57,562 bases of DNA, from assembly GCF_028279465.1 (NCBI RefSeq), contig NZ_JANQNS010000002.1, positions 1 through 57,562 on the forward strand, read 5' to 3'. Positions within the stretch are counted from its first letter, which is position 1. Each line of letters starts with the position of its first letter. The stretch is from Parasphingopyxis sp. (lineage in GTDB: Bacteria > Pseudomonadota > Alphaproteobacteria > Sphingomonadales > Sphingomonadaceae). The notes below the pieces were generated by a model. The model was not told the origin of the DNA. It was given only the letters and a program-made list of their open reading frames with translations, and ran no database searches. Below, in pieces: positions 1 through 57,562 of the stretch. A program made the translations under genes and the position numbers.

Positions 1-217
1 TTTCCTAGCGGAAAATCGCCGTACCCGGATTTGTTTGTCAGAAACTTCCTGTCGGAAGTTCGCGGCACCGGCCCACCCCCCCTCCCGACCTCCCATTGAG
101 TGTACCCTAGTTGGGAGGTCGGGAGGGGGAGTGGGCCGGTGCCGCGAACTTCCGACAGGAAGTTTCTGACAAACAAATCCGGGTACGGCGATTTTCCGCT
201 AGGAAAATTCTGACAAA
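1..217. repeat. Palindromic repeat family A, copy 1 (left end cut by window edge)
   Basis: This is a near-perfect inverted repeat with arms of about 95 bases around a loop at about 96-112 that holds GTGTACCC. From outside to inside, each arm has the mini-hairpin ATTTTCC-tagc-GGAAAAT, a spacer, TTTGTCAGA, the mini-hairpin AACTTCC-tgtc-GGAAGTT, CGCGGCACC, and a long C-rich stem. The right arm mirrors both cassettes and ends in TCTGACAAA. Eight further copies in the window share the plan: 2848-3029, 13968-14105, 41461-41685, 48584-48765, 53958-54139, 55050-55235, 55776-55997 and 57463-57562. I do not recognise a named family. A short reading frame across 111-323 is a by-product of the repeat. 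Confidence 0.93.
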
Positions 218-229
218 TAAAATCTCAAA

Positions 230-265
230 AATGAAAAAAGGCTGCCGGGCGTGTCTGCCCGGCAA
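230..265 (-). terminator. Rho-independent terminator of the small minus-strand gene
   Basis: Read on the minus strand, GCCGGGC-agacac-GCCCGGC is followed by a run of T residues (the A run at 233-239 on the plus strand). It ends a transcript of roughly 130-150 nt that would carry the 18-codon ORF at 320-376. Confidence 0.8.
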
Positions 266-319
266 CCCTTTGACATGGTCAGCGGCCGGAGTGCCGGCCG
301 GAGAATCTACGCGAGACTT

Positions 320-376
320 TTAACCCCGCACCCTCCGAAACGACTGAACCGACCTCACTACTGAACCATGAGACAT
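320..376 (-). CDS. Tiny basic ORF (18 aa) with a perfect Shine-Dalgarno
   Basis: The ORF reads MSHGSVVRSVQSFRRVRG and stops with TAA. The start is preceded by GAAAGGAGGTGATCC, a full complement of the 16S rRNA 3' end, far stronger than other ribosome sites in the window. A hairpin terminator follows at 230-265, so this is a compact stand-alone transcript. It could encode a small basic peptide, or the site could instead act as a ribosome-binding or leader element. It shares the GAAAGGAGGTGAT signal and the ORF-then-terminator layout with the unrelated 40-aa ORF at 21336-21458. The function is unknown. Confidence 0.45.
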   Translation of the reverse strand: MSHGSVVRSVQSFRRVRG

Positions 377-509
377 CGGATCACCTCCTTTCGCATTGTT
401 GAACTCATGTACCGGAATGAATCATTGCGACTCGTGGATCAACCCTTGTTTTTGAATTTTTTTTGAGCGATTCTCTTTTGCCCGCTGCGACCACCGGTTC
501 GCGGCTTTT

Positions 510-1019
510 TTATTGCGCCTCGTCCGCCGGCGCTTCGCCGCCCGCCGCCGTCGCGCATTGCGCGAAATAATCCTGCAGAACTGCGTCCGTCTCCACCATC
601 AGCGGCTCGGCCCCGTCGGCTTCGATCGTCAGCGGCGCCGGAAACTCGATGATCGTCGCGCTGATCGGTCCCGTTATCGGCATGGGCGCAATCCGCACCG
701 GGCCGTTTGCGCCACTGCGGACCTCGACCGGATCGACGCCGTGCATGAAGTCGCCGGCTCGCATCAGCATGGCCGGGCGCGCGCCTTCGGCGAAGCCGCC
801 TTCCATTTCAAGAACGATTTCGGCGGCTTCGGGATCGCAGCGGAAGGTGGCGAGAAGATTGCCGTCTTCATCGGCATAGCTCGCCTGATCGGCATTGGCG
901 GCCCATGCGCCGGGCGTCAGTTCGAGTGCGCGCGGCTCGCCGGTATCCTCCCCGGCATCGCCCGAACAGGCGGCCAGCGCGACGGCAAGCGCGGCAACGC
1001 TGAAGAACTTCTTGGTCAT
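510..1019 (-). CDS. Predicted lipoprotein, member of a three-gene tandem family
   Basis: The 169-aa protein starts with a lipoprotein signal, MTKKFFSVAALAVALAAC, with lipobox LAAC at residues 15-18, so it is probably anchored in a membrane facing the periplasm. The rest is acidic and has no domain I can name. It shares a pattern with the two upstream genes (1087-1593 and 1590-2246): G-x-W near residue 38, then a short strand ending in a Cys (ATFRC here), and a final Cys near the C-terminus. I infer a small paralogous family, function unknown. It is the last gene of the minus-strand group. Confidence 0.8.
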   Translation of the reverse strand: MTKKFFSVAALAVALAACSGDAGEDTGEPRALELTPGAWAANADQASYADEDGNLLATFRCDPEAAEIVLEMEGGFAEGARPAMLMRAGDFMHGVDPVEVRSGANGPVRIAPMPITGPISATIIEFPAPLTIEADGAEPLMVETDAVLQDYFAQCATAAGGEAPADEAQ

Positions 1020-1086
1020 GTCCTGTTACTCCAGATGGTCAAACGCGCCGCGCATGCCATGCCAATATTACAGATTTGCGGCAGTG

Positions 1087-1593
1087 CTAGCCCCGGCAAT
1101 CCTCGAACACGCGCGTCATTTGCGGCCAGTTCGGCACGGTGACGACAGGCTGGCCAGTCACGGTGATCGCGATCCGGCCGCGGCTGAAGGCGATCTTGTC
1201 GAGATAGTCGTCTGAAGCGTTGGTCGCGGCAACGATATAGGGCTGCGCGCCTGAGCCATTTTGCGCCGCATAGCTGGTGTCGCCATGGGTCGCCTGAAAC
1301 GCCATCGTTCCGGAGCCGCCGTTCATCGCGCCCGCCATGGAGAAATAGATCCGCCGGGTGCCCATATCGCAGCGCACGAGGAACACTGCGTCGGCATCGG
1401 GTTCGCCATACAGTGCCAGGGATCCGCGCTCGTCGTCGCGATAGACCCAGGTGCCAGGCGCGAGCGGGATATCGCGCCAGTCCGTCTCGGTGTCGGCTTG
1501 CGCTGGCGCGGGCGTCGGCGCGGCCGAACAGGCGCCGAGCGCGATCAGGATCGTGGCGGCGGCTGTCAGACCGTTGAAGCCGAACGCGCTCAT
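1087..1593 (-). CDS. Predicted lipoprotein, tandem family member 2
   Basis: This 168-aa protein has an N-terminal hydrophobic segment ending in LGAC near residue 22, a lipobox. The body contains PGTWVYRDDERGSLALYG and FLVRCDMG, the same G-x-W then Cys pattern as its neighbours, and ends EDCRG. Its start ATG overlaps the stop of the upstream gene by four bases (1590-1593), so the two are probably translationally coupled. I cannot assign a function. Confidence 0.8.
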   Translation of the reverse strand: MSAFGFNGLTAAATILIALGACSAAPTPAPAQADTETDWRDIPLAPGTWVYRDDERGSLALYGEPDADAVFLVRCDMGTRRIYFSMAGAMNGGSGTMAFQATHGDTSYAAQNGSGAQPYIVAATNASDDYLDKIAFSRGRIAITVTGQPVVTVPNWPQMTRVFEDCRG

Positions 1594-2246
1594 TCCGCCG
1601 CCTCCCCATCTTCGATGGATGGCACCGCGGCGTCGAGTTCCGCAGCTTCCGCAGACGCATCGCGCCGGTCGCAGGCGCTGACGATGCTCGTGAGGACGTC
1701 ATCGGCTGGGATCGTGACGCGCTGATCGCCGCCCAGACGGATCGAATAGGGCCCATTGCCGCCGATCAACCGCCCGATAAACGGATCGGCCGCGGGAACG
1801 GAGATATAGGCGGCCGCGACATCGCCGGTCGCTTCGGACGCGGTAAAGGTCGATCCGCCTTCGGGCGTACTGATATAGACGGTGCCTGACCCGCCCTGGG
1901 GCGGCATGCCGATCAGTCGGATATCGATCCCACCGCCGAGCTCGCAAGCAATGGTGACCATGGGCGATCCACCCTCTTCGCCGAACTGGGCGACCCGCTC
2001 GTCATCGACGGTCGCGACGCTCCAGACGCCGGGCGTCACATCGCCCGATCCGCTGGTGTCGATCTGGCCCGGCGAGGTGCCGGACAGCACCTCTTCCTCG
2101 CCGTTATTGGCGCGCGCTTCCGCTGCAAGCCGTTCATATTCTTCTTGCGCCGCTTGCGCAGCGGCCCGTGCCTCTTCAGGCGTTTCGGTTCGGGCGCAGG
2201 CGGATAAAGCCAGCGCGGGAAGGACGACATACAGGATCGAACGCAC
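1590..2246 (-). CDS. Predicted lipoprotein, tandem family member 1
   Basis: The 218-aa protein begins MRSILYVVLPALALSAC, a lipoprotein signal with lipobox LSAC. An Ala/Glu-rich helical stretch (about residues 22-60) follows, then a domain with PGVWSVATVDDERVAQFG and VTIACELGGG, which matches the pattern of the two downstream lipoproteins. It is the first gene of the set and lies divergent from the cold-shock gene. The C-terminus is acidic. Its role is unknown; tandem duplication is the likely origin of the trio. Confidence 0.8.
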   Translation of the reverse strand: MRSILYVVLPALALSACARTETPEEARAAAQAAQEEYERLAAEARANNGEEEVLSGTSPGQIDTSGSGDVTPGVWSVATVDDERVAQFGEEGGSPMVTIACELGGGIDIRLIGMPPQGGSGTVYISTPEGGSTFTASEATGDVAAAYISVPAADPFIGRLIGGNGPYSIRLGGDQRVTIPADDVLTSIVSACDRRDASAEAAELDAAVPSIEDGEAAE

Positions 2247-2584
2247 GGATTTCTCCCAAGGGAATCTCTTTCCCCATCAATGGGGAGGAAATGGCGGGAT
2301 ATCAAGCGAAGACGGGGCGGTGCAGCGAAGGCGATGGGCTGCGCTCCGACAGCATGACGGCGAGGCAGCAAATCACGCCCACAGGCGCTTTAATTTGCCC
2401 TTCATTCCCTGCGCCCCTATATACGCCTTTCTGCCGATGTCGCACGTGGCGACGGACTAAGGCGCCCGGCGCCCTCTATTCCCTCAATACCTCAGCATTC
2501 AGACGCAGGCCGCATCCGGTGTTCGGATGGGGCTCATTTCCGCTGCCCGCATGGCGGGGGCGGCCCAATATAGGGAATAAGAAT
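2247..2584. other. Divergent intergenic region and cold-shock gene leader
   Basis: I see no convincing gene in these 338 bases between the divergent lipoprotein and cold-shock genes. The 3' part would form a long untranslated leader of the cold-shock mRNA, a common feature of csp genes. It contains the G/C-rich inverted segments GGCGCCCGGCGCC near 2461 and CCGCTGCCCGCATGGCGG near 2540. No specific promoter can be named with confidence. Confidence 0.5.
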
Positions 2585-2791
2585 ATGCCGATTGGCACAG
2601 TGAAATTTTTCAACGAACAAAAGGGCTATGGCTTTATCGAGCCTGAAGAGGGCGGCAATGACGCCTTCGTTCACATGACGGCGGTCCAGGCTGCAGGGAT
2701 GACCACGCTCAAGGAAAACCAGCGCGTATCCTATGAGCTTGAAGAGAGCCGCAACGGCAAGATGGCGGCGACGAACCTCGAAGACGCGTAA
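2585..2791 (+). CDS. cspA: Cold-shock domain protein (CspA family)
   Basis: The 68-aa protein starts MPIGTVKFFNEQKGYGFIEP and carries the RNP1 (KGYGFI) and RNP2 (DAFVHM) motifs of cold-shock domains, so it should bind single-stranded RNA or DNA and act as an RNA chaperone in the cytoplasm. The size is normal for the family. I chose the ATG at 2585 because the CSD begins there; the open frame upstream is leader. A strong terminator follows at 2812-2850. Several csp paralogues usually exist per genome, so the symbol is generic. Confidence 0.95.
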   Translation: MPIGTVKFFNEQKGYGFIEPEEGGNDAFVHMTAVQAAGMTTLKENQRVSYELEESRNGKMAATNLEDA

Positions 2792-2811
2792 ACGCCTAGA
2801 TTTCGTTTGCC

Positions 2812-2850
2812 AAAAGGGCGGCGGGGCTTCGGTTTCGCCGCCCTTTTTTT
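2812..2850 (+). terminator. Rho-independent terminator of the cold-shock gene
   Basis: AAAAGGGCGGCG pairs with CGCCGCCC followed by seven T residues, with a 12-base loop. It abuts repeat family A copy 2, whose TTTGTCAGA begins inside the T tract. Confidence 0.9.
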
Positions 2851-3029
2851 GTCAGACCTCGGCTACGCCTCGGCGCGGCACCGGCCCGCTCCCCCTCCCG
2901 GCCTCCCATCGAGTGTACCCTGTGGGAGGTCGGGAGGGGGAGCGGGCCGGTGCCGCGAACTTCCGACAGGAAGTTTCTGACAAACAAATCCGGGGGCCGC
3001 GATTTCGCGCTAGCGAAATTCTGACAGAT
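2848..3029. repeat. Palindromic repeat family A, copy 2
   Basis: The main stem closes around a loop with GTGTACCC (plus orientation). The left cassette is a degenerate CCTCGGC-type unit. The right arm has the AACTTCC/GGAAGTT cassette plus an outer ATTTCGC-gcta-GCGAAAT cassette, so the arms match in the core but not in the cassettes. It lies between two convergent genes, the cold-shock gene and the amidohydrolase. Confidence 0.9.
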
Positions 3030-3036
3030 AAAGCCT

Positions 3037-4497
3037 CTATCCCGGCCGGCCGCCATGCGCCGTCCAGTTCGCCATGAACTCGCGGCGCGTTTTCGGGCCA
3101 TAGGTGGCGAAGCTCGGATTGGGGTTCGCGCGATAATCGGCGCGGCGGTCGAGCAGCGTGTTGTCCGCCGCCACTTCCTCGAGATCGAGACCGTAAACGG
3201 TCGCGCCATTAAGGCCGAATATCTTGCGCTTCGCTTCTGCGGTCAGCGCCGGATAGCCGAAGCGTTCCTGATACTCCTCGCTGATTTCGAAGGCGCGGAA
3301 AGACTGGATCTGGTCCTGCGGGCTGCCATACCAGATCGAGTCCGTGCCCCACATGATCCGTTCCTCGCCGAAGGTCTGCAGGAGCTTGCCCATGACATGT
3401 GCAGCCTCGTCCGGCCGGCCCATGAAATACCGCCAGAGCGAGCCCATCTCCGCATAGAGATTGCCCTCGTTCGGCTGCAGCCCGGCATCGCGATGCGCCT
3501 TGATCAGCCGGTCGAGACCGCCGCCGTTGGGATCGTAGGCCCCCTCCGTCACGCCCGGCTGGAACCCCGAATGATAGACGAGGAAGGTGAGGTCGGGATT
3601 GTTGACGGCGGCATTCCCCATGTCGCGCGGGCTCGAATAGAGCGGATCCAGGCCGAACAGGGTGATGCCTTTGTGCACGGCGATGATCGTTTTGCCGAGC
3701 CGCCGGCAATTTTCGAAGGTCCGGTTCGCATAATCGCTTTCATCGAGGAAAAAGCCCTCGGCGTCCGGCCCCCATTGCGGATACATTTTCCAGGCATCGA
3801 CACCATGGACTTCCGCTTTCTCGTCCATCGCTTCGAGTTCGCCCGGATCGTTGGGCAACACCCCGCCGTGAATGAGGCAGCGCGCCCCGTCGCCGCCGAT
3901 CTGCTCGATAATGCCGCGCGCTTCGGCCGCGTACTCGATCGGCGTCGGGTTGCTGTCCGCCGTGCCCCAGAGCGCGGAGACCACGGCGACATCGGTATCG
4001 CTGTCGAGATAGACTTCGCGGGCCAGCGTCTGCGCCGAATAGCAGTCATAGCTGCCGTCCGTGCACTGGGTGGACTGGCCGAAGGCGCGCGAGAGCGCCT
4101 GCTCCCATATCTGCCCGTCGCGGCCTGTCGCCCAGGCAGCGGACGGGTCGACGCAATGGGTCTGCACATCGAAGATGAACTCGTCTCCGCCGACCGCCGC
4201 ATCGGCCGCCGCTGTTTCAAAGGACGCTTCCTCGGATACCGCATAGGTTCCGCCCGAACCCGGATTGGCCCGGTTGCAGGCCGCCAGCGTCGCCGCCGCG
4301 CCCATTGAGGAGACGAGAAAGGCCCGCCGCCCCATGCCGAGTTTTCTTGCGTTTTCCGTCGCCGTCTCATGGGCGAGTCGATTGGCATGATGCTGGTTGA
4401 CCGTCGGCGGGCGGGGGAAAAATTCCCCGTTCGACGTGCCGTCGAACTTGATGGGCAAGCGTTTGCCTTCGGGATCGAGATCGGTGCTGCGGGCCAT
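3037..4497 (-). CDS. Tat-exported amidohydrolase-family protein
   Basis: The 486-aa protein has a late twin-arginine signal (GRRAFLVSSMGAAATLAAC, about residues 56-74) after a 55-residue leader, and a possible lipobox LAAC. The mature part resembles the amidohydrolase_2 (TIM-barrel, metal-dependent) superfamily: FDVQTHCVDP near the start, internal IIAVHKG and FLVYHSG strands that could supply metal-binding His, and IMWGTDSIWYG near the end with the expected Asp. The first motif is QTH rather than the usual D-x-H. The substrate is unknown; decarboxylase or lactonase relatives are possible. Confidence 0.75.
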   Translation of the reverse strand: MARSTDLDPEGKRLPIKFDGTSNGEFFPRPPTVNQHHANRLAHETATENARKLGMGRRAFLVSSMGAAATLAACNRANPGSGGTYAVSEEASFETAAADAAVGGDEFIFDVQTHCVDPSAAWATGRDGQIWEQALSRAFGQSTQCTDGSYDCYSAQTLAREVYLDSDTDVAVVSALWGTADSNPTPIEYAAEARGIIEQIGGDGARCLIHGGVLPNDPGELEAMDEKAEVHGVDAWKMYPQWGPDAEGFFLDESDYANRTFENCRRLGKTIIAVHKGITLFGLDPLYSSPRDMGNAAVNNPDLTFLVYHSGFQPGVTEGAYDPNGGGLDRLIKAHRDAGLQPNEGNLYAEMGSLWRYFMGRPDEAAHVMGKLLQTFGEERIMWGTDSIWYGSPQDQIQSFRAFEISEEYQERFGYPALTAEAKRKIFGLNGATVYGLDLEEVAADNTLLDRRADYRANPNPSFATYGPKTRREFMANWTAHGGRPG

Positions 4498-4583
4498 GGG
4501 CGACTCTCCTATACGCGTTTAGGCACAGTCTAACCTGCTCGGCCGCAAAGCGAAAATGACTTCGATCAAATCGCCGGCACGGC

Positions 4584-5336
4584 CTACCGCTTTTCAGGCG
4601 TCACTGCCGCCGATGCGATCCACCAGAGCCAGACGCCGAGCGCGGCGCGGCTGATTGGCTGGAGGATCGGATAGACCGCTGAAATCAGGGGATCGAGGCC
4701 GCTCATTTCGAAATAACCGGACAGGATGATGACAAGCGTCAACGGCGCGGCGGCCAGCATCAGCCATGCGATGGCCAGCTGGAAACGGCCGGCGTCGGCG
4801 AGCAGCGCGATGCCCTGCAGCAACGTGCCGAACAAAAAGCCAATCAGGATAACAAAGAAAAGCGCGTTCCACACGGCCGTCAACGCCGTGATGTTCGCCG
4901 CCAATATCGCGGCGCTATCGGGTTCGGCCGCCAGATAGGCCGGCCGCAACGTGCCGTTCAGCGCGAAGATGTTGATCGCCACGCCCGCCATCTCGACGAC
5001 ACCCCAGATGACGAAGAAGACAAGCCCTCCGAGCGCCCAGCCGCGCGCTTGCGGAGATACGGCGCGTGTAATGCCGATATAGGCGAGCAGGGCGAGGGGA
5101 ATGTGGAACAGGTTCACCCATTGGCGCGCCATGAACGGGCCGTTGGCGTGGAGCCGCGCAGCGTCGTCGAAGCTTTCGGCACCAGGCACCTGGCGCGCAA
5201 GGTACCAGAGGAAGAATGTCGTCACCGCCGAAAGCAGGGCCGCCCCGGCCGCCAGCCGGAGAAAGGCCTGCTCGAAATTGACCTGCGTGCCGATTGAAGC
5301 TTTCCAAGTGGCCATTAAACGATGGTAACGCCGCAT
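4584..5336 (-). CDS. Integral membrane protein, DUF4386-like
   Basis: The 250-aa protein has about six hydrophobic segments: LAAGAALLSAVTTFFLWYLA, a segment around residues 70-85, GLVFFVIWGVVEMAGVAINI, ALFFVILIGFLFGTLL, AIAWLMLAAAPLTLVIIL and a C-terminal one. The layout recalls DUF4386 proteins, whose function is unknown; the match is by feel. A second ATG at 5315 (MATWKASIG) is an equally good start. It appears to be a single-gene unit. Confidence 0.65.
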   Translation of the reverse strand: MRRYHRLMATWKASIGTQVNFEQAFLRLAAGAALLSAVTTFFLWYLARQVPGAESFDDAARLHANGPFMARQWVNLFHIPLALLAYIGITRAVSPQARGWALGGLVFFVIWGVVEMAGVAINIFALNGTLRPAYLAAEPDSAAILAANITALTAVWNALFFVILIGFLFGTLLQGIALLADAGRFQLAIAWLMLAAAPLTLVIILSGYFEMSGLDPLISAVYPILQPISRAALGVWLWWIASAAVTPEKR

Positions 5337-5434
5337 ATGCGGTCGCCAAAAACCACTTCGATCAAAGGTCGATAATATCCGTCAGGCGACGCGAGGGGCC
5401 GAGTTTGCCGTGTTCGCTACTTTGAAGCGTGCCC

Positions 5435-6955
5435 TCAGCGCGCGCGAATAAAGGCGCGGATATCCTCGGACAGGCGCTGCCGGTCCTCGTCGCGGACATA
5501 CATCATGTGCCCGGCGCCATAATAGCGATACACGATCCGGTCCTGCGGGATGCCCATGCGGTTGAGCGAGAGTTCGGCGCCGAAAAAGGGCGTGGCGAAA
5601 TCATACCAGCCCTGCGCCACGAAGGTCCTGAGCCCGCTATTCTCGCGCATCGCCCGCCCGATATAGGGCGCGACGTTCAGATAGGCGTTGCGCCCCTGCC
5701 CGGCGAGCGTCCAGTCCCAATGCCGTCCCGGCTCGCGACCGATCGACTGGTACTCGCGGTCCGTCTCGAAGCCGAGCGTCTCGCGCGACCAGCTGTTGAT
5801 CGCGGCGGTATAGCCGGCGTCGATGCCGTAAAAGCTGGGATCATTGTCGGGCGTCTCGCCGGCATTGTCATAGTCGATGCCGGTATAGCGCGAATCCAGC
5901 CGGCCGATGGTCAGCCCCTGATCGCGCAGCAGTTCCTTGTAGAAGCGCTGCGACGTGACGCGCAGGTTCGCGCGATCGAGATAGGCCTCGGACAGTCCGG
6001 TCAAGCGGGACATTTCGGCGCGCACCCGGGTGCGCTCGGCATCGGGCAGGTCCGCGCCCTGCAACAGCGCGGTGATATAGGGGCCGATGGCGAAGCGGCG
6101 GGCCTCTTCGGCAATCGCCTCGACCGACGGCGCCTGGACGCGGCCATGATAATAGGCCGCGGTCGCCATGTTGGGCAGCGTGACGACATAGGCCATCTCG
6201 TTGCCCGGCGTCGGCTCGCGCGCGGCGAAATCGAGGATGGTCGAGATCAGGATCAGCCCGTTGAACGCTACGTCATTAAAGGTCGATCCCTCGAGCTGAT
6301 CGATGACCGTGGCCGTGCGCGTTGTGCCATAGCTCTCGCCGCCGAGAAATTTGGGGCTGTTCCAGCGGCCATTCTCGTTGAGCCAGCGCCGGATAACGGC
6401 GGCCACGGCGACTGCATCCTGGGTCAGGCCGTAATAGCGGGCAGGATCGGTGCCTTCGAGCAGATAGCTGAAACCGGTGCCGGGCGGGTCGATGAAGACA
6501 AGGTCGGCGACGTCGAGCAGGCTGTCCGGATTGGGCAGGATCGGATAGGGCGGCCCGCCATCGTCGCGCGCATCGGGCGGGATCGCGACGCGCACCGGCC
6601 CGAAGGCACCCATCTGCAGCCAGACCGAGCCTGAACCCGGCCCGCCATTGAACATGAAAAAGACCGGGCGCGATGTATCGCGCGGCGTGCGGACGTAACT
6701 GGTCGTGACCACCATCGCCTCCGGCGTACCATCATCGGCGGAGAGCAGATTCTCGCGTATCGTAACCCGATAATTGATCCGCTGGCCGCCGAACGTGCCC
6801 GACATGTCGCGCGTGCGGACCTGCGGCTCGGGCGCGGCGGGGGTGGAGGAGGCGCTTTCGGTATCGGGGGCGCTATCTTGCGCGAGGGCGGCGGGTGCGG
6901 CGAGGGCGGCGAGGGCGCATGCTGCGAGCAGGGCGAATGGTCGAAAGATGGTCAT
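5435..6955 (-). CDS. Serine carboxypeptidase-like protein (peptidase S10 family)
   Basis: The protein is about 506 aa and is exported: the signal peptide starts MTIFRPFALLAACALAALAA and ends near ALAQ. The oxyanion-region motif FMFNGGPGSGS and the nucleophile motif GGESYGTTR are clear; Asp in WYDFATPF and His in GAGHMMY complete the triad. S10 enzymes remove C-terminal residues from peptides, and bacterial members are usually periplasmic or secreted. I chose ATG 6955 over 6994 because AGGGG lies upstream and the signal peptide begins there. Confidence 0.9.
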   Translation of the reverse strand: MTIFRPFALLAACALAALAAPAALAQDSAPDTESASSTPAAPEPQVRTRDMSGTFGGQRINYRVTIRENLLSADDGTPEAMVVTTSYVRTPRDTSRPVFFMFNGGPGSGSVWLQMGAFGPVRVAIPPDARDDGGPPYPILPNPDSLLDVADLVFIDPPGTGFSYLLEGTDPARYYGLTQDAVAVAAVIRRWLNENGRWNSPKFLGGESYGTTRTATVIDQLEGSTFNDVAFNGLILISTILDFAAREPTPGNEMAYVVTLPNMATAAYYHGRVQAPSVEAIAEEARRFAIGPYITALLQGADLPDAERTRVRAEMSRLTGLSEAYLDRANLRVTSQRFYKELLRDQGLTIGRLDSRYTGIDYDNAGETPDNDPSFYGIDAGYTAAINSWSRETLGFETDREYQSIGREPGRHWDWTLAGQGRNAYLNVAPYIGRAMRENSGLRTFVAQGWYDFATPFFGAELSLNRMGIPQDRIVYRYYGAGHMMYVRDEDRQRLSEDIRAFIRAR

Positions 6956-7076
6956 GCAGCTACCCCTGATATTGCACGGGCAGCTAAGGGGCATGCGGGA
7001 AGCCGGTCAAGCGCGAAGAGGAAAAGCTACCGTATCTTTCGGGTCGGATGTGGGGCCCTAGCGCTGGGACACTCGC

Positions 7077-8120
7077 CTAGTTGCTTGCGAGAATTACCCC
7101 GCATCTTCGAGAGAACCGTAGCATCGTGTCGCCAGCCGGGGCCATTATGGAAAGATCGTCAACGGTGACGCCGGCCATTCCCGTTGACGTCGAGAGGATA
7201 TCTAGCAGGTCATCGGAAATGTCGAGCGTTCCACGAAGGACCGGAGTTTCTTCGGGTTCGCCAAAACCAACTCGCTCCATGCTCTGCTCGAGATCGGTAA
7301 AGACATAGCTCTGCCCGCCGACCAAAAGTGCAACCCTTGTCGTTTCGTCTCCCAACAGTGTCATCATTTCGACGTTATTGTTGCCGAGCGAACAAGTTAA
7401 AGCGGCTCGGTTTTCGCCAGCCGTTACCGTTGCAACTATTCCTTCAGGATGGTCGATGACACGCCAATATTCAGGAGGCACGAAATCTCCATCGGAGTGA
7501 ACATGATTCAGGTGACGATCCAAATCCAGCGCAATTGCATGCGACGCTACGTCAGCTTGCAGCATCAACTCCGATTGTCTTTGGCGGATGGCACGTTCGC
7601 GTTCCGAGGCCTCGTCAAATGAGATCAGGCCTAAGTACTCGTGGATCGCCTGAACCCAGATGTCGTCTTCTGACTCGACATCTTCGATCTCGCGGGCCCA
7701 GCTATTTCCTATCTGGCGCAAGCCTTCGGGTGTGTTGACGAACATTGCAACGACGAGCTGATTTTCAGGATAGAAGACTCGGACGCATGCCCCTAGGCCG
7801 ACTGAGAAATGAGCCTCGCCCAAACTGCTCGGCAAGGGTGGGATCGGTTGGCCGTTCCAATCCGTCCTACCGAATACTCTCAACGGCTCCGAAGGCGGTG
7901 GGCCCTTGAGTATTTCGATCAGTTCTAACAGTACGAAATCATCAAGTCCCGGCTCCGAACCCTCTTCAGGACCAGAACCCGTTCGGCCCAGAACGATGAG
8001 GTCTGCTTCTTCGACAAGCTGGAGATTTGTTGGGATTCGATAGTCGTCCGGCATGCTGCAGGCCCAGACTGGCGCAGAAATGTAGAACAGAAGAAAGGTC
8101 AAGAGGACGCGAATTGCCAT
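7077..8120 (-). CDS. Secreted hypothetical protein downstream of uvrB
   Basis: The 347-aa protein has a signal peptide (MAIRVLLTFLLFYISAPVWA, mature from about C21) and no domain I recognise. Its first part (ADLIVLGRTG, EILKGPP) resembles the strand pattern of small secreted proteins beginning with C-S-M-P. Base composition is less G/C-rich than its neighbours and codon use is more mixed, which hints at acquisition or a fast-evolving gene. It starts 7 bases after the uvrB stop, so it may be co-transcribed. Function unknown. Confidence 0.7.
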   Translation of the reverse strand: MAIRVLLTFLLFYISAPVWACSMPDDYRIPTNLQLVEEADLIVLGRTGSGPEEGSEPGLDDFVLLELIEILKGPPPSEPLRVFGRTDWNGQPIPPLPSSLGEAHFSVGLGACVRVFYPENQLVVAMFVNTPEGLRQIGNSWAREIEDVESEDDIWVQAIHEYLGLISFDEASERERAIRQRQSELMLQADVASHAIALDLDRHLNHVHSDGDFVPPEYWRVIDHPEGIVATVTAGENRAALTCSLGNNNVEMMTLLGDETTRVALLVGGQSYVFTDLEQSMERVGFGEPEETPVLRGTLDISDDLLDILSTSTGMAGVTVDDLSIMAPAGDTMLRFSRRCGVILASN

Positions 8121-8126
8121 CTTGAC

Positions 8127-10316
8127 CTACTGCATCTTCCGCTGCGTCTTGCCGTATCGCAGCTTGCGCGTGCCCGGCCGTCCCTCTTTTGCGCGGCCCT
8201 TCGGCTGCGCCACCTGCTCATCCGCAGGTAGCCCCAGCTCTTCCGCTTCCAGCCGCCGGATCTCGTCGCGGAGGCGACCGGCTTCTTCGAACTCCAGGTC
8301 CGCTGCCGCAGCGCGCATGCGTTTTTCGAGGTCTTCGATATAGGCGCGCAGATTATGGCCAACGAGATTGTTCGGCGCTTCGGCATCGTCCTCGTCGATC
8401 GGTACCGTCACCTGATCCTTCGACGCGGCATGGGCGACGATATCGGCGATATTCTTCTGGATCGTTGTCGGCGTGATGTCGTGTTCCGCGTTATACTCCA
8501 GCTGCTTGTCGCGGCGGCGGTCGGTTTCGGCCATCGCGCGTTCCATCGAGCCGGTGATGCGGTCGGCATAGAGGATCACGCGGCCTTCGACATTGCGCGC
8601 GGCGCGGCCGATGGTCTGGACGAGGCTGGTCTCGCTACGCAGGAAGCCCTCCTTGTCGGCATCCAAAATGCAGACCAGCCCGCATTCGGGAATGTCGAGG
8701 CCTTCGCGCAGCAGGTTGATGCCGACGAGCACATCATAGACGCCCATGCGGAGATCGCGGATCAGCTCGATGCGCTCGAGCGTTTCGACATCGCTATGCA
8801 TATAGCGGACGCGCAGCCCAGCCTCGTGCATAAACTCGGTGAGGTCTTCGGCCATGCGCTTGGTCAGCGTGGTGACGAGGGTCCGATAGCCTTTCTTCGC
8901 GGTTTCGCGGCATTCGTTGATGCAATCGTCGACCTGCTCCTCGACCGGGCGGACGAGGACGGGCGGATCGGTGAGGCCGGTCGGCCGGATCACCTGTTCG
9001 GCGAAGACGCCGCCCGTCTGCTCCATCTCCCACGGCCCCGGCGTGGCACTAACGCAGACTGTCTGCGGTCGCATCGCATCCCATTCGTTGAAGCGCAGCG
9101 GTCGGTTGTCGATACAGCTCGGCAGGCGGAAACCATATTCGGCGAGCGTCAGCTTACGCCGATGGTCGCCGCGCGCCATCGCGCCGACCTGCGGGATCGT
9201 TTGATGCGATTCATCGACAAAGAGCAGAGCGTTGTCGGGCAGATATTCGAACAGTGTCGGTGGCGGTTCGCCGGGGAGGCGACCGGTCAGGAAGCGCGAA
9301 TAATTTTCGATGCCCGCACAGCTGCCGGTCGCCGCGATCATTTCGAGATCGAAGTTGGTGCGCTGTTCGAGCCGTTGTGCTTCGAGGAGCATCCCGGCCT
9401 CCTGCAGCTCCTTCAGCCGCACCTCGAGCTCGCGTTTGATCGCCTCCATCGCCTGTTTCATCGTCGGGCCGGGCGTGACGTAATGCGAGTTGGCGAAGAC
9501 GCGCACACGATCGAGCTTGGCGCCCTTTTTGCCGGTCAGCGGATCGAATTCGGCGATCTCCTCGATCTCGTCTCCGAACATCGAAATCCGCCACGCCATG
9601 TCTTCGTAGTGGCTCGGGAAGAGCTCCAGATTGTCGCCGCGCACCCGGAAATTGCCGCGCGCGAAAGCCGCGTCGTTGCGCTTGTACTGGAGCGAGACGA
9701 GTTTGCGGATCAGGTCGCGCTGATCGACCGTCTGGCCCTTTTTGATGTCGAAGGTCATCGCCGCATAGGTTTCGACCGAGCCGATGCCGTAGAGGCAGGA
9801 GACCGAGGCGACGATAAGCACATCGTCCCGCTCGAGCAGCGCGCGCGTCGCCGAGTGCCGCATCCGGTCGATCGCCTCGTTCACGCTCGACTCTTTCTCG
9901 ATATAGGTGTCGGAGCGCGGGACATAGGCCTCGGGCTGATAATAGTCGTAATAGCTGACGAAATATTCGACCGCATTGTCCGGGAAGAACTGTTTGAACT
10001 CGCCATAGAGCTGCGCGGCGAGAATCTTGTTCGGCGCGAGCACAAGCGCGGGGCGCTGCAATGCTTCGACAACCTTGGCCATCGTAAAAGTCTTGCCCGA
10101 TCCGGTGACGCCCAAGAGCACTTGGTCCTTCTCGCCCTCGTTCGCCGTTGCGACGAGCTCGGCGATGGCGGTCGGCTGATCACCCGAGGGTTCGTAATCG
10201 GACACCAGTTCGAACTTCTTGCCGCCCTCGGCCTTGTCGGGCCGTTCCGGCCGGTGCGGCCGAAAGCCGCTATCGGTTTCGGGTTCGTCGAGGCCGGTCC
10301 GGATCGCGATTGCCAT
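8127..10316 (-). CDS. uvrB: UvrABC excinuclease subunit B
   Basis: UvrB is the damage-verifying helicase-like subunit of nucleotide excision repair. The 729-aa protein has Walker [16 protein letters not shown], the beta-hairpin motif [12 protein letters not shown], the Walker B-like LFVDESH, motif V-like [13 protein letters not shown], motif [11 protein letters not shown] and a C-terminal UVR domain ([20 protein letters not shown]) that binds UvrC. Length is a little above the usual 670 because of an N-terminal extension. I prefer ATG 10316 ([13 protein letters not shown]); 10343 is possible. A 706-codon antisense open frame here is a G/C-bias shadow. Confidence 0.97.
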
Positions 10317-10474
10317 GGGCGGGATATGGCGAGGCACCGGCAATTGCGCAACGGGGGAGAGCGACGATCACCGACTCTGCTGACAGCGCCGGGCCAATCT
10401 TGCTTTACGTCTGGCAAACGTGCAGCTTTCTGCAAGGTCGCGCGATTCGAGAATTCCAGACCGAGGGGGGAATA

Positions 10475-10948
10475 ATGCGAAATTTAGCGATAGCGGCGCT
10501 GCCGGTACTGGCTCTTGCGGCCTGTTCTGGCGGCAGCGAGAGTCTGCAGCCCGGGCAGTGGGACATGACTTTTGCTGTCACCGATGTGAGCGGCGAAGGG
10601 GTGACCGAAGCCATGCGCGATGAGATCGCCGGCGAGCTCGACCGCGAGTTGGCGATGGAATCAACCTGTATCAGCGAAGCGCAGGCGGCCGCGCCGGACG
10701 AGAGCCTTGTGTTGAACAGCGAGGTCATAAGTGAGTGCAACATCGGCGAATCTGTTTTCGAAAACGGCACTATCGATATTGCAGGAACGTGCGGCGATGG
10801 CGGCGATGGCGGGGAGATCGCGGTGACGGGCACCTATTCGGCGACTGGCATCGACGCGGAAATGACGGCGACGATTCGGGACGGCGGCCAGGAATTCTCC
10901 TTTGCCGGTAACATTACGGGCGAGCGGACCGGCGATTGTCCCGGATAA
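10475..10948 (+). CDS. DUF3617-type lipoprotein 1
   Basis: The 157-aa protein begins MRNLAIAALPVLALAAC with lipobox LAAC. The mature part starts LQPGQWDMTF, the typical G-x-W opening of DUF3617 proteins, then has a central TCISEAQA Cys, a second Cys in SECNIG and GTCGDG, and ends GDCPG, consistent with disulfide pairing in the periplasm. GAGGGGGG supplies the ribosome site. It is the first of three tandem paralogues followed by a TIR fusion carrying the same domain. The role of DUF3617 is unknown. Confidence 0.85.
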   Translation: MRNLAIAALPVLALAACSGGSESLQPGQWDMTFAVTDVSGEGVTEAMRDEIAGELDRELAMESTCISEAQAAAPDESLVLNSEVISECNIGESVFENGTIDIAGTCGDGGDGGEIAVTGTYSATGIDAEMTATIRDGGQEFSFAGNITGERTGDCPG

Positions 10949-11038
10949 AGACGCTTGCGTCTTGCGCTGGTCTCGGCCAATATTCGGCCAAGGGTCCGGC
11001 ATTTTTCGTAATTTTTCGCAACCGAGGGGTAATTTAGC

Positions 11039-11533
11039 ATGAAAAAATTCTTGATGGCGGCTGCGCCGATCGCGCTGCTGGGCGCATGTTCGGGCGGCGG
11101 CGGCAGTGAAGGACTGCAAGCCGGCGAATGGGAAATGACGACGACGATGACTGAAATCGAAATGCCCGGCATGCCCGAAGAAATGGTCGCGCAAATGCGC
11201 GAGCAGATGGGCGAGCAGACCGATACGAGCACGCGCTGTATCACCGAGGAAGAAGCCGCCGATCCCGGTGCGAGCCTGTTCGCGCCCGAAGACGCGAGCG
11301 AGGATTGCGACTTCACCAACTCGACCGTCGAAGGCGGTGTGATCAACGTGTCGGGCACCTGCGAGGCGCCGGGTGGCCAGGAAGGCAGCGCCACCATGTC
11401 GATCGAGGGCACGTACACGGCGACCACGATGGAAGCCGAGCTGAGTGTTGCCGTCGAAGGCGGCCCGATGGAAATGACCATGTCTGGCACGATGGAAGCC
11501 GAACGCACGGGCGATTGCCCCGCCGACGGCTGA
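11039..11533 (+). CDS. DUF3617-type lipoprotein 2
   Basis: The 164-aa protein has signal MKKFLMAAAPIALLGAC, then LQAGEWEMTTTMTEIEMPG, Met-rich MPEEMVAQMREQMGEQ, RCITEEEAADPG, SEDCDF, SGTCEA and a final GDCPADG. It keeps the G-x-W start and the Cys positions of the family. It is closest to the third member (11672-12244) in the Met-rich helix. A terminator follows at 11554-11590, so the next gene probably has its own promoter. Confidence 0.88.
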   Translation: MKKFLMAAAPIALLGACSGGGGSEGLQAGEWEMTTTMTEIEMPGMPEEMVAQMREQMGEQTDTSTRCITEEEAADPGASLFAPEDASEDCDFTNSTVEGGVINVSGTCEAPGGQEGSATMSIEGTYTATTMEAELSVAVEGGPMEMTMSGTMEAERTGDCPADG

Positions 11534-11553
11534 TCGCAGCACGAACCGGAATA

Positions 11554-11590
11554 ACGCCGCCGCAGTCGATTGATTGCGGCGGCGTTTTTC
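11554..11590 (+). terminator. Rho-independent terminator after DUF3617 lipoprotein 2
   Basis: ACGCCGCCGCA pairs with TTGCGGCGGCGT and is followed by a T run. It separates lipoproteins 2 and 3. Confidence 0.88.
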
Positions 11591-11671
11591 TTTTGGGTCC
11601 GCGGGATTGATGCCCGGCGCAGCGCCGCCTATCACCCGGACGCGAACAGGAAGGATCTTGGAGGGAACATC

Positions 11672-12244
11672 ATGCGAAAGACGGTTTTGAAGACTCTGGT
11701 CACGATGGCGGCGCCGATCGCCATGCTCGGCGCCTGCTCTTCGGGCGGCGACGCCGACGCCGATGGCGATGGCGAGATCAGCAGCGAGGAAGCCGCCGCC
11801 GAAATGGAAGCGGCGAATGTGTCGATCACGCCCGGCCAGTGGGAAGCGACCGTACAGCTCACCGAGTTCGACATTCCCGACATGCCCGAAGAGATGCGCG
11901 GCATGATGCAGGAGCAGATGGGCCAGGCCCAGACGAGCACGTCCTGCATCACCGAAGAAGAAGCGGCCAATCCGGAAGCGAACATGTTCGGTGACGAGAA
12001 TGACGATTGTACCTATACCGATTTCAACATGTCAGGCGGCACGATTCTGATCGCCGGAACCTGCCAGTCCGAAGGCATGCCGGGCGCGATGACGATGCGG
12101 ATGGAAGGCAGCTATACGCCGACCAGTTACGATATGACGATGAATATGGATATGGACACCGGGCCCATGGGACCGATGACCATGGCGGGTCAGGTATCGG
12201 GACGCTTTGTCGGACCGGATTGCGCGGTCGACGCGGACGGGTGA
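11672..12244 (+). CDS. DUF3617-type lipoprotein 3
   Basis: The 190-aa protein starts MRKTVLKTLVTMAAPIAMLG followed by the lipobox Cys. An acidic linker (about residues 24-48) that resembles a Ca-binding DxDGDGxI loop precedes ITPGQWEATVQL. Then come MPEEMRGMMQEQMGQ, SCITEEEAANPE, DDCTY, GTCQSEG and a C-terminal PDCAVDADG. I chose ATG 11672 because GGAGGG lies upstream and the signal begins there. It lies about 80 bases upstream of the TIR-DUF3617 fusion gene. Confidence 0.87.
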   Translation: MRKTVLKTLVTMAAPIAMLGACSSGGDADADGDGEISSEEAAAEMEAANVSITPGQWEATVQLTEFDIPDMPEEMRGMMQEQMGQAQTSTSCITEEEAANPEANMFGDENDDCTYTDFNMSGGTILIAGTCQSEGMPGAMTMRMEGSYTPTSYDMTMNMDMDTGPMGPMTMAGQVSGRFVGPDCAVDADG

Positions 12245-12326
12245 TCGCGCCCTGCGACGCAGCGTTGATCGCGCTGGCCGGCCCGGTTAGGATTGCCGCC
12301 GGGCGCGCGGGCGATTGGGGGCTTTG

Positions 12327-13466
12327 ATGGCGGAAGGCGGAGCGGATACGGGCGGATCGGGCCAGACGGGCCGGCGGCCGGTCGCCTTTATCAGCCATCA
12401 CAGTTCGCAGGAAAAGACCGCGCGTCATCTCAAGGAAGTCCTGGAGCGCAATGGCGTGCAGGGATGGATGGCGCCCGACGATATCGATCCGGGCGTCGCT
12501 TTCGATCAGGCGATTATCGAACAGGTCGAGAAATCGGACCTCATCGTCCTCCTGTTCTGTTCGCAATCCGATCAGTCGCGCCATGTGAAGCGCGAGCTGA
12601 TGATGGCGGAGGATCGCAAGAAGCTGATCTATCCGGTCCGGCTCGAGGATATCGACGCCAAGGGCCTCGCCTATTGGCTCAACGACTATCAGTGGATCGA
12701 CTGGATCGACCGACGCGACGCGACCATCGAGCGGCTGATCGCGACTATCAAGCGCCAGGTCGATACGGGCGAAGCGCCCGCCGAGCCTGTGATAGAAACA
12801 CCTGGCGCGCCGGAAGAGACGCCGGAACCGAACCCGCCGCCGGTTGCTGCAGCGCCTGCCGCCGCGGCGTCCGCCGATACCCGGCCGGTCGGGCTGATGA
12901 GCAGCGGCGGCGATAGCAGCGATCCCGACGCGCCGGCCAAATTTCTCGGCATCACGCTCAACCGCACCGGCTGGTATGTCATCGGCGGCGGCGCGGTGCT
13001 CGTCGCGATCCTGCTCGGCCTGTTGGTCAACAGTCTGAGCGGCTCCGGCGAATATGAACTGCGCGCGGGCGAATGGGAAACACGCTACGAGATAGACCGT
13101 ATTCTCTCCGATGGCGGCCTGCCCCGGTCCGAAGTCGATTCCTTCCGGGCCGATTTTGACGCGGAAGTCGAAACGCAATGCATCACGGCGGAACAGGTGC
13201 GCACCCCGCTCGTCGATTTCTTCGATCCCGAAGGCGATGGGAATTGTTCGATGAGCAACCTCACCATGGAGGATGGGATATTCCGCGTCCGGCTCGATTG
13301 TCGGCCTGAGGATCTGGGTGGCGAAACGGTCCAGGTCTTCATGCGCGGCGACTATACCGAGACGGCGATCAACGCGGAGGCGGAATATGTTTTCTCGCTC
13401 GGCGGCGACAATGAGTTCCGCTTCGTGGCCAATCAGACGGGAACCTATGTCGGCGCCTGCGACTAG
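12327..13466 (+). CDS. TIR domain - transmembrane - DUF3617 fusion protein
   Basis: The 379-aa protein has a TIR domain at residues 17-145 (VAFISHHSSQEK opening, MAPDDIDPG box, HVKREL with E90 in the position of the catalytic Glu of NAD-cleaving TIRs), a Pro/Ala-rich linker (about 150-205), one membrane segment (214-237) and a C-terminal DUF3617-like domain (243-379: LRAGEWETRY, TQCITAEQV, GNCSMSN). The TIR part should be cytoplasmic and the C-terminal domain periplasmic. It follows three genes that encode the same domain alone. I infer a membrane sensor with a TIR output; NAD hydrolysis is possible but unproven. A TTG at 12315 is an alternative start. Confidence 0.87.
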   Translation: MAEGGADTGGSGQTGRRPVAFISHHSSQEKTARHLKEVLERNGVQGWMAPDDIDPGVAFDQAIIEQVEKSDLIVLLFCSQSDQSRHVKRELMMAEDRKKLIYPVRLEDIDAKGLAYWLNDYQWIDWIDRRDATIERLIATIKRQVDTGEAPAEPVIETPGAPEETPEPNPPPVAAAPAAAASADTRPVGLMSSGGDSSDPDAPAKFLGITLNRTGWYVIGGGAVLVAILLGLLVNSLSGSGEYELRAGEWETRYEIDRILSDGGLPRSEVDSFRADFDAEVETQCITAEQVRTPLVDFFDPEGDGNCSMSNLTMEDGIFRVRLDCRPEDLGGETVQVFMRGDYTETAINAEAEYVFSLGGDNEFRFVANQTGTYVGACD

Positions 13467-13579
13467 GCCGTTCGGGTCTGGGCGTGGCGACCCTTCGCTT
13501 TACCTGCCGGATAATTGACGGCGAGGCGTTGCGCAGCGCATTCTGTTCGCCAAATTCCCCCGAATCGAAAGGACGAACA

Positions 13580-13960
13580 ATGATCGGCTATACGACACTC
13601 GGCACGAACGACCTGGAAAAGGCGCGCGGCTTTTACGATGCGCTGTTCGAAACGGTGGGCGCAAAACGCCTGATGCAGATGGAAGAGGGCTTTACCGGCT
13701 ATGGCACGGAAATGGGTCAGCCAATGCTCTGCATTACGCCGCCCTATGATGGCGAAAAGGCGGTGCCCGGTAACGGCACGATGACGGCGCTGCAAGCCGA
13801 CAGCCGCGAGCAGGTCGATGCGCTGCACGCCAAGGCGCTCGAGCTGGGCGCGGCAGACGAGGGCGCGCCGGGCATTCGGGAACCGGAAGAGATGGGTTTC
13901 TACGCCGCCTATTTCCGCGATCTCGACGGCAACAAGCTCTGCGCGTTCAAGGTGGGGTAG
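13580..13960 (+). CDS. VOC (glyoxalase/bleomycin resistance-like) family protein
   Basis: The 126-aa protein starts MIGYTTLGTNDLEKARGFYD, the first beta-alpha-beta of the vicinal oxygen chelate fold, and ends YFRDLDGNKLCAFKV, the matching second half. The usual metal ligands are partly missing: no His at the start, and DLDGNKLC has no Glu. It may therefore be a non-metal or atypical member. The start is set by AAAGGA upstream. Repeat family A copy 3 follows the stop directly. Confidence 0.85.
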   Translation: MIGYTTLGTNDLEKARGFYDALFETVGAKRLMQMEEGFTGYGTEMGQPMLCITPPYDGEKAVPGNGTMTALQADSREQVDALHAKALELGAADEGAPGIREPEEMGFYAAYFRDLDGNKLCAFKVG

Positions 13961-13967
13961 GAATTTA

Positions 13968-14105
13968 TCTGTCAGAAACTTCCTGACGGAAGTTCGCGGC
14001 ACCGGCCCGCTCCCCCTCCCGACCTCCCGAACAGGGTACACTCATGGGAGGTCGGGAGGGGGAGCGGGCCGGTGCCGCGCCTGAGCGAAGCGAGGGTCTG
14101 ACAAA
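13968..14105. repeat. Palindromic repeat family A, copy 3
   Basis: The left arm has the AACTTCC-tgac-GGAAGTT cassette; the right arm ends in CCTGAGCGAAGCGAGG, a different cassette. The loop reads GGGTACAC, so the core is in the opposite orientation to copies 1 and 2. It starts 8 bases after the VOC gene stop. Confidence 0.9.
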
Positions 14106-14184
14106 AAACTCCGCCAGCCAGGCAAGTCGCGTGTAGCGCAGCCGATGATGGCATCCGGCCACGCTTTGCCATAGGGGTACAGCG

Positions 14185-15417
14185 ATGCCGTCGACCCTTT
14201 GCCTGATCGCCGCCTGCCTGTTGAGCGGCAGCCAGACTGCCGCCCCGCCCGCTGCCGATCCCGTCATCAGCTGGGCGCGGGTGGAGTTCAATGCGGATGG
14301 CATCACCAGCGCCGAGGCGGGCGGATATGCCGATCTGGAAACGGCACGCGCGCTGACGGTCGACGATCCGGTGCGGATCGCGAGCGTTTCGAAGCTTGTC
14401 ATCGCGCTCGCGGCGGCGCGGCTCGTCGAAGACGGGGCGATCGACCTGCGCGATGATGTGTCGCTGCACCTCGGCTGGCGGCTGCGCAATCCGCATTTCC
14501 CGGACGAGATCATCACGCTGCGCGCGCTGCTCGACCATCGCGCCGGGATACGCGACGATGCCGGTTATGCGCTACCGCTCGATGCGGAGCTCGAGGCCTG
14601 GATGGCCCAGCCCGAGGCTTGGGACGCCGATCATCCGCCCGGCTATTTCACCTATGCCAATCTCAACTTCCCGATCATCGCCGCGGTGCTGGAAGGCGCG
14701 ACCGGCGAGCGGTTCGACCGGCTGATGGCGCGCACCGTGTTCGAGCCGCTCGGTCTCGACGCCTGTTTTAACTGGACGACGTGCAGCGAGGATGCGCGAG
14801 AGCGGGCGGTTGTCCTCTACGATCCGGATGGTGCGGCGATCCGCGACACGCAATCCTTCATTGCTGAGGACTGCCCGGCGATACCCGCCAGCGACGGGAG
14901 TTGCGATCACGAAAATTACGTCCTCGCCCGCAACGGCGCGGCGTTTAGCCCGCAAGGGGGCTTGCGGATTTCCGCCCACGACTTGGCGCGGATCGGCATG
15001 CTGTTCCTGACGCGTGGAGAGGGGACGGAGTTCGCCTTTATGAACCGGCATTTTCGCGAGCTGGCGCTGATCCCGATGCTCTACAGTCGTCGGCGCGCGC
15101 CGATACCCGAGAATGGCGAGAGCGAGGACGGCTTCTATTGCCGCTACAATCATGGCGTGCACACGCTGAACCGCGATGGTGGCGCATGCGACGACGATCT
15201 GTTCGATGGCGATGCCGTTTACAGCGGCCATGCGGGGTCGGCCTATGGCCTGCGGTCCGGGCTTTGGATCAGCCATGAAGACGGGCGCGGCGTCGCCTAT
15301 TTCGCGACCGGCTTGCCGGATGAACCGCGGCCCGCCGCGTCTGCTTTTTCCGCGGTCGAGGAGCGGCTGGCGCGTGGCGCAGCTATCGATACGCATATGC
15401 CCGGCACCGATGACTGA
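14185..15417 (+). CDS. Exported serine hydrolase, beta-lactamase/penicillin-binding-like
   Basis: The 410-aa protein has a short signal (MPSTLCLIAACLLSGSQTAA) and a beta-lactamase-like domain. The SxxK motif is SVSK near residue 70, YxN is YAN in FTYANLNF, and the third box is HAGSAYG in place of KTG, as in class C-like esterases and D-aminopeptidase relatives. The substrate may be an ester or a D-amino peptide; true beta-lactamase activity is not implied. Its stop overlaps the following DksA-like gene by eight bases, which suggests coupling. Confidence 0.88.
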   Translation: MPSTLCLIAACLLSGSQTAAPPAADPVISWARVEFNADGITSAEAGGYADLETARALTVDDPVRIASVSKLVIALAAARLVEDGAIDLRDDVSLHLGWRLRNPHFPDEIITLRALLDHRAGIRDDAGYALPLDAELEAWMAQPEAWDADHPPGYFTYANLNFPIIAAVLEGATGERFDRLMARTVFEPLGLDACFNWTTCSEDARERAVVLYDPDGAAIRDTQSFIAEDCPAIPASDGSCDHENYVLARNGAAFSPQGGLRISAHDLARIGMLFLTRGEGTEFAFMNRHFRELALIPMLYSRRRAPIPENGESEDGFYCRYNHGVHTLNRDGGACDDDLFDGDAVYSGHAGSAYGLRSGLWISHEDGRGVAYFATGLPDEPRPAASAFSAVEERLARGAAIDTHMPGTDD

Positions 15418-15754
15418 ACTGTCGGAGCCGCAAATCGCTCAGTTTCGCGAGCAACTGATCGCCCTGCGCGCGCAGCTTGCCGGCGAGGACGCGGGCGCAG
15501 CGGAATGGCGCAAGCCGGTCGAGCTCGACCAGCAATCGGTCGGGCGGCTTTCGCGGATGGACGCGATGCAGCAACAGGCGATGGCCGATGCCGAAGCGCG
15601 GCGGCGGCAGACCGATATCGCGCGGATCGACGCCGCGCTGACGCGCATCGAAGAGGGCGATTATGGTTGGTGTCTGACCTGCGGCGAGGCGATCGCGCCA
15701 AAGCGGCTCGCCATCGATCCGATGGCGACGCGGTGCATATCCTGCGCAGCCTGA
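15410..15754 (+). CDS. DksA/TraR-family zinc-finger protein
   Basis: The 114-aa protein has an N-terminal coiled coil (about residues 8-85) and a four-Cys finger CLTCGEAIAPKRL...CISC at the C-terminus, the pattern of DksA/TraR proteins that enter the RNA polymerase secondary channel. It is shorter than DksA proper and lacks an obvious acidic D-x-x-D/A tip, so a general regulatory role is only inferred. ATG 15410 overlaps the upstream stop. A second family member lies at 33094-33432. Confidence 0.9.
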   Translation: MTELSEPQIAQFREQLIALRAQLAGEDAGAAEWRKPVELDQQSVGRLSRMDAMQQQAMADAEARRRQTDIARIDAALTRIEEGDYGWCLTCGEAIAPKRLAIDPMATRCISCAA

Positions 15755-16764
15755 TCCTCGCCGGCCCGGCGTTGCTCGCGGCTTGCGGGGAAGCGCGCGA
15801 GGAACCCGCGCCGCTGGAGGCCGGGATTACCGTCGCCGGCCATTTCGGCGCCTATGGCGCGCCTGCGGAAGATATGAGCGGGCTCGCCTGCGACTGGCAG
15901 CGGGAGGGCGCGGCGATGCGCTGCCTCGCGATCGACGATGAGGGGCGCGAGGCGCAATGGGCGCGCTTCGATGGCGCGATCCTGCAGGCGGGAGAGCGGT
16001 TCGATCTGCTCGGCGGCGGCGCGCCGCTCGGCACGCCGCCCGGCGATATCTGTCTGGAGAGCGATGCCGACAGCGACGAACTGGACGGTGAGGGGGCGGC
16101 CTATAGCGATGGCGCATTCTATGTCACCGGCTCGCATGGCTGTTCGCGCTATGGCGACGCCTATCGCGCGGCGAGCTTCATCGTCGCGCGGATCGCGCCC
16201 GACGATCCGGTCGGCGACATCCTGCCCGGCACCGTCGCGATCACGACCAGCCATCGCCTGTCCGGCATGGTGCGGCGCGATCCGGCGCTCGCGCCCTTTT
16301 TCGGCGCATCGCTGCTGGACGCTAACGGGCTGACCATCGAAGGGCTGGCTGTCGATGGCGAACGGATGGTGTTCGGCCTGCGCGCGCCCGTGATCGACGG
16401 TACGGCCTTCCTGTTCGAGACCAGCGGCACGGCACTCTTCTCGCCCGATATTGTCGGGCCGGGCCGCTCGATCCGAGTCGCGCTGGGCGCGGACACCGGC
16501 ATTCGCGATCTCGCCTTCCTGTCTGATGACCGCCTGCTGATCCTCTCGGGTCCGGCACAGGATCAAGATGTGCCCTACCGCATCCATCTGCGTGCCGATG
16601 ACGGTACGATCACGCAACTCGCGACCGTCGATACCTGGCCGGGCGGGGCGCCCGAGGCGATGGCGATTGTCGGGACAACGGACGCGGATGCGACGCTGCT
16701 GATCCTGTTCGACGGACTGGCCGACGGGTCGCCGCAGCAGATGGTGATCGATCTTCCGCAGTGA
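15733..16764 (+). CDS. DUF3616-like lipoprotein
   Basis: The 343-aa protein begins at a GTG inside the end of the DksA-like gene (22-base overlap): VHILRSLILAGPALLAAC gives a signal with lipobox LAAC. The body has EGAAYSDGAFYVTGSHG, IEGLAVDGERMVFGLRAP and IRDLAFLSDDRLLILSGP, repeated beta-strand patterns of DUF3616, a propeller-like family of unknown function. I chose the GTG because no later in-frame start keeps the lipobox. Confidence 0.82.
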   Translation: MHILRSLILAGPALLAACGEAREEPAPLEAGITVAGHFGAYGAPAEDMSGLACDWQREGAAMRCLAIDDEGREAQWARFDGAILQAGERFDLLGGGAPLGTPPGDICLESDADSDELDGEGAAYSDGAFYVTGSHGCSRYGDAYRAASFIVARIAPDDPVGDILPGTVAITTSHRLSGMVRRDPALAPFFGASLLDANGLTIEGLAVDGERMVFGLRAPVIDGTAFLFETSGTALFSPDIVGPGRSIRVALGADTGIRDLAFLSDDRLLILSGPAQDQDVPYRIHLRADDGTITQLATVDTWPGGAPEAMAIVGTTDADATLLILFDGLADGSPQQMVIDLPQ

Positions 16765-16824
16765 TTCCCGGCTCGACTCGCTCCCGCGCCTGTCCCACTA
16801 TGCGCGAAAAGCAGGAGTGGATGG

Positions 16825-18507
16825 ATGAGCGACAAGCAGGTGGATGTGGCGATTGTCGGCGCGGGATTTTCGGGCCTCTACATGCTGCACAAGCTGCGCC
16901 AACAGGGGCGCGCGGCGATTGTCTTCGAGGTCGGGGACGATGTCGGCGGGACCTGGTACTGGAACCGCTATCCGGGCGCGCGCTGCGATATCGAGAGCAT
17001 GGAATATAGCTATAGCTGGGACGAAGCGCTGGAGCAGGAATGGGAATGGTCCGAACGCTATTCGCCCCAGCCCGAAATCCTCGACTATATCAACCATGTC
17101 GCCGATCGCTTCGATCTGCGCCGCGATATCCGCTTTTCGACGCGCGTCGAAAGCTGCGTCTGGGACGAGGCAGCGAACCGCTGGACGGTGACGACCGATA
17201 GCGGGGAGACCGTCAGCGCACGGTTTGTCGTCATGGCGACGGGCTGCCTCTCCTCGCCCAACAAGCCGGAGTTCGAGGGCGAAGTGGATTTCGAGGGCGA
17301 TACCTATCTCACCGGGCTCTGGCCGCATGAGGGCGTGGATTTCACGGGCCAGCGCGTCGGCGTTATCGGCACGGGGTCGAGCGCGATCCAGTCGATCCCG
17401 ATCATCGCCAGGGAGGCCGCGTCGCTTACTGTGTTCCAACGGACGCCCAATTACGCGATCCCTGCGCACAACCATCCGCTCGATCCGGACTATGTGGCAC
17501 AGACCAAGGCCGAGTATCGCGCGATTCGCGATCAGGCGCGCGAGGAAGCGGCCGGGTTCGTCGGGTCCAAGACCGAGCATGAAGAGCTGGCGACAGAGCT
17601 GCCGGCCGGCGAAGTGCGCGACGAGCTCGAAAAACGCTGGGCGCGCGGCGGGCTGACCTTTATGGCCAGCTATCCCGATATGGGCGTCAGCCTGAAGGCC
17701 AATGACATGGCCGCCGAGTTCATCCGGGACAAGATTCGTGATCGTGTCGAGGATCCCGAGACGGCCGAACTGCTCTGCCCGACAGACTATCCGGCCGGCG
17801 CGAAGCGAATGTGCGTCGATATCGATTATTATGAGACGTTCAATCAGGATCATGTCGATCTCGTCGATATCAATGCGACACCGATCGAGCGGATCACGGC
17901 GCGGGGCGTACAGACCAGCGATACCGAATATGCATTCGACTCGATTGTCTTCGCGACCGGCTTCGATGCGATGACGGGCACGCTGGCGAAGATCGATATT
18001 CGCGGGCGGGACGGGGCGCAGCTCAGCGAAAAATGGGACGCGGGTCCGCTCACCTATCTCGGCCTGATGAGCGCGGGCTTTCCCAACCTCTTTCTCGTCA
18101 CCGGCCCGCAGAGCCCGTCGGTGATCTCCAACATGATCGTGTCGATCGAGCAGCATGTCGAGTGGATCGCGGACTGTATCGATGCGGTCCGCGACGGTGT
18201 GATCGAGCCGCTCGACCAGGCCGAGAGCGAATGGGTCGATCACACCAATCTGATCGCCAGCATGACCGTCTATCCCTATGCGAAAAGCTGGTATCTGGGC
18301 GACAATATCCCGGGCAAGCCGCGCATCTTCATGGCCTATCTTGGCGGCGTGCCGGAGTACCGCCGGATGTGCGATTGGGTGGCCGAGAACGGCTATGCGG
18401 GCTTCGCGATCGACGGCACGCCCGCCAATGCGAAGATCGACCCGATGGAGTTTCTCGAGGTCGACGAACGCCTGCTGCCGCTGATCGCCGAGCGGGAAGC
18501 GGCTTAG
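16825..18507 (+). CDS. Flavin-containing (Baeyer-Villiger-type) monooxygenase
   Basis: The 560-aa protein has an FAD Rossmann motif (VAIVGAGFSGLYML), the GGTWYWNRYPGARCD segment, a second dinucleotide motif (GVIGTGSSAIQ, NADPH) and a region in the place of the BVMO fingerprint. Residues FEGDTYLTGLWP fit F-x-G-x3-H-x3-W-P except that the His is Leu. Such enzymes insert oxygen next to ketones or oxidise heteroatoms in the cytoplasm. The changed His may alter activity. The substrate is unknown. It stands alone between a lipoprotein and a REP-like repeat. Confidence 0.9.
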   Translation: MSDKQVDVAIVGAGFSGLYMLHKLRQQGRAAIVFEVGDDVGGTWYWNRYPGARCDIESMEYSYSWDEALEQEWEWSERYSPQPEILDYINHVADRFDLRRDIRFSTRVESCVWDEAANRWTVTTDSGETVSARFVVMATGCLSSPNKPEFEGEVDFEGDTYLTGLWPHEGVDFTGQRVGVIGTGSSAIQSIPIIAREAASLTVFQRTPNYAIPAHNHPLDPDYVAQTKAEYRAIRDQAREEAAGFVGSKTEHEELATELPAGEVRDELEKRWARGGLTFMASYPDMGVSLKANDMAAEFIRDKIRDRVEDPETAELLCPTDYPAGAKRMCVDIDYYETFNQDHVDLVDINATPIERITARGVQTSDTEYAFDSIVFATGFDAMTGTLAKIDIRGRDGAQLSEKWDAGPLTYLGLMSAGFPNLFLVTGPQSPSVISNMIVSIEQHVEWIADCIDAVRDGVIEPLDQAESEWVDHTNLIASMTVYPYAKSWYLGDNIPGKPRIFMAYLGGVPEYRRMCDWVAENGYAGFAIDGTPANAKIDPMEFLEVDERLLPLIAEREAA

Positions 18508-18517
18508 TTCAGTAGAC

Positions 18518-18609
18518 CGTCATTGCGAGCGCAGCGAAGCAATCCAGAGCCGCACACGACATCGCTCGCCGCTCTGGATTGCTTCGTCGCTTCACTCCTC
18601 GCAATGACG
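18518..18609. repeat. REP-like inverted repeat (CGTCATTGCGAG type)
   Basis: CGTCATTGCGAGCGCAGCG and CAATCCAGAG are mirrored by CTCTGGATTG and CTCCTCGCAATGACG around a 22-base loop. Short palindromes with these ends are common between genes in many proteobacteria. It lies between convergent genes. Confidence 0.85.
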
Positions 18610-18635
18610 TTTCGTTTTAGCCGGCAACACCTCTA

Positions 18636-18902
18636 TTACTTATTCATCCGGCTCAGCACGACATAGGCGCCGATATTGAGCGCCGTGTACGCCCCGTAGA
18701 AGAACAATATCATCGACTGGCCTGCCCGCGCGAACCAGAGGGCGCCGACGAGGATGACGAACTCGACCGCATAGCTGCCCCAGCCGCCGCCGAATCGGTG
18801 CAGGGTCCGCGAGATTTCGGCGAAGACGGGTCCGCGCCCTTCCATCACGCTGCGATGGAAGAAGAAATTCGCGATGCCCATGACGAAGACGATCCAGATC
18901 AT
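18636..18902 (-). CDS. Small membrane protein (88 aa)
   Basis: Hydrophobic segments lie at about residues 1-14, 45-60 and 63-82; the N-terminal MIWIVFVMGIANFFFH could be the first membrane helix. It follows the 18909-19361 gene by six bases and is probably in the same operon. I do not recognise a family. Confidence 0.65.
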   Translation of the reverse strand: MIWIVFVMGIANFFFHRSVMEGRGPVFAEISRTLHRFGGGWGSYAVEFVILVGALWFARAGQSMILFFYGAYTALNIGAYVVLSRMNK

Positions 18903-18908
18903 GACGGC

Positions 18909-19361
18909 CTACTCTGTGATCGCGAAGCCCGGCACGGTGGCCGTTTCGCGATAGCCGGAATGATACATGTCCATGAAGATCATCATAGTCTCCGGTGCTG
19001 AGTTTGGGCACGCGACTTCATATCCGTCGATGATCGATCCGAACGGGCCCGGTCCGAAATTGCCGGCCCGGTTATAGCGTGGCGGGAGACCGTTTTCGCA
19101 GCGCAGCCGGTCAAGATAGGCGCGCTGGCCCTGCGGCATATCAGCGCGCACCGGATTTTCGCGGCTGCCCAGCGGACGGGCGTCGGCATCCGCAATCAGC
19201 CGGTCGAGCGCTGCGCCTGAGGGGTGCGGTGGTTCGCCGAGGCTGCGCAGCAACTCGTCCATCTCTTCACGCGGCGTCTGTCCGCTATCGGGTTTTTGCG
19301 CGCCGGCCGGGGCCACCGCGAGCAGCGCCGAAACACATAAAGCTGCGATCAACCGGTTCAT
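18909..19361 (-). CDS. Exported hypothetical protein (150 aa)
   Basis: The start MNRLIAALCVSALLAVAPAGA is a signal peptide and GGAGGAGGG lies just upstream, so I chose 19361 over an open frame to 19424. The mature part is Pro- and Gly-rich (SLGEPPHPSG, PPRYNRAGNFGPG) and has two Cys (LRCENG, EVACPN) that may pair. No domain is recognised. Confidence 0.72.
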   Translation of the reverse strand: MNRLIAALCVSALLAVAPAGAQKPDSGQTPREEMDELLRSLGEPPHPSGAALDRLIADADARPLGSRENPVRADMPQGQRAYLDRLRCENGLPPRYNRAGNFGPGPFGSIIDGYEVACPNSAPETMMIFMDMYHSGYRETATVPGFAITE

Positions 19362-19437
19362 GCCATCCCTCCTCCTTTTCCGGACAGACATGCCGATCGT
19401 AGGTGACAGGAGCATGAACCGCAAAAGATCGGATGGA

Positions 19438-19926
19438 TTAGCCCGGCCGCCGTTCGTCGAGCAATTCGCGCATTTTTGTCAGCGTCGGCAGGATCGCCTT
19501 CAGCTCTTTCTCGCCCATATGCTCCATCAGCTCGGCATAAAGCGGGCCGAGCGCGGCCAGCCCGGCCTGCCGCGTCGCCTTGCCCGCCGCGGTGATCGCC
19601 ACGCGCCGGATGCGCCGGTCTTCGGGATCGGGCTTCAGCTCGACCAGCCCCTTGTCTTCGAGCTTGCGCACCGTGGACGACATGGTCGGCTGGCGCACTT
19701 GGAAGGAATTGGCGAGCTCGCCGATCGTCCGTTCCTGCTCCATGCGCAGCAGATGGTTGAGCACACCATATTGCGCACGCGTCATCCCGTCGGGCAGCAC
19801 GCTTTCGAACAAAGTGCCGGAAAGCTGGGCGATGATGCCGATTTCGGTCATCACGAGATTGCCGAGCGGATCGCCCTTCAGGCCCGGGCCCTTGGGCTTG
19901 TGCTTCGGAGTCGCCCCTTTCGCCAT
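19438..19926 (-). CDS. MarR-family transcriptional regulator
   Basis: The 162-aa protein has a winged helix: RTIGELANSFQVRQPTMSST (helix-turn-helix) and DPEDRRIRRVAITAAG (wing with the usual D-x-R-x-x-R pattern). Its start overlaps the stop of the upstream nitroreductase-like gene (TGATG, shared base 19926), so the two form an operon. The palindrome at 21111-21122 in the operon promoter is a likely operator, giving autorepression relieved by a small ligand (inference). Confidence 0.92.
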   Translation of the reverse strand: MAKGATPKHKPKGPGLKGDPLGNLVMTEIGIIAQLSGTLFESVLPDGMTRAQYGVLNHLLRMEQERTIGELANSFQVRQPTMSSTVRKLEDKGLVELKPDPEDRRIRRVAITAAGKATRQAGLAALGPLYAELMEHMGEKELKAILPTLTKMRELLDERRPG

Positions 19927-21077
19927 CAGGCGCCGACGAGCCTACTGGTCAGCGGCCAGCGCGGCGAGGGCTGGATGGCGGGCGCATGGCCGATGCGGAA
20001 CAGGCCCTGCACGCGGGCCGGCGCGGCGATGTCGAGATGATCGTGAAGGCGCGCGAACTGTTCGGCCATTTCGGGAAACTCCTGTAACGCCTGGCTCAGC
20101 GGCTGCATCGCCAGCCCTTCGTTTGTAGCGGCAAGTTGCACGCGAAGCCATGCCGCGCCTGTATTGAGCTGCGTCGTCCGGCTGTTGTCCGCCGTGTGCA
20201 GCCAGCACATGGACGGGCTCGCATCGATCAGCGCGGTATACATGGTGATGCCTTCGGAAAAGGCATAGCTGTCCGGATCGGCGAGCGTCTCGCGCGTCAC
20301 CATGCCGAGATTGCTGGCGGCCTCTATCATCGGCCCATCGAGAATGATGCCGTCCGGATTGGCGATCGCCTCGTCCGCGCCGATCCGCATCACGTCGATA
20401 CTCTCCTGTAGCGTATGCGGCGTAGTATATTCCACCAGCCAGGCGTCTGTCGCGATCTGCTTGAGCGGGGCGACGGTCTCGGCGCTGTTTGCCCAGTCGA
20501 GCGATACGCCCTCAGGCAGCGCCGCGCGCATGGCGGCGAACTGCCCGTCGGTCACGGCGCGCGGTTCATATTGTTCGCGATTCGTATGCCGCTCGAGCAC
20601 GAGATCGAAGAGCGGGTCCTTCGCGATGCCGGGGTCGCGGACCAGCCGGATATCGGCGATCGGCCGTTCGTCGAGCACGGGCTGGGGTTCGCCCTCGGGG
20701 AAAGTGTCGATCTCCGCGCGATAGCCTTTCTCCGCCGCCGCCATGCGGAGCTGTTCGAGAAAGGCGCCGAAGCCGATCGTGATCTGGCGGCAGGGCGGAT
20801 CGGTCTCGGGCAGCATGCGGTCAAGGTCCGGGAGGAGACGGATGCGATCATTGCCGATCAGCTCGATCAGCCAGGGCTGCTTGTTGTGCGGATTGGGCGC
20901 GAGGATCGCATAGGCGAGAATATCGAGCCGCGTATCGCCAAACCCTTCGGCTGCCTGCCGCCACGGCTCGCGCGCCTCGGACAGGCTCGGCGAAAAGATA
21001 TCGTACGCGAACAGCCCGCCCCCGATAATGACGGCGCTGGCGGCGCCGGTGATAAGGACTTTGCGGCGGCTGGGCAT
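19926..21077 (-). CDS. Tat-exported nitroreductase-like protein
   Basis: The 383-aa protein starts MPSRRKVLITGAASAVIIGG, a twin-arginine signal with the variant SRRKV. The body resembles the nitroreductase/FMN-binding fold: ILAPNPHNKQPW near residue 60 corresponds to the A-P-S-x-x-N-x-Q-P-W box, and RHTNREQY near 165 to the downstream H-x-N-R. Such proteins use FMN to reduce nitro groups or quinones; this one would act outside the cytoplasm. Regulated with the MarR gene downstream. Confidence 0.82.
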   Translation of the reverse strand: MPSRRKVLITGAASAVIIGGGLFAYDIFSPSLSEAREPWRQAAEGFGDTRLDILAYAILAPNPHNKQPWLIELIGNDRIRLLPDLDRMLPETDPPCRQITIGFGAFLEQLRMAAAEKGYRAEIDTFPEGEPQPVLDERPIADIRLVRDPGIAKDPLFDLVLERHTNREQYEPRAVTDGQFAAMRAALPEGVSLDWANSAETVAPLKQIATDAWLVEYTTPHTLQESIDVMRIGADEAIANPDGIILDGPMIEAASNLGMVTRETLADPDSYAFSEGITMYTALIDASPSMCWLHTADNSRTTQLNTGAAWLRVQLAATNEGLAMQPLSQALQEFPEMAEQFARLHDHLDIAAPARVQGLFRIGHAPAIQPSPRWPLTSRLVGA

Positions 21078-21090
21078 GACGACTCTCCAA

Positions 21091-21135
21091 TTGCTTATGC
21101 AGCTATATGATAGATATCTATGTTTATTGTCAAGT
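21091..21135 (-). promoter_or_regulatory. Promoter and palindromic operator of the nitroreductase-marR operon
   Basis: On the minus strand TTGACA is followed after a 17-base spacer by TCATAT, a near-consensus housekeeping promoter. The 12-base perfect palindrome ATAGATATCTAT (21111-21122) sits within it. MarR proteins bind such palindromes over promoters, so this is the likely operator. Confidence 0.6.
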
Positions 21136-21288
21136 CGTCCGACCTTTCAGTGAGCTAACGAAGTCACGCGCTCGTAGTCAGCGCGTTGGCCGGCGCGCAA
21201 ACAATCCACATTGATCTGTGGATAAACGACTCGACTCACGACTTTTTCCTAGGAATCTATCCTGTTGGGCGGACACCACCCTGCGGAG

Positions 21289-21312
21289 CTGGCTGAAACA
21301 AGAGGCAGCCAG
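21289..21312 (+). promoter_or_regulatory. Hairpin directly upstream of the small basic ORF
   Basis: CTGGCTG (21289-21295) pairs with CAGCCAG (21306-21312) around a ten-base loop, ending 3 bases before the Shine-Dalgarno. It could hold the ribosome site exposed or protect the 5' end. Confidence 0.5.
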
Positions 21313-21335
21313 CCACGAAAGGAGGTGATGCCGGC

Positions 21336-21458
21336 ATGGCTACACGCCCAAAAAGGAGTGCGGGCCGCCGCAAATGCGGTGGCTGCAAAACTCCGCCTAG
21401 GGGCCGAAAGACGGTCACTGTGAAACGACACACCCGTCGTAAGCCCCGTAACTGCTAG
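21336..21458 (+). CDS. Small Arg/Lys-rich protein with a CxxC pair (40 aa)
   Basis: The ORF reads MATRPKRSAGRRKCGGCKTP and continues to ...RKPRNC. It has 15 Arg/Lys, a C-G-G-C knuckle at residues 14-17 and a C-terminal Cys; it could bind nucleic acid and zinc. The start is preceded by GAAAGGAGGTGATG, a near-full match to the 16S rRNA tail, and by the hairpin at 21289-21312. A terminator follows. The compact layout resembles that at 320-376, though the proteins differ. I do not recognise the family. Confidence 0.6.
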   Translation: MATRPKRSAGRRKCGGCKTPPRGRKTVTVKRHTRRKPRNC

Positions 21459-21477
21459 TCTCGACGGCTAGTAGGTG

Positions 21478-21515
21478 GGCCGTCGGGGTTCTTAGAATCC
21501 CGGCGGTCCTTTTTG
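21478..21515 (+). terminator. Terminator of the small basic ORF
   Basis: CCGTCGGG pairs with CCCGGCGG (one G-U pair) around a ten-base loop, followed by TCCTTTTT. Confidence 0.7.
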
Positions 21516-21593
21516 TCAAGTTTGTGCGGCTTGGGCGGAGTCTTTAGCATCTCCTATAGCGCCTTGCCCATTTTCTCTTGATCGGGATCAGTC

Positions 21594-22199
21594 ATGGCTA
21601 AGAAACCCAAAGAAGATTGGTATTGGCCGCTTGGGGCACTAGGCTACGCGGAGGAAATCAGCGATTCCTTTCCTACCGAAACGGAGCTTATTGGCGTCAT
21701 AACGATCCTCTGGAATCGGCATGAAATAGCGCTGCGCCGTATCTTCATCAGCCTGATGCGTACCAGATCGACGGCATATGCCGAAGCGATCTGGGAACGC
21801 CAGCCCACTCATCAAAGCCGTCGTGATCTGTTGAGCCTCGCACTAGGAACGGTCAAACTCACGAAGCGACAAAAAGCCATTTTGGAGTGGATTATCGACC
21901 GAACTAAAACCATGGCGGATCGCCGCAACGAACTCATTCACGCCGAATATGTAGTCCACGGCAGGACTGATGCGCTTCATGCCAAGGTGAAGCCGCCGCG
22001 ATCAAACAAGCCGCCAAAACATCAGCGCGTCATGGAGAGCGATCTCAGGAAAGTCGCTAACGGCCTGTCGCATCTGGTAGCGGCAACGGAGGCCGCTGAC
22101 ATCGAGCTTATGTCTAGGAGGAAGCGCGCTCGCTTTGATGAGCTGGGGCAGCAACTAGATGAGCTTGCACAGTCTCGGAAAAATCAACGAACCGATTAG
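21594..22199 (+). CDS. HEPN-like hypothetical protein (201 aa)
   Basis: The protein is mostly helical. Residues 31-49 read ELIGVITILW...IALRR and residues 111-116 are RNELIH, an R-x4-H motif in the position expected for HEPN nucleases. The C-terminus is basic. A passenger gene of the neighbouring IS element (22496-23083) has the same plan (TILW, then RHDLAH), so the two look distantly related. HEPN proteins are often RNases in toxin or defence systems, but no partner antitoxin is visible. Lower GC than the surrounding core suggests acquisition. Confidence 0.65.
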   Translation: MAKKPKEDWYWPLGALGYAEEISDSFPTETELIGVITILWNRHEIALRRIFISLMRTRSTAYAEAIWERQPTHQSRRDLLSLALGTVKLTKRQKAILEWIIDRTKTMADRRNELIHAEYVVHGRTDALHAKVKPPRSNKPPKHQRVMESDLRKVANGLSHLVAATEAADIELMSRRKRARFDELGQQLDELAQSRKNQRTD

Positions 22200-22275
22200 C
22201 CCCCCAGCCTCTCCGCCGAAAGCATCGTTTAAAACACGAACCCCCGCCTCAATCATCTCGGGCGTGATTTCAATA
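22155..22275 (-). pseudogene. Possible gene remnant beside the IS element
   Basis: The minus strand can be read as LSQDIEITPEMIEAGVRV and on to a stop at 22155-22157, but with no upstream start and a TAG just before it. The composition looks protein-like. It overlaps the end of the 21594-22199 gene in antisense. Weak call; it may be the tail of a gene that decayed next to the insertion. Confidence 0.3.
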
Positions 22276-22325
22276 TCCTGTGAGAGCTACGGATCGTCGC
22301 CTCCGACGGTGAGCACATTATCACG

Positions 22326-22333
22326 GAAAATTT
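22326..22333. repeat. 8-bp target-site duplication, left copy
   Basis: GAAAATTT occurs here and in the same orientation at 24558-24565, exactly outside the two inverted repeats. Eight bases is the usual duplication length for IS1595-family elements. Confidence 0.88.
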
Positions 22334-22355
22334 GGCGATTATATACTTGACGTAG
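22334..22355. repeat. Terminal inverted repeat, left
   Basis: Pairs with 24536-24557 (21 of 22 bases). It ends just before the AGGAGG that precedes the GTG of the ORF at 22362. Confidence 0.9.
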
Positions 22356-22361
22356 GAGGCT

Positions 22362-22601
22362 GTGATTCGTAGCGATCAGACCGACAGGCCGGTGCTTACT
22401 GATGCTGTGGTTTCTCTACGTCAGGCTGGGGAGTCCGACATAGTATCTGAAATTGCGGCTATGATTGAAGAATGGGATATGGAGCCGGGCGCTGGCTACG
22501 AGGAAATTGCCGAGCGTGTGGTTGAGAGGTGCGGAACATATCGCTCAGCCATCTGCCTTACGCCTCTGGACAGCTTGTCCACGTCTTTCACGCCCTGCTG
22601 A
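22362..22601 (+). CDS. Possible IS passenger ORF (79 aa)
   Basis: A GTG start lies behind AGGAGG, directly inside the left terminal repeat. The first 57 residues (QTDRPVLTDAVVSLRQAG..., acidic) look protein-like; the last 35 codons run antisense to the 3' end of the HEPN-like gene and look like read-through. It may be a truncated gene. Function unknown. Confidence 0.4.
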   Translation: MIRSDQTDRPVLTDAVVSLRQAGESDIVSEIAAMIEEWDMEPGAGYEEIAERVVERCGTYRSAICLTPLDSLSTSFTPC

Positions 22602-23083
22602 ATCTCATCGTTTGAATATTCGCGGTTTTGCGGTGTCATCTTATTGCGCCGAATGTTTAGCCGTTGAGCGCTCCAAACGAGCTTGGATCGATCGCGCCGA
22701 ACAAAAATGCCGTGAGCTAAGTCATGTCGGAACTCCGACAGTCTTTTGATTTCAAGGCGCAGCGAGCGGACGGTTTCTTTTTCGGCGTCAGAGAATCCGA
22801 AATCGTTTTCGACGCGGCGTTTGAGATAATTGAGTTTACGATTCAGGGCGCGAGGGTGTTCGCAATTTTCAGTGATGTGGGTTAACGCCATGTGCCAGTT
22901 GATGAATTCGTCAAGGTAGCGTTCCATTCCAGCCCAAAGGATCGTCATTAAGCCGACAAGCGCTAATGTGTTCTGCTCATATTGCCAACGATTGGCCCGC
23001 TCACGCAATTGCTCTGCGCGCTTAGCTACGGCCTTTCGATAGCGCAGCCGACGCTTTAGACTAAGGCGCTTGGAGATAGCCAT
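22496..23083 (-). CDS. HEPN-like passenger protein of the IS element (195 aa)
   Basis: The protein opens with a very basic helix (residues 4-33), then LVGLMTILW (42-50), a helical middle and FRHDLAHGIF with R119-x4-H124, the HEPN-type R-x4-H motif. It resembles the protein at 21594-22199 in the order and spacing of these features. It sits inside the IS1595-like element but is not needed for transposition. A toxin or RNase role is inferred from the motif only. Its ATG (23081-23083) overlaps the ATG of the divergent ORF 23082-23204. Confidence 0.65.
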   Translation of the reverse strand: MAISKRLSLKRRLRYRKAVAKRAEQLRERANRWQYEQNTLALVGLMTILWAGMERYLDEFINWHMALTHITENCEHPRALNRKLNYLKRRVENDFGFSDAEKETVRSLRLEIKRLSEFRHDLAHGIFVRRDRSKLVWSAQRLNIRRNKMTPQNREYSNDEIQQGVKDVDKLSRGVRQMAERYVPHLSTTRSAISS

Positions 23084-23204
23084 GGCAGACCCTGATCAAG
23101 ACAAGATGGATAAGGTGCTAGAGCGGATGCTGAAGACGCCGCCCAAGCCGCACAAGAAGAAAGGCGGTAACGGCGATGGGAAAGAGAAGCGACGGCCTCA
23201 ATGA
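23082..23204 (+). CDS. Small charged passenger ORF (40 aa)
   Basis: It reads MADPDQDKMDKVLERMLKTP followed by a Lys-rich tail (PPKPHKKKGG...KEKRRPQ). Short proteins with a V-L-x-R-M-L-x-T-P-P-K-P-H core are, to my memory, frequent hypothetical proteins in proteobacteria. The start codon shares CATG with the divergent HEPN-like gene, so if both starts are right each promoter lies inside the other gene. Confidence 0.55.
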   Translation: MADPDQDKMDKVLERMLKTPPKPHKKKGGNGDGKEKRRPQ

Positions 23205-23515
23205 GGCTTGGAAACCGGAATCTCAATCTTGGGAGTATCTAGAACCACAAAACCGGTTGCTTCTTCGCTCGCGATTGTTCCGTCCAAAACGCCTCTGGGT
23301 ATTGGCTGATTTACCAGATAGTCAGAGCCGTGCTGTTCGGGATCAAGCTCCTCATATTGAAGTCCGGTCATCCGAATTAGCCGGACTGGCCGTTTCACTG
23401 GCCTGGTTTTGTGTCCGAGCCAGCCTGTCACAATCCAGAGCGCGCCTTCATGCTCTATTACTGACAGGCCTGAAATCATGCTCGTTTCGGTCATCACGTT
23501 GACGAATTTTGACAT
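23198..23515 (-). CDS. Hypothetical passenger protein (105 aa)
   Basis: The protein MSKFVNVMTETSMISGLSVI... has strands (ALWIVTGWLG, RPVRLIRMTGL) suggesting a small beta-rich fold. Its end overlaps the end of the convergent ORF 23082-23204 by seven bases. It is 56 bases downstream of the transposase stop, same strand. No family recognised. Confidence 0.6.
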   Translation of the reverse strand: MSKFVNVMTETSMISGLSVIEHEGALWIVTGWLGHKTRPVKRPVRLIRMTGLQYEELDPEQHGSDYLVNQPIPRGVLDGTIASEEATGFVVLDTPKIEIPVSKPH

Positions 23516-23571
23516 TCTAGCCTCCCCTGTTGTGGTTCTTGCGCCAGCGAATGAACCGGCGAACGTGCTGA

Positions 23572-24519
23572 CTAAGCGAGCGCGGCTTTGTCAGTCCGCC
23601 GATAGGTCAGACGCTTGCCACGGATGCCAGCAAGTACGCGGTCGGTGCGCTCGCCATCATTGACGCCCAGCGCTTCGCGATTGGAATAGCGAAAGTCGAA
23701 CTCGGCAAGGTAGCGGTGCAGATGGGCCTTGTCGCAATGCTGGTAGATGCCCTTCATGCCGCGTTTGAAGATCGAGAAATAGCCTTCGATGGTGTTGGTG
23801 TGGACGATGCCGCGCCCATACTCGCCCTTGGAGTGATTGACGCTTTCGTGATTGGCGTACTGGAAACCGATGGCCTGATAGTGACTGGCTTCGTCGGTCA
23901 TCAACTTGGCCTCGCGAGAGACGTTCTCGAACACGATAGGGGCAATATCGGGAGCCTTGAGGCTATCGACTACCATGGACTTTGAACGGCCTGTGTCGCG
24001 ATCCACGAGGGACAGAACCTTCATCTTGTGGAAGTACCCGGATTTCGTCTTTTTGCCCGGCTCTTTGCCGATAAAGGTTTCGTCGGCTTCAACGGCACCA
24101 CCGCCCGATCCCATGGGGGTTGTGTTGGTATCGCGCATGGCTTCGCGAATGCGATGGCACATGAACCACGCGGTTTTGTAGGTAACGCCCAACATACGTT
24201 CGATTTGCTTGGCGCTCATGCCTTTCTTGCTGGACGAAAGCAGATAGGTGGCAAGCAGCCATTTGTTCAAAGGCACCTTGGAGCGCTCGAACACAGTACC
24301 GACCGTGACGGTGAAATTCTTGGTGCAGGTGTTGCACTGGATCAGGCCGGGGCGATGCGACTTGCCCTTGAGGCGCGTGACGTTTTTTGTCTCGCCACAG
24401 TGAGGGCAGACAGGACCGTGGGGCCAGTTGATGGCCTCTAAATGCTCGCGTGCCTTTTCGGCATCTTTGAAGATTGGATTATCGAGTTTCACTGCCTGTC
24501 TCCCTGTGTGTGAACACAC
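23572..24519 (-). CDS. IS1595-family (ISXO2-like) transposase
   Basis: The 315-aa protein has an N-terminal zinc ribbon (CPHCGE near residue 38 and CNTC near 63), a helical linker (KKGMSAKQIERMLGVTYKTA) and the ISXO2-like DDE domain: EADETFIGK (first Asp), LMTDEASHY (second Asp) and HTNTIEGYFSIFKRGMKGIYQH with the terminal N/E. Length is typical. It starts 16 bases inside the right terminal repeat. No frameshift or stop is seen, so it may be active. Confidence 0.95.
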   Translation of the reverse strand: MCSHTGRQAVKLDNPIFKDAEKAREHLEAINWPHGPVCPHCGETKNVTRLKGKSHRPGLIQCNTCTKNFTVTVGTVFERSKVPLNKWLLATYLLSSSKKGMSAKQIERMLGVTYKTAWFMCHRIREAMRDTNTTPMGSGGGAVEADETFIGKEPGKKTKSGYFHKMKVLSLVDRDTGRSKSMVVDSLKAPDIAPIVFENVSREAKLMTDEASHYQAIGFQYANHESVNHSKGEYGRGIVHTNTIEGYFSIFKRGMKGIYQHCDKAHLHRYLAEFDFRYSNREALGVNDGERTDRVLAGIRGKRLTYRRTDKAALA

Positions 24520-24535
24520 TAGGGAATCAGGGCTA

Positions 24536-24565
24536 CTACGTCAAGTATATAATCGTCGAAAATTT
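24536..24565. repeat. Right terminal inverted repeat and target-site duplication
   Basis: The inverted repeat is 24536-24557 and GAAAATTT at 24558-24565 repeats the left flank. Joining the flanks restores a continuous minus-strand frame (see 24558-24718). Confidence 0.88.
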
Positions 24566-24718
24566 TTGCGTTCCCGATCCGTTCCCTTGCATTTCCGCAA
24601 GGCCAGTTTCTTCCACGCGTCGCTGCACCTGCACATAGTTACGCCGGCGACGAAGCGAATCGTATATGCGACGAAACGAGTCACGCTTTTGTCGCAAACC
24701 CCCTTGTCTGGGACTCAT
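24558..24718 (-). pseudogene. Short ORF interrupted by the IS element
   Basis: A minus-strand frame starts at 24718 (MSPRQGGLRQKRDSFRR..., very basic) and runs into the IS. If the IS and one GAAAATTT copy are removed it continues in frame into 22325-22253 and stops after about 77 codons. Whether this was ever a gene is uncertain; the region also overlaps sequence upstream of the nrd promoter. Confidence 0.35.
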
Positions 24719-24725
24719 GGTTAAT

Positions 24726-24741
24726 ACACTATGGATAGTGG
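24726..24741. promoter_or_regulatory. NrdR box 1
   Basis: ACACTATGGATAGTGG fits the near-palindromic NrdR box (ACACTATATATAGTGT-like). NrdR is an ATP/dATP-sensing repressor of ribonucleotide reductase genes. Box 2 starts 31 bases later, i.e. three helical turns, the classical spacing. Confidence 0.88.
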
Positions 24742-24756
24742 TTCGGCCGGGGGGTC

Positions 24757-24772
24757 ACGCTATAGCTAGTGG
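24757..24772. promoter_or_regulatory. NrdR box 2
   Basis: ACGCTATAGCTAGTGG matches the NrdR box and lies 31 bases after box 1. The pair is 180 bases upstream of nrdA and should govern the nrd locus. Confidence 0.88.
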
Positions 24773-24952
24773 TCTAATCGCGCTAAGCGATAGTGGAAAA
24801 CTCGCCCTTCCGAACAGGGTTATGTGGATATCGGGGACAAGATCGAATCTGTTCCCGCAAGGCCACAAAAGGGGTGTAGGAAGGTAATTTCCGACTCGAA
24901 CGAAGTAGGAACATCCCTATATGGGGATGATGGATAAAGGGGTATTAGGCTG

Positions 24953-26848
24953 ATGGATCTGGCGAATAACGGCGAAGTATCGATGGACGATGTTGTCGAC
25001 ACGAGCGAATCGGACAAGGAGGAGCTTTCGAGCAAGGCGATCAAGCCGCAGCTCCATCCGATCGAAAAAGACGAATCCCGCGATGCCCTGCTGACCGAAT
25101 TCGGCAAGGAGACGCTGAAGGATCGCTACCTGCTGCCCGATGAGAGCTATCAGGATCTCTTCGTGCGCGTTGCATCGGCCTATGCCGACGATGCCGAGCA
25201 TGCGCAGCGGCTCTATGATTATATCTCGCAGCTCTGGTTCATGCCGGCGACGCCTGTCCTTTCCAACGGCGGCACGGGCCGGGGCCTGCCCATCTCCTGC
25301 TATCTCAACAGCGTCGACGACAGCCTCAACGGCATCGTCAACACCTGGAACGAGAATGTCTGGCTCGCCAGCCGCGGCGGCGGCATCGGCACCTATTGGG
25401 GGAGCGTGCGCGGGATCGGCGAGCCGGTCGGCCTGAATGGCAAGACCAGCGGCATCATCCCCTTCGTCCGCGTGATGGACAGCCTCACGCTGGCGATCAG
25501 CCAGGGCTCGCTGCGGCGCGGGTCGGCGGCCTGCTATCTCGATATCTCGCATCCCGAGATCGAGGAGTTTCTCGAAATCCGCAAACCGTCGGGCGATTTC
25601 AACCGCAAGGCGCTGAACCTGCATCATGGCGTGCTCGTCACCGACGAGTTCATGGAAGCCGTGCGCGACGGGGCCGAGTTCGATCTCAAATCGCCCAAGG
25701 ATGGCAGCGTCCGCGCGACCGTCGATGCGCGCAGTCTTTTCCAGAAGCTGGTCGAGACGCGGCTCGCGACAGGCGAGCCCTATATCGTCTTCAACGACAC
25801 CGTGAACCGCATGATGCCCAAGCATCAGCGCGATGTGGGCTTGAAGGTTTCGACGTCCAATCTCTGCTCCGAAATTACGCTGCCGACCGGCATCGACCAG
25901 CATGGTAACGACCGCACGGCCGTCTGCTGCCTCTCCTCGCTCAATCTTGAGCGCTGGGACGAGTGGAGCGAAGACCCGATGTTCATCGAGGATGTCATGC
26001 GCTTCCTCGACAATGTGCTGCAGGACTATATCGACCGCGCGCCGGACGAGATGGCGCGCGCCAAATATTCCGCCGAGCAAGAGCGCTCGGTGGGCCTTGG
26101 CGTCATGGGTTTCCACAGCTTCCTGCAGGAACGCGGCCTCGGCTTCGAAAGCGCGCTGGCGAAAAGCTGGAACCTCAAAATCTTCAAACATATCCAGACC
26201 AAGGCGTCCGAAGCCTCGATGATGCTGGCGAACGAGCGCGGCCCCTGCCCCGATGCGGCGGATCAGGGCGTGATGGAGCGCTTTTCCTGCAAGATGGCGA
26301 TCGCGCCGACCGCGTCGATCAGCATCATCTGCGGCGGCACCAGCGCCTGCATCGAGCCGATCCCGGCCAATATCTACACGCACAAGACGCTGTCCGGCAG
26401 CTTCATCGTGAAGAATAAGTATCTGGAGAAGCTGCTGCAGGAAAAATCGAAGGACAGCGCCAATGTCTGGAATTCGATCCTCGAAAAAGGCGGCAGCGTC
26501 CAGCATCTCGATTTCCTCAGCGCGGAGGAAAAGGAAAGCTTCAAGACCAGCTTCGAGATCGACCAGCGCTGGCTGCTCGAACTTGCCGCGGACCGCGCGC
26601 CCTATGTCGATCAGGCGCAGAGCCTCAACCTGTTCATCCCGGCCGATGTCGAGAAATGGGACCTCTTGATGCTCCACTTCCGCGCCTGGGAGCTCGGCAT
26701 CAAGTCGCTCTATTATCTGCGCAGCAAGTCCGTGCAGCGCGCAGGCTTTGCCGGCGGCGTGGAAGCCGACAATACGCTCGACCCCAAACAGGTCGAACTC
26801 GCGACCGGCGAGAGCACCGATTATGACGAGTGTCTGGCGTGTCAGTAG
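24953..26848 (+). CDS. nrdA: Ribonucleoside-diphosphate reductase, alpha subunit (class I)
   Basis: NrdA reduces ribonucleoside diphosphates to deoxy forms with NrdB. The 631-aa protein has MPATPVLSNGGTGRGLPISC (substrate site with the first redox Cys), SRGGGIGTYW, NLCSEITLPT (active-site N, C and E) and a C-terminal C-L-A-C pair that re-reduces the active site. No ATP-cone is visible: the N-terminus is a short acidic stretch then the catalytic barrel, so dATP feedback at an activity site may be absent. ATG 24953 is used; an in-frame ATG 30 bases on is possible. Confidence 0.96.
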   Translation: MDLANNGEVSMDDVVDTSESDKEELSSKAIKPQLHPIEKDESRDALLTEFGKETLKDRYLLPDESYQDLFVRVASAYADDAEHAQRLYDYISQLWFMPATPVLSNGGTGRGLPISCYLNSVDDSLNGIVNTWNENVWLASRGGGIGTYWGSVRGIGEPVGLNGKTSGIIPFVRVMDSLTLAISQGSLRRGSAACYLDISHPEIEEFLEIRKPSGDFNRKALNLHHGVLVTDEFMEAVRDGAEFDLKSPKDGSVRATVDARSLFQKLVETRLATGEPYIVFNDTVNRMMPKHQRDVGLKVSTSNLCSEITLPTGIDQHGNDRTAVCCLSSLNLERWDEWSEDPMFIEDVMRFLDNVLQDYIDRAPDEMARAKYSAEQERSVGLGVMGFHSFLQERGLGFESALAKSWNLKIFKHIQTKASEASMMLANERGPCPDAADQGVMERFSCKMAIAPTASISIICGGTSACIEPIPANIYTHKTLSGSFIVKNKYLEKLLQEKSKDSANVWNSILEKGGSVQHLDFLSAEEKESFKTSFEIDQRWLLELAADRAPYVDQAQSLNLFIPADVEKWDLLMLHFRAWELGIKSLYYLRSKSVQRAGFAGGVEADNTLDPKQVELATGESTDYDECLACQ

Positions 26849-27204
26849 CTCGTCTTCCCATCTCCGATGAGGTCCGCTGGCTCGATACTTGGGGCATTCC
26901 TTGTACGCGACATGATCATGGGGGACTCAATGTGCGCGTCGCCATGACATTGGCTTATGCTGTAGGTGCAGCTGTTGATGAGGCTTTCTTAGAGCATTTG
27001 GTCGAACTGCACGACCATAAAGGCCGTCTGGAAGTGCGTTGGAAATCGGAAGCCGCTTTGAACACATATAAGGGCCTTTTGAATCATGCTTGGGCTTCCA
27101 CAACCAGCGAGCACGAAATCTCGCATTACGTGATAGGTGAGGATGAGGCAGAGATATACAATTCTCACCGGCCGGATCGCATATTCAGTATTCTAAATGG
27201 CTAA
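26830..27204 (+). CDS. Hypothetical protein between nrdA and nrdB (124 aa)
   Basis: A GTG start overlaps the nrdA end by 19 bases. The protein (ISDEVRWLDTWGIPCTRHDH..., ending RPDRIFSILNG) has no motif I know and is less G/C-rich than nrdA. It is probably co-transcribed in the nrd operon. Its overlap with nrdA and the foreign composition suggest an inserted gene. Function unknown. Confidence 0.6.
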   Translation: MSGVSVARLPISDEVRWLDTWGIPCTRHDHGGLNVRVAMTLAYAVGAAVDEAFLEHLVELHDHKGRLEVRWKSEAALNTYKGLLNHAWASTTSEHEISHYVIGEDEAEIYNSHRPDRIFSILNG

Positions 27205-27508
27205 GGTGGCGCGCCTTGATTCCCGCCTTCTCGCCACCCTCGGCGTCGCCCTGCTGCTCACCGCCTGCGCGGCGCAGCAATCGGGCGGGGCGGTGGCGGA
27301 GACGGCGCCGGGCTTCTGGCTCGGCGTGTGGCACGGCTTTATCTTCCCGGTCGCCTGGATCGTCTCGCTGTTCGTCGACACGGTCGCGATCTACGCGGTG
27401 CCGAACAACGGCGGCTGGTACGATTTCGGCTATTTCGTCGGCATCGTGTTCCTCGGCGTCGGCGCGCGGAGTAGCAAGAAAGTCGTCGTGTACAGGAACC
27501 GGCGATGA
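27197..27508 (+). CDS. Small lipoprotein/membrane protein between nrdA and nrdB (103 aa)
   Basis: The N-terminus LLATLGVALLLTAC is a lipoprotein-type signal (lipobox LTAC, Cys about residue 24). Two further hydrophobic stretches (FIFPVAWIVSLFVDTVAIYA and YFVGIVFLGVG) suggest membrane spans. It overlaps the preceding gene by eight bases. No link to nucleotide reduction is evident. Confidence 0.68.
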   Translation: MAKVARLDSRLLATLGVALLLTACAAQQSGGAVAETAPGFWLGVWHGFIFPVAWIVSLFVDTVAIYAVPNNGGWYDFGYFVGIVFLGVGARSSKKVVVYRNRR

Positions 27509-27596
27509 ACACCGGCTGGCCCGCCTTCCGCATCATTTCGGTCGATTTTATCGACCCGATCACCATATAGTTTTTTAGCTCAGGAGAGTAATCCAA

Positions 27597-28646
27597 ATGT
27601 CCCTTCTCGAAGCCCGCAAGACCTACAAGCCCTTCGAATATCCCTGGGCCTATGATTTCTGGAAGCGCCAGCAGCAGATCCACTGGATGCCGGAAGAAGT
27701 GCCGCTGGGCGAGGACTGCCGGGACTGGGCGCAGAAGCTCACCGATCATGAGCGCGCGCTGCTCACGCAGATCTTCCGCTTCTTCACCCAGGCCGATGTC
27801 GAGGTGCAGGATTGCTATCACGACAAATATGGCCGCGTGTTCAAGCCGACCGAAGTGAAGATGATGCTGACCGCCTTCTCCAACATGGAGACGGTCCATA
27901 TCGCCGCCTACTCCCACCTGCTCGATACGATCGGCATGCCGGAGAGCGAGTACAGCATGTTCCTCGAATATGAGGAGATGAAGGCGAAGCATGATTATCT
28001 CAACGAATTCGGCGTCGATAGCGACGAGGATATCGCCAAGACGCTCGCCATGTTCGGCGGCTTCACCGAGGGGCTCCAACTCTTCGCCTCCTTCGCCATG
28101 CTGATGAATTTTCCGAGATTCAACAAGATGAAGGGCATGGGGCAGATTGTGAGCTGGTCGGTGCGCGACGAGAGTCTGCACTGCGAAGGCATCATCAAGA
28201 TGTTCCACACCTTTTGCGAGGAGCGGGACTGCCTGACCAAGCAGGTCAAGGAAGATATCATCGATTGCTGCCAGAAGACGGTGCGGCTCGAAGACGCGTT
28301 TATCGATCTGGCATTTTCGGAAGGCGCGGTGCCCGGCATGACGGCCAAGGAGATCAAACGCTATATCCGCTACATCGCGGACTGGCGCCTCGGCCAGCTC
28401 GGCCTCCCCGCCGTCTATATGATCGACGACCACCCGCTGCCCTGGCTCGCGCCTCTGCTGAATGGCGTCGAGCACGCGAACTTCTTCGAAACGCGTGCCA
28501 CTGAGTATTCGAAGGGCGCGACCAGAGGCGACTGGAACCAGGTCTGGAACAGCTTCGACGAGCGCAAAAAAGGCAAGGCCAACGACGACGAGGGCGAAGA
28601 GGAAGGCGAAGACATGTTCGGCGAGAAGAGCGTCGCGGCGGAGTAG
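27597..28646 (+). CDS. nrdB: Ribonucleoside-diphosphate reductase, beta subunit (class I)
   Basis: NrdB makes and holds the tyrosyl radical for NrdA. The 349-aa protein has iron ligands in FTQADVEVQD, METVHIAAYSHLL (Glu, His and the radical Tyr), EGLQLFASFAML and DESLHCEG. The acidic C-terminal tail (EEEGEDMFGEKSVAAE) is where R2 docks to R1. The start is preceded by GGAGAG. It is the fourth gene of the NrdR-controlled cluster. Confidence 0.96.
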   Translation: MSLLEARKTYKPFEYPWAYDFWKRQQQIHWMPEEVPLGEDCRDWAQKLTDHERALLTQIFRFFTQADVEVQDCYHDKYGRVFKPTEVKMMLTAFSNMETVHIAAYSHLLDTIGMPESEYSMFLEYEEMKAKHDYLNEFGVDSDEDIAKTLAMFGGFTEGLQLFASFAMLMNFPRFNKMKGMGQIVSWSVRDESLHCEGIIKMFHTFCEERDCLTKQVKEDIIDCCQKTVRLEDAFIDLAFSEGAVPGMTAKEIKRYIRYIADWRLGQLGLPAVYMIDDHPLPWLAPLLNGVEHANFFETRATEYSKGATRGDWNQVWNSFDERKKGKANDDEGEEEGEDMFGEKSVAAE

Positions 28647-28649
28647 GGG

Positions 28650-29429
28650 ATGCCGAGCGAAAAGGTAATTCGCATACATCTGCTGTGGGCGATTGCCGTA
28701 TTGATAATGGTGATGAGCGCAATCTTGTGGCGCTTGCCAGATGGCGATTCCCTTGCTCGATTTATTGCTTTTGCAGCGTCAATTGCATCACTGATTCTTG
28801 CCGTTGTTGCGATATTTTATTCGATGATTTCCAATAATCAACTAACTTCAAATCTTCAGGGCATTGAGGGAGCTAGTGCATCACTAGAAGATTCATCTGA
28901 AGCAATCCAAATAACATCTGAAAACTTGTTGAAAAGAATTGAGGATTTATTTGAAGAAGTTGTTACAATTCATCCTGGAATTGAGGGAATTCGCGAGACT
29001 CTCGAAAGCAACCTAAAAAGTCTTATGGACAACGATGAATCTAAGTTCGCGGACAATCAAGATTACGGTGAAAACTTTCTGTCGAATAACACAACAACCG
29101 GCATGAATATGTCTGTATACTTGGTTGCTATGAGCGCCAAACATCAAAAGCGTATTGTTTTTGACGATTTAGATGTTCCGGACCCGTTGCGACAATACGC
29201 CTACGCTGCAATATCTGCTCTAGCCGCGATAACTTATCGCGGACTCATTTTGAGAATGGATCGTAATGGATTTGAGGTCGTTGAACGTGGTGACCTCAAT
29301 CCAGAAAAGATCATAGCACGCGCCGAAGAGAGAGAAAGTAAAACCTGGATCAAAGTGAGAAAGGGTGTCAGCGCATATCTCCATGTCGCAGACAGTGCAG
29401 ACGAGGATTCGGCTGAAAGCTCGGAATAA
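28650..29429 (+). CDS. Membrane protein with coiled coil (259 aa), atypical composition
   Basis: Two N-terminal membrane helices (about residues 10-27 and 37-60) are followed by a coiled coil rich in Ser/Glu/Leu (about 65-130) and a C-terminal soluble domain. The gene starts three bases after the nrdB stop. It is strikingly A/T-rich compared with its neighbours, which points to horizontal transfer. I recognise no family. Confidence 0.7.
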   Translation: MPSEKVIRIHLLWAIAVLIMVMSAILWRLPDGDSLARFIAFAASIASLILAVVAIFYSMISNNQLTSNLQGIEGASASLEDSSEAIQITSENLLKRIEDLFEEVVTIHPGIEGIRETLESNLKSLMDNDESKFADNQDYGENFLSNNTTTGMNMSVYLVAMSAKHQKRIVFDDLDVPDPLRQYAYAAISALAAITYRGLILRMDRNGFEVVERGDLNPEKIIARAEERESKTWIKVRKGVSAYLHVADSADEDSAESSE

Positions 29430-29519
29430 GGGATTGTAGTCACAGTGCACAAAACTCTTTCCGAATTCCTCCGCCTTCCCATCGTTCCGGACCCATCTCT
29501 ATCTGCCCGCTGCACCCAC

Positions 29520-29660
29520 ATTGCCTATCCTCCCGCCTATGTCTGACAGCACACCCCAAACGCACATCCTGGAACGGCGTCGCCATTGCGCCGGGGCGGG
29601 TGGTCGAGTTGGCGCGGGAGGCGGGGGCGCATGGGCGCTCGGTCGGGCTGACGCGGAACG
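29520..29660 (+). pseudogene. Decayed partial duplicate of the 30686 gene
   Basis: About 135 bases, including the upstream CTATCCTCCCGCC, match the start of the gene at 30686-31033 ([10 protein letters not shown], then [16 protein letters not shown]). Two C residues are missing near codon 6, so the frame breaks at once, and the match ends near GGGCTGACG. It is a non-functional fragment that marks a local duplication. Confidence 0.75.
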
Positions 29661-29690
29661 CTAGCGCCACCCGAGATGCGGTGGACGTTT

Positions 29691-30092
29691 TCACGCCCAC
29701 CGCACCGGTGTGGCGGCCTCCGGCTTGGCGACAATCTGCCAGTCGTCGCGATAGAGGATCTGGCCGGGCTGCTCGGTGTGCAACCGGCCGATCGGAATGC
29801 CGAGATCGTCGAGCAGCGCCTTCAGGATAAAGGCGTGCCGAACCATGTCCCGTGCATCGTCGCGGAACCAGCAAATGCCGTCGTCATAATAGCGCCCGCG
29901 CGATTTCACACTGAACGAGCGCCATGAGGGGATGGGCAGGTTCGCATTGAACCAGTCCAGCTCCTCCCGGATCGCCAGCCTGTGCGCCTTGGGCGTCCGG
30001 GAATCGTACGAAAGGGACACCGCCGGCGCAAAGAGGCCATAATGCCCGCGCCGCCGATTGGCGGGCTCGGGCGTGACAAATCGTATATACAT
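29691..30092 (-). CDS. Conserved hypothetical protein (133 aa, MYIRFVT type)
   Basis: The protein starts MYIRFVTPEPANRRRGHYGL and contains ELDWFNANLPIP and ICWFRDDARDMVRHAF. I remember small conserved bacterial proteins with this order (IRFVT, GLF, L-x-W-F-N-x-x-L, WFRD), of unknown function. That pattern fixes the start at 30092 rather than 30176. It points toward the duplicate pseudogene and away from the SEC-C gene. Confidence 0.75.
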   Translation of the reverse strand: MYIRFVTPEPANRRRGHYGLFAPAVSLSYDSRTPKAHRLAIREELDWFNANLPIPSWRSFSVKSRGRYYDDGICWFRDDARDMVRHAFILKALLDDLGIPIGRLHTEQPGQILYRDDWQIVAKPEAATPVRWA

Positions 30093-30325
30093 AAAGCCCT
30101 CGACGACGCGCGCAGCGGCGCGGACACGCCAGCGGCGCGCGCTTTCATGGTCGAAATGGAAAGGCCGGGCGCGCATACGCGCCGGCCGGCTCAGGAGCCT
30201 GTCGCCCCGATCAGTTCCAGGGCGAAGGCGTCGTCATCCAATATATCAACATGGGACACCTCATTCATCTATTGGGCCGGCAGGCACATGCGCCCGCCAG
30301 CACTGTTGGAAAACCCGAAAAGTCT

Positions 30326-30571
30326 CTAGCGCCAATAGTCGTTGCGCCGAGCACCATCGAAACCGGCCCGATTTAAGGCAGCATTTCTTGAAATCTCTTC
30401 CCCGATCCGCAGGGGCACAGATCATTGCGGCCGAGTTTCTCGAGCAGCTCTTTCTCGCCGCGCACCGTCCGTAGTCCGCGCTTCACCCGCGTTTCGGACG
30501 GATAGCCCTTACGCCGCTTGGCGATGACCTCGAAAGGACGGCAGATCGTCATGCTTATCGAATTTGGACAT
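30326..30571 (-). CDS. SEC-C zinc-motif protein, copy 1, apparently read through three +1 frameshifts
   Basis: The start [13 protein letters not shown] follows AGGAGG. The frame then shifts +1 at TTTC (30535-30532) into [18 protein letters not shown]...[13 protein letters not shown], again at 30393-30390 into [10 protein letters not shown], and again at 30362-30359 into [11 protein letters not shown] and TAG, giving 80 aa. [13 protein letters not shown] is a complete SEC-C motif only after the second shift. Read without shifts, the start frame ends after 20 codons. The copy at 32017-32265 has the same three sites. SEC-C motifs bind zinc and occur in SecA and small adaptor proteins. Confidence 0.72.
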
Positions 30572-30685
30572 TTTCGCCTCCTATCGCTGTGCTCATGTGT
30601 TGGGGAGCGCCGGATAGCGTGTCCGCGCTGATCCGTAAAGCGGCACCCATTCCCTTCCGGCCTTACCCATCCTATCCTCCCGCCC

Positions 30686-31033
30686 ATGTCCGACAGCATG
30701 CCCCCCAAACGCACGTCCTGGAACGGCGTCGCGATTGCGCCGGGGCGGATGGTCGAGCTGGCGCGGGAGGCGGGGAAGCATGGGCGCTCGGTCGGGCTGA
30801 CGCTGCACAAGAACGGCAATCTCGCGATCGATAGCTATGATACTGGACCGGTCGTCGAAGCGGTGCATGGCGATGGCGATTATGAGCGCTTCTGCACGAT
30901 TGCCGCCGAAGACGTCCCCCGCCTCGCCGCCGCCCTGCTCCACGCCGAATTCGAAGGCGACCTCAAAGCCGTCGACCGCCTCAAGGCGTTCTGCGACGCC
31001 TATGGCATCAAGGCGCGGATTACGAGCTGGTAG
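30686..31033 (+). CDS. Conserved hypothetical protein (115 aa)
   Basis: [20 protein letters not shown] is followed by [20 protein letters not shown] and a C-terminal helical part ending KARITSW. It is complete and in frame, unlike the fragment at 29520-29660. Its start lies 115 bases from that of the divergent SEC-C copy 1. No domain recognised. Confidence 0.72.
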
Positions 31034-31045
31034 GTTTTCCTCATC

Positions 31046-31127
31046 CGTCATTCCAGCGAAAGCTGGAATCTCTGGCGGCTAGCGATCCGCCCAACGGCCT
31101 GAGATCCCAGCCTCCGCTGGGATGACG
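31046..31127. repeat. REP-like inverted repeat (CGTCATTCCAGCG type)
   Basis: CGTCATTCCAGC-gaaa-GCTGGAATCTC and GATCCCAGC-ctcc-GCTGGGATGACG are two hairpins in inverted order, the usual dimeric REP layout. Confidence 0.85.
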
Positions 31128-31219
31128 ATGTCTTGTCCGTGGATGTCCATTTGCCCTGAGTTGACTCCACGCGCGAAGGCTTGTGTCGAAAAGCTGTCCT
31201 ACAGTGTGCCAAATCGGTT

Positions 31220-31336
31220 ATGATGAGCGCATATGTTGAACCAACCGATTTTCGCCGTCCGGTCTCGCGCATGCGGTACCCCATTCGGAAGGTCACACGG
31301 GTCGCGCGCATCCGTGCGCAAAGCTTCGCGCGATAA
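31220..31336 (+). CDS. Possible small basic protein (38 aa)
   Basis: It reads MMSAYVEPTDFRRPVSRMRY then PIRKVTRVARIRAQSFAR. The composition is protein-like and basic, but there is no clear ribosome site and I know no homologue. This is the only candidate in the otherwise empty 31128-31426 stretch. Confidence 0.3.
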   Translation: MMSAYVEPTDFRRPVSRMRYPIRKVTRVARIRAQSFAR

Positions 31337-31426
31337 TCCTGGATTTCCGCCAATGCGCGCCCGTCCAACACAGCGTGACGATGGCTCTGGCCTACCCCCG
31401 CCCTGTGTCAACCAGTGTCAACCGGA

Positions 31427-31999
31427 TCAAAGCCGCAACTGATGCGCGAGCCGCGCGACATAGGCTTCCGCCTCCGCCGCTGGCAGTTTCAGCGCGCCGC
31501 GGACATGGCGGATGGCGCGGTCGTAGCGGTTTTGCAGGAGCAGCGCCTTTACCTCGCGCTCGGCATATTGATCGGCCGTGTAGCAGGCCTCGCTGAGCCG
31601 CGCCGTGCCCGCCGGCCCCTCGCGCCGCCAGACGGCCGTCGGGTCCGCCTCCGGCAGAGCGTCGGGCACGATCATGGGCGCCGGCGCGCTGACCGCCGCG
31701 ACGAGTTCGGCCGGGCTTTGCGCGGGCTCGGGCTCGGGCAGCGGATCGGGCGCGGCAGGCGGTTTTGGCGCTACTGCCTTTGGTTCGGGACGCGGTGCGG
31801 GCCGCACGGGCGGCCTTTTGCCATATTCGCGCCGTCCGAAATGCCTCTGGCCGAATTCGGGCGGCGAAATCAGGTCGCGCCGGCTGCTGCGATGGCCGAG
31901 ATAGAGGAACAGGCCAAGACAGCCCGCCAGCGCGCCGAGCCCGATCAGAGGATAGATGAGCGAAAACTCCACGCGCCGCGCATAGCGCGATGCGGTCAA
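31427..31999 (-). CDS. Single-pass membrane protein with proline-rich linker (190 aa)
   Basis: One N-terminal membrane segment (LIYPLIGLGALAGCLGLFLY, about residues 14-34), a long Pro/Ala-rich linker (about 60-125) and a C-terminal helical domain (ACYTADQYAEREVKALLLQN). It starts 18 bases after the SEC-C copy 2 stop on the same strand, so the two are probably co-transcribed. Function unknown. Confidence 0.7.
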   Translation of the reverse strand: MTASRYARRVEFSLIYPLIGLGALAGCLGLFLYLGHRSSRRDLISPPEFGQRHFGRREYGKRPPVRPAPRPEPKAVAPKPPAAPDPLPEPEPAQSPAELVAAVSAPAPMIVPDALPEADPTAVWRREGPAGTARLSEACYTADQYAEREVKALLLQNRYDRAIRHVRGALKLPAAEAEAYVARLAHQLRL

Positions 32000-32016
32000 G
32001 ATCGGGTTAAGCCGGC

Positions 32017-32265
32017 CTACCGCCAGTAATCGTGCCGTTCCGAACCATCGAAAGCGGCCGGACTTGAGGCAGCATTTCTTGAAATCTTCTCCCCGACCCG
32101 CACGGGCACAGATCGTTGCGGCCGAGCTTTTCGAGAAGCTCCTTCTCGCCGCCGCGTACGGCGCGAAGCCCGCGCTTGACCTGCGTTTCGGACGGGAAGC
32201 CCTTACGGCGTTTGGCGATGACCTCGAAAGGACGGGAGGTCGTTATAGTCGCGATGGTTCGTCAT
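32017..32265 (-). CDS. SEC-C zinc-motif protein, copy 2, same three +1 frameshift sites
   Basis: The start [13 protein letters not shown] follows AGGAGG. Shifts of +1 at TTTC 32229-32226, 32084-32081 and 32053-32050 join [18 protein letters not shown]...[23 protein letters not shown] and [11 protein letters not shown] with TAG, 81 aa. Relative to copy 1 it has one extra Gly codon, and most other differences are synonymous third-base changes in whichever frame is being read. The sense frame has no start codon of its own after the first shift, so translation must begin upstream of it. Confidence 0.72.
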
Positions 32266-32352
32266 CTTCGCCTCCTATATTGTGTGGAACGGTCGCGCTC
32301 GATAGCGCCGCGCCGCGCAAAAAGCAAAACCGGCGCGAAACCGCATACCCGC

Positions 32353-32946
32353 TCACCCGCACCAGCTGCGCCGCCCGCCGCCATAGGGCCGGGCGAGGCC
32401 CTCGGCGATCAGCATGTCGCCGACGGGTTGCCCGTCCACATGCACGCGGCGCAGGAGGCGGTCGTAGCGGTCCCGGTCGCGGCCGGCGCGTTCGAGCGTC
32501 ACAGCGCCGCTGTTGAGCAGCGCGTGCAGCCGCGCCTTCGCCGCTTCGCCGAGCCGCTCCTCCTCCGCGCAGCGTGGCGGCGAGAGTTCAGGCGTGTCGA
32601 TATCGAGGATGCGGATTTTCTCGCCGCGCATCCAGAATGTATCGCCATCGACCACGCAGTTCACGCGCGGCCCCGATCCGCAAATGGCGAAGCTTGGGCT
32701 CGCGGACGGCGCGGTGGTGAAAGGCTGGGCGGCGGTGTCGGCGGGCGCCACGCGCCGCTCTGCAAATTCCAGCGCCCACTTGCCGACAATCGCGACGATC
32801 AGCGCGATCATCAGCAGATAGGGCAGGGTGATATCGTTGCGCGGCCGCGGGCGTGCCATCCGCCGGCGACTCGCGCGGCTGTAGACCGCCGCTTCGCGAT
32901 GGGCTCCGTGCCAGGACCGGCGATAGGGTCTTTTCGGACGCGCCAT
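32353..32946 (-). CDS. Membrane-anchored thermonuclease-family (SNase-like) protein
   Basis: A basic N-terminus and one membrane segment (ITLPYLLMIALIVAIVGKWA) precede an SNase-like domain: VVDGDTFWMRGEKIRILDID, TPEL, DRDRYDRLLRRVHVDG and MLIAEGLARPY. The Asp, Arg and Glu positions of micrococcal-type nucleases are present (R in KIRILDID; E before RLGEAA; R in YDRLL). It probably cuts nucleic acid outside the cytoplasm. MARPKRPYRR (32946) is preferred; ATG 32958 is possible. Confidence 0.88.
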   Translation of the reverse strand: MARPKRPYRRSWHGAHREAAVYSRASRRRMARPRPRNDITLPYLLMIALIVAIVGKWALEFAERRVAPADTAAQPFTTAPSASPSFAICGSGPRVNCVVDGDTFWMRGEKIRILDIDTPELSPPRCAEEERLGEAAKARLHALLNSGAVTLERAGRDRDRYDRLLRRVHVDGQPVGDMLIAEGLARPYGGGRRSWCG

Positions 32947-33093
32947 GCGAACCATCATGCCCGCGCGGGCGCAAAGATCGCGTTAAACCTGCTCCGCTTT
33001 CGCGCCGTTCCGGAGCCATTTGAGCCAGATCAAAGCCGTCTGTCCGCCCTGCCCCTAGAATCGCTGCAAACAATCAGCAGGAGGATATGTCCG

Positions 33094-33432
33094 ATGACCG
33101 AAGCCACGCTCGATATCGATGCCGCTCAAACCCGACTCGATGCGCAGCTCGCCGAGCTGACCGCGCGCATGGCGCATCTCGAACGCGATCTCGACGAGCC
33201 GCTCAATGCGGATTCGTCCGAACAGGCGGTCGAGATGGAGGATGATCAATCGCTTGAGGCGCAGGCGCTGCTCGTGACCCGCGAGATCGCCTCGGTGAAG
33301 CGTGCGCTTGCGCGGATCGGGGATGGCGAATATGGGATTTGCGTGCGCTGCGGCAGCGCGATCAATCCCAAGCGGCTTGCGGTGCGGCCTGAGGCCGCGC
33401 TGTGCATTCACTGCGCGTCGAAGGAGGGCTAG
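33094..33432 (+). CDS. DksA/TraR-family zinc-finger protein (second copy)
   Basis: The 112-aa protein has an N-terminal coiled coil and the finger CVRCGSAINPKRLAVRPEAA followed by LCIHC. AGGAGG lies upstream of ATG 33094. It resembles the protein at 15410-15754 in length and finger (PKRLA shared). It may modulate RNA polymerase. Confidence 0.92.
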   Translation: MTEATLDIDAAQTRLDAQLAELTARMAHLERDLDEPLNADSSEQAVEMEDDQSLEAQALLVTREIASVKRALARIGDGEYGICVRCGSAINPKRLAVRPEAALCIHCASKEG

Positions 33433-33441
33433 ACTGCGCCC

Positions 33442-33993
33442 ATGATTCGCATTCCCCTGGCCCTCGCCCCGCTTGCCGTGCTGCCTTTGGCCGCGGCCTG
33501 TGGCGCGCCGGACGTCGCCGGGGAAGCGGACGCCAGCGTGGAAGACGCTGGCGAGACGGTCGCGCTGCCCGATGCCGGCATCGCACCTGAGGAGGCCGCC
33601 GCGCTCGAAGCCCAGGTTGCCGCGCTCTATGACGATCCTTTCGCTGTCGATACGCTAAACCCGCCGCTGCCGATGACCGAGGAGCTTGCCGCGCTGTTCG
33701 CCGCCGAGCGTGCCGCGGCCGAGGCGAATGAGGGGCTGGCGCCCAATCTCGATTTCGCCTGGCATGTCGATGGGCAGGATGCCGAGATCACCGAACTCGC
33801 GATCACCCATGAACAGATCGCGCCGGGGCTGGTCGCGGTGATCGCGCGGTTCGAGAATTTCGGCGAGCCGCGCACCGTCCGCTATGTCTGGGCGCAGCAG
33901 GGGGCTGACTGGCGGCTTGCCGATATCGTGATCGGCGAGGCGGAAGACGCGATGACGGTTACGCTATCGGAAAGCCTGAGCGTGGAGCGATAG
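33442..33993 (+). CDS. Predicted lipoprotein (183 aa), DUF3828-like
   Basis: Signal MIRIPLALAPLAVLPLAAAC with the lipobox Cys at about 20. The C-terminal half (LAITHEQIAPGLVAVIARFE, VRYVWAQQGADWRLADIVIG) resembles the beta-rich DUF3828 pattern of small periplasmic proteins. It starts nine bases after the DksA-like gene and is probably in its operon. Confidence 0.75.
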   Translation: MIRIPLALAPLAVLPLAAACGAPDVAGEADASVEDAGETVALPDAGIAPEEAAALEAQVAALYDDPFAVDTLNPPLPMTEELAALFAAERAAAEANEGLAPNLDFAWHVDGQDAEITELAITHEQIAPGLVAVIARFENFGEPRTVRYVWAQQGADWRLADIVIGEAEDAMTVTLSESLSVER

Positions 33994-34222
33994 CGGCGCG
34001 CGCTGGATAATGTCCTGTGAGGCTGCTATCGCCGCCGCCGCAACCTTTGCAGAGTGTTTATGAAAGAGATTGTAATCCGCTGAGTGACGGCCTGGGGCAG
34101 ATACCCCCGGTGATCCGTCGGTTCGCAGCAGCCCGTCGCGTGCAGTAAGGCGCGGCGCGGATCGGCTGCGCCTGTCCACCTCAGCAAGGGGCCGGCGATA
34201 CGGCCCCGGGGTTACGATTCCG
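33994..34222. other. Intergenic region upstream of the YjhX gene
   Basis: I see no gene. The stretch contains G/C-rich segments with inverted potential (GGGGCCGGC/GCGATACGGCCCC near 34188-34208). Nothing else can be supported. Confidence 0.4.
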
Positions 34223-34495
34223 ATGAATATTTCGAAATATGAGCAGCGCACGCTGCACGTGCTCGCCCAGGGCGGGCATATCGCGCATGACCATGCGCCG
34301 ACCATGGATGGCTCGCGCGGGCGGATCGTCAAGATCACCTGCTTCACGCGGGAGGGCCATGCGCTTTCCGATTGCACCATGGCCGTGTTCAAGAAGCTGA
34401 AGAAGCGCCGACTGATCATCAGCCGGGGCGGCGGGCCGTATCGTATCAGCCGCAAGGGGCTCGATGCGGTGCGGCCGCAGTGCGATAATCGCTGA
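34223..34495 (+). CDS. yjhX: YjhX family protein (UPF0386)
   Basis: The 90-aa protein aligns by eye with E. coli YjhX along its length: [39 protein letters not shown] and [21 protein letters not shown]. coli YjhX has been described as a toxin paired with YjhQ; no YjhQ-like acetyltransferase is next to this gene, so an orphan role is likely. A hairpin with ATAACCGGC/GCCGGTTAT follows at 34502-34533. Confidence 0.92.
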
Positions 34496-34501
34496 GGCCC
34501 G

Positions 34502-34533
34502 ATAACCGGCGGGGCACCGCCCTGCCGGTTATC
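34502..34533. terminator. Hairpin between convergent yjhX and TIR genes
   Basis: ATAACCGGC and GCCGGTTAT pair around a 13-base G/C-rich loop. There is no T run, so termination is inferred from position only. Confidence 0.45.
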
Positions 34534-35455
34534 ATAGGCACATCACATCGAGCGCCTGGATGAAATGCAGCACATTATCGCTGCGCACATCCATCAGATA
34601 ATAGCCGTCATCGGCCTCATAGCTGCCGGGCACGTCGAGCATCGTCAGCACCACATGGTCTTCGGGCGCCAGCGGGGCGAGAGTCTCGCGGCCAGAGCTG
34701 TTCTTGAAGGCGATGGCGAGGAGCAGCGTCTCGCTCGACCCGTTATAGACGTTGAAATTGCGACCCGGGCAGATCGCATGTTCATCGGGCCGTTCGCGCA
34801 CCGTCTGGAAATTGGCGCGCCGGGCGATGTCGCGACCCGTGAGCACGATGACGGGCAGGCTCTGGTCCATCGGATTGGGTGCGGCCTCGGGCGGCGGTTC
34901 GGCCGGCGCTGCGGTGGTTTCACTATCGGCCGCGCCGGATTCGACCGGACTGCCTTCCTCTCCACCGAGCTGGTTCACGACGAGCAGGATCGCCGCGATC
35001 ACGAGCGCCGCCGCGCCCAACGCCATGCCGATCGACAGCCGTCGCTTGCGCCTGCGAACGAATACCATCTCTTCCGCAAGATGCGTGACCTCGGAGACTG
35101 GATCGCCCTTGTAGCGATAGGCGGAAAGGCCTTTGATATAGCTTGGCAGGTCATCGAAGGTGACGTCCTCGATAAGCACGGGCAGCACCCGGCCTTCGGG
35201 GTTTGGCCATTGGCGCTGCGCCATTTCGAGTTCGGTCAGCGTGTAGCGGCCCTCGGTAAGGGATGCGCGCGAACAGAGAAACACCATGACATCGCTTTTC
35301 GCGATCCGGTTCCGGATCATCCGGTCATAGCCGTCGGAAGGCTTCAACGCGTCCTCGTCGAAGAACACGTCATGGCCGTGCTGGCGCAACCGCGCCTGAA
35401 TATCCCGGGCCAGTTTCCGGTCGTCGCTTGCATAGGACAGAAAGATCTTGCCCAT
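34532..35455 (-). CDS. TIR-domain membrane protein
   Basis: The 307-aa protein starts with a TIR domain (MGKIFLSYASDDRKLARDIQ; FFDEDALKPSDGY; YTLTELEMAQ with E75 and E77 near the catalytic position), residues 1-130. A membrane helix follows at about 141-162 after an Arg/Lys patch, then a Glu/Pro linker and a C-terminal beta-rich domain (LPVIVLTGRD, NVYNGSSETLLLAIAF). The TIR end is cytoplasmic and the tail periplasmic. It resembles the fusion at 12327-13466 in layout but with a different outer domain. The function is unknown. Confidence 0.87.
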   Translation of the reverse strand: MGKIFLSYASDDRKLARDIQARLRQHGHDVFFDEDALKPSDGYDRMIRNRIAKSDVMVFLCSRASLTEGRYTLTELEMAQRQWPNPEGRVLPVLIEDVTFDDLPSYIKGLSAYRYKGDPVSEVTHLAEEMVFVRRRKRRLSIGMALGAAALVIAAILLVVNQLGGEEGSPVESGAADSETTAAPAEPPPEAAPNPMDQSLPVIVLTGRDIARRANFQTVRERPDEHAICPGRNFNVYNGSSETLLLAIAFKNSSGRETLAPLAPEDHVVLTMLDVPGSYEADDGYYLMDVRSDNVLHFIQALDVMCL

Positions 35456-35723
35456 TACGTGCCTCCCCCCTGATCGCTTCGCCTAGCACGAAGGTGCGAT
35501 GACGCGCTACAATGCGGATCGGATACAACGCAGATCTGGCCGCGCCCTCGGAGCGCGCGACGACCTTTATGAAAGCGATGAAGCGCGGGAACGGCTGAGC
35601 CAAGCATCACGCCGCTCGTCTTACGCATCGCTCCGCTGGCCGCGCGGCGGGAACCGGTTGGGGCGGCATGCGCGTTACGCTCCTGACCGGGTTCTATTGT
35701 CCGGTCTCCAGAGGAGATTTGTT

Positions 35724-36056
35724 ATGCGTATCCCGTCGCTTGCCTTTGCGTCTGCCATTCTGATCGCCGCGCCCGCCGCCGCGCATGATCGCGGCTACCC
35801 GTCCGATGAAGAACCGCTGCGCGCGCCGATCGCCGGCGTCGAGAATGATTACTGGTTCGATTATCTCTCCGACGTCTTCGAGGCCGAACAGGAACTGCAG
35901 AGCGATCTCGCGCGCGCCACGGACCCTGAGGACCGCAACGACGCCTGGGCCGAATATCGAAACGAGCTTGCCGATGCGCGCAGCGACTATGCCGGCGAAA
36001 TGGCCGAGCGCGGCTATCGCGAAGGGCTCGTGACTTTGGGCGAAGGCGACCGCTAG
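35724..36056 (+). CDS. Small exported hypothetical protein (110 aa)
   Basis: Signal peptide MRIPSLAFASAILIAAPAAA; the mature part is helical and acidic (ENDYWFDYLSDVFEAEQELQ). GAGGAGA precedes the start. The 35456-35723 stretch before it holds no other convincing gene. Function unknown. Confidence 0.72.
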   Translation: MRIPSLAFASAILIAAPAAAHDRGYPSDEEPLRAPIAGVENDYWFDYLSDVFEAEQELQSDLARATDPEDRNDAWAEYRNELADARSDYAGEMAERGYREGLVTLGEGDR

Positions 36057-36238
36057 GCGCCTCTCGTCCGGTGCCGGGGCGGACGAACGCCGTTCGCCCC
36101 CCTCCCGCGATCCCGAACGGTCCCGCCCCGGCATTTCCCCTCCCGCCGCTATCCAATCCGGACAGCCCTTCATCGAAAAGCGCTGGGCATGGCCGCGCAT
36201 CTTGCGCAATAAGGCGTCGCGTCTGAGGGAGATGAACG

Positions 36239-36787
36239 ATGCGCCTGCTATTCCGGACCGCCGCCGCGCTCGCCATGGCCACGGCATCGCTGCCGCTGGC
36301 CGCGCAAAGCGCCGCGCCGCCGCCCGAGCCCGCCGAACAGGCGGTCGAACAGCTGCGCCATGTGGTCGGGCTATGGAATGTCGAGACCGACTTCATTGGC
36401 CCCGACGGCGCGGTGCAGCGCACCTTTGCCGGCCAGTACCGGTTCGGCTGGGTGGTGCGGGATCGCGTCGTTTCCGGCATGAGCACGATCCCCGAGCTCA
36501 ACCAGTCGGCCGCGATCCTGTTCTTCGTGCGGCCGAACCGCAGCGAGATCGAGATGGCCTCGGTCGCGGCCGACGGGCATTTGTGGCGGATGATCGGCCC
36601 CGATACGAGCGAGACGCGGACGACGCCGAACACGCCGATGGCCGATGGCACGACGATGATGCTGCGTTTCACCCGCTATGCCGTCGAGCCGGACCGTTTC
36701 CAGTCGCGCATGGAAATATCGCGGGACGGCGGCACGACCTGGGAGCTCGGCAACGAGCAGCGCTTCGTGCGCGTCGATGAGGGTTGA
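36239..36787 (+). CDS. Exported protein resembling DUF1579 (182 aa)
   Basis: Signal MRLLFRTAAALAMATASLPL; the mature region has LRHVVGLWNVETDF, FGWVVRDRVVSGMSTI and DRFQSRMEISRDGGTTWEL. The G-x-W-x-x-E-x-x-F opening and the later R-x-E-x-S-x-D-G match the DUF1579/lipocalin-like pattern. Role unknown. Confidence 0.75.
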   Translation: MRLLFRTAAALAMATASLPLAAQSAAPPPEPAEQAVEQLRHVVGLWNVETDFIGPDGAVQRTFAGQYRFGWVVRDRVVSGMSTIPELNQSAAILFFVRPNRSEIEMASVAADGHLWRMIGPDTSETRTTPNTPMADGTTMMLRFTRYAVEPDRFQSRMEISRDGGTTWELGNEQRFVRVDEG

Positions 36788-36927
36788 CCGTAACGCGCGG
36801 TGTTCGTCGCACGCGCCGCACGGCTCATCCAGCACGCGCAAGCCGTTGCCGCCGGTTCATCTCGCAATCGCTAATCATTGCTCGCGCGGGGTCGAATTGT
36901 CATAGGTTTCTTCGAAAGGAGTCTTCG

Positions 36928-37272
36928 ATGCGTACCGAAATATTGGCTTCCGCCGCCCTTGCTGCCGCTGCCATTGCCACGCCGGCCGTCGCCGCGGATG
37001 GTTGGGCCGCGCCGCAACAGGGCCTGACCCAGATCGCCTATTATGATGACGACGATTATTATCGCGGCCGCGTCTGGCGCGATCGGGACGGCCGCTATCG
37101 CTGCCGCCGCGACGACGGAACGGTCGGCCTTCTGGTCGGCGGGGCCGCCGGCGCGTTGATCGGCCGCGAAATCGATGGCGGGCGCAACCGGGCCGCCGGC
37201 ACGATCATCGGCGGTGTCGCCGGCGCGCTGATCGGCCGCGAAATCGACCGGAGCGACGCGCGCTGCGAATAG
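36928..37272 (+). CDS. Glycine-zipper (2TM) outer-membrane-type protein
   Basis: Signal MRTEILASAALAAAAIATPA, a Tyr/Asp-rich patch (YYDDDDYYRG) and a repeated glycine zipper (GLLVGGAAGALIGREI and GTIIGGVAGALIGREI). Glycine-zipper proteins (SlyB/RcnB-like) sit in the outer membrane and affect its integrity. GAAAGGAG precedes ATG 36928. Confidence 0.85.
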   Translation: MRTEILASAALAAAAIATPAVAADGWAAPQQGLTQIAYYDDDDYYRGRVWRDRDGRYRCRRDDGTVGLLVGGAAGALIGREIDGGRNRAAGTIIGGVAGALIGREIDRSDARCE

Positions 37273-37340
37273 CCGCTTTCACGCTGCCCACTCTTTCCCT
37301 GCCGCGCGCGCCAGCCTAGACTGGCCGGCGGAGGGACGGA

Positions 37341-37778
37341 GTGGACGCACCGCCAACGCAATACAAGGTTATCGAGCGCGGCCGTAAGCTGATCGTGCTC
37401 GACACCGCGACCAATCTGCCGCCCAAACAGGCCTGCGACATGAACCCCAGCGCGGACATCGCGACGCGCGACGCCGTGCGGGAAGTCGAACAGCGGATGG
37501 CTGAGCCGGACACGGATATCACGCAAGCGGATCCGGGCGAGAATGAAGGGTCGTCCGGAATCGCGACACCCGACAATTTCGAAACGCGGATGGACGACCT
37601 GTTGCGCAGCGCGAGCGGCAAGGAGGGCCTCAATCCCGCCTCGATCGGTCTGGGCGCGTTCGGCTTCGCCATGATCCTTGCGGTCATGATCGGCGGCGTA
37701 ACCGGTTTTCTGATGGCGGCCGCGGCGATCATCATCGCGGGCAACATCGCATTGAAGCGGTACGGCAAAAGCCGTTAG
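37341..37778 (+). CDS. Small membrane protein, GTG start (145 aa)
   Basis: A soluble N-terminal part (VDAPPTQYKVIERGRKLIVL) is followed by a C-terminal hydrophobic pair (ASIGLGAFGFAMILAVMIGG and FLMAAAAIIIAGNIAL). GGAGGG precedes the GTG. It converges with the SOUL gene, overlapping it by four bases. Not recognised. Confidence 0.68.
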   Translation: MDAPPTQYKVIERGRKLIVLDTATNLPPKQACDMNPSADIATRDAVREVEQRMAEPDTDITQADPGENEGSSGIATPDNFETRMDDLLRSASGKEGLNPASIGLGAFGFAMILAVMIGGVTGFLMAAAAIIIAGNIALKRYGKSR

Positions 37779-38365
37779 GCGACCGGGATCAGCACCTCGT
37801 TGCGGCGCAGCGGTCCGGGGATGAAGGGCGAATTGTAAAAGGCATATTCGGCGTCGCCGGCAGGCTCCAGGCTGTTCGCCGCCATCCATTCGCGCAGCGC
37901 CGCTTCATTTTCCGCGAGCATCGCATCGTCGGCGCTCCCGGAAAAGCGGATCGCGGCGATCTTGCGCGCGGGCTGCTCTTCGAGCGTCACGCCGGGCGCG
38001 GGGTCTGGCAGTTCGGTTTTGCGCAGCTTGCGCGGCATGACGAACCGGGTGCGCCAACCCTCGCCGTCGCGGGCGCGGTCGGACAGGACCGGAGAGGTCA
38101 TGGCGATCTTCGGCCCCGGACGCGAGCGGGCGAAGATATAGTCGGCGAGTAGACGGAATCCGTTGCCGAGCGCGGTTTCGCGCTGGCCATCCTGTATCGT
38201 TTCGGCGACCATCATCGCCGGATAAGCGCGCAGCGCGAAACGGCCCTCCTCGACGAGCAGGTCATATTCGGGCTTCTCGCTATTGCGCTCGTTCAGATAA
38301 TAGGCGGCGGCGGCGACCGCAGCAGTCCCGGCCGCCGCAGCGGCGATCCATCGTGCTTTTCCCAT
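37775..38365 (-). CDS. SOUL-family heme-binding-like protein
   Basis: The 196-aa protein has one N-terminal membrane anchor (WIAAAAAGTAAVAAAAYYL) and the SOUL pattern: EYDLLVEEGRFALRAYP, ETIQDG, FRLLADYIF, KIAMTSPVL, FVMPRKL, and ending EVLIPVA. SOUL proteins bind heme or porphyrin. The first residues of the domain should face the periplasm. Confidence 0.9.
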   Translation of the reverse strand: MGKARWIAAAAAGTAAVAAAAYYLNERNSEKPEYDLLVEEGRFALRAYPAMMVAETIQDGQRETALGNGFRLLADYIFARSRPGPKIAMTSPVLSDRARDGEGWRTRFVMPRKLRKTELPDPAPGVTLEEQPARKIAAIRFSGSADDAMLAENEAALREWMAANSLEPAGDAEYAFYNSPFIPGPLRRNEVLIPVA

Positions 38366-38468
38366 GGCCTTGGCTTGTGCCGCGAATTGCGGCGCGACGC
38401 AAGCAGACGGGGCGGCTCCTCACCGCTTTCGGCTTGACGCTGAGCGGGCATCGGGCGACGATTGGCGC

Positions 38469-38906
38469 ATGACCGATGAAAGCTATGTCGACCCAAGCCG
38501 GACCAATTTCGAAGCCTTCAAGGCGCTCGACCGCGATCAGCCCGTGGCGATGCTGAACCTTGTCCGGTTTCGCGAAAAAGCCACCTATCCCGAAGATCAT
38601 CCGCTGGCCGGAGCGGCGCTGAGCGGGGCCGAGGCCTATGCCAATTACGGGCGCGACAGCGGGCCGATCTTCGAGCGGGTCGGCGGCACCGTGCTGTGGT
38701 CGGGCGAGCCGCAATCGATCGTGATCGGTCCGGAAGATGAGCGTTGGGATACCGCCTTCGTCGCCCTCTATCCGAACGCCGGCGCGTTCCTCGAAATGGT
38801 GACCGATCCCGATTACCGGGTCGCAGTTGTCCACCGTCAGGCGGCGGTCGCAACGTCGCGCCTGATCCGCCACAAGCCGCGCGATGCCGGCAGCGGCTTC
38901 GCCTGA
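38469..38906 (+). CDS. DUF1330 family protein
   Basis: The 145-aa protein starts MTDESYVDPSRTNFEAFKAL; DQPVAMLNLVRFREKATY, YANYGRDSGPIFERVGGTVL and NAGAFLEMVTDPDYRVAV fit DUF1330, a ferredoxin-like fold family. It is longer than the usual 95 aa. Divergent from the SOUL gene. Confidence 0.85.
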   Translation: MTDESYVDPSRTNFEAFKALDRDQPVAMLNLVRFREKATYPEDHPLAGAALSGAEAYANYGRDSGPIFERVGGTVLWSGEPQSIVIGPEDERWDTAFVALYPNAGAFLEMVTDPDYRVAVVHRQAAVATSRLIRHKPRDAGSGFA

Positions 38907-38922
38907 TCGACAATTTCAGCCT

Positions 38923-39144
38923 TTAGATAATCCCGCCGCCGAGCATCAGGCGCAGTCCGCCGACGATGAGGATTATGATGTTGAGATTGCGGCCGAAATT
39001 GCTGTCGGACAGAAAGCCGAGGATCAGACCGACAAAGGCGATCGGCAGCATGAACCAATTGACCCATCCCAGGAGCGGGATCAGGCCGACAAAGGCGAGC
39101 ACGGCCGCCACAAGTCCGGCCAGGATCGAGAGGATATTGAGCAT
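38923..39144 (-). CDS. Small three-helix membrane protein (73 aa)
   Basis: Nearly all hydrophobic: MLNILSILAGLVAAVLAFVG, WFMLPIAFVGLILGF and IIILIVGGLRLMLGG. Similar short proteins are common in Sphingomonadales. No named family. Confidence 0.72.
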   Translation of the reverse strand: MLNILSILAGLVAAVLAFVGLIPLLGWVNWFMLPIAFVGLILGFLSDSNFGRNLNIIILIVGGLRLMLGGGII

Positions 39145-39262
39145 CTGCGAGCACCTTCGGTTAGATAATCACTGTATTAGTGATATGGGTCACTAGGCCC
39201 CGTCATTCAAGGGCGCTATGCTACGAAGAATGCAAGACACTGACATGACGGGGAGGGATTTC

Positions 39263-39763
39263 ATGCGGACAGGATATGCAATTGCGACGATCGGCTTGCT
39301 GGCTCTGGCCGCCTGTGGCGGATCGGACGAACAGGTCTATCGCGGCGCGGATGGCGAGGAAGTGCGGGTCGAGCGCAGTGGCGACGACACGGTCACATTT
39401 CGCAGCGAAGATGGCGAAGCGGTGATAACGACCGGCGATATCGGATCGGCTGCAGCCGGCGGGCTGCCGCCCTATCCGGGCGCGGCCGACAGCCAGGGGA
39501 TGCAGATGAACGCAACCGGCCCGGACGGCGGCTCGGGGCAGTTCTGGAGCTTCCAGACTTCCGATACGCCGGCCGATGTTGTTGCCTTCTATCGCGAAGC
39601 CTTGCCGAGCGCCGGCTATGAAATCGGCGCGACGATGGACATGGGCGATGCGCAGACGATTATCGGCAATCGCGCCGATGGCAATGGCGGCGTCCAGATT
39701 ACGGCGACGGCCGTGCCGGGCGAGGGCACAATGGTCACGGTGATCGGCGGCGAGGGCGGATAA
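39263..39763 (+). CDS. Predicted lipoprotein with FYREALPSAGY motif (166 aa)
   Basis: Signal MRTGYAIATIGLLALAAC (lipobox LAAC). The domain LPPYPGAADS...FQTSDTPADVVAFYREALPSAGY is a small alpha/beta unit also seen in the next two lipoproteins. GGGGAGGGA precedes ATG 39263; ATG 39245 is possible. Confidence 0.8.
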   Translation: MRTGYAIATIGLLALAACGGSDEQVYRGADGEEVRVERSGDDTVTFRSEDGEAVITTGDIGSAAAGGLPPYPGAADSQGMQMNATGPDGGSGQFWSFQTSDTPADVVAFYREALPSAGYEIGATMDMGDAQTIIGNRADGNGGVQITATAVPGEGTMVTVIGGEGG

Positions 39764-39832
39764 GGCCGGACTTGCCATCGTTGCCCGCGCGCGATTAGAT
39801 CGTTCAAATCACGGGGTAATCGGAGGGGGTTT

Positions 39833-40564
39833 ATGAAAAAGACGATTGTTTTGCTGTGCGCCGCCGTGGCGCTCGGCGCTTGTGGCGGCGCGCCGGAGGG
39901 CGAGGCGCAGGATGAAACGGTGGAAACCGAAGGCGAAGAAAGCGCGGCCGAACCCGTTGCGCTTTTCGATAATGGCCTCCCCGAATATCCCGATTTCGAT
40001 TCGGCGACGCTCGAAAGCGAAACCACCATCCTCGACCAAGCGCAGGTTGAGTTCGAAACCGGCGATTCGATCGGGGATGTCTATGATTATTACCTTGGAT
40101 CGATCGAAGCGCAGGGATTGAGCGTCGAAAGCACGCAGATCGCGGCCACGCCGTCCGAGGGCTCCGGTGGCGCGACGATCGACGCGAATACGCGCTCGGC
40201 GGGGACCGAAGTCTCCGTGCTTGTTTACATGGGATCGACGAATAGCGACCCGGCGGCCAATTTCACTGATGGTACGCCCCGCTATCCCGGCGTCGCCGAA
40301 GCTGACATCGAAGCGGGCAAGGCCGGCGACGGTGAGCGCGATGTGTATCGCTTCACGACAAGTGACAGCCCCGCCGAGGTGCTCGCCTTCTACCGTGAGG
40401 CTTTTACGCAGAACGGCATGACGATCTCCGCCATGCTCGCGCGGTTGAGAAACGACGCATCGGAAACAGCATCGGTATATGCGCGTGAGCGGCTGGGCGG
40501 CGGCGCAACTTCGGTAACACTGGCCACGGAAGGCGATCGCTGGGCTGCGGCCGGCGGCGAGTAA
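39833..40564 (+). CDS. Predicted lipoprotein with a tandem of the same domain (243 aa)
   Basis: Signal MKKTIVLLCAAVALGAC. Two units follow: LPEYPDFDSA...VYDYYLGSIEAQGL and TPRYPGVAEA...EVLAFYREAFTQNGM. So it has two copies of the domain that occurs once in the upstream gene. A terminator with GGTTAACCGG stems follows at 40589-40640. Function unknown. Confidence 0.8.
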   Translation: MKKTIVLLCAAVALGACGGAPEGEAQDETVETEGEESAAEPVALFDNGLPEYPDFDSATLESETTILDQAQVEFETGDSIGDVYDYYLGSIEAQGLSVESTQIAATPSEGSGGATIDANTRSAGTEVSVLVYMGSTNSDPAANFTDGTPRYPGVAEADIEAGKAGDGERDVYRFTTSDSPAEVLAFYREAFTQNGMTISAMLARLRNDASETASVYARERLGGGATSVTLATEGDRWAAAGGE

Positions 40565-40588
40565 TCGCGCCCCAAGCCGTCCGAAAAG

Positions 40589-40640
40589 GTGGTTAACCGG
40601 CCGAAAACTTACCGGAACGTTACCGGTTAACCATTTTTTT
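40589..40640 (+). terminator. Rho-independent terminator
   Basis: GGTTAACCGG (40591-40600) pairs with CCGGTTAACC (40623-40632), followed by seven T residues. Confidence 0.85.
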
Positions 40641-40695
40641 CAATGCGTTGATAACCTTTTCGCGCGAAATCTGCACTTCCTGTTGGGAGAATTGC

Positions 40696-41454
40696 ATGAT
40701 GCGCGCGAACAGATTTGCGATTGGCGCGGCCGCCGCGCTGAGCCTGTCGCTGGCCGCCTGCGGCACGGGCGAAACGGAAACCGATACCGAAGCGATGGAC
40801 GAGGCCCTGCTCGGCGAGGCCGACAATAGCGATCCGGCGCTCACCACGGCGCTCGAAGACCAGATCATGGTCGATCAGGATCTGGCCGGCCAGTCCAACA
40901 CCAATGCGGCGCTGCCCGGCGATGCCGTCAGCGGCGCGCCGATCCCCGAAACGTTGCACACGGTCAGCGACGCGCAGGCGGCGATCGACGGTGGCCGTCT
41001 GCTCTCCGCGCCTGAACCGACCCAGGGCGAAGAACGGGTCGGCCGCAGTGCGGGCCAGGGCGAAACGACGCTTGGCGCGATGGCCGAAACCCAGGCCGCC
41101 GATGTCGATGTCTGCGATGGTACGGTTGAATATGGCATGGCCTGGGCTTCGTCCCTGCCGCCCGAATTCAATCCCTATCCGGGCTCCGAAGTCGCCGAAG
41201 CGGCGGGCTATGATGAAGCCGGATGCCGGATGCGCGTCGTCAGCTTCCGCTCCTCGGCGGAAATGGATCGCCTGATCGACTGGTATTATACGCGCGCGAT
41301 CCGCGCCGGCTATTCGTCCGAACATCAGCTGCGCCATGGCAATAATGTGCTCGGCGGTTTCCGCGAACGCGATGAGGGCGCTTACTATATCGTCTTCGCC
41401 CCGCGCCGCGGCGGCGGCACGGCGGTGGATGTCGTGACCAGCGCTGGACGGTAG
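40696..41454 (+). CDS. Predicted lipoprotein, third of the set (252 aa)
   Basis: Signal MMRANRFAIGAAAALSLSLA with the lipobox Cys two residues later (LAAC). The N-terminal half is acidic and low in order; the C-terminal half has LPPEFNPYPGSEVAEAAGYD and LIDWYYTRAIRAGYSSEH, the same YPG and YxxAxxxGY signature as the two previous genes. Repeat family A copy 4 follows the stop. Confidence 0.8.
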   Translation: MMRANRFAIGAAAALSLSLAACGTGETETDTEAMDEALLGEADNSDPALTTALEDQIMVDQDLAGQSNTNAALPGDAVSGAPIPETLHTVSDAQAAIDGGRLLSAPEPTQGEERVGRSAGQGETTLGAMAETQAADVDVCDGTVEYGMAWASSLPPEFNPYPGSEVAEAAGYDEAGCRMRVVSFRSSAEMDRLIDWYYTRAIRAGYSSEHQLRHGNNVLGGFRERDEGAYYIVFAPRRGGGTAVDVVTSAGR

Positions 41455-41460
41455 AGGCTT

Positions 41461-41685
41461 TTTGTCAGACCTTCGCTTCGCTCAGGCGCGGCAGAGTCTT
41501 TTGTCAGAATTTTCCTGACGGAAAATCGCGGCACCGGCCCGCTCCCCCTCCCGACCTCCCACTTGATGGTACCCTGTTGGGAGGTCGGGAGGGGGAGCGG
41601 GCCGGTGCCGCGACATTGCGATAGCAATGTTCTGACAGACAAATCCCGGTGCCGCGATTTTTCCGCTGAGGAAAAATTCTGACAA
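41461..41685. repeat. Palindromic repeat family A, copy 4
   Basis: Left arm: TTTGTCAGA with a CCTTCGCTTCGCTCAGG cassette, then ATTTTCC-tgac-GGAAAAT. Right arm: ACATTGC-gata-GCAATGT and ATTTTTCC-based cassettes, ending TCTGACAAT. Loop GATGGTACCC. It lies between the lipoprotein and crcB, both plus. Confidence 0.9.
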
Positions 41686-41732
41686 TCAACCCCTCACTGG
41701 CGATACGCCGCCCACTCCGCTAACTCTCCGCC

Positions 41733-42110
41733 ATGCCTCATCTCCTTCTCGTCATGGCGGGCGGCGCGATCGGTGCGGGACTGCGCTTTCTGTTGGGCCG
41801 CTGGACGCTGCACCAGTTCGGCCCGGCTTTTCCCTGGGGCACCTTAAGCGCGAATATCCTTGGCGGGCTGGCGATGGGTATCCTCGTCGGATTACTCGCG
41901 CGCTTCGGCACCGGGGGCGAGGGCTGGCGGCTGTTTCTCGGCGTCGGCATTCTGGGCGGCTTCACGACCTTTTCGGCCTTCAGCCTCGAAACCGTAAACA
42001 TGATCGAGCGCGGCGCGATGGGGCTCGCCGCCGGTTATGCGCTGGTGTCGGTCGTCGCATCGGTCGCGGCCTTGTTCGCCGGGCTCTGGCTGGTCAGGAT
42101 CGCGGCATGA
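41733..42110 (+). CDS. crcB: Fluoride channel CrcB/Fluc
   Basis: The 125-aa four-helix protein has GGAIGAGLRFLLGRW, PWGTLSANILGGLAMG and GGFTTFSAFSLETV, the Fluc signatures including the Asn and the two Phe of the pore. Such dimers export fluoride across the inner membrane. It overlaps the next gene by four bases (ATGA). No fluoride riboswitch is evident upstream, which is filled by repeat family A copy 4. Confidence 0.95.
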   Translation: MPHLLLVMAGGAIGAGLRFLLGRWTLHQFGPAFPWGTLSANILGGLAMGILVGLLARFGTGGEGWRLFLGVGILGGFTTFSAFSLETVNMIERGAMGLAAGYALVSVVASVAALFAGLWLVRIAA

Positions 42111-43198
42111 CGGAGACGTTTAGCGACGATGTGCGCCAGTTCACGGTGGACGCAGACGATGACGGCATCCGGCTCGATCGCTGGTTCAAGCGCAACCTGC
42201 CCGAAGCGACGTTCAATATCGTCTCTCGCTGGGCGCGCACGGGGCAGCTCAGGCTCGACGGCAAACGCGCCGCGCCGGGAGATCGGATCGAAACCGGGCA
42301 GGTGATCCGCGTGCCGCCGGCCGAACCGCCCAAGTCGCAAAAGCCGAAGAAAGAACGCCCGCCGCTGAGTCAGGACCAGATCGATTTCGCCCAGACGCTC
42401 GATTTCCATCGCGACAAAAGCGCGCTCGTTCTCAACAAGCCGGCGGGCCTCGCGACCCAGGGTGGCACGAAGACCAAGGATCATATCGACGGGCTGCTCG
42501 ATGCGCTGCAATATGGCGCGGACGGGCGGCCCAAGCTCGTCCACCGGCTCGACAAGGATACGAGCGGCGTCCTGCTCGTCGCGCGGACGCCCAAGGCCGC
42601 CGCCTTGTTCTCCAAGACCTTTTCGACGCGCAAGGCGACCAAGATCTACTGGGCCATCGTGATCGGCGTGCCCGAGATTGTGGATGGTGTGATCGACCTG
42701 CCGCTCGCGAAGCAGCCGGGCACGGGCGGCGAGAAGATGCATGTGTTCGACGAGGGTCAGCCGTCGAAAACCCGCTATCAGGTGATCGAGCGCGCCGGGA
42801 ACCGCGCGGCGTTCGTCGCGCTCCAGCCCTATACGGGCCGCACCCACCAGCTGCGCGTCCATATGGCGGCGATCGGTCATCCGATTGTCGGCGATGGCAA
42901 ATATGGCGGCGCGGATGCCTTCCTGACCGGCGGGATCAGTCGCAAGCTGCACCTTCATGCGCGGCGGCTCTGCCTGCCACACCCGGACGGCAAGATGCTC
43001 GATGTGACGGCCGAGCTACCCGAGCATTTTGCGAACAGCCTCGCCGCGCTCGGTTTCTCGCCCGAACTCGGCGATGCCGCCTTTGCCGAACCGCCGCCCG
43101 AAGACCCGAAACAGGCGCAAAAGCGCGCGGCCAAGGCTCATGCGAAGGATCGCCGCAAGGCGCGAAGGGGCGAACGGCGTAATCGGGGGAAGAGATGA
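42107..43198 (+). CDS. RluA-family pseudouridine synthase
   Basis: The 363-aa protein has an S4-like N-terminal domain (IRLDRWFKRNLPEATFNIVS), the catalytic motif HRLDKDTSGVLLVART with the key Asp, and YTGRTHQLRVHMAAIGHPIV. It modifies uridines in large-subunit rRNA, RluC/D-like. The C-terminus is a long basic tail (AKAHAKDRRKARRGERR). It overlaps crcB by four bases. Confidence 0.93.
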   Translation: MTETFSDDVRQFTVDADDDGIRLDRWFKRNLPEATFNIVSRWARTGQLRLDGKRAAPGDRIETGQVIRVPPAEPPKSQKPKKERPPLSQDQIDFAQTLDFHRDKSALVLNKPAGLATQGGTKTKDHIDGLLDALQYGADGRPKLVHRLDKDTSGVLLVARTPKAAALFSKTFSTRKATKIYWAIVIGVPEIVDGVIDLPLAKQPGTGGEKMHVFDEGQPSKTRYQVIERAGNRAAFVALQPYTGRTHQLRVHMAAIGHPIVGDGKYGGADAFLTGGISRKLHLHARRLCLPHPDGKMLDVTAELPEHFANSLAALGFSPELGDAAFAEPPPEDPKQAQKRAAKAHAKDRRKARRGERRNRGKR

Positions 43199-43218
43199 CT
43201 TCAGGCGCTAATATAAAA

Positions 43219-43326
43219 CCCTCCCCCTTGATGGGGGAGGGTTTGGGTGGGGGTGATCTACCAGCTAGCGATTCAGTTAGCGGAGATGTCACCCCACCCC
43301 CGGCCCCTCCCCATCAAGGGGAGGGG
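43219..43326. repeat. Palindromic repeat family B, copy 1
   Basis: CCCTCCCCCTTGATGGGGGA followed by a TTTGGGTGGGGGTGATCT arm is mirrored by GTCACCCCACCCC and CCCATCAAGGGGAGGGG. It lies between the pseudouridine synthase and HAD genes. Confidence 0.88.
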
Positions 43327-43370
43327 AGCAATATTGCAGTCGCAAGCATGCGCTGGGAGCGGGGCCGCCG

Positions 43371-44033
43371 ATGAGCAACCGGCTCGCCATCTTCGATTGC
43401 GACGGCACGCTCGTCGACAGCCAGGCCAATATCTGTATGGCGATGGAGCAGGCGTTCGAGCTGCACGGGCTCGCCGCGCCGCCGCGCGAACATACGCGGC
43501 GCGTCGTGGGCCTCAGTCTCGTGGAGGCGATGCACCGGCTGCTGCCCGATGCCGATCCCGATCAGCACCGCGCGCTGGCCGAGGATTATAAGCGCGCCTT
43601 TTCCGGCCTACGCAGCGCGGGCGTCGTCCATGAGCCGCTCTATGACGGGATCGCCGAAACGCTCGATGCGCTGGAAAGCGCGGGGTGGCTGCTTGGCGTC
43701 GCGACCGGCAAATCGGATCGCGGCCTCGCCTTCGTGCTTGAGGCGCATGGCCTGACCGACCGGTTCGTCGCACTCCACACCGCGGACCGGCACCCGTCCA
43801 AGCCGAGCCCTGCCATGCTCGAAGCCTGTATGGCCGATGCCGGCGCGGAACCGGGCACCAGCGCGATGATCGGCGATACGACATTCGACATGGCGATGGC
43901 GCGTTCGGCGAACATGCTGGCCGTCGGCGTCGCCTGGGGCTATCATGACGCGCATGAGCTCGAAGCGGCCGGCGCCGATGTCGTGCTCGACACCCCCGCC
44001 CATATCGCCGCTATCCTGAAGGAGCATGGATGA
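43371..44033 (+). CDS. HAD-superfamily hydrolase, phosphoglycolate phosphatase-like
   Basis: The 220-aa protein has FDCDGTLVDSQ (motif I), GVATGKSDR (motif II), KPSPAML (motif III Lys) and MIGDTTFDMAMARSAN (motif IV). HAD-IA phosphatases of this type cleave 2-phosphoglycolate or sugar phosphates. The following gene starts inside its end. Confidence 0.93.
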   Translation: MSNRLAIFDCDGTLVDSQANICMAMEQAFELHGLAAPPREHTRRVVGLSLVEAMHRLLPDADPDQHRALAEDYKRAFSGLRSAGVVHEPLYDGIAETLDALESAGWLLGVATGKSDRGLAFVLEAHGLTDRFVALHTADRHPSKPSPAMLEACMADAGAEPGTSAMIGDTTFDMAMARSANMLAVGVAWGYHDAHELEAAGADVVLDTPAHIAAILKEHG

Positions 44034-44263
44034 CCCCCGAAGACGAGGAACGGCTCGCCAAGTCGCGCTTTCAGATGCTGCAGCTGATGCGCTTTACCGG
44101 GATCGTCGTGATGATCCTCGGCATGTGGATCTGGGCCGGCGACATATTGCGCGAGGGCGGCTGGCCACTGCTCGGCATTCCGCTCTTCGCGCTCGGCCTG
44201 TTCGAGGCGCTCGTGCTGCCGGTGATCCTTGCCCGGCGATGGAAGAGCCCGCCACAGGAATGA
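44030..44263 (+). CDS. Small two-helix membrane protein (77 aa)
   Basis: Membrane segments GIVVMILGMWIWAG and LLGIPLFALGLFEALVLPV. Its ATG overlaps the HAD stop. It is in the operon between the phosphatase and the ATP12 gene. Family not recognised. Confidence 0.75.
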   Translation: MTPEDEERLAKSRFQMLQLMRFTGIVVMILGMWIWAGDILREGGWPLLGIPLFALGLFEALVLPVILARRWKSPPQE

Positions 44264-44288
44264 CACAAGCCTAGCGCACCATAAGGCA

Positions 44289-44990
44289 ATGAAACGATTC
44301 TACGAGAAAACCGACGCGGTGCGGACCAGCGATGGCTGGGCGATTGCGCTCGATGAGCGGCCGGTAAAGACGCCGGGCCGCAAATCGCTCGCCGTGCCCG
44401 CGCGCAAGCTGGCTGACGCCATCGCCGCCGAATGGGCGGGGCAAGAGGGCGAAATCGACCCGGCATCCATGCCGCTGACGGGCCTTGCCAATGCCGCGAT
44501 CGACCGGGTCGCGCCGCAGGCTCACGAGTTCGCCGCCGAGCTCGCCCAATATGGCGAGACGGACCTGCTTTGCTATCGCGCGGACAGCCCGGCCGAGCTT
44601 GTCGCCAACCAGTCCGAAGCCTGGGACCCGCTGCTCGAATGGGCGCAGAAACGGTTCGATATCGGTTTCGAAACCATCACCGGCATCGTCCATCGCCCGC
44701 AGCCGGAATCGACCGTGACGCGCCTGCGCGGCGCGACTGAAGCCTATGATCCCTTCCGCCTCGCGGGCCTCTCGCCGCTCGTGCGGATCGGCGGCTCGCT
44801 TGTCGCCGCGCTGGCGCTCGCGGAAAACGCCTTCGACGAAGATACGATCTGGGCCGCGACGCGCGTCGACGAGGACTGGCAGGCCAGCCAGTGGGGCGAG
44901 GACGAGGAAGCCATCGCCGAACGCGATTCCCGCCGCCGCGAGTTCAGCGCGGGGATGCGGTTTATCCGGCTGCTGGACGCGGGGGATTGA
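44289..44990 (+). CDS. ATP12-family F1-ATPase assembly chaperone
   Basis: The 233-aa protein starts MKRFYEKTDAVRTSDGWAIA, then LDERPVKTPGRKSL, AAEWAGQEGEIDPASMPLTG, AAIDRV and ETDLLCYRA, the hallmark regions of ATP12, which in mitochondria binds the alpha subunit of F1. Occurrence in alphaproteobacteria is well known. Repeat family B copy 2 follows. Confidence 0.92.
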   Translation: MKRFYEKTDAVRTSDGWAIALDERPVKTPGRKSLAVPARKLADAIAAEWAGQEGEIDPASMPLTGLANAAIDRVAPQAHEFAAELAQYGETDLLCYRADSPAELVANQSEAWDPLLEWAQKRFDIGFETITGIVHRPQPESTVTRLRGATEAYDPFRLAGLSPLVRIGGSLVAALALAENAFDEDTIWAATRVDEDWQASQWGEDEEAIAERDSRRREFSAGMRFIRLLDAGD

Positions 44991-45001
44991 GTAAAAAAGA
45001 G

Positions 45002-45094
45002 CCCTCCCCCTTGATGGGGGAGGGTTTGGGTGGGGGTGATCTGTCGGTTGAGAGTTCACCCCACCCCTAGCCCCTCCCCCATCAAGGGGAGGGG
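45002..45094. repeat. Palindromic repeat family B, copy 2
   Basis: CCCTCCCCCTTGATGGGGGA with GGGTGGGGGTGATCT is mirrored by TTCACCCCACCCC and CCCATCAAGGGGAGGGG. It lies between convergent genes. Confidence 0.88.
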
Positions 45095-45122
45095 AAATTC
45101 CATTACGAACCCGCCCAAACAA

Positions 45123-46376
45123 TCACACCCGCGCAGATTCTTCCGCGGACTCCTCCTCCCGAAACAGCCGCCCACGTTCGGTCACGAACACACATCCCAG
45201 CGCCAGCACGCTGCACACCAGAAAGCCCAGCGATAGCGGCAGGGTCGTGCCGTCATACATCTGGCCGATGCTGCCGCCGATGATCGCGCCGACCAATATG
45301 CCGACTGCCCCTTGTACGGAGCTGGCCGTGCCGGCGATCCGACCCATTTCCTCCATCGCCATCGCGCTGAAATTGGCGCCGCACAGGCCGAACGCACCCA
45401 TATTGGCCGAGAGCAGGATCAGGAACAGCCAGAGCGATTTGCTCTCCGTATAGGCCGTGACCGTCGAGGCGATGGCGAGCCCGATAAAGACCAGCAGCGC
45501 GCTGTGCGATACGAGCCGCGTACCGAGCCTCAGCACGATCCGTGAATTGAGTAGCGAGGCCGCCGACATCGCGCCTGCGATCAGCGCGAAGGCCGGCACC
45601 AGCATATCGGGCCGGTTAAACGTATCGTAAATGACCTGCTGGATCGAGTTGATAAAGCCGAACAGCGCGCCCGAGAGCAGCGCCGAAGCGAGCATATAGC
45701 CGAGCGATTTGCGGTCCGTGAGCGTCTGTTTCCAGCCTCGACCGACGCGCGCCGGCGTCAACGGCAGCCGGTCTTCGGGCTTCAGCGTTTCCGGGAGCCG
45801 CCAGCCGATCCAGAGGCCCACGCCCACGCCGATGCCTGCGAACATCCAGAAGATCCAGCGCCAGTTCGCGATCTGGATGATGATCTCGCCGAACAGCGGC
45901 GCGAGCACGGGCACCGCCATGAACACCATCATCGCGAACGACATGACCTGCGCCATCTTGCGCCCGACATAGAGATCCCGGACGATCGAAACGGCGAGCA
46001 CCCGCGTCGCGGCGACGGCGATCCCCTGCGCGAAACGCGCGGCGAGCAGCAGCTCGAACGACTGGGCGAAGGCTGCGACGATGCTCGACAGCGTATAAAG
46101 GCCGAGGCCCCCGACGAGCAGCGGGCGGCGGCCGAACCGGTCCGACAGCGGGCCATGGACGATCTGCGCGAGGCCGAAGCCGAGCAGCAGCGCGCCGATC
46201 ACCAGCTGCCGGTCATTATCCTCCGTCACGTTCAGCGCGTCGCCGATGGCCGGTAGCGCGGGCAGCATCGCGTCGATGGCGAGCGCCGTCATCGCCATCA
46301 GCGAGGCGACCATCGCGACGAATTCGCGAAAGCCCGGCGCCGCGCGGGCCGGATCGATGGGTGCGGCTTGTGCCAT
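45123..46376 (-). CDS. MFS multidrug transporter, Bcr/CflA-like
   Basis: The 417-aa protein has twelve membrane spans and the drug-proton antiporter motif A GPLSDRFGRRPLLVGGLGLY and AIDAMLPALPAIGDALNV at the start, as in Bcr/CflA pumps. It should export drugs in exchange for protons. Confidence 0.92.
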   Translation of the reverse strand: MAQAAPIDPARAAPGFREFVAMVASLMAMTALAIDAMLPALPAIGDALNVTEDNDRQLVIGALLLGFGLAQIVHGPLSDRFGRRPLLVGGLGLYTLSSIVAAFAQSFELLLAARFAQGIAVAATRVLAVSIVRDLYVGRKMAQVMSFAMMVFMAVPVLAPLFGEIIIQIANWRWIFWMFAGIGVGVGLWIGWRLPETLKPEDRLPLTPARVGRGWKQTLTDRKSLGYMLASALLSGALFGFINSIQQVIYDTFNRPDMLVPAFALIAGAMSAASLLNSRIVLRLGTRLVSHSALLVFIGLAIASTVTAYTESKSLWLFLILLSANMGAFGLCGANFSAMAMEEMGRIAGTASSVQGAVGILVGAIIGGSIGQMYDGTTLPLSLGFLVCSVLALGCVFVTERGRLFREEESAEESARV

Positions 46377-46447
46377 GCCCCGGCCATGCGCTTTTTTGCA
46401 GTGCAGCGAAACCCGGAAAATGGCCGCAAAGACGATTGCGGACTATT

Positions 46448-46488
46448 CCCCTCCCCTTGATGGGGAGGGGTTAGGGGTGGGGTGATCT
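46448..46488. repeat. Palindromic repeat family B, left half-site
   Basis: Left half of a family B palindrome (CCCCTTGATGGGGAGGGG, then GGTGGGGTGATCTC). The matching right half lies at 46847-46888; the DUF559 gene lies between the two halves. Confidence 0.85.
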
Positions 46489-46827
46489 CTCCTCCAGTAG
46501 AGAAGCTATCCTCTCAGCGACTCCCTCGGAATTCCCCAATATTTCCGTGTTCCAAAAGCGAATGACCCGATAGCCATCTGCCTCGATCGCGGCATCTCGT
46601 CGGATATCTTCTTTGCCGCCATGCTGGCCACCATCCGCCTCAATTACGAGACGATGTTTGTGACTGGCAAAGTCGCAGATGAACTGCCTGACCGGCACCT
46701 GCCGGCGAAAACGGGCATCGGGGAATTTTTCACGCAGGATGCGCCAGAGGCGCTTTTCCGCATCGGTAGGTTGATTGCGAAGTTTTCTCGCTCTGACAGT
46801 TGTTCCAGGAGGCGGATGCCGTTTCAT
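46471..46827 (-). CDS. DUF559 (endonuclease-fold) protein
   Basis: The 118-aa protein MKRHPPPGTTVRARKLRNQP...RLWRILREKFPDARFRRQVP... has the DUF559 core: PVRQFICDFASHKHRLVIEA (PD-x-E/D-x-K-like Asp and Glu) and GYRVIRFWNTEIL. The family is Vsr/restriction-endonuclease-like. The last residues (SPHP) fall in the family B half-site. ATG 46827 is preferred over 46878, which would start in the repeat. Confidence 0.88.
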   Translation of the reverse strand: MKRHPPPGTTVRARKLRNQPTDAEKRLWRILREKFPDARFRRQVPVRQFICDFASHKHRLVIEADGGQHGGKEDIRRDAAIEADGYRVIRFWNTEILGNSEGVAERIASLLEERSPHP

Positions 46828-46846
46828 CGATGCCGCGTTTACAGGA

Positions 46847-46888
46847 GAGATCACCCCCACCCAACCCTCCCCCATCAAGGGGGAGGGC
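46847..46888. repeat. Palindromic repeat family B, right half-site
   Basis: GAGATCACCCCCACCCAACC with CCCCCATCAAGGGGGAGGG, inverted relative to 46448-46488. The two halves would form one family B element if the DUF559 gene were removed. Confidence 0.85.
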
Positions 46889-46965
46889 TTTTGCTCGCTT
46901 CTCCGTACCGAACATCCTCACAGTCTCGCTTGACCGCGGTCGAGCCAGCCCCGAAAACCGTCGCC

Positions 46966-47421
46966 ATGGACACCATGCCCGCCGATATCGCGCTGACCAT
47001 CCAGCTGGCGCTGGCCCCGGCTTTCCTGCTGGTCGGGGTCGGGCAATTTCTGATCCTCGCCACCGGGCGGCTTGGCCGGGTTGTGGACCGGGCGCGGATC
47101 ATTGCCGATATCCTGCCGCGCGATCCGGGGCCCGAGCATGACGATTGCCTGCGCGAGCTCAAAATGCTCGATCGGCGAATGACGGTCACAGGACTTTCCA
47201 TCCTGTTCGGCACAATCTCGATGATCGCGGTGTGCCTTGTCGTTGCCGGGCTGTTCGCCAACCGATTGCTCGATATCGCTTTGAGCGGGCTGACGGCGGC
47301 CGCCTTTGTCTGGGCGATGGGCTTGCTGATCCTCGGGCTGATCGCCTTCCTGATCGAGGTCTATCTCGCGAACAAGTCGATCCATGTCCGTGCGGATTTG
47401 CTGGAGAAGCCGCGGCAATGA
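46966..47421 (+). CDS. DUF2721 family membrane protein
   Basis: The 151-aa protein has three membrane spans and the family pattern ALAPAFLLVGVGQFLILATG with RLGRVVDRARII, which matches DUF2721. Function unknown. It overlaps the next gene by four bases. Confidence 0.88.
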   Translation: MDTMPADIALTIQLALAPAFLLVGVGQFLILATGRLGRVVDRARIIADILPRDPGPEHDDCLRELKMLDRRMTVTGLSILFGTISMIAVCLVVAGLFANRLLDIALSGLTAAAFVWAMGLLILGLIAFLIEVYLANKSIHVRADLLEKPRQ

Positions 47422-47837
47422 GTCCCGAGGCGGAGAAACGCGCCTTGCAGATCGCGGCGGGGATTGCCTGTCTCGTTCCCCTCTCCATCGGCGCGGCGAG
47501 CATCGTGATTGGCCCGTCCATCCTCTCGGGCGTAGACGATCCGCCCGTGCGCGATCTCGACAGCCATTTCCGCTATCTCTCGGGCATCTTCTTCATGCTG
47601 GGCATCGCCTTTGCGAGCTGCGTGCCCGGGATCGAGCGCAAGACGGCGCGCTTCCGCCTGCTCGGCGCGATGGTGGTGACGGGCGGGCTGGCGCGGGCCT
47701 GGTCGGCGACCGAATACGGGCTGGCCTCGGAAGGTCATCGCTTCGGGCTGGTCATGGAGCTCGGCGTCGTGCCGCTGCTGATGCTCTGGCAGACGCGTGT
47801 GGCCCGGCGGTTCGCCGGCGCGGAGACAAACGGATGA
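47418..47837 (+). CDS. DUF4345-like membrane protein
   Basis: The 139-aa protein has four membrane spans and SHFRYLSGIFFMLGIAF, matching the DUF4345 H-x-R-Y/F pattern. Operon with the genes on both sides (ATGA overlaps). Confidence 0.78.
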   Translation: MSPEAEKRALQIAAGIACLVPLSIGAASIVIGPSILSGVDDPPVRDLDSHFRYLSGIFFMLGIAFASCVPGIERKTARFRLLGAMVVTGGLARAWSATEYGLASEGHRFGLVMELGVVPLLMLWQTRVARRFAGAETNG

Positions 47838-48583
47838 GCGATCCCTGGCTGGCGAGCGCGCTGGCGCTCTGGATCGCGCTGGTCCTTGCGCTGGAGCGGC
47901 TGGCCGTCGCGCAGACGCCGCCGGCCGACAATCTTCGCCGGATCCTGCGCAATGTCGGGCTCGGTTTGATCGCGCTGACCGCCGCGCCCTTGCTGTTGAC
48001 GCTGACCGGGCGGATCGCGGGCGGGGTCGAACCGCTCGTGCCGCTGGATGTGCTCGGGCCGATTGGCGCGCTCGCAGTGCAGTTGTTGGTGCTCGATATC
48101 TGGACCTATGGGATGCACCGGGCGTACCACGAAGTGCCCTTTCTCTGGCGTTTCCACGCGCCGCACCATCTCGACGACCATCTCGATGCGAGCTCGGCCT
48201 TTCGCTTTCATTTCGGCGAGATTCTGATCTCGGCCGCTATGCGCCTGATTCCGGCTCTGGCCTTCGGCATCGATGTCGCGACGTTGCTGCTGTTCGAGGC
48301 GATACTGACGGCCAATGCCGTGTTCCACCATTCGAACATCCGGCTGCCGGAGCGGTTCGAAAAGCTGCTGTCGCTGGTCATCGTCACACCGTCGATCCAC
48401 TGGATGCATCACCACAAGACGCGCGTGGATACCGACAGCAATTACACCGCGATCCTCTCGATCTGGGACCGGATCTTCGGCTCGCGCAACCCCAAGCCGC
48501 GCAGGATTGGGATGCCGATCGGTGTGGAAGGGGAGCGCGACCGGAGTTTCGGAAAGCTGCTGGTGTATCCGTTTGTGCGTTAG
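47834..48583 (+). CDS. Sterol desaturase / fatty acid hydroxylase family protein
   Basis: The 249-aa membrane protein has the histidine clusters HRAYHE, HAPHHLDDH, HHSN and HWMHHHKTRVDTDSNY, which hold a di-iron centre in this family. It would hydroxylate or desaturate a lipid such as a sterol, hopanoid or carotenoid. Overlaps the upstream gene by four bases. Repeat family A copy 5 starts directly at the stop. Confidence 0.9.
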   Translation: MSDPWLASALALWIALVLALERLAVAQTPPADNLRRILRNVGLGLIALTAAPLLLTLTGRIAGGVEPLVPLDVLGPIGALAVQLLVLDIWTYGMHRAYHEVPFLWRFHAPHHLDDHLDASSAFRFHFGEILISAAMRLIPALAFGIDVATLLLFEAILTANAVFHHSNIRLPERFEKLLSLVIVTPSIHWMHHHKTRVDTDSNYTAILSIWDRIFGSRNPKPRRIGMPIGVEGERDRSFGKLLVYPFVR

Positions 48584-48765
48584 TTTGTCAGAATTTTCCT
48601 CGCGGAAAATCGCGGCACCAGCCCGCTCCCGCTCCCGACCTCCCATGAGTGTACCCTGGTTGGGAGGTCGGGAGCGGGAGCGGGCTGGTGCCGCGACATT
48701 GCGCAAGCAATGTTCTGACAAAAGAATCCTGGTGCGGCGCTCGACCGAAAGGTCGAGTCTGACAA
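48584..48765. repeat. Palindromic repeat family A, copy 5
   Basis: TTTGTCAGA follows the upstream stop codon directly. Core stem is CCAGCCCGCTCCCGCTCCC with the matching changes on the other arm. Cassettes: ATTTTCC-tcgc-GGAAAAT left; ACATTGC-gcaa-GCAATGT and CTCGACC-gaaa-GGTCGAG right. Loop GTGTACCC. Confidence 0.92.
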
Positions 48766-48846
48766 TAAAAGCGTCCAAAATCTCATTGACCTGGTGTCGT
48801 GCTTTGCGGCATTTCGCAGGCGATTACTTGCAAGAGGTCTCGCTTC

Positions 48847-49125
48847 ATGCCCGCGCGTATCTATCAACGGATGAAGAATGCGATGCAGTCGGGCCGGCAT
48901 CGGGTCGGCTTATGGACGCTCGAATTCGAACCGAGCGAGGCGCAGCGCGCCGATCCGCTAATGGGCTGGGCCGGGTCCTCCGACACGAACCGCCAAGTCC
49001 GCCTGACCTTCCCGACGCTCGACGCGGCGAAGGCCTATGCCGACAAGCAGGGCATCGGCTACACGATCGTGCCGGGCCCCGAGCGGAAGCTGAAAATCCA
49101 GCACTACGCCGATAATTTCAAATAG
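48847..49125 (+). CDS. Complex I accessory subunit, NDUFS4-like (ETC complex I conserved region)
   Basis: The 92-aa protein has ARIYQRMKNAMQSGRHRVG, W-T-L-E-F-E-P, PLMGWAGSSDTNRQVRLTFP, AAKAYADKQGIGY and a final YADNF, matching the NDUFS4-like family. It is an accessory subunit of the NADH:quinone oxidoreductase in alphaproteobacteria. Confidence 0.93.
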   Translation: MPARIYQRMKNAMQSGRHRVGLWTLEFEPSEAQRADPLMGWAGSSDTNRQVRLTFPTLDAAKAYADKQGIGYTIVPGPERKLKIQHYADNFK

Positions 49126-49143
49126 AGGCGGCGCGCCGGATCG

Positions 49144-49659
49144 ATGGACGCCTATGTCACCGATCTCCGCCGCAGGATTGGGACTTTCGATGGGCGTGCC
49201 GTCAGCATATTGGGCGAGATCGAAGCGGCTGAGTCCGGACGGGACGGTTATATGACGGCCCTGATCGCGCTCACCGACGATGACAGCGGTAATATATCCT
49301 TCGGCGCCACTTGGTTGATCAAGTCCGCGCTGGAAGCCGGTATGGCGCTATCCGCGGATCAGGTGTCCACGCTTCTGGCGCGCATAGATGCTGTTACTGC
49401 ATGGGATGCGCGGCTGCATATCTGCCAATCCGTCCGTCACATGGATGTGGCGGCGGACGATGCCGATGCGCTGATCCAATGGCTCGTCCCGCTGAGGCAG
49501 CACGACAAACCGTTTCTGCGCGCCTGGTCGCTCGACGCGATCTGCTATCTGGCCGCGCGTGACCCCCGGCACAGGGATTTCGCGCAGGCAAGTCTTGGCG
49601 AAGCCCTGGCCGACGATGCGGCGTCGGTCCGGGCGAGAGCGCGCCGATTGGCTGGCTGA
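49144..49659 (+). CDS. HEAT-like helical protein (171 aa)
   Basis: Short helical repeats (FGATWLIKSALEAG, RLHICQSVRHMD, LRAWSLDAICYLAA, DDAASVRARARRL) suggest a HEAT/ARM-type fold. It starts 18 bases after the NDUFS4-like gene. No function assigned. Confidence 0.7.
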   Translation: MDAYVTDLRRRIGTFDGRAVSILGEIEAAESGRDGYMTALIALTDDDSGNISFGATWLIKSALEAGMALSADQVSTLLARIDAVTAWDARLHICQSVRHMDVAADDADALIQWLVPLRQHDKPFLRAWSLDAICYLAARDPRHRDFAQASLGEALADDAASVRARARRLAG

Positions 49660-49685
49660 ACAAGACGGGAGTTACGGATATCCGG

Positions 49686-50366
49686 CTACAGCCCCATCGC
49701 CGCGCGGCATTGGAGGATCGCGTCCGCCGTTTCCTCCGGCTCGGCGAATGGATGGAGATGCGTGCCTTTGAGACGGATCACTGGCCAGCCAAGCGACCCT
49801 GCCCGGCGCGCCTCTTCGACGAAGGACAGAGAGGTCCGCAGGTAGGTCCGTTTCGCGCGCGACCAGTCCGGCATGGCGAAGCTGTCGTCGAACCAGTCTC
49901 GGCGTAGGGCTGGGATATCGGCGAGAAACGTCTCCTTCTCCGCGTCCGAAACGTCCCCGCCTTCGAAAATGTCGACCGTCCACCAGTCATTCCATGGGGG
50001 CAGGACGCCATCCTGCACCGGTAGCGTGTCGAGAAAGGCGCGGAAGGTCGGTTCGACGGGCAGCACGGTGCCGCTGTCCGGCGGGATCGCGGCGTCGAGG
50101 CAGATCATGCCGGATGCGTTGAGATCGGCCGCGAGCCGGGCGGCGAGCAATCCGCCCATACTGTGCCCGGCGATAACGGGCCGGTCCATTTCGGGCAGCG
50201 CCTCGGCGAGCCGATCGGGCCAGTCGCGCCACGGCGGAATCTCCGCGCCAGCCGCATAGGCGGTCGGCAGATGGCAGATATGGCCCGCGCGTTCGAGCGC
50301 TTTTTGCGTCGGCGCTAATGACGTCGGCCCGACGAGCGGGCTGTGGATCAGGACGATATCGGGCAT
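49686..50366 (-). CDS. Alpha/beta hydrolase
   Basis: The 226-aa protein starts MPDIVLIHSPLVGPTSL and carries the nucleophile elbow GHSMGG; Asp and a final His (KGTHLHPF) complete the triad. Substrate unknown. I chose ATG 50366 because the fold begins there. Confidence 0.87.
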   Translation of the reverse strand: MPDIVLIHSPLVGPTSLAPTQKALERAGHICHLPTAYAAGAEIPPWRDWPDRLAEALPEMDRPVIAGHSMGGLLAARLAADLNASGMICLDAAIPPDSGTVLPVEPTFRAFLDTLPVQDGVLPPWNDWWTVDIFEGGDVSDAEKETFLADIPALRRDWFDDSFAMPDWSRAKRTYLRTSLSFVEEARRAGSLGWPVIRLKGTHLHPFAEPEETADAILQCRAAMGL

Positions 50367-50580
50367 CGCCGTCAATCTGCGCGATTCAGCGCTACTTGGC
50401 GAGGGCTGACCGGCGCGTTGCCCGCGAAACAGCCGAATATCGCGCCTTTGCGGCCGCTGATCGATTCCGGATGCGCATAGCCGATTTCGAAAATCGGGAG
50501 GCGGAGTGGCCGATTTCCGGTCACTTCGGGGCCGTCCTCGCATGCAGCGGAGACGCCCACAGTATCGATCAAGGAGAAGA

Positions 50581-50940
50581 ATGATGTTTCGTACTTTTGT
50601 GAATACCAGCCTCGCCGGGCTGATCGCCCTGTCCGCGCTTGCGGCTGCAAGCCCGGCCAGTGCGCAAAGCCTCGAAATGGCCGTTTCGCCGCAGGAGCTC
50701 GGCAGCGAAGCCGGGGTCGCCGCGCTCTATTCGCGTATCCAGCGCCGGGCGCGCGCCGCCTGCGACACCATGTCCGGCCTCCAGCGGCTGTCGGACCGCA
50801 ACGCCTGCCGCGCCGAGCTGGTCGACGGAATCGTCGCGGAGATCGGTCACCCGGCGCTGTCCGCGCTTGCCGATCGGTCCGCCATGCAAACGGCCATGGC
50901 CGATAGCCGGCCGTTCTTCGCGCGGCAGTGCGGGGAATAG
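50581..50940 (+). CDS. UrcA family exported protein
   Basis: The 119-aa protein has signal MMFRTFVNTSLAGLIALSAL and the UrcA pattern LGSEAGVAALYSRIQRRARA with Cys pairs (AACDTM, NACRAE, RQCGE). UrcA proteins are widespread in Sphingomonadales/Caulobacterales; function unknown. Confidence 0.9.
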   Translation: MMFRTFVNTSLAGLIALSALAAASPASAQSLEMAVSPQELGSEAGVAALYSRIQRRARAACDTMSGLQRLSDRNACRAELVDGIVAEIGHPALSALADRSAMQTAMADSRPFFARQCGE

Positions 50941-50967
50941 CGGCGGATGGTGCCGCAGACCGACGGA

Positions 50968-51507
50968 TTATGGCGCTGTGTCGAGCCAGCCCGCGCCGAG
51001 CAGCGCCATGATCCGCACATCGATCACCAAACCGGCTTCGCGCTGCGCCGCCACGAATTCCGCGATCCTGCCGAGCGGGACGCGGTGGACGGTGATATTC
51101 TCATGATGCGTGCCGCCGCCCGCACCGACCTTTTCGAGGCCGGTCGCGCGGAACAGGGTGAACGTCTCGCTCGTCATGCCGGGCGAGGAGCAGAAGCGGC
51201 CGAGATTGTCGATCCGCCCGGCGCGATAGCCGGTTTCTTCCTCCAGCTCCTTGGCCGCGGCTTCTTCCGGCGTTTCGCGCTCTGTATTGTCGCCGACCAG
51301 CCCCGCGGGCATTTCGATGCAGTTCGCCTTCAGCGCCATCCGATATTGTTCGACGAGGATGACATGATCGTCACCCTCGCCGCCCGTATCGATGGCGAGG
51401 ATCACGGCCGCGCCGATGCCGCGCACCCGGCTCACATATTCCCACCGGCCTTCCTGATGGATGGCCAGATAGTTGCCCGCCCAATGGGTGATGCGGTCGT
51501 CCGCCAA
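50968..51507 (-). CDS. Nudix hydrolase, ADP-ribose pyrophosphatase-like
   Basis: The 179-aa protein contains MPAGLVGDNTERETPEEAAA and KELEEETGYRA, a Nudix box in which the first Arg of R-E-x-x-E-E is Lys. YRMALKANCIEMPAGL is the entry seen in ADP-ribose hydrolases. It hydrolyses nucleoside diphosphates linked to other groups. Confidence 0.92.
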   Translation of the reverse strand: MADDRITHWAGNYLAIHQEGRWEYVSRVRGIGAAVILAIDTGGEGDDHVILVEQYRMALKANCIEMPAGLVGDNTERETPEEAAAKELEEETGYRAGRIDNLGRFCSSPGMTSETFTLFRATGLEKVGAGGGTHHENITVHRVPLGRIAEFVAAQREAGLVIDVRIMALLGAGWLDTAP

Positions 51508-51580
51508 ACGCTGCGCCTTCCTGCCCGGTTACCGATACTCGTCCTGTGCGCCGCAAGAATGCGCAGATTAAGCCCCGAGC

Positions 51581-52078
51581 CTAGTTGCTCATTGCCGCGG
51601 CTGTGGCGTCGATGGCGTTCATGAACCCGCCGTCGAAATCCTCATTGTCGAACGCGTCGGCCATGTCGGCGGCGATTTGTTCGCCCTCCCCTGTATCGAT
51701 GCCGGTGCCGACGACGCCGATCCGCTGGTCGCCGGCCGCAATGTAGATCATCGCGTTGGAGCCTGCGTCGCCCATCGCGGTGGTCGCGGCCTCGCCGATG
51801 TCGCCGCCTTCCGTCGTCTCGACGATCAGGATCTGCACATTATCGCCGGTTTCGGCAAAATGTTCGCCCAGCCGCGTGTTAACCGCAGCCATCGTATCGC
51901 CAAGCTCATCGCCGAGCTGGCCGGTCTGATCGATGATGAATTCCTCGGGCGCCTCGACCGCTTCTTCTTCGGCCGCTTCTTCCTCGGTCGCTTCGGCTAC
52001 GTCTTCGCCGCCGCTACAGGCGGTCAGCGCCATGCTCAGGCCTGCCGCGCCGATCATCAGTTTTGCAGTCTTTTTCAT
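51581..52078 (-). CDS. TPM-domain (YgcG-like) lipoprotein 3
   Basis: The 165-aa protein: signal MKKTAKLMIGAAGLSMALTA then Cys, an acidic low-complexity linker rich in EEAAEEEAVE, and a TPM-like fold (FIIDQTGQLGDELGDTMAAV, VQILIVETTEGGDIGEAATT, AMIYIAAGDQRIGVVGTGID). TPM domains are periplasmic and linked to photosystem or membrane maintenance elsewhere. Third of a tandem set. Confidence 0.85.
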   Translation of the reverse strand: MKKTAKLMIGAAGLSMALTACSGGEDVAEATEEEAAEEEAVEAPEEFIIDQTGQLGDELGDTMAAVNTRLGEHFAETGDNVQILIVETTEGGDIGEAATTAMGDAGSNAMIYIAAGDQRIGVVGTGIDTGEGEQIAADMADAFDNEDFDGGFMNAIDATAAAMSN

Positions 52079-52146
52079 ATGCCCCTCCTTTGGTGTGGCG
52101 CAGCCTATGCCATGGTTCTTTCCGGTAATAAAGCGGCAGGCGCCGT

Positions 52147-52656
52147 CTAGCCGTCGAGCCGGGCGAACAGCGCGTCGAGCGCGCCGTTCAGCCCTTCGCG
52201 GATTTCGCGCGCATCGAAGCGGCGTCCCATTTCGGCCTCGACCGTATCGACAAAGTCCGGCGGCAGGGCCTCGGCCGCGCCCGGCGCCGGCGCGATGCCG
52301 ATCGTCTCGTCGGCGAGCGCGATCAGGATCAGCGCGCCATTCTCGCTTATCCCGCGATCGCCGATCATGGCTGCCGCCCGTTCGGTGACATCCTCCCCGT
52401 CGGTCGTCAGGATCACGGCGATATGGATTTCATGGCCGCTCTCCCGGTGAAAGCCGATCAGCCGCTCGCTGAGCTCGGTATTCATCTCGCCCTCGATCAG
52501 GCCGATATCCTGAATATAACCGCCGGGATTGGGCTCGAAATCCGGCGCTTCGGTGGCGGCATCTTCGGTCGCGGCGTCTTCGGGCGCATCGCCGCTATCG
52601 GGTGCGCCGCATCCCACGAGCGCCAGGCTGGCTGCGATAATGGCTGTCCTGCGCAT
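52147..52656 (-). CDS. TPM-domain (YgcG-like) lipoprotein 2
   Basis: The 169-aa protein: signal MRRTAIIAASLALVGC, an acidic linker, then QDIGLIEGEMNTELSERL, IHIAVILTTDGEDVTERAAA and ALILIALADETIGIAPAPGA. ATG 52656 follows the upstream stop after one base, so they are coupled. 52668 is an alternative start. Confidence 0.83.
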   Translation of the reverse strand: MRRTAIIAASLALVGCGAPDSGDAPEDAATEDAATEAPDFEPNPGGYIQDIGLIEGEMNTELSERLIGFHRESGHEIHIAVILTTDGEDVTERAAAMIGDRGISENGALILIALADETIGIAPAPGAAEALPPDFVDTVEAEMGRRFDAREIREGLNGALDALFARLDG

Positions 52657-52657
52657 G

Positions 52658-53167
52658 TTAATTCCCAAGCTCCGCGATCACGGCGTCGACGCCGCTGTTC
52701 AGCCCCTCGGCTAGCCGGTTTTCCTCGAAATGATCGACCATGGTCAGCTCCGTGACGGTGGTGAAACGCTCATCGAGATCGCCGCCGACGATCGCCAGAG
52801 CCTGGTCCGCGCCTGCAATATAGATCAACGCATCGGCATCGCGCGCGGCCCGCTCCGCTTCGGCCAGTGCCTCGACATCGCGCTCGCCGGTCGTCATCGC
52901 GAGGATGAGATGCACGGTGCGTCCGCTCTCGGCGTGGAAGTCGGCCAGTTTCCCGTTCAATGCCTCGACAAGATCCGGGTTGATCTGCCCGCCGGTTTCA
53001 TCTTCGGCATAGGTCGTCGCCTCCTCTTCTGCGGGCATTTCGTCGGTTGCGGTATCGCCGGCCTCCATGTCGGTATCTTCGGCTTGCGCGCCCGCTTCTC
53101 CGCTACAGGCGGTGAGAGCGATGACGGCCGCGATGGCGCCGCCGGGCAGGAGATTATGGACTTTCAT
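52658..53167 (-). CDS. TPM-domain-like lipoprotein 1
   Basis: The 169-aa protein: signal MKVHNLLPGGAIAAVIALTA then Cys, a very acidic linker, and a compact version of the same fold (NGKLADFHAESGRTVHLILA, ALIYIAGADQALAIVGGDLD). It is the first gene of the trio. It lacks the C-terminal membrane helices of classical YgcG. Confidence 0.8.
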   Translation of the reverse strand: MKVHNLLPGGAIAAVIALTACSGEAGAQAEDTDMEAGDTATDEMPAEEEATTYAEDETGGQINPDLVEALNGKLADFHAESGRTVHLILAMTTGERDVEALAEAERAARDADALIYIAGADQALAIVGGDLDERFTTVTELTMVDHFEENRLAEGLNSGVDAVIAELGN

Positions 53168-53307
53168 GGGCAGGCCTTTCTTGCGCTATTCCGCGACGAT
53201 TTCGAGCGCTATCGCATGTTTCGCCGGCCGCCGAAACCGCTTGCTTGGCGGGCGCGGCGCGCTGTGTCATAGGCTGCGCGCATATTTCGCGAGAAGGGGA
53301 AGCGTTT

Positions 53308-53742
53308 ATGTTCGGCGAGTTCAGGGATTTTATCGCGCGCGGCAATGTCATCGATCTGGCCGTGGCGGTCATTATCGGCGGCGCATTCGCGACGATTACG
53401 ACATCGCTGACCGAGGATATCATCATGCCGGTCGTCGGCTGGATCTTCGGCGGGGCGGATCTTTCCACCTGGTTCATCCGGCTCGGCGAGATTCCGGCGG
53501 ACTATGCCGGGTCGTCCGAGGATTATGCCGCGCTCAAGGAAGCCGGCGTTGCGATGATCGGGCTCGGGCAATTCATCACCGTGCTGATCAATTTCGTGAT
53601 CCTCGCCTTCGTCATCTTCCTGATGGTCCGCCAGGCGAACAAGATGATGACCAAGAAGGAAGCCGAGGAAGCCGAAGAGGATAGCGGCCCGAGCGAAATC
53701 GACCTGCTGACCGAAATCCGGGATTCGCTGAAACAGCAATAG
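53308..53742 (+). CDS. mscL: Large-conductance mechanosensitive channel MscL
   Basis: The 144-aa protein has FGEFRDFIARGNVIDLAVAV, IIGGAFATITTSL and EDIIMPVVGWIFGG (first helix and pore), and a second helix FVILAFVIFLMVRQANKM. It releases solutes on hypo-osmotic shock. A long C-tract follows the stop (53757-53770). Confidence 0.96.
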   Translation: MFGEFRDFIARGNVIDLAVAVIIGGAFATITTSLTEDIIMPVVGWIFGGADLSTWFIRLGEIPADYAGSSEDYAALKEAGVAMIGLGQFITVLINFVILAFVIFLMVRQANKMMTKKEAEEAEEDSGPSEIDLLTEIRDSLKQQ

Positions 53743-53756
53743 CCGCCCCCCGCCCG

Positions 53757-53770
53757 CCCCCCCCCCCCCC
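53757..53770 (+). repeat. Poly-C tract (14 C)
   Basis: Fourteen consecutive C residues lie 28 bases before the ATG of the acidic mini-lipoprotein. Homopolymers of this length may vary by slippage. It may also be a difficult spot for sequencing. Confidence 0.85.
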
Positions 53771-53798
53771 GCATCATTTTCACAAAGGAGAGGAAACC

Positions 53799-53945
53799 AT
53801 GCGTAAATTATTCATAGCATCCGCCGCCGCGCTCTCGCTGAGCCTTGCCGCCTGTGCCGGCGAAGGCGGCGATAATGGCGAAGATACCGAAGCCGAAGAT
53901 GGCGAAGAGGATGAAGATGAGGACGAAGACGAGGATGAGGATTAG
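53799..53945 (+). CDS. Very acidic mini-lipoprotein (48 aa)
   Basis: MRKLFIASAAALSLSLAAC gives a lipoprotein signal (lipobox LAAC). The mature part is only 30 residues and ends in an almost pure Glu/Asp stretch (EEDEDEDEDEDEDED). AGGAGAGG precedes the ATG. The poly-acid tail could bind cations at the membrane or cell surface; no family is known to me. Repeat family A copy 6 follows the stop. Confidence 0.75.
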   Translation: MRKLFIASAAALSLSLAACAGEGGDNGEDTEAEDGEEDEDEDEDEDED

Positions 53946-53957
53946 GTTCGTCTAGTT

Positions 53958-54139
53958 TTTGTCAGAATTTCGCTGGCGCGAAATCGCGGCACCGGGATTT
54001 GATTTGTCAGACTCGACCTGTCGGTCGAGCGCCGCACCGGCCCGCTCCCCTCCCGACCGCCCACAGGGTACACTTAATGGGCGGTCGGGAGGGGGAGCGG
54101 GCCGGTGCGGCGATTTTCTGACAAGAAAACTCTGACAAA
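53958..54139. repeat. Palindromic repeat family A, copy 6
   Basis: Core stem uses GACCGCCCA/TGGGCGGTC in place of GACCTCCCA/TGGGAGGTC. Cassettes: ATTTCGC-tggc-GCGAAAT and CTCGACC-tgtc-GGTCGAG left; GATTTTC/GAAAAC right. Loop GGGTACAC (inverted). It lies between the convergent mini-lipoprotein and tmRNA genes. Confidence 0.92.
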
Positions 54140-54141
54140 AT

Positions 54142-54505
54142 GAAAGTGGGGCGCTTCTGTTGCTCGGTGCGCCCCGGACCGCCGGTTTCCACTTCTGTTG
54201 CCGGGCGTGGTCCAGCCCCGTTATTGTCGTTGTAACTTAAGCCGTGAGGCTATTCGTTACGCAGCAATAGCAAGTGCTTCGTTATCGTTGGCACTTATGA
54301 GTTGTGAACGGTTTTACGGCGCATTCAGGCCGGGCGAAAAGCATCGTCTTTCAACACACGTCGATCCTGGTTCGGCCCCATCTTGTCCCGCCATAGCCTT
54401 GCGCGAAGGCGGACGGGATATGGTGGAGCCGCCGGGTACTGCCCCCGGGTCCGCTGTGCCTATTGCACGGCGCCGTTTATCGCCATAGCCGGAGAAATCC
54501 CCGGC
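54142..54505 (-). ncRNA. ssrA: Two-piece (circularly permuted) tmRNA
   Basis: Read on the minus strand, the acceptor piece comes first and ends GGCTCCACCA (CCA at 54423-54421); a hairpin spacer follows; the coding piece starts GGGGCCGAACCAGGATCGAC at 54379. The ends pair as an acceptor stem with the G3-U pair of alanine tRNA. The tag, codons 54292-54260, reads ANDNEALAIAA then TAA. GGGGCGC/GCGCCCC with T-rich tail near 54142-54175 ends it. tmRNA rescues stalled ribosomes. The TATATT at 54517-54512 is a likely -10 site. Confidence 0.95.
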
Positions 54506-54602
54506 AACCCCAATATAGGCCTTCCCGCGTTAATGGGAAGTGAGCGCGGAAAAGCGCAGGATTTTAGAGGCTTAGGCGGCGCTATTTGTCGGAAGCTCGC
54601 CG

Positions 54603-55001
54603 CTACGCCTTCACCGCCATCACTTCGATTTCGACCAGATATTCCGGATCGGCGAGCGACTGGACGCCGATGGCGGTTGCGCAGGGCGCCGTGCCTTTGA
54701 ACAGAGCGGGGAGCGCGCTGCCGACCGCCTCCATCTTCTCCGGCGTCATATCGACGATATAAAGGCGCACGATCGTCACATCCTCGGGCGTCGCGCCGGC
54801 GGCTGCCAGCGCCAGCTTTACATTGTTCGCCGCCACCTTCGCCTGTTCGGCGAGATCGCTGGGCACAGGCGTCCCGTCCCGGTCGATCGCGACCTGCCCC
54901 GAACAGAAAACGAGCTCGCCGGGCTTGGCCGTCACCGTCTGCGTATAGCCGAGCGCGCCGGCATCGGGCAGCGTATCGGGGTTGATCTTGGTAATCGGCA
55001 T
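54603..55001 (-). CDS. RidA/YjgF family protein
   Basis: The 132-aa protein has GYTQTVTAKPGELVFCSGQV and VRLYIVDMTPEKM, and the final ATAIGVQSLADPEYLVEIEV, matching the RidA (enamine/imine deaminase) family. Here the usual catalytic Arg of A-R-A-A is replaced: the motif is PCATAIGV, so the deaminase activity may be absent. Confidence 0.88.
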   Translation of the reverse strand: MPITKINPDTLPDAGALGYTQTVTAKPGELVFCSGQVAIDRDGTPVPSDLAEQAKVAANNVKLALAAAGATPEDVTIVRLYIVDMTPEKMEAVGSALPALFKGTAPCATAIGVQSLADPEYLVEIEVMAVKA

Positions 55002-55049
55002 GGGCTGGTCTCCTTTGCGGTCAGTGCAAGCATAAAGGGCGGGATTCAG

Positions 55050-55235
55050 TTTGTCGGAAACTTCCTAGCGGAAGTTCGCGGCACCGGGTTTTGATTGTCA
55101 GACTCAACCTAACGGTTGAGCGCGGCACCGGCCCGCACCCCCTCCCGACCGCCCATTAAGGGTACACTCGTGGGCGGTCGGGAGGGGGTGCGGGCCGGTG
55201 CCGCGATTTTTCCGCTGAGGAAAAATTCTGACAAA
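55050..55235. repeat. Palindromic repeat family A, copy 7
   Basis: Core CCGGCCCGCACCCCCTCCC with the paired change in the right arm (GGGGGTGCGGG), plus the GACCGCCCA variant. Cassettes AACTTCC-tagc-GGAAGTT and CTCAACC-taac-GGTTGAG left; ATTTTTCC-type right. Loop GGGTACAC. Confidence 0.92.
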
Positions 55236-55251
55236 GAAACCTGACACAATT

Positions 55252-55698
55252 TCACTCTTCAAAAATACCGTTTTCCCGAGCCGGCTTCACGCTGGTTTCG
55301 AGCAGGTCGACGCGGATATGCGTCCGCAGCAATCCCGTCTCCTGCGCCACGAAGGGCGTCACATGATCCTCGGCCCGGCCGGGCAGGCGTAGAGCGGTGA
55401 CGATCGCATCGACCAGCCCAGATTCGCCCTCATAATGGACCTCCATCGCTTCGCCGATCGTCGAGGCCAGCGCATCGCCCTTTTCGGCCAGATCCTTCAG
55501 CATGGTTTCCAGCGCGGCATATTCGGGCGCGGCATGCGCCATGTCCGCCCCTTCGAGATCGAGCGCGAGCACGGCCCCGTCGGGACCGATGAAATGCGCA
55601 TGCGGCGGACAGGCGCCGGTATCCTCAAGGCGTTTTTTGGAGTCGCCGAGACTGGTGGCGAGAAGATCGTCGAGCTGGGCCTGGCTGGGCGCGGTCAT
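55252..55698 (-). CDS. Hypothetical protein (148 aa)
   Basis: An acidic soluble protein: MTAPSQAQLDDLLATSLGDS, then AHFIGPDGAVLALDLEGADM and ending RENGIFEE. No motif recognised. It lies between repeat family A copies 7 and 8. Confidence 0.7.
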   Translation of the reverse strand: MTAPSQAQLDDLLATSLGDSKKRLEDTGACPPHAHFIGPDGAVLALDLEGADMAHAAPEYAALETMLKDLAEKGDALASTIGEAMEVHYEGESGLVDAIVTALRLPGRAEDHVTPFVAQETGLLRTHIRVDLLETSVKPARENGIFEE

Positions 55699-55775
55699 GA
55701 TGGAGCTTTCGTGTCTGGGTGAGGCTGCATCATGCGCAGCCGGACGCGGTTAGGCAATCGGGTTTGTGAGAATCG

Positions 55776-55997
55776 TTTGTCAGAATTTCGCCTGCGGATC
55801 CGCGCGGTAGGTTTGTTTGTCAGAATTTTCCTAGCGGAAAATCGCGGCACCAGCCCGCTCCCCCTCCCGACCTCCCATTAAGTGTACCCTGTGGGAGATC
55901 GGGAGGGGGAGCGGGCTGGTGCCGCGCTCGACCGCAAGGTCGAGTCTGACAAACAAAACCCGGTGCGGCGACATTGCGACAGCAATGTTCTGACAAA
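55776..55997. repeat. Palindromic repeat family A, copy 8
   Basis: Outer left unit is degenerate; the inner one is ATTTTCC-tagc-GGAAAAT. Core CCAGCCCGCTCCCC with matching GGGCTGG. Right cassettes CTCGACC-gcaa-GGTCGAG and ACATTGC-gaca-GCAATGT. Loop GTGTACCC. Confidence 0.92.
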
Positions 55998-56014
55998 GAC
56001 TCTGTCGCCAGCAT

Positions 56015-56050
56015 AGAAAAACCCCCGCCAGGGGGACTGACGGGGGCTTA
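56015..56050 (-). terminator. Terminator of the tandem small-peptide genes
   Basis: Minus strand: GCCCCCGTC pairs with TGGCGGGGG, followed by TTTTTC. It ends the transcript of 56373-56128. Confidence 0.85.
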
Positions 56051-56127
56051 AGGGGCCTTGGGGGAGGCCGTGGGAGGCTGGTTTGCTTTGCGCCGTTCCG
56101 GGAGTCCGCCCGGGCGATGTGACCGGG

Positions 56128-56232
56128 TCAAGCGGCGAGGATCGCGAGCGGCGAGCTGACCAGTGCGAGCGAGAAGCTGGCGACGGTGGCGAAAACGGCG
56201 CCGAGAGCGGCTGCGGGATAAATCTTGGTCAT
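56128..56232 (-). CDS. Small hydrophobic peptide 2 (34 aa)
   Basis: MTKIYPAAALGAVFATVASF then SLALVSSPLAILAA: a single membrane segment, no charges after Lys3. It is a paralogue of the peptide encoded at 56272-56373 (both end TVASFSLALVSSPLAILAA), 39 bases downstream. Each has its own GGAGATAC ribosome site. Function unknown; a small membrane regulator or toxin is possible. Confidence 0.75.
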   Translation of the reverse strand: MTKIYPAAALGAVFATVASFSLALVSSPLAILAA

Positions 56233-56271
56233 GGTGTATCTCCAGTAAGAGGGCGAGGTGAGGGGCCGGGG

Positions 56272-56373
56272 TCAGGCGGCGAGAATTGCCAGCGGCGAGC
56301 TGACGAGGGCCAGCGAGAAGCTCGCGACCGTGGCGAGAACCGAACCGATGGCGGCGGGGAAAAACTTGGTCAT
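56272..56373 (-). CDS. Small hydrophobic peptide 1 (33 aa)
   Basis: MTKFFPAAIGSVLATVASFS then LALVSSPLAILAA. The last 19 residues are identical to those of the second peptide. GGAGATACGCC precedes the ATG. It is divergent from the LysR gene at 56551-57462, which may control the pair through the palindrome at 56498-56513. Confidence 0.75.
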   Translation of the reverse strand: MTKFFPAAIGSVLATVASFSLALVSSPLAILAA

Positions 56374-56497
56374 GGCGTATCTCCAATCTTGGGTTTCGTG
56401 TCTGGGTTTTCGTGTCAGGCGGTGGACCGTTCCATCGTCTTGAGCTTTAGATACGCGCTCGCCGGCTCGCCGCCTAACACTAGTATTGCGCTTATGC

Positions 56498-56513
56498 TAT
56501 GCATATATGCATA
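56498..56513. promoter_or_regulatory. Perfect palindrome in the LysR/small-peptide divergent region
   Basis: TATGCATATATGCATA is a perfect 16-bp palindrome 38 bases before the LysR start. LysR proteins bind such sites to control themselves and the divergent gene. Confidence 0.6.
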
Positions 56514-56550
56514 ACGCCCGGGAGCCGGGCGCAACCGCGGAGAACTGCCG

Positions 56551-57462
56551 ATGCTGGACTGGAACGACCTGCGCTATTTCCTCGCCGTGGCGCGCACGGG
56601 GAGCACGCTGGCTGCCTCGAAACAGCTCAAGGTCAGCCAGTCGACGGTCTCGCGCCGCATCACCGCGTTCGAGGAGGCGATCGACGTCACGCTCTTCGTC
56701 CGCAAGCCGTCCGGTTACGATCTCACGCCGCGCGGGGAGGCCGTGCTGCCGGCGGCCGAGCGTGTGGAGGCGGCGATGCTGTCCTTCTCCGACGGGGTCG
56801 AGGCGGAATCGCGCCGGCTCGCCGGGACGGTGCGGCTGGCGACGGTCCAGGCGGCGGCCAATGCCTGGGTCATCCCGTCCGTCGGCCTGCTGCGCGATCG
56901 CCATCCGGACATCCGCGTCGAGATCCTGACCTCGGATCAATATGTCGATCTGGCGCGCGGCGAGGCCGATGTCGCGATCCGCTTCGGGCCGAAACCGACG
57001 CAGGAGACGCTGATCGTCCGCCACCTCATCGACATGCTCGAAAGCTTCTATGCGAGCGAACAGATGGTCGCGCGGCTCGGCATGCCGGAGAATATCGCCG
57101 ATCTCGCCCGCTATCCGATGGTCGCCTCGATCGACCCGGAAAGCCAGCTCAACCGCTTTCTGGCCGAGCATGTGCCGGACGCCGAAATCGCGCAGCGCGC
57201 CAGCTCCATGTCGAGCATCATCGCCAGCGTCCAGTCCGGCCTCGGTGCGTCGATCCTGCCCTGCCTGATGGGCGACGATATGCGTGGGCTCATCCGCCTG
57301 CTGCCGCCGATCGAGGAGCTGACGACGCCCGGCTGGATGGTGACGACCGACGAAGCCCGCCGCCAACCCCATATCCGCGCCGTCATCGATTTCGTGGTGG
57401 AGCAGATCCAGAAGTCCATCGCCGAGCGCACGACGCAGCTGTCGATTGTGCAGGCGGCTTAG
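56551..57462 (+). CDS. LysR-family transcriptional regulator
   Basis: The 303-aa protein has the LysR helix-turn-helix (LAASKQLKVSQSTVSRRI) at residues 18-35 and a periplasmic-binding-like effector domain (GTVRLATVQAAANAWVIPSV, LDARGEADVAIRFG). The opening LDWNDLRYFLAVARTGSTLA is the family signature. It lies divergent from the two small peptides, its most likely targets. Repeat family A copy 9 follows the stop. Confidence 0.94.
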   Translation: MLDWNDLRYFLAVARTGSTLAASKQLKVSQSTVSRRITAFEEAIDVTLFVRKPSGYDLTPRGEAVLPAAERVEAAMLSFSDGVEAESRRLAGTVRLATVQAAANAWVIPSVGLLRDRHPDIRVEILTSDQYVDLARGEADVAIRFGPKPTQETLIVRHLIDMLESFYASEQMVARLGMPENIADLARYPMVASIDPESQLNRFLAEHVPDAEIAQRASSMSSIIASVQSGLGASILPCLMGDDMRGLIRLLPPIEELTTPGWMVTTDEARRQPHIRAVIDFVVEQIQKSIAERTTQLSIVQAA

Positions 57463-57562
57463 TCTGTCAGACCTCGCCTTCGGCTCGGCGCGGCACCAGC
57501 CCGCTCCCCCTCCCGACCTCCCAATAAGTGTACCCTGTGGGAGGTCGGGAGGGGGAGCGGGC
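57463..57562. repeat. Palindromic repeat family A, copy 9 (cut by window end)
   Basis: TCTGTCAGA right after the LysR stop, a CCTCGCCTTCGGCTCGG cassette, core CCAGCCCGCTCCCC, loop GTGTACCC and the start of the right arm. Confidence 0.9.

Follow-up and report, generated by a model that had tools for sequence, protein, structure and literature searches.

Two paralogous short genes lie on the minus strand of the window, which is the whole stretch of 57,562 nucleotides of Parasphingopyxis sp. DNA analysed here, and each encodes a SEC-C protein whose complete reading passes through three surplus bases. Comparison with relatives from many genera makes it very probable that they are programmed +1 ribosomal frameshift genes with several shift sites. 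The known bacterial programmed frameshift genes have, to our knowledge, one site each.

Two genes in the window and the family of shift sites

The features of the two genes and of a neighbour are as follows; counts refer to the 106 distinct family copies described below.

30326..30571, minus strand: SEC-C frameshift gene, copy 1; joined protein of 80 aa, from ATG to TAG
30577..30582, minus strand: ribosome-binding site AGGAGG of copy 1, 5 nt upstream of the ATG
30532..30535, minus strand: site 1 of copy 1, TCC TTT CGA G, with the surplus base; TTT plus C or T in 98 of 106 copies
30509..30511, minus strand: TAA of the unshifted frame of copy 1, 7 codons past site 1 and inside the CGT AAG of RK; across the family, codons that create a stop of this kind are preferred
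30390..30393, minus strand: site 2 of copy 1, AGA TTT CAA G, without whose shift the SEC-C knuckle has no CC pair; 97 of 106 copies shift here
30359..30362, minus strand: site 3 of copy 1, CGG TTT CGA T; shifted in 41 of 106 copies, in frame in 60, unassigned in 5
32017..32265, minus strand: SEC-C frameshift gene, copy 2; joined protein of 81 aa, from ATG to TAG
32271..32276, minus strand: ribosome-binding site AGGAGG of copy 2, 5 nt upstream of the ATG
32226..32229, minus strand: site 1 of copy 2, TCC TTT CGA G, decoded in the joined reading
32203..32205, minus strand: TAA of the unshifted frame of copy 2, 7 codons past site 1
32081..32084, minus strand: site 2 of copy 2, AGA TTT CAA G, decoded in the joined reading
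32050..32053, minus strand: site 3 of copy 2, CGC TTT CGA T, decoded in the joined reading
29691..30176, minus strand: W161, a neighbour gene of 161 aa and a recurrent partner

In the joined reading of both copies TTTC is taken as one Phe step, and exactly three such steps per copy give 80 aa (30571-30326) and 81 aa (32265-32017). The initial annotation had described starts behind AGGAGG, three TTTC sites and a TAG stop for each copy, all of which, coordinates included, we recovered as claimed; the additional Gly that it had noted between the copies, an in-frame 3-base indel, is real. Its statement that the copies differ mainly by synonymous changes also holds in the joined reading, where 32 synonymous differences stand against 18 nonsynonymous ones (pN/pS 0.17), and 10 of these 18 fall within the first 12 codons.

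A search with the joined protein in 199 genomes of the family Sphingomonadaceae matched 47, mostly at SecA-like proteins, and about ten of the 199 hold homologues broken at the same places. For a wider search we used an alignment covering only the stretch between sites 1 and 2, with one genome per species; it returned at least 513 relatives, of which the best 80 of 513 were kept for analysis. As the search patterns lie wholly between sites 1 and 2, these 80 loci were not selected for shifts. Two viral contigs were added, together with loci from other genomes found via the joined protein or via an alignment running from the Phe of site 1 to the Phe of site 2. The resulting 126 places, after removal of 2 that were undecodable and 18 of identical DNA, gave 106 distinct copies (79 from species genomes, 2 viral, 25 from other genomes).

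By record title, the relatives come from Sphingomonadales, Parvularculaceae, Hyphomonadaceae, Caulobacter, Rhizobium, Chitiniphilus and several gammaproteobacteria, and further from Chthoniobacter, Oscillochloris, Phycisphaerae, Rubrobacter, a Thermodesulfobacteriota bin and a Dormiibacterota bin, so that the 106 copies span seven bacterial phyla by title. Records from outside Pseudomonadota are mostly bins; those of Chthoniobacter flavus and Oscillochloris sp. ZM17-4 are not labelled so. A search of relatives for the surplus bases had been proposed at the outset, and many genera do have them in the same places, also in records without a bin label, which excludes chance and error for the family.

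The gene is patchily distributed. At E <= 1e-12 it was found in 20 of 397 genomes from its own family and in 5 of 385 from its class; the count is 6 of 398 at the level of the phylum, where true members were split from SecA-type knuckle matches by E-value and coverage; all 9 other genomes of the same genus lack it among the matches listed. A tree built from 73 of the 106 copies has the phyla interleaved, but only 20 of its 70 inner branches are well supported, which makes horizontal transfer no more than a possibility. The idea of a mobile element was dropped: no family member was seen among the phage matches listed (20 of 29), two plasmid records, both of one genus, stood among the plasmid matches listed (40 of 602), and two viral contigs carry the gene. 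Under the match in the two plasmid records the gene table is empty; the table is known to be incomplete, and the decoded copy looks decayed.

Site 1 is shifted in 98 of the 106 copies, as TTTC in 79 and TTTT in 19, and the next codon of the 0 frame is CGA in 77, TGA in 19, and CAG and CGC in one each. The eight exceptions are three copies with an insertion behind the TTT-C word (L067, L072, L083), one with an added shift (L125, with a further shift word at the next Phe after site 1), two with changed words (L017, L120), L182, and a remnant in L059; in L017 an in-frame upstream reading stands in for the site. Another copy, L194, has lost site 1 and has the shift word TTT TAA at the next Phe. 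At site 2 the 97 shifted copies comprise TTTC 92, TTTT 4 and TTTG 1, followed by CAA (86), CAG (5), TAA (4), GAA (1) or CCG (1); five copies are unassigned and four are in frame, with TTC in L118 and L180, TTT in L117 and TAC in L119. One locus, L073, has no TTT at site 2, and its joined reading is undecodable. The 41 shifted copies at site 3 have CGA (35) or TGA (6) as next codon. A fourth site, used elsewhere in the family, is shifted in 40 of 106 copies (next codon TAG 29, CAG 9, CCG 2), in frame in 60 and unassigned in 6; the unshifted frame often ends there immediately, so that a shift at site 4 adds few residues.

All assigned shifts thus consist of TTT plus one surplus base, almost always C or T, a rule that is independent evidence at site 1 only, because the decoder permitted slips solely at TTT for sites 2-4. 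Interchange of C and T at the fourth base turns CGA into TGA, CAA into TAA and CAG into TAG, and the reverse. TTT does not shift everywhere: TTT-CCN in FPSE is read in frame in 6 copies, and unshifted TTT also occurs at site 3 (7 copies), site 4 (2) and site 2 (1). Among 93 complete genes, 72 have three shifts, 21 have two and none has four, and a rule of three net shifts in every gene was dropped on account of the 21. Twelve complete genes have Phe at both sites 3 and 4; eight of them shift only at site 4 and two only at site 3, and the other two have lost the site 2 shift, L119 shifting at both 3 and 4 and L118 only at 3. Cost may account for this pattern.

Selection on the joined protein and signals around the sites

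The proposal that each frame segment be tested separately for selection was followed with 91 genes in 884 pairs at 70-97% identity, related genes being treated as independent and segment 4 being whatever comes after a third shift. Each segment, read in its own shifted frame, is under purifying selection, with pN/pS of 0.62, 0.23, 0.35 and 0.21 for segments 1-4, segment 1 being weakly constrained. Most differences in segments 2 to 4 are at the third codon position; the counts for positions 1, 2 and 3 are 11608, 10261 and 37282 (segment 2), 2048, 1650 and 4975 (segment 3) and 961, 798 and 2499 (segment 4). Variants that are short of the surplus base retain the joined frame, with TAT, TAC, CAT or CAC at site 3, and TTC (L118, L180) or TAC (L119) at site 2. 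At the level of sequence comparison, it is shown that one polypeptide spans the sites, with purifying selection in each frame.

AGGAGG, GGAGG or AGGAG precedes 92 of 98 family starts, mostly at 5-6 nt from the start codon, and a stop in the 0 frame follows site 1 within 12 codons in 92 of 98 genes and within 7 codons in 89 of 98; past site 2 the distances to unshifted-frame stops are more scattered. In the codon, Shine-Dalgarno (SD) and folding tests related genes are counted as independent. With this reading of the p values, the Arg before Lys in RRK (R8) has a T-ending codon in 39 of 90 cases, compared with 83 of 870 for the other Arg codons (p 1e-14), and the Ser before Lys (S5) has one in 23 of 82, compared with 34 of 367 (p 2.6e-5). 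For the adjacent Arg (R7), taken as control, the count is 13 of 91 (p 0.15); T-ending codons at R8 and S5 build an early stop into the unshifted frame. Where site 3 has Tyr, the codon is TAT in 26 of 32 cases against 76 of 136 (p 0.009), which places a TGA in the path of ribosomes that have not shifted at site 2. His at site 3 has no codon bias (4 of 8 against 37 of 87, p 0.72).

Upstream of site 2 there is an SD-like element, with a mean duplex energy of -5.24 against -3.79 in synonymous shuffles; a motif of at least 4 nt lies within the preceding 15 nt in 37 of 97 copies, and 13 of these motifs end 3 nt before TTT, at the spacing of prfB. At sites 1 and 3 the synonymous shuffles have more SD-like sequence than the genes themselves, and at site 4 the two do not differ. 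Downstream folding is slightly stronger than in synonymous shuffles behind the first (p 0.006) and second (p 0.0002) shifts, with no excess behind the third (p 0.2). Read from the gene sequences, UUU as the P-site word and early stops in the unshifted frame are both shown.

The SEC-C product and its neighbours

The initial annotation had made the existence of the SEC-C motif depend on the second shift. This is correct for the complete knuckle, whose CC pair lies in segment 3 and is reached via the second shift only, but not for the match as such: the unshifted middle frame alone scores 28.6 and 28.4 bits against Pfam SEC-C (PF02810), over positions 1-14 of 19 and without the CC pair, and the joined reading 38.3 and 37.3 bits over profile positions 1-18 of 19, both above the curated cut-off of 20.4 bits. 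SEC-C is the only Pfam match of the window proteins, and no identity with release factor 2 was found for these genes in Pfam. The six PDB matches are SecA chains and YchJ-C. The SecA C-terminal metal-binding domain, YecA and YchJ have the CxCx8CC knuckle in common with the window protein; however, those knuckles are parts of single-frame proteins, whereas the one described here is encoded in an interrupted frame and belongs to an 80-aa basic protein with motifs of its own, one of ten residues and VKRG. The metal-binding domain of SecA interacts with ribosomes (PMC6620043), and iron has been reported for SecA-like domains (as cited in PMC8076867). The basic SEC-C protein may act on RNA or ribosomes, in the company of the RNA ligase RtcB in some bacteria, and may have a role in sensing or answering damage to translation. 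PADLOC matches of both window proteins cover the knuckle only, and an anti-phage defence family was rejected.

RtcB, confirmed by Pfam in all seven cases, lies within about 3 kb of the gene at 7 of 82 family loci; at four of them (L044, L074, L082, L085) it is adjacent, on the same strand and at most about 55 nt away. Two of the seven loci are from Chitiniphilus and two from Rhizobium, which leaves about five independent lineages. Among 40 further family loci, which are shorter and mostly sphingomonad, there is one weak RtcB match (L122). No RtcB was found at 94 control loci, a rough contrast, as 50 of the 94 come from the RtcB-less genome under study and only 44 are informative. RtcB is absent from the whole Parasphingopyxis genome analysed; the frameshift gene is therefore independent of RtcB here, and a partnership as a general rule was rejected. 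W161 has no match in Pfam, NCBIfam or PADLOC. None of the 94 control loci has a relative of it nearby, but 15 of 82 family loci do, as do 11 of the 40 further ones; W161 is present in 7 of 199 genomes, four of which hold the frameshift gene, one of them at a distance of about 100 kb. Immediate neighbours differ between loci, and the notion of one conserved operon was given up.

Mechanism, rival readings and meaning

The mechanism that best fits these sequences is the following. Ribosomes would start at the strong SD sequence, read about 12 codons and meet UUU before a slow codon (CGA) or a stop (UGA); those staying in frame would terminate at the stop a few codons on. With an empty A site, the peptidyl-tRNA-Phe (anticodon GAA) may slip by one base, from UUU onto UUC or UUU, so that the shift would be a ribosomal slippage. 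tRNA-Phe pairs better with UUC than with UUU, hence a +1 slip on UUUC gains pairing. A second slip would take place at site 2, where UUU stands before CAA, CAG or UAA, and in most genes another at site 3 or 4, the complete SEC-C protein being made only after all slips. There are precedents: in Salmonella, wild-type tRNA-Phe slips +1 at UUU-CAA when tRNA-Gln is scarce, as found by peptide sequencing, and P-site +1 slippage is induced when A37 of tRNA-Phe lacks its ms2 or ms2io6 groups (both PMC3617221); prfB variants slipping on TTTTTGA are on record, and the prfB shift is missing from most Sphingomonadales (both PMC12421855).

For an origin of the broken frames in decaying pseudogenes or in sequencing or assembly errors one may cite several copies that look damaged (L079, the second copies in L055 and L059, L182 and the plasmid copy in L240); surplus bases common to many genera, purifying selection in each frame and compensating in-frame variants make this explanation hardly credible. 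The case for programmed +1 frameshifting and against decay, as first proposed, is thus borne out by the conserved extra bases, the selection on each segment and the stop-placing codon choice. That the segments would be separate short peptides, or that the true protein would lie in one continuous or antisense frame, is very improbable: in several genomes the middle segment does belong to an open frame of 68-224 aa, and by itself it exceeds the Pfam SEC-C cut-off, but of 98 genes only 2, 20 and 13 are fully open in the three respective sense frames, and no antisense frame is open in more than 18, which rejects a continuous frame for most genes. The segments are, moreover, fused by natural variants that are in frame at sites 2 and 3, and the CC pair lies in segment 3. 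The surplus base may also be handled in another way, by a dedicated four-base tRNA, transcript slippage or editing, and the word TTT plus one base, present at all assigned sites, would be accounted for by a tRNA that reads UUUY. Against this, ARAGORN called 44 of 45 tRNA matches in this genome (the 45th being a partial match), all with three-base anticodons and with a single tRNA-Phe (GAA), and no four-base-reading tRNA is among the 44; TTT-C is, moreover, common in long ordinary reading frames, and T runs of 3-4 are short for polymerase slippage. We regard such handling as improbable.

The shifts may always be efficient and fix a low protein level, or be a tolerated relic, with no sensing involved, and this reading is a serious contender, if still short of probable. 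A constitutive shift as in prfB fits the conserved stop placement and the SD-like help at site 2, the variable A-site codon names no single signal, and RtcB, the hint of a damage response, is missing from this genome. Yet a near-consensus start signal is a costly route to low output, and a relic would be easily lost by a one-base deletion to an in-frame site; such losses are observed, and still two or three shifts remain in all 93 complete genes. In ordinary genes of this genome (321 ORFs in a 433-kb sample), TTT-CGA occurs 6 times against 3.8 expected, which rules out avoidance of UUU-CGA as a codon pair; the word, being about as frequent as expected, would be weakly shifty by itself or in need of context. 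A word that is not strongly shifty, together with strong initiation and several sites, favours conditional output without proving it.

We put forward, tentatively, that two or three obligatory slips of tRNA-Phe may form a multiplicative gate and act as a cell-wide meter of frame loss. The output would be the product of two or three shift probabilities, and the gene would be nearly silent until frame keeping fails, with A-site starvation, hypomodified tRNA-Phe, and damaged tRNA or ribosomes as possible triggers. The ribosome- or RNA-binding SEC-C product, in some hosts beside RtcB-type RNA repair, would then be made only under damaged translation and may feed back on frame keeping. Three low-efficiency shifts, multiplied, may also give vanishingly little product.

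Frameshifting in Euplotes affects many genes. The frequent +1 shifts of this ciliate (PMC4759687) resemble the present case, which differs in being one bacterial gene family. The +1 site of influenza A PA-X, UCC_UUU_CGU (PMC3498833), is close to site 1 of the window genes, UCC UUU CGA G, but belongs to a eukaryotic virus and is a single site, with no common descent. Another likeness is prfB, with its +1 slip of the P-site tRNA before a stop near the gene start and its SD-like element 3 nt ahead of the slippery word (PMC12421855), which part of the SEC-C family has at site 2; prfB, however, has one site, whereas this family has two or three at the Phe codon UUU, with the sense codons CGA and CAA where stops stand elsewhere, and another, uncharacterised product. 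No prior report of this gene was found in the open-licence literature searched, and word searches of the accessible portion of a review (PMC5009743) gave no mention of one.

Genes of this kind are easily missed. This family of short, conserved genes, each with two or three sites, offers a natural collection for the study of +1 slippage by tRNA-Phe: slippery words, early stops and even sites that have moved can be set side by side from one phylum to another. If the gate is indeed a sensor, it would be a new way of coupling expression to ribosome fidelity.

The W161 family and other neighbours

The following gene of the window is a recurrent partner of the frameshift gene, i.e., the SEC-C protein gene whose full reading needs two or three +1 shifts:

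29691-30176, minus strand: W161, 161-aa family with the pattern GICWFRDDA...PGQILY.DDYQVIAKP

Relatives of W161 recur next to the frameshift gene in sphingomonads, Hellea and Marinicaulis, on either its upstream or its downstream side. W161 had no match in Pfam, NCBIfam or PADLOC. At two other loci, L077 and L082, the frameshift gene is clustered with the RNA ligase RtcB and a PcfJ-like gene; one of these loci comes from a bin of Rubrivivax, the other from a gammaproteobacterial bin.

Copies on a viral contig and a plasmid

The frameshift gene is also found on a viral contig (L119), with an EF-Tu-like gene about 1.5 kb further on; this contig could be truly viral, or a bacterial piece sorted wrongly. 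A plasmid of Ca. Manganitrophus (L240, CP114562.1) carries a copy that looks decayed, has no listed feature in the plasmid record, and is flanked by a tyrosine recombinase on one side and by a SIR2-family gene on the other.

Second copies

The frameshift gene is doubled in the window and likewise in other genomes (L055:5555 on, L059:1915 on, and G168), where two of the second copies are partial. Within region 29440-31033 of the window lies

30686-31033, plus strand: 115-aa gene

and further pieces similar to it, as judged by eye, are seen near 29521-29664. Because such pieces reappear there, the two-copy region may have originated by segmental duplication.
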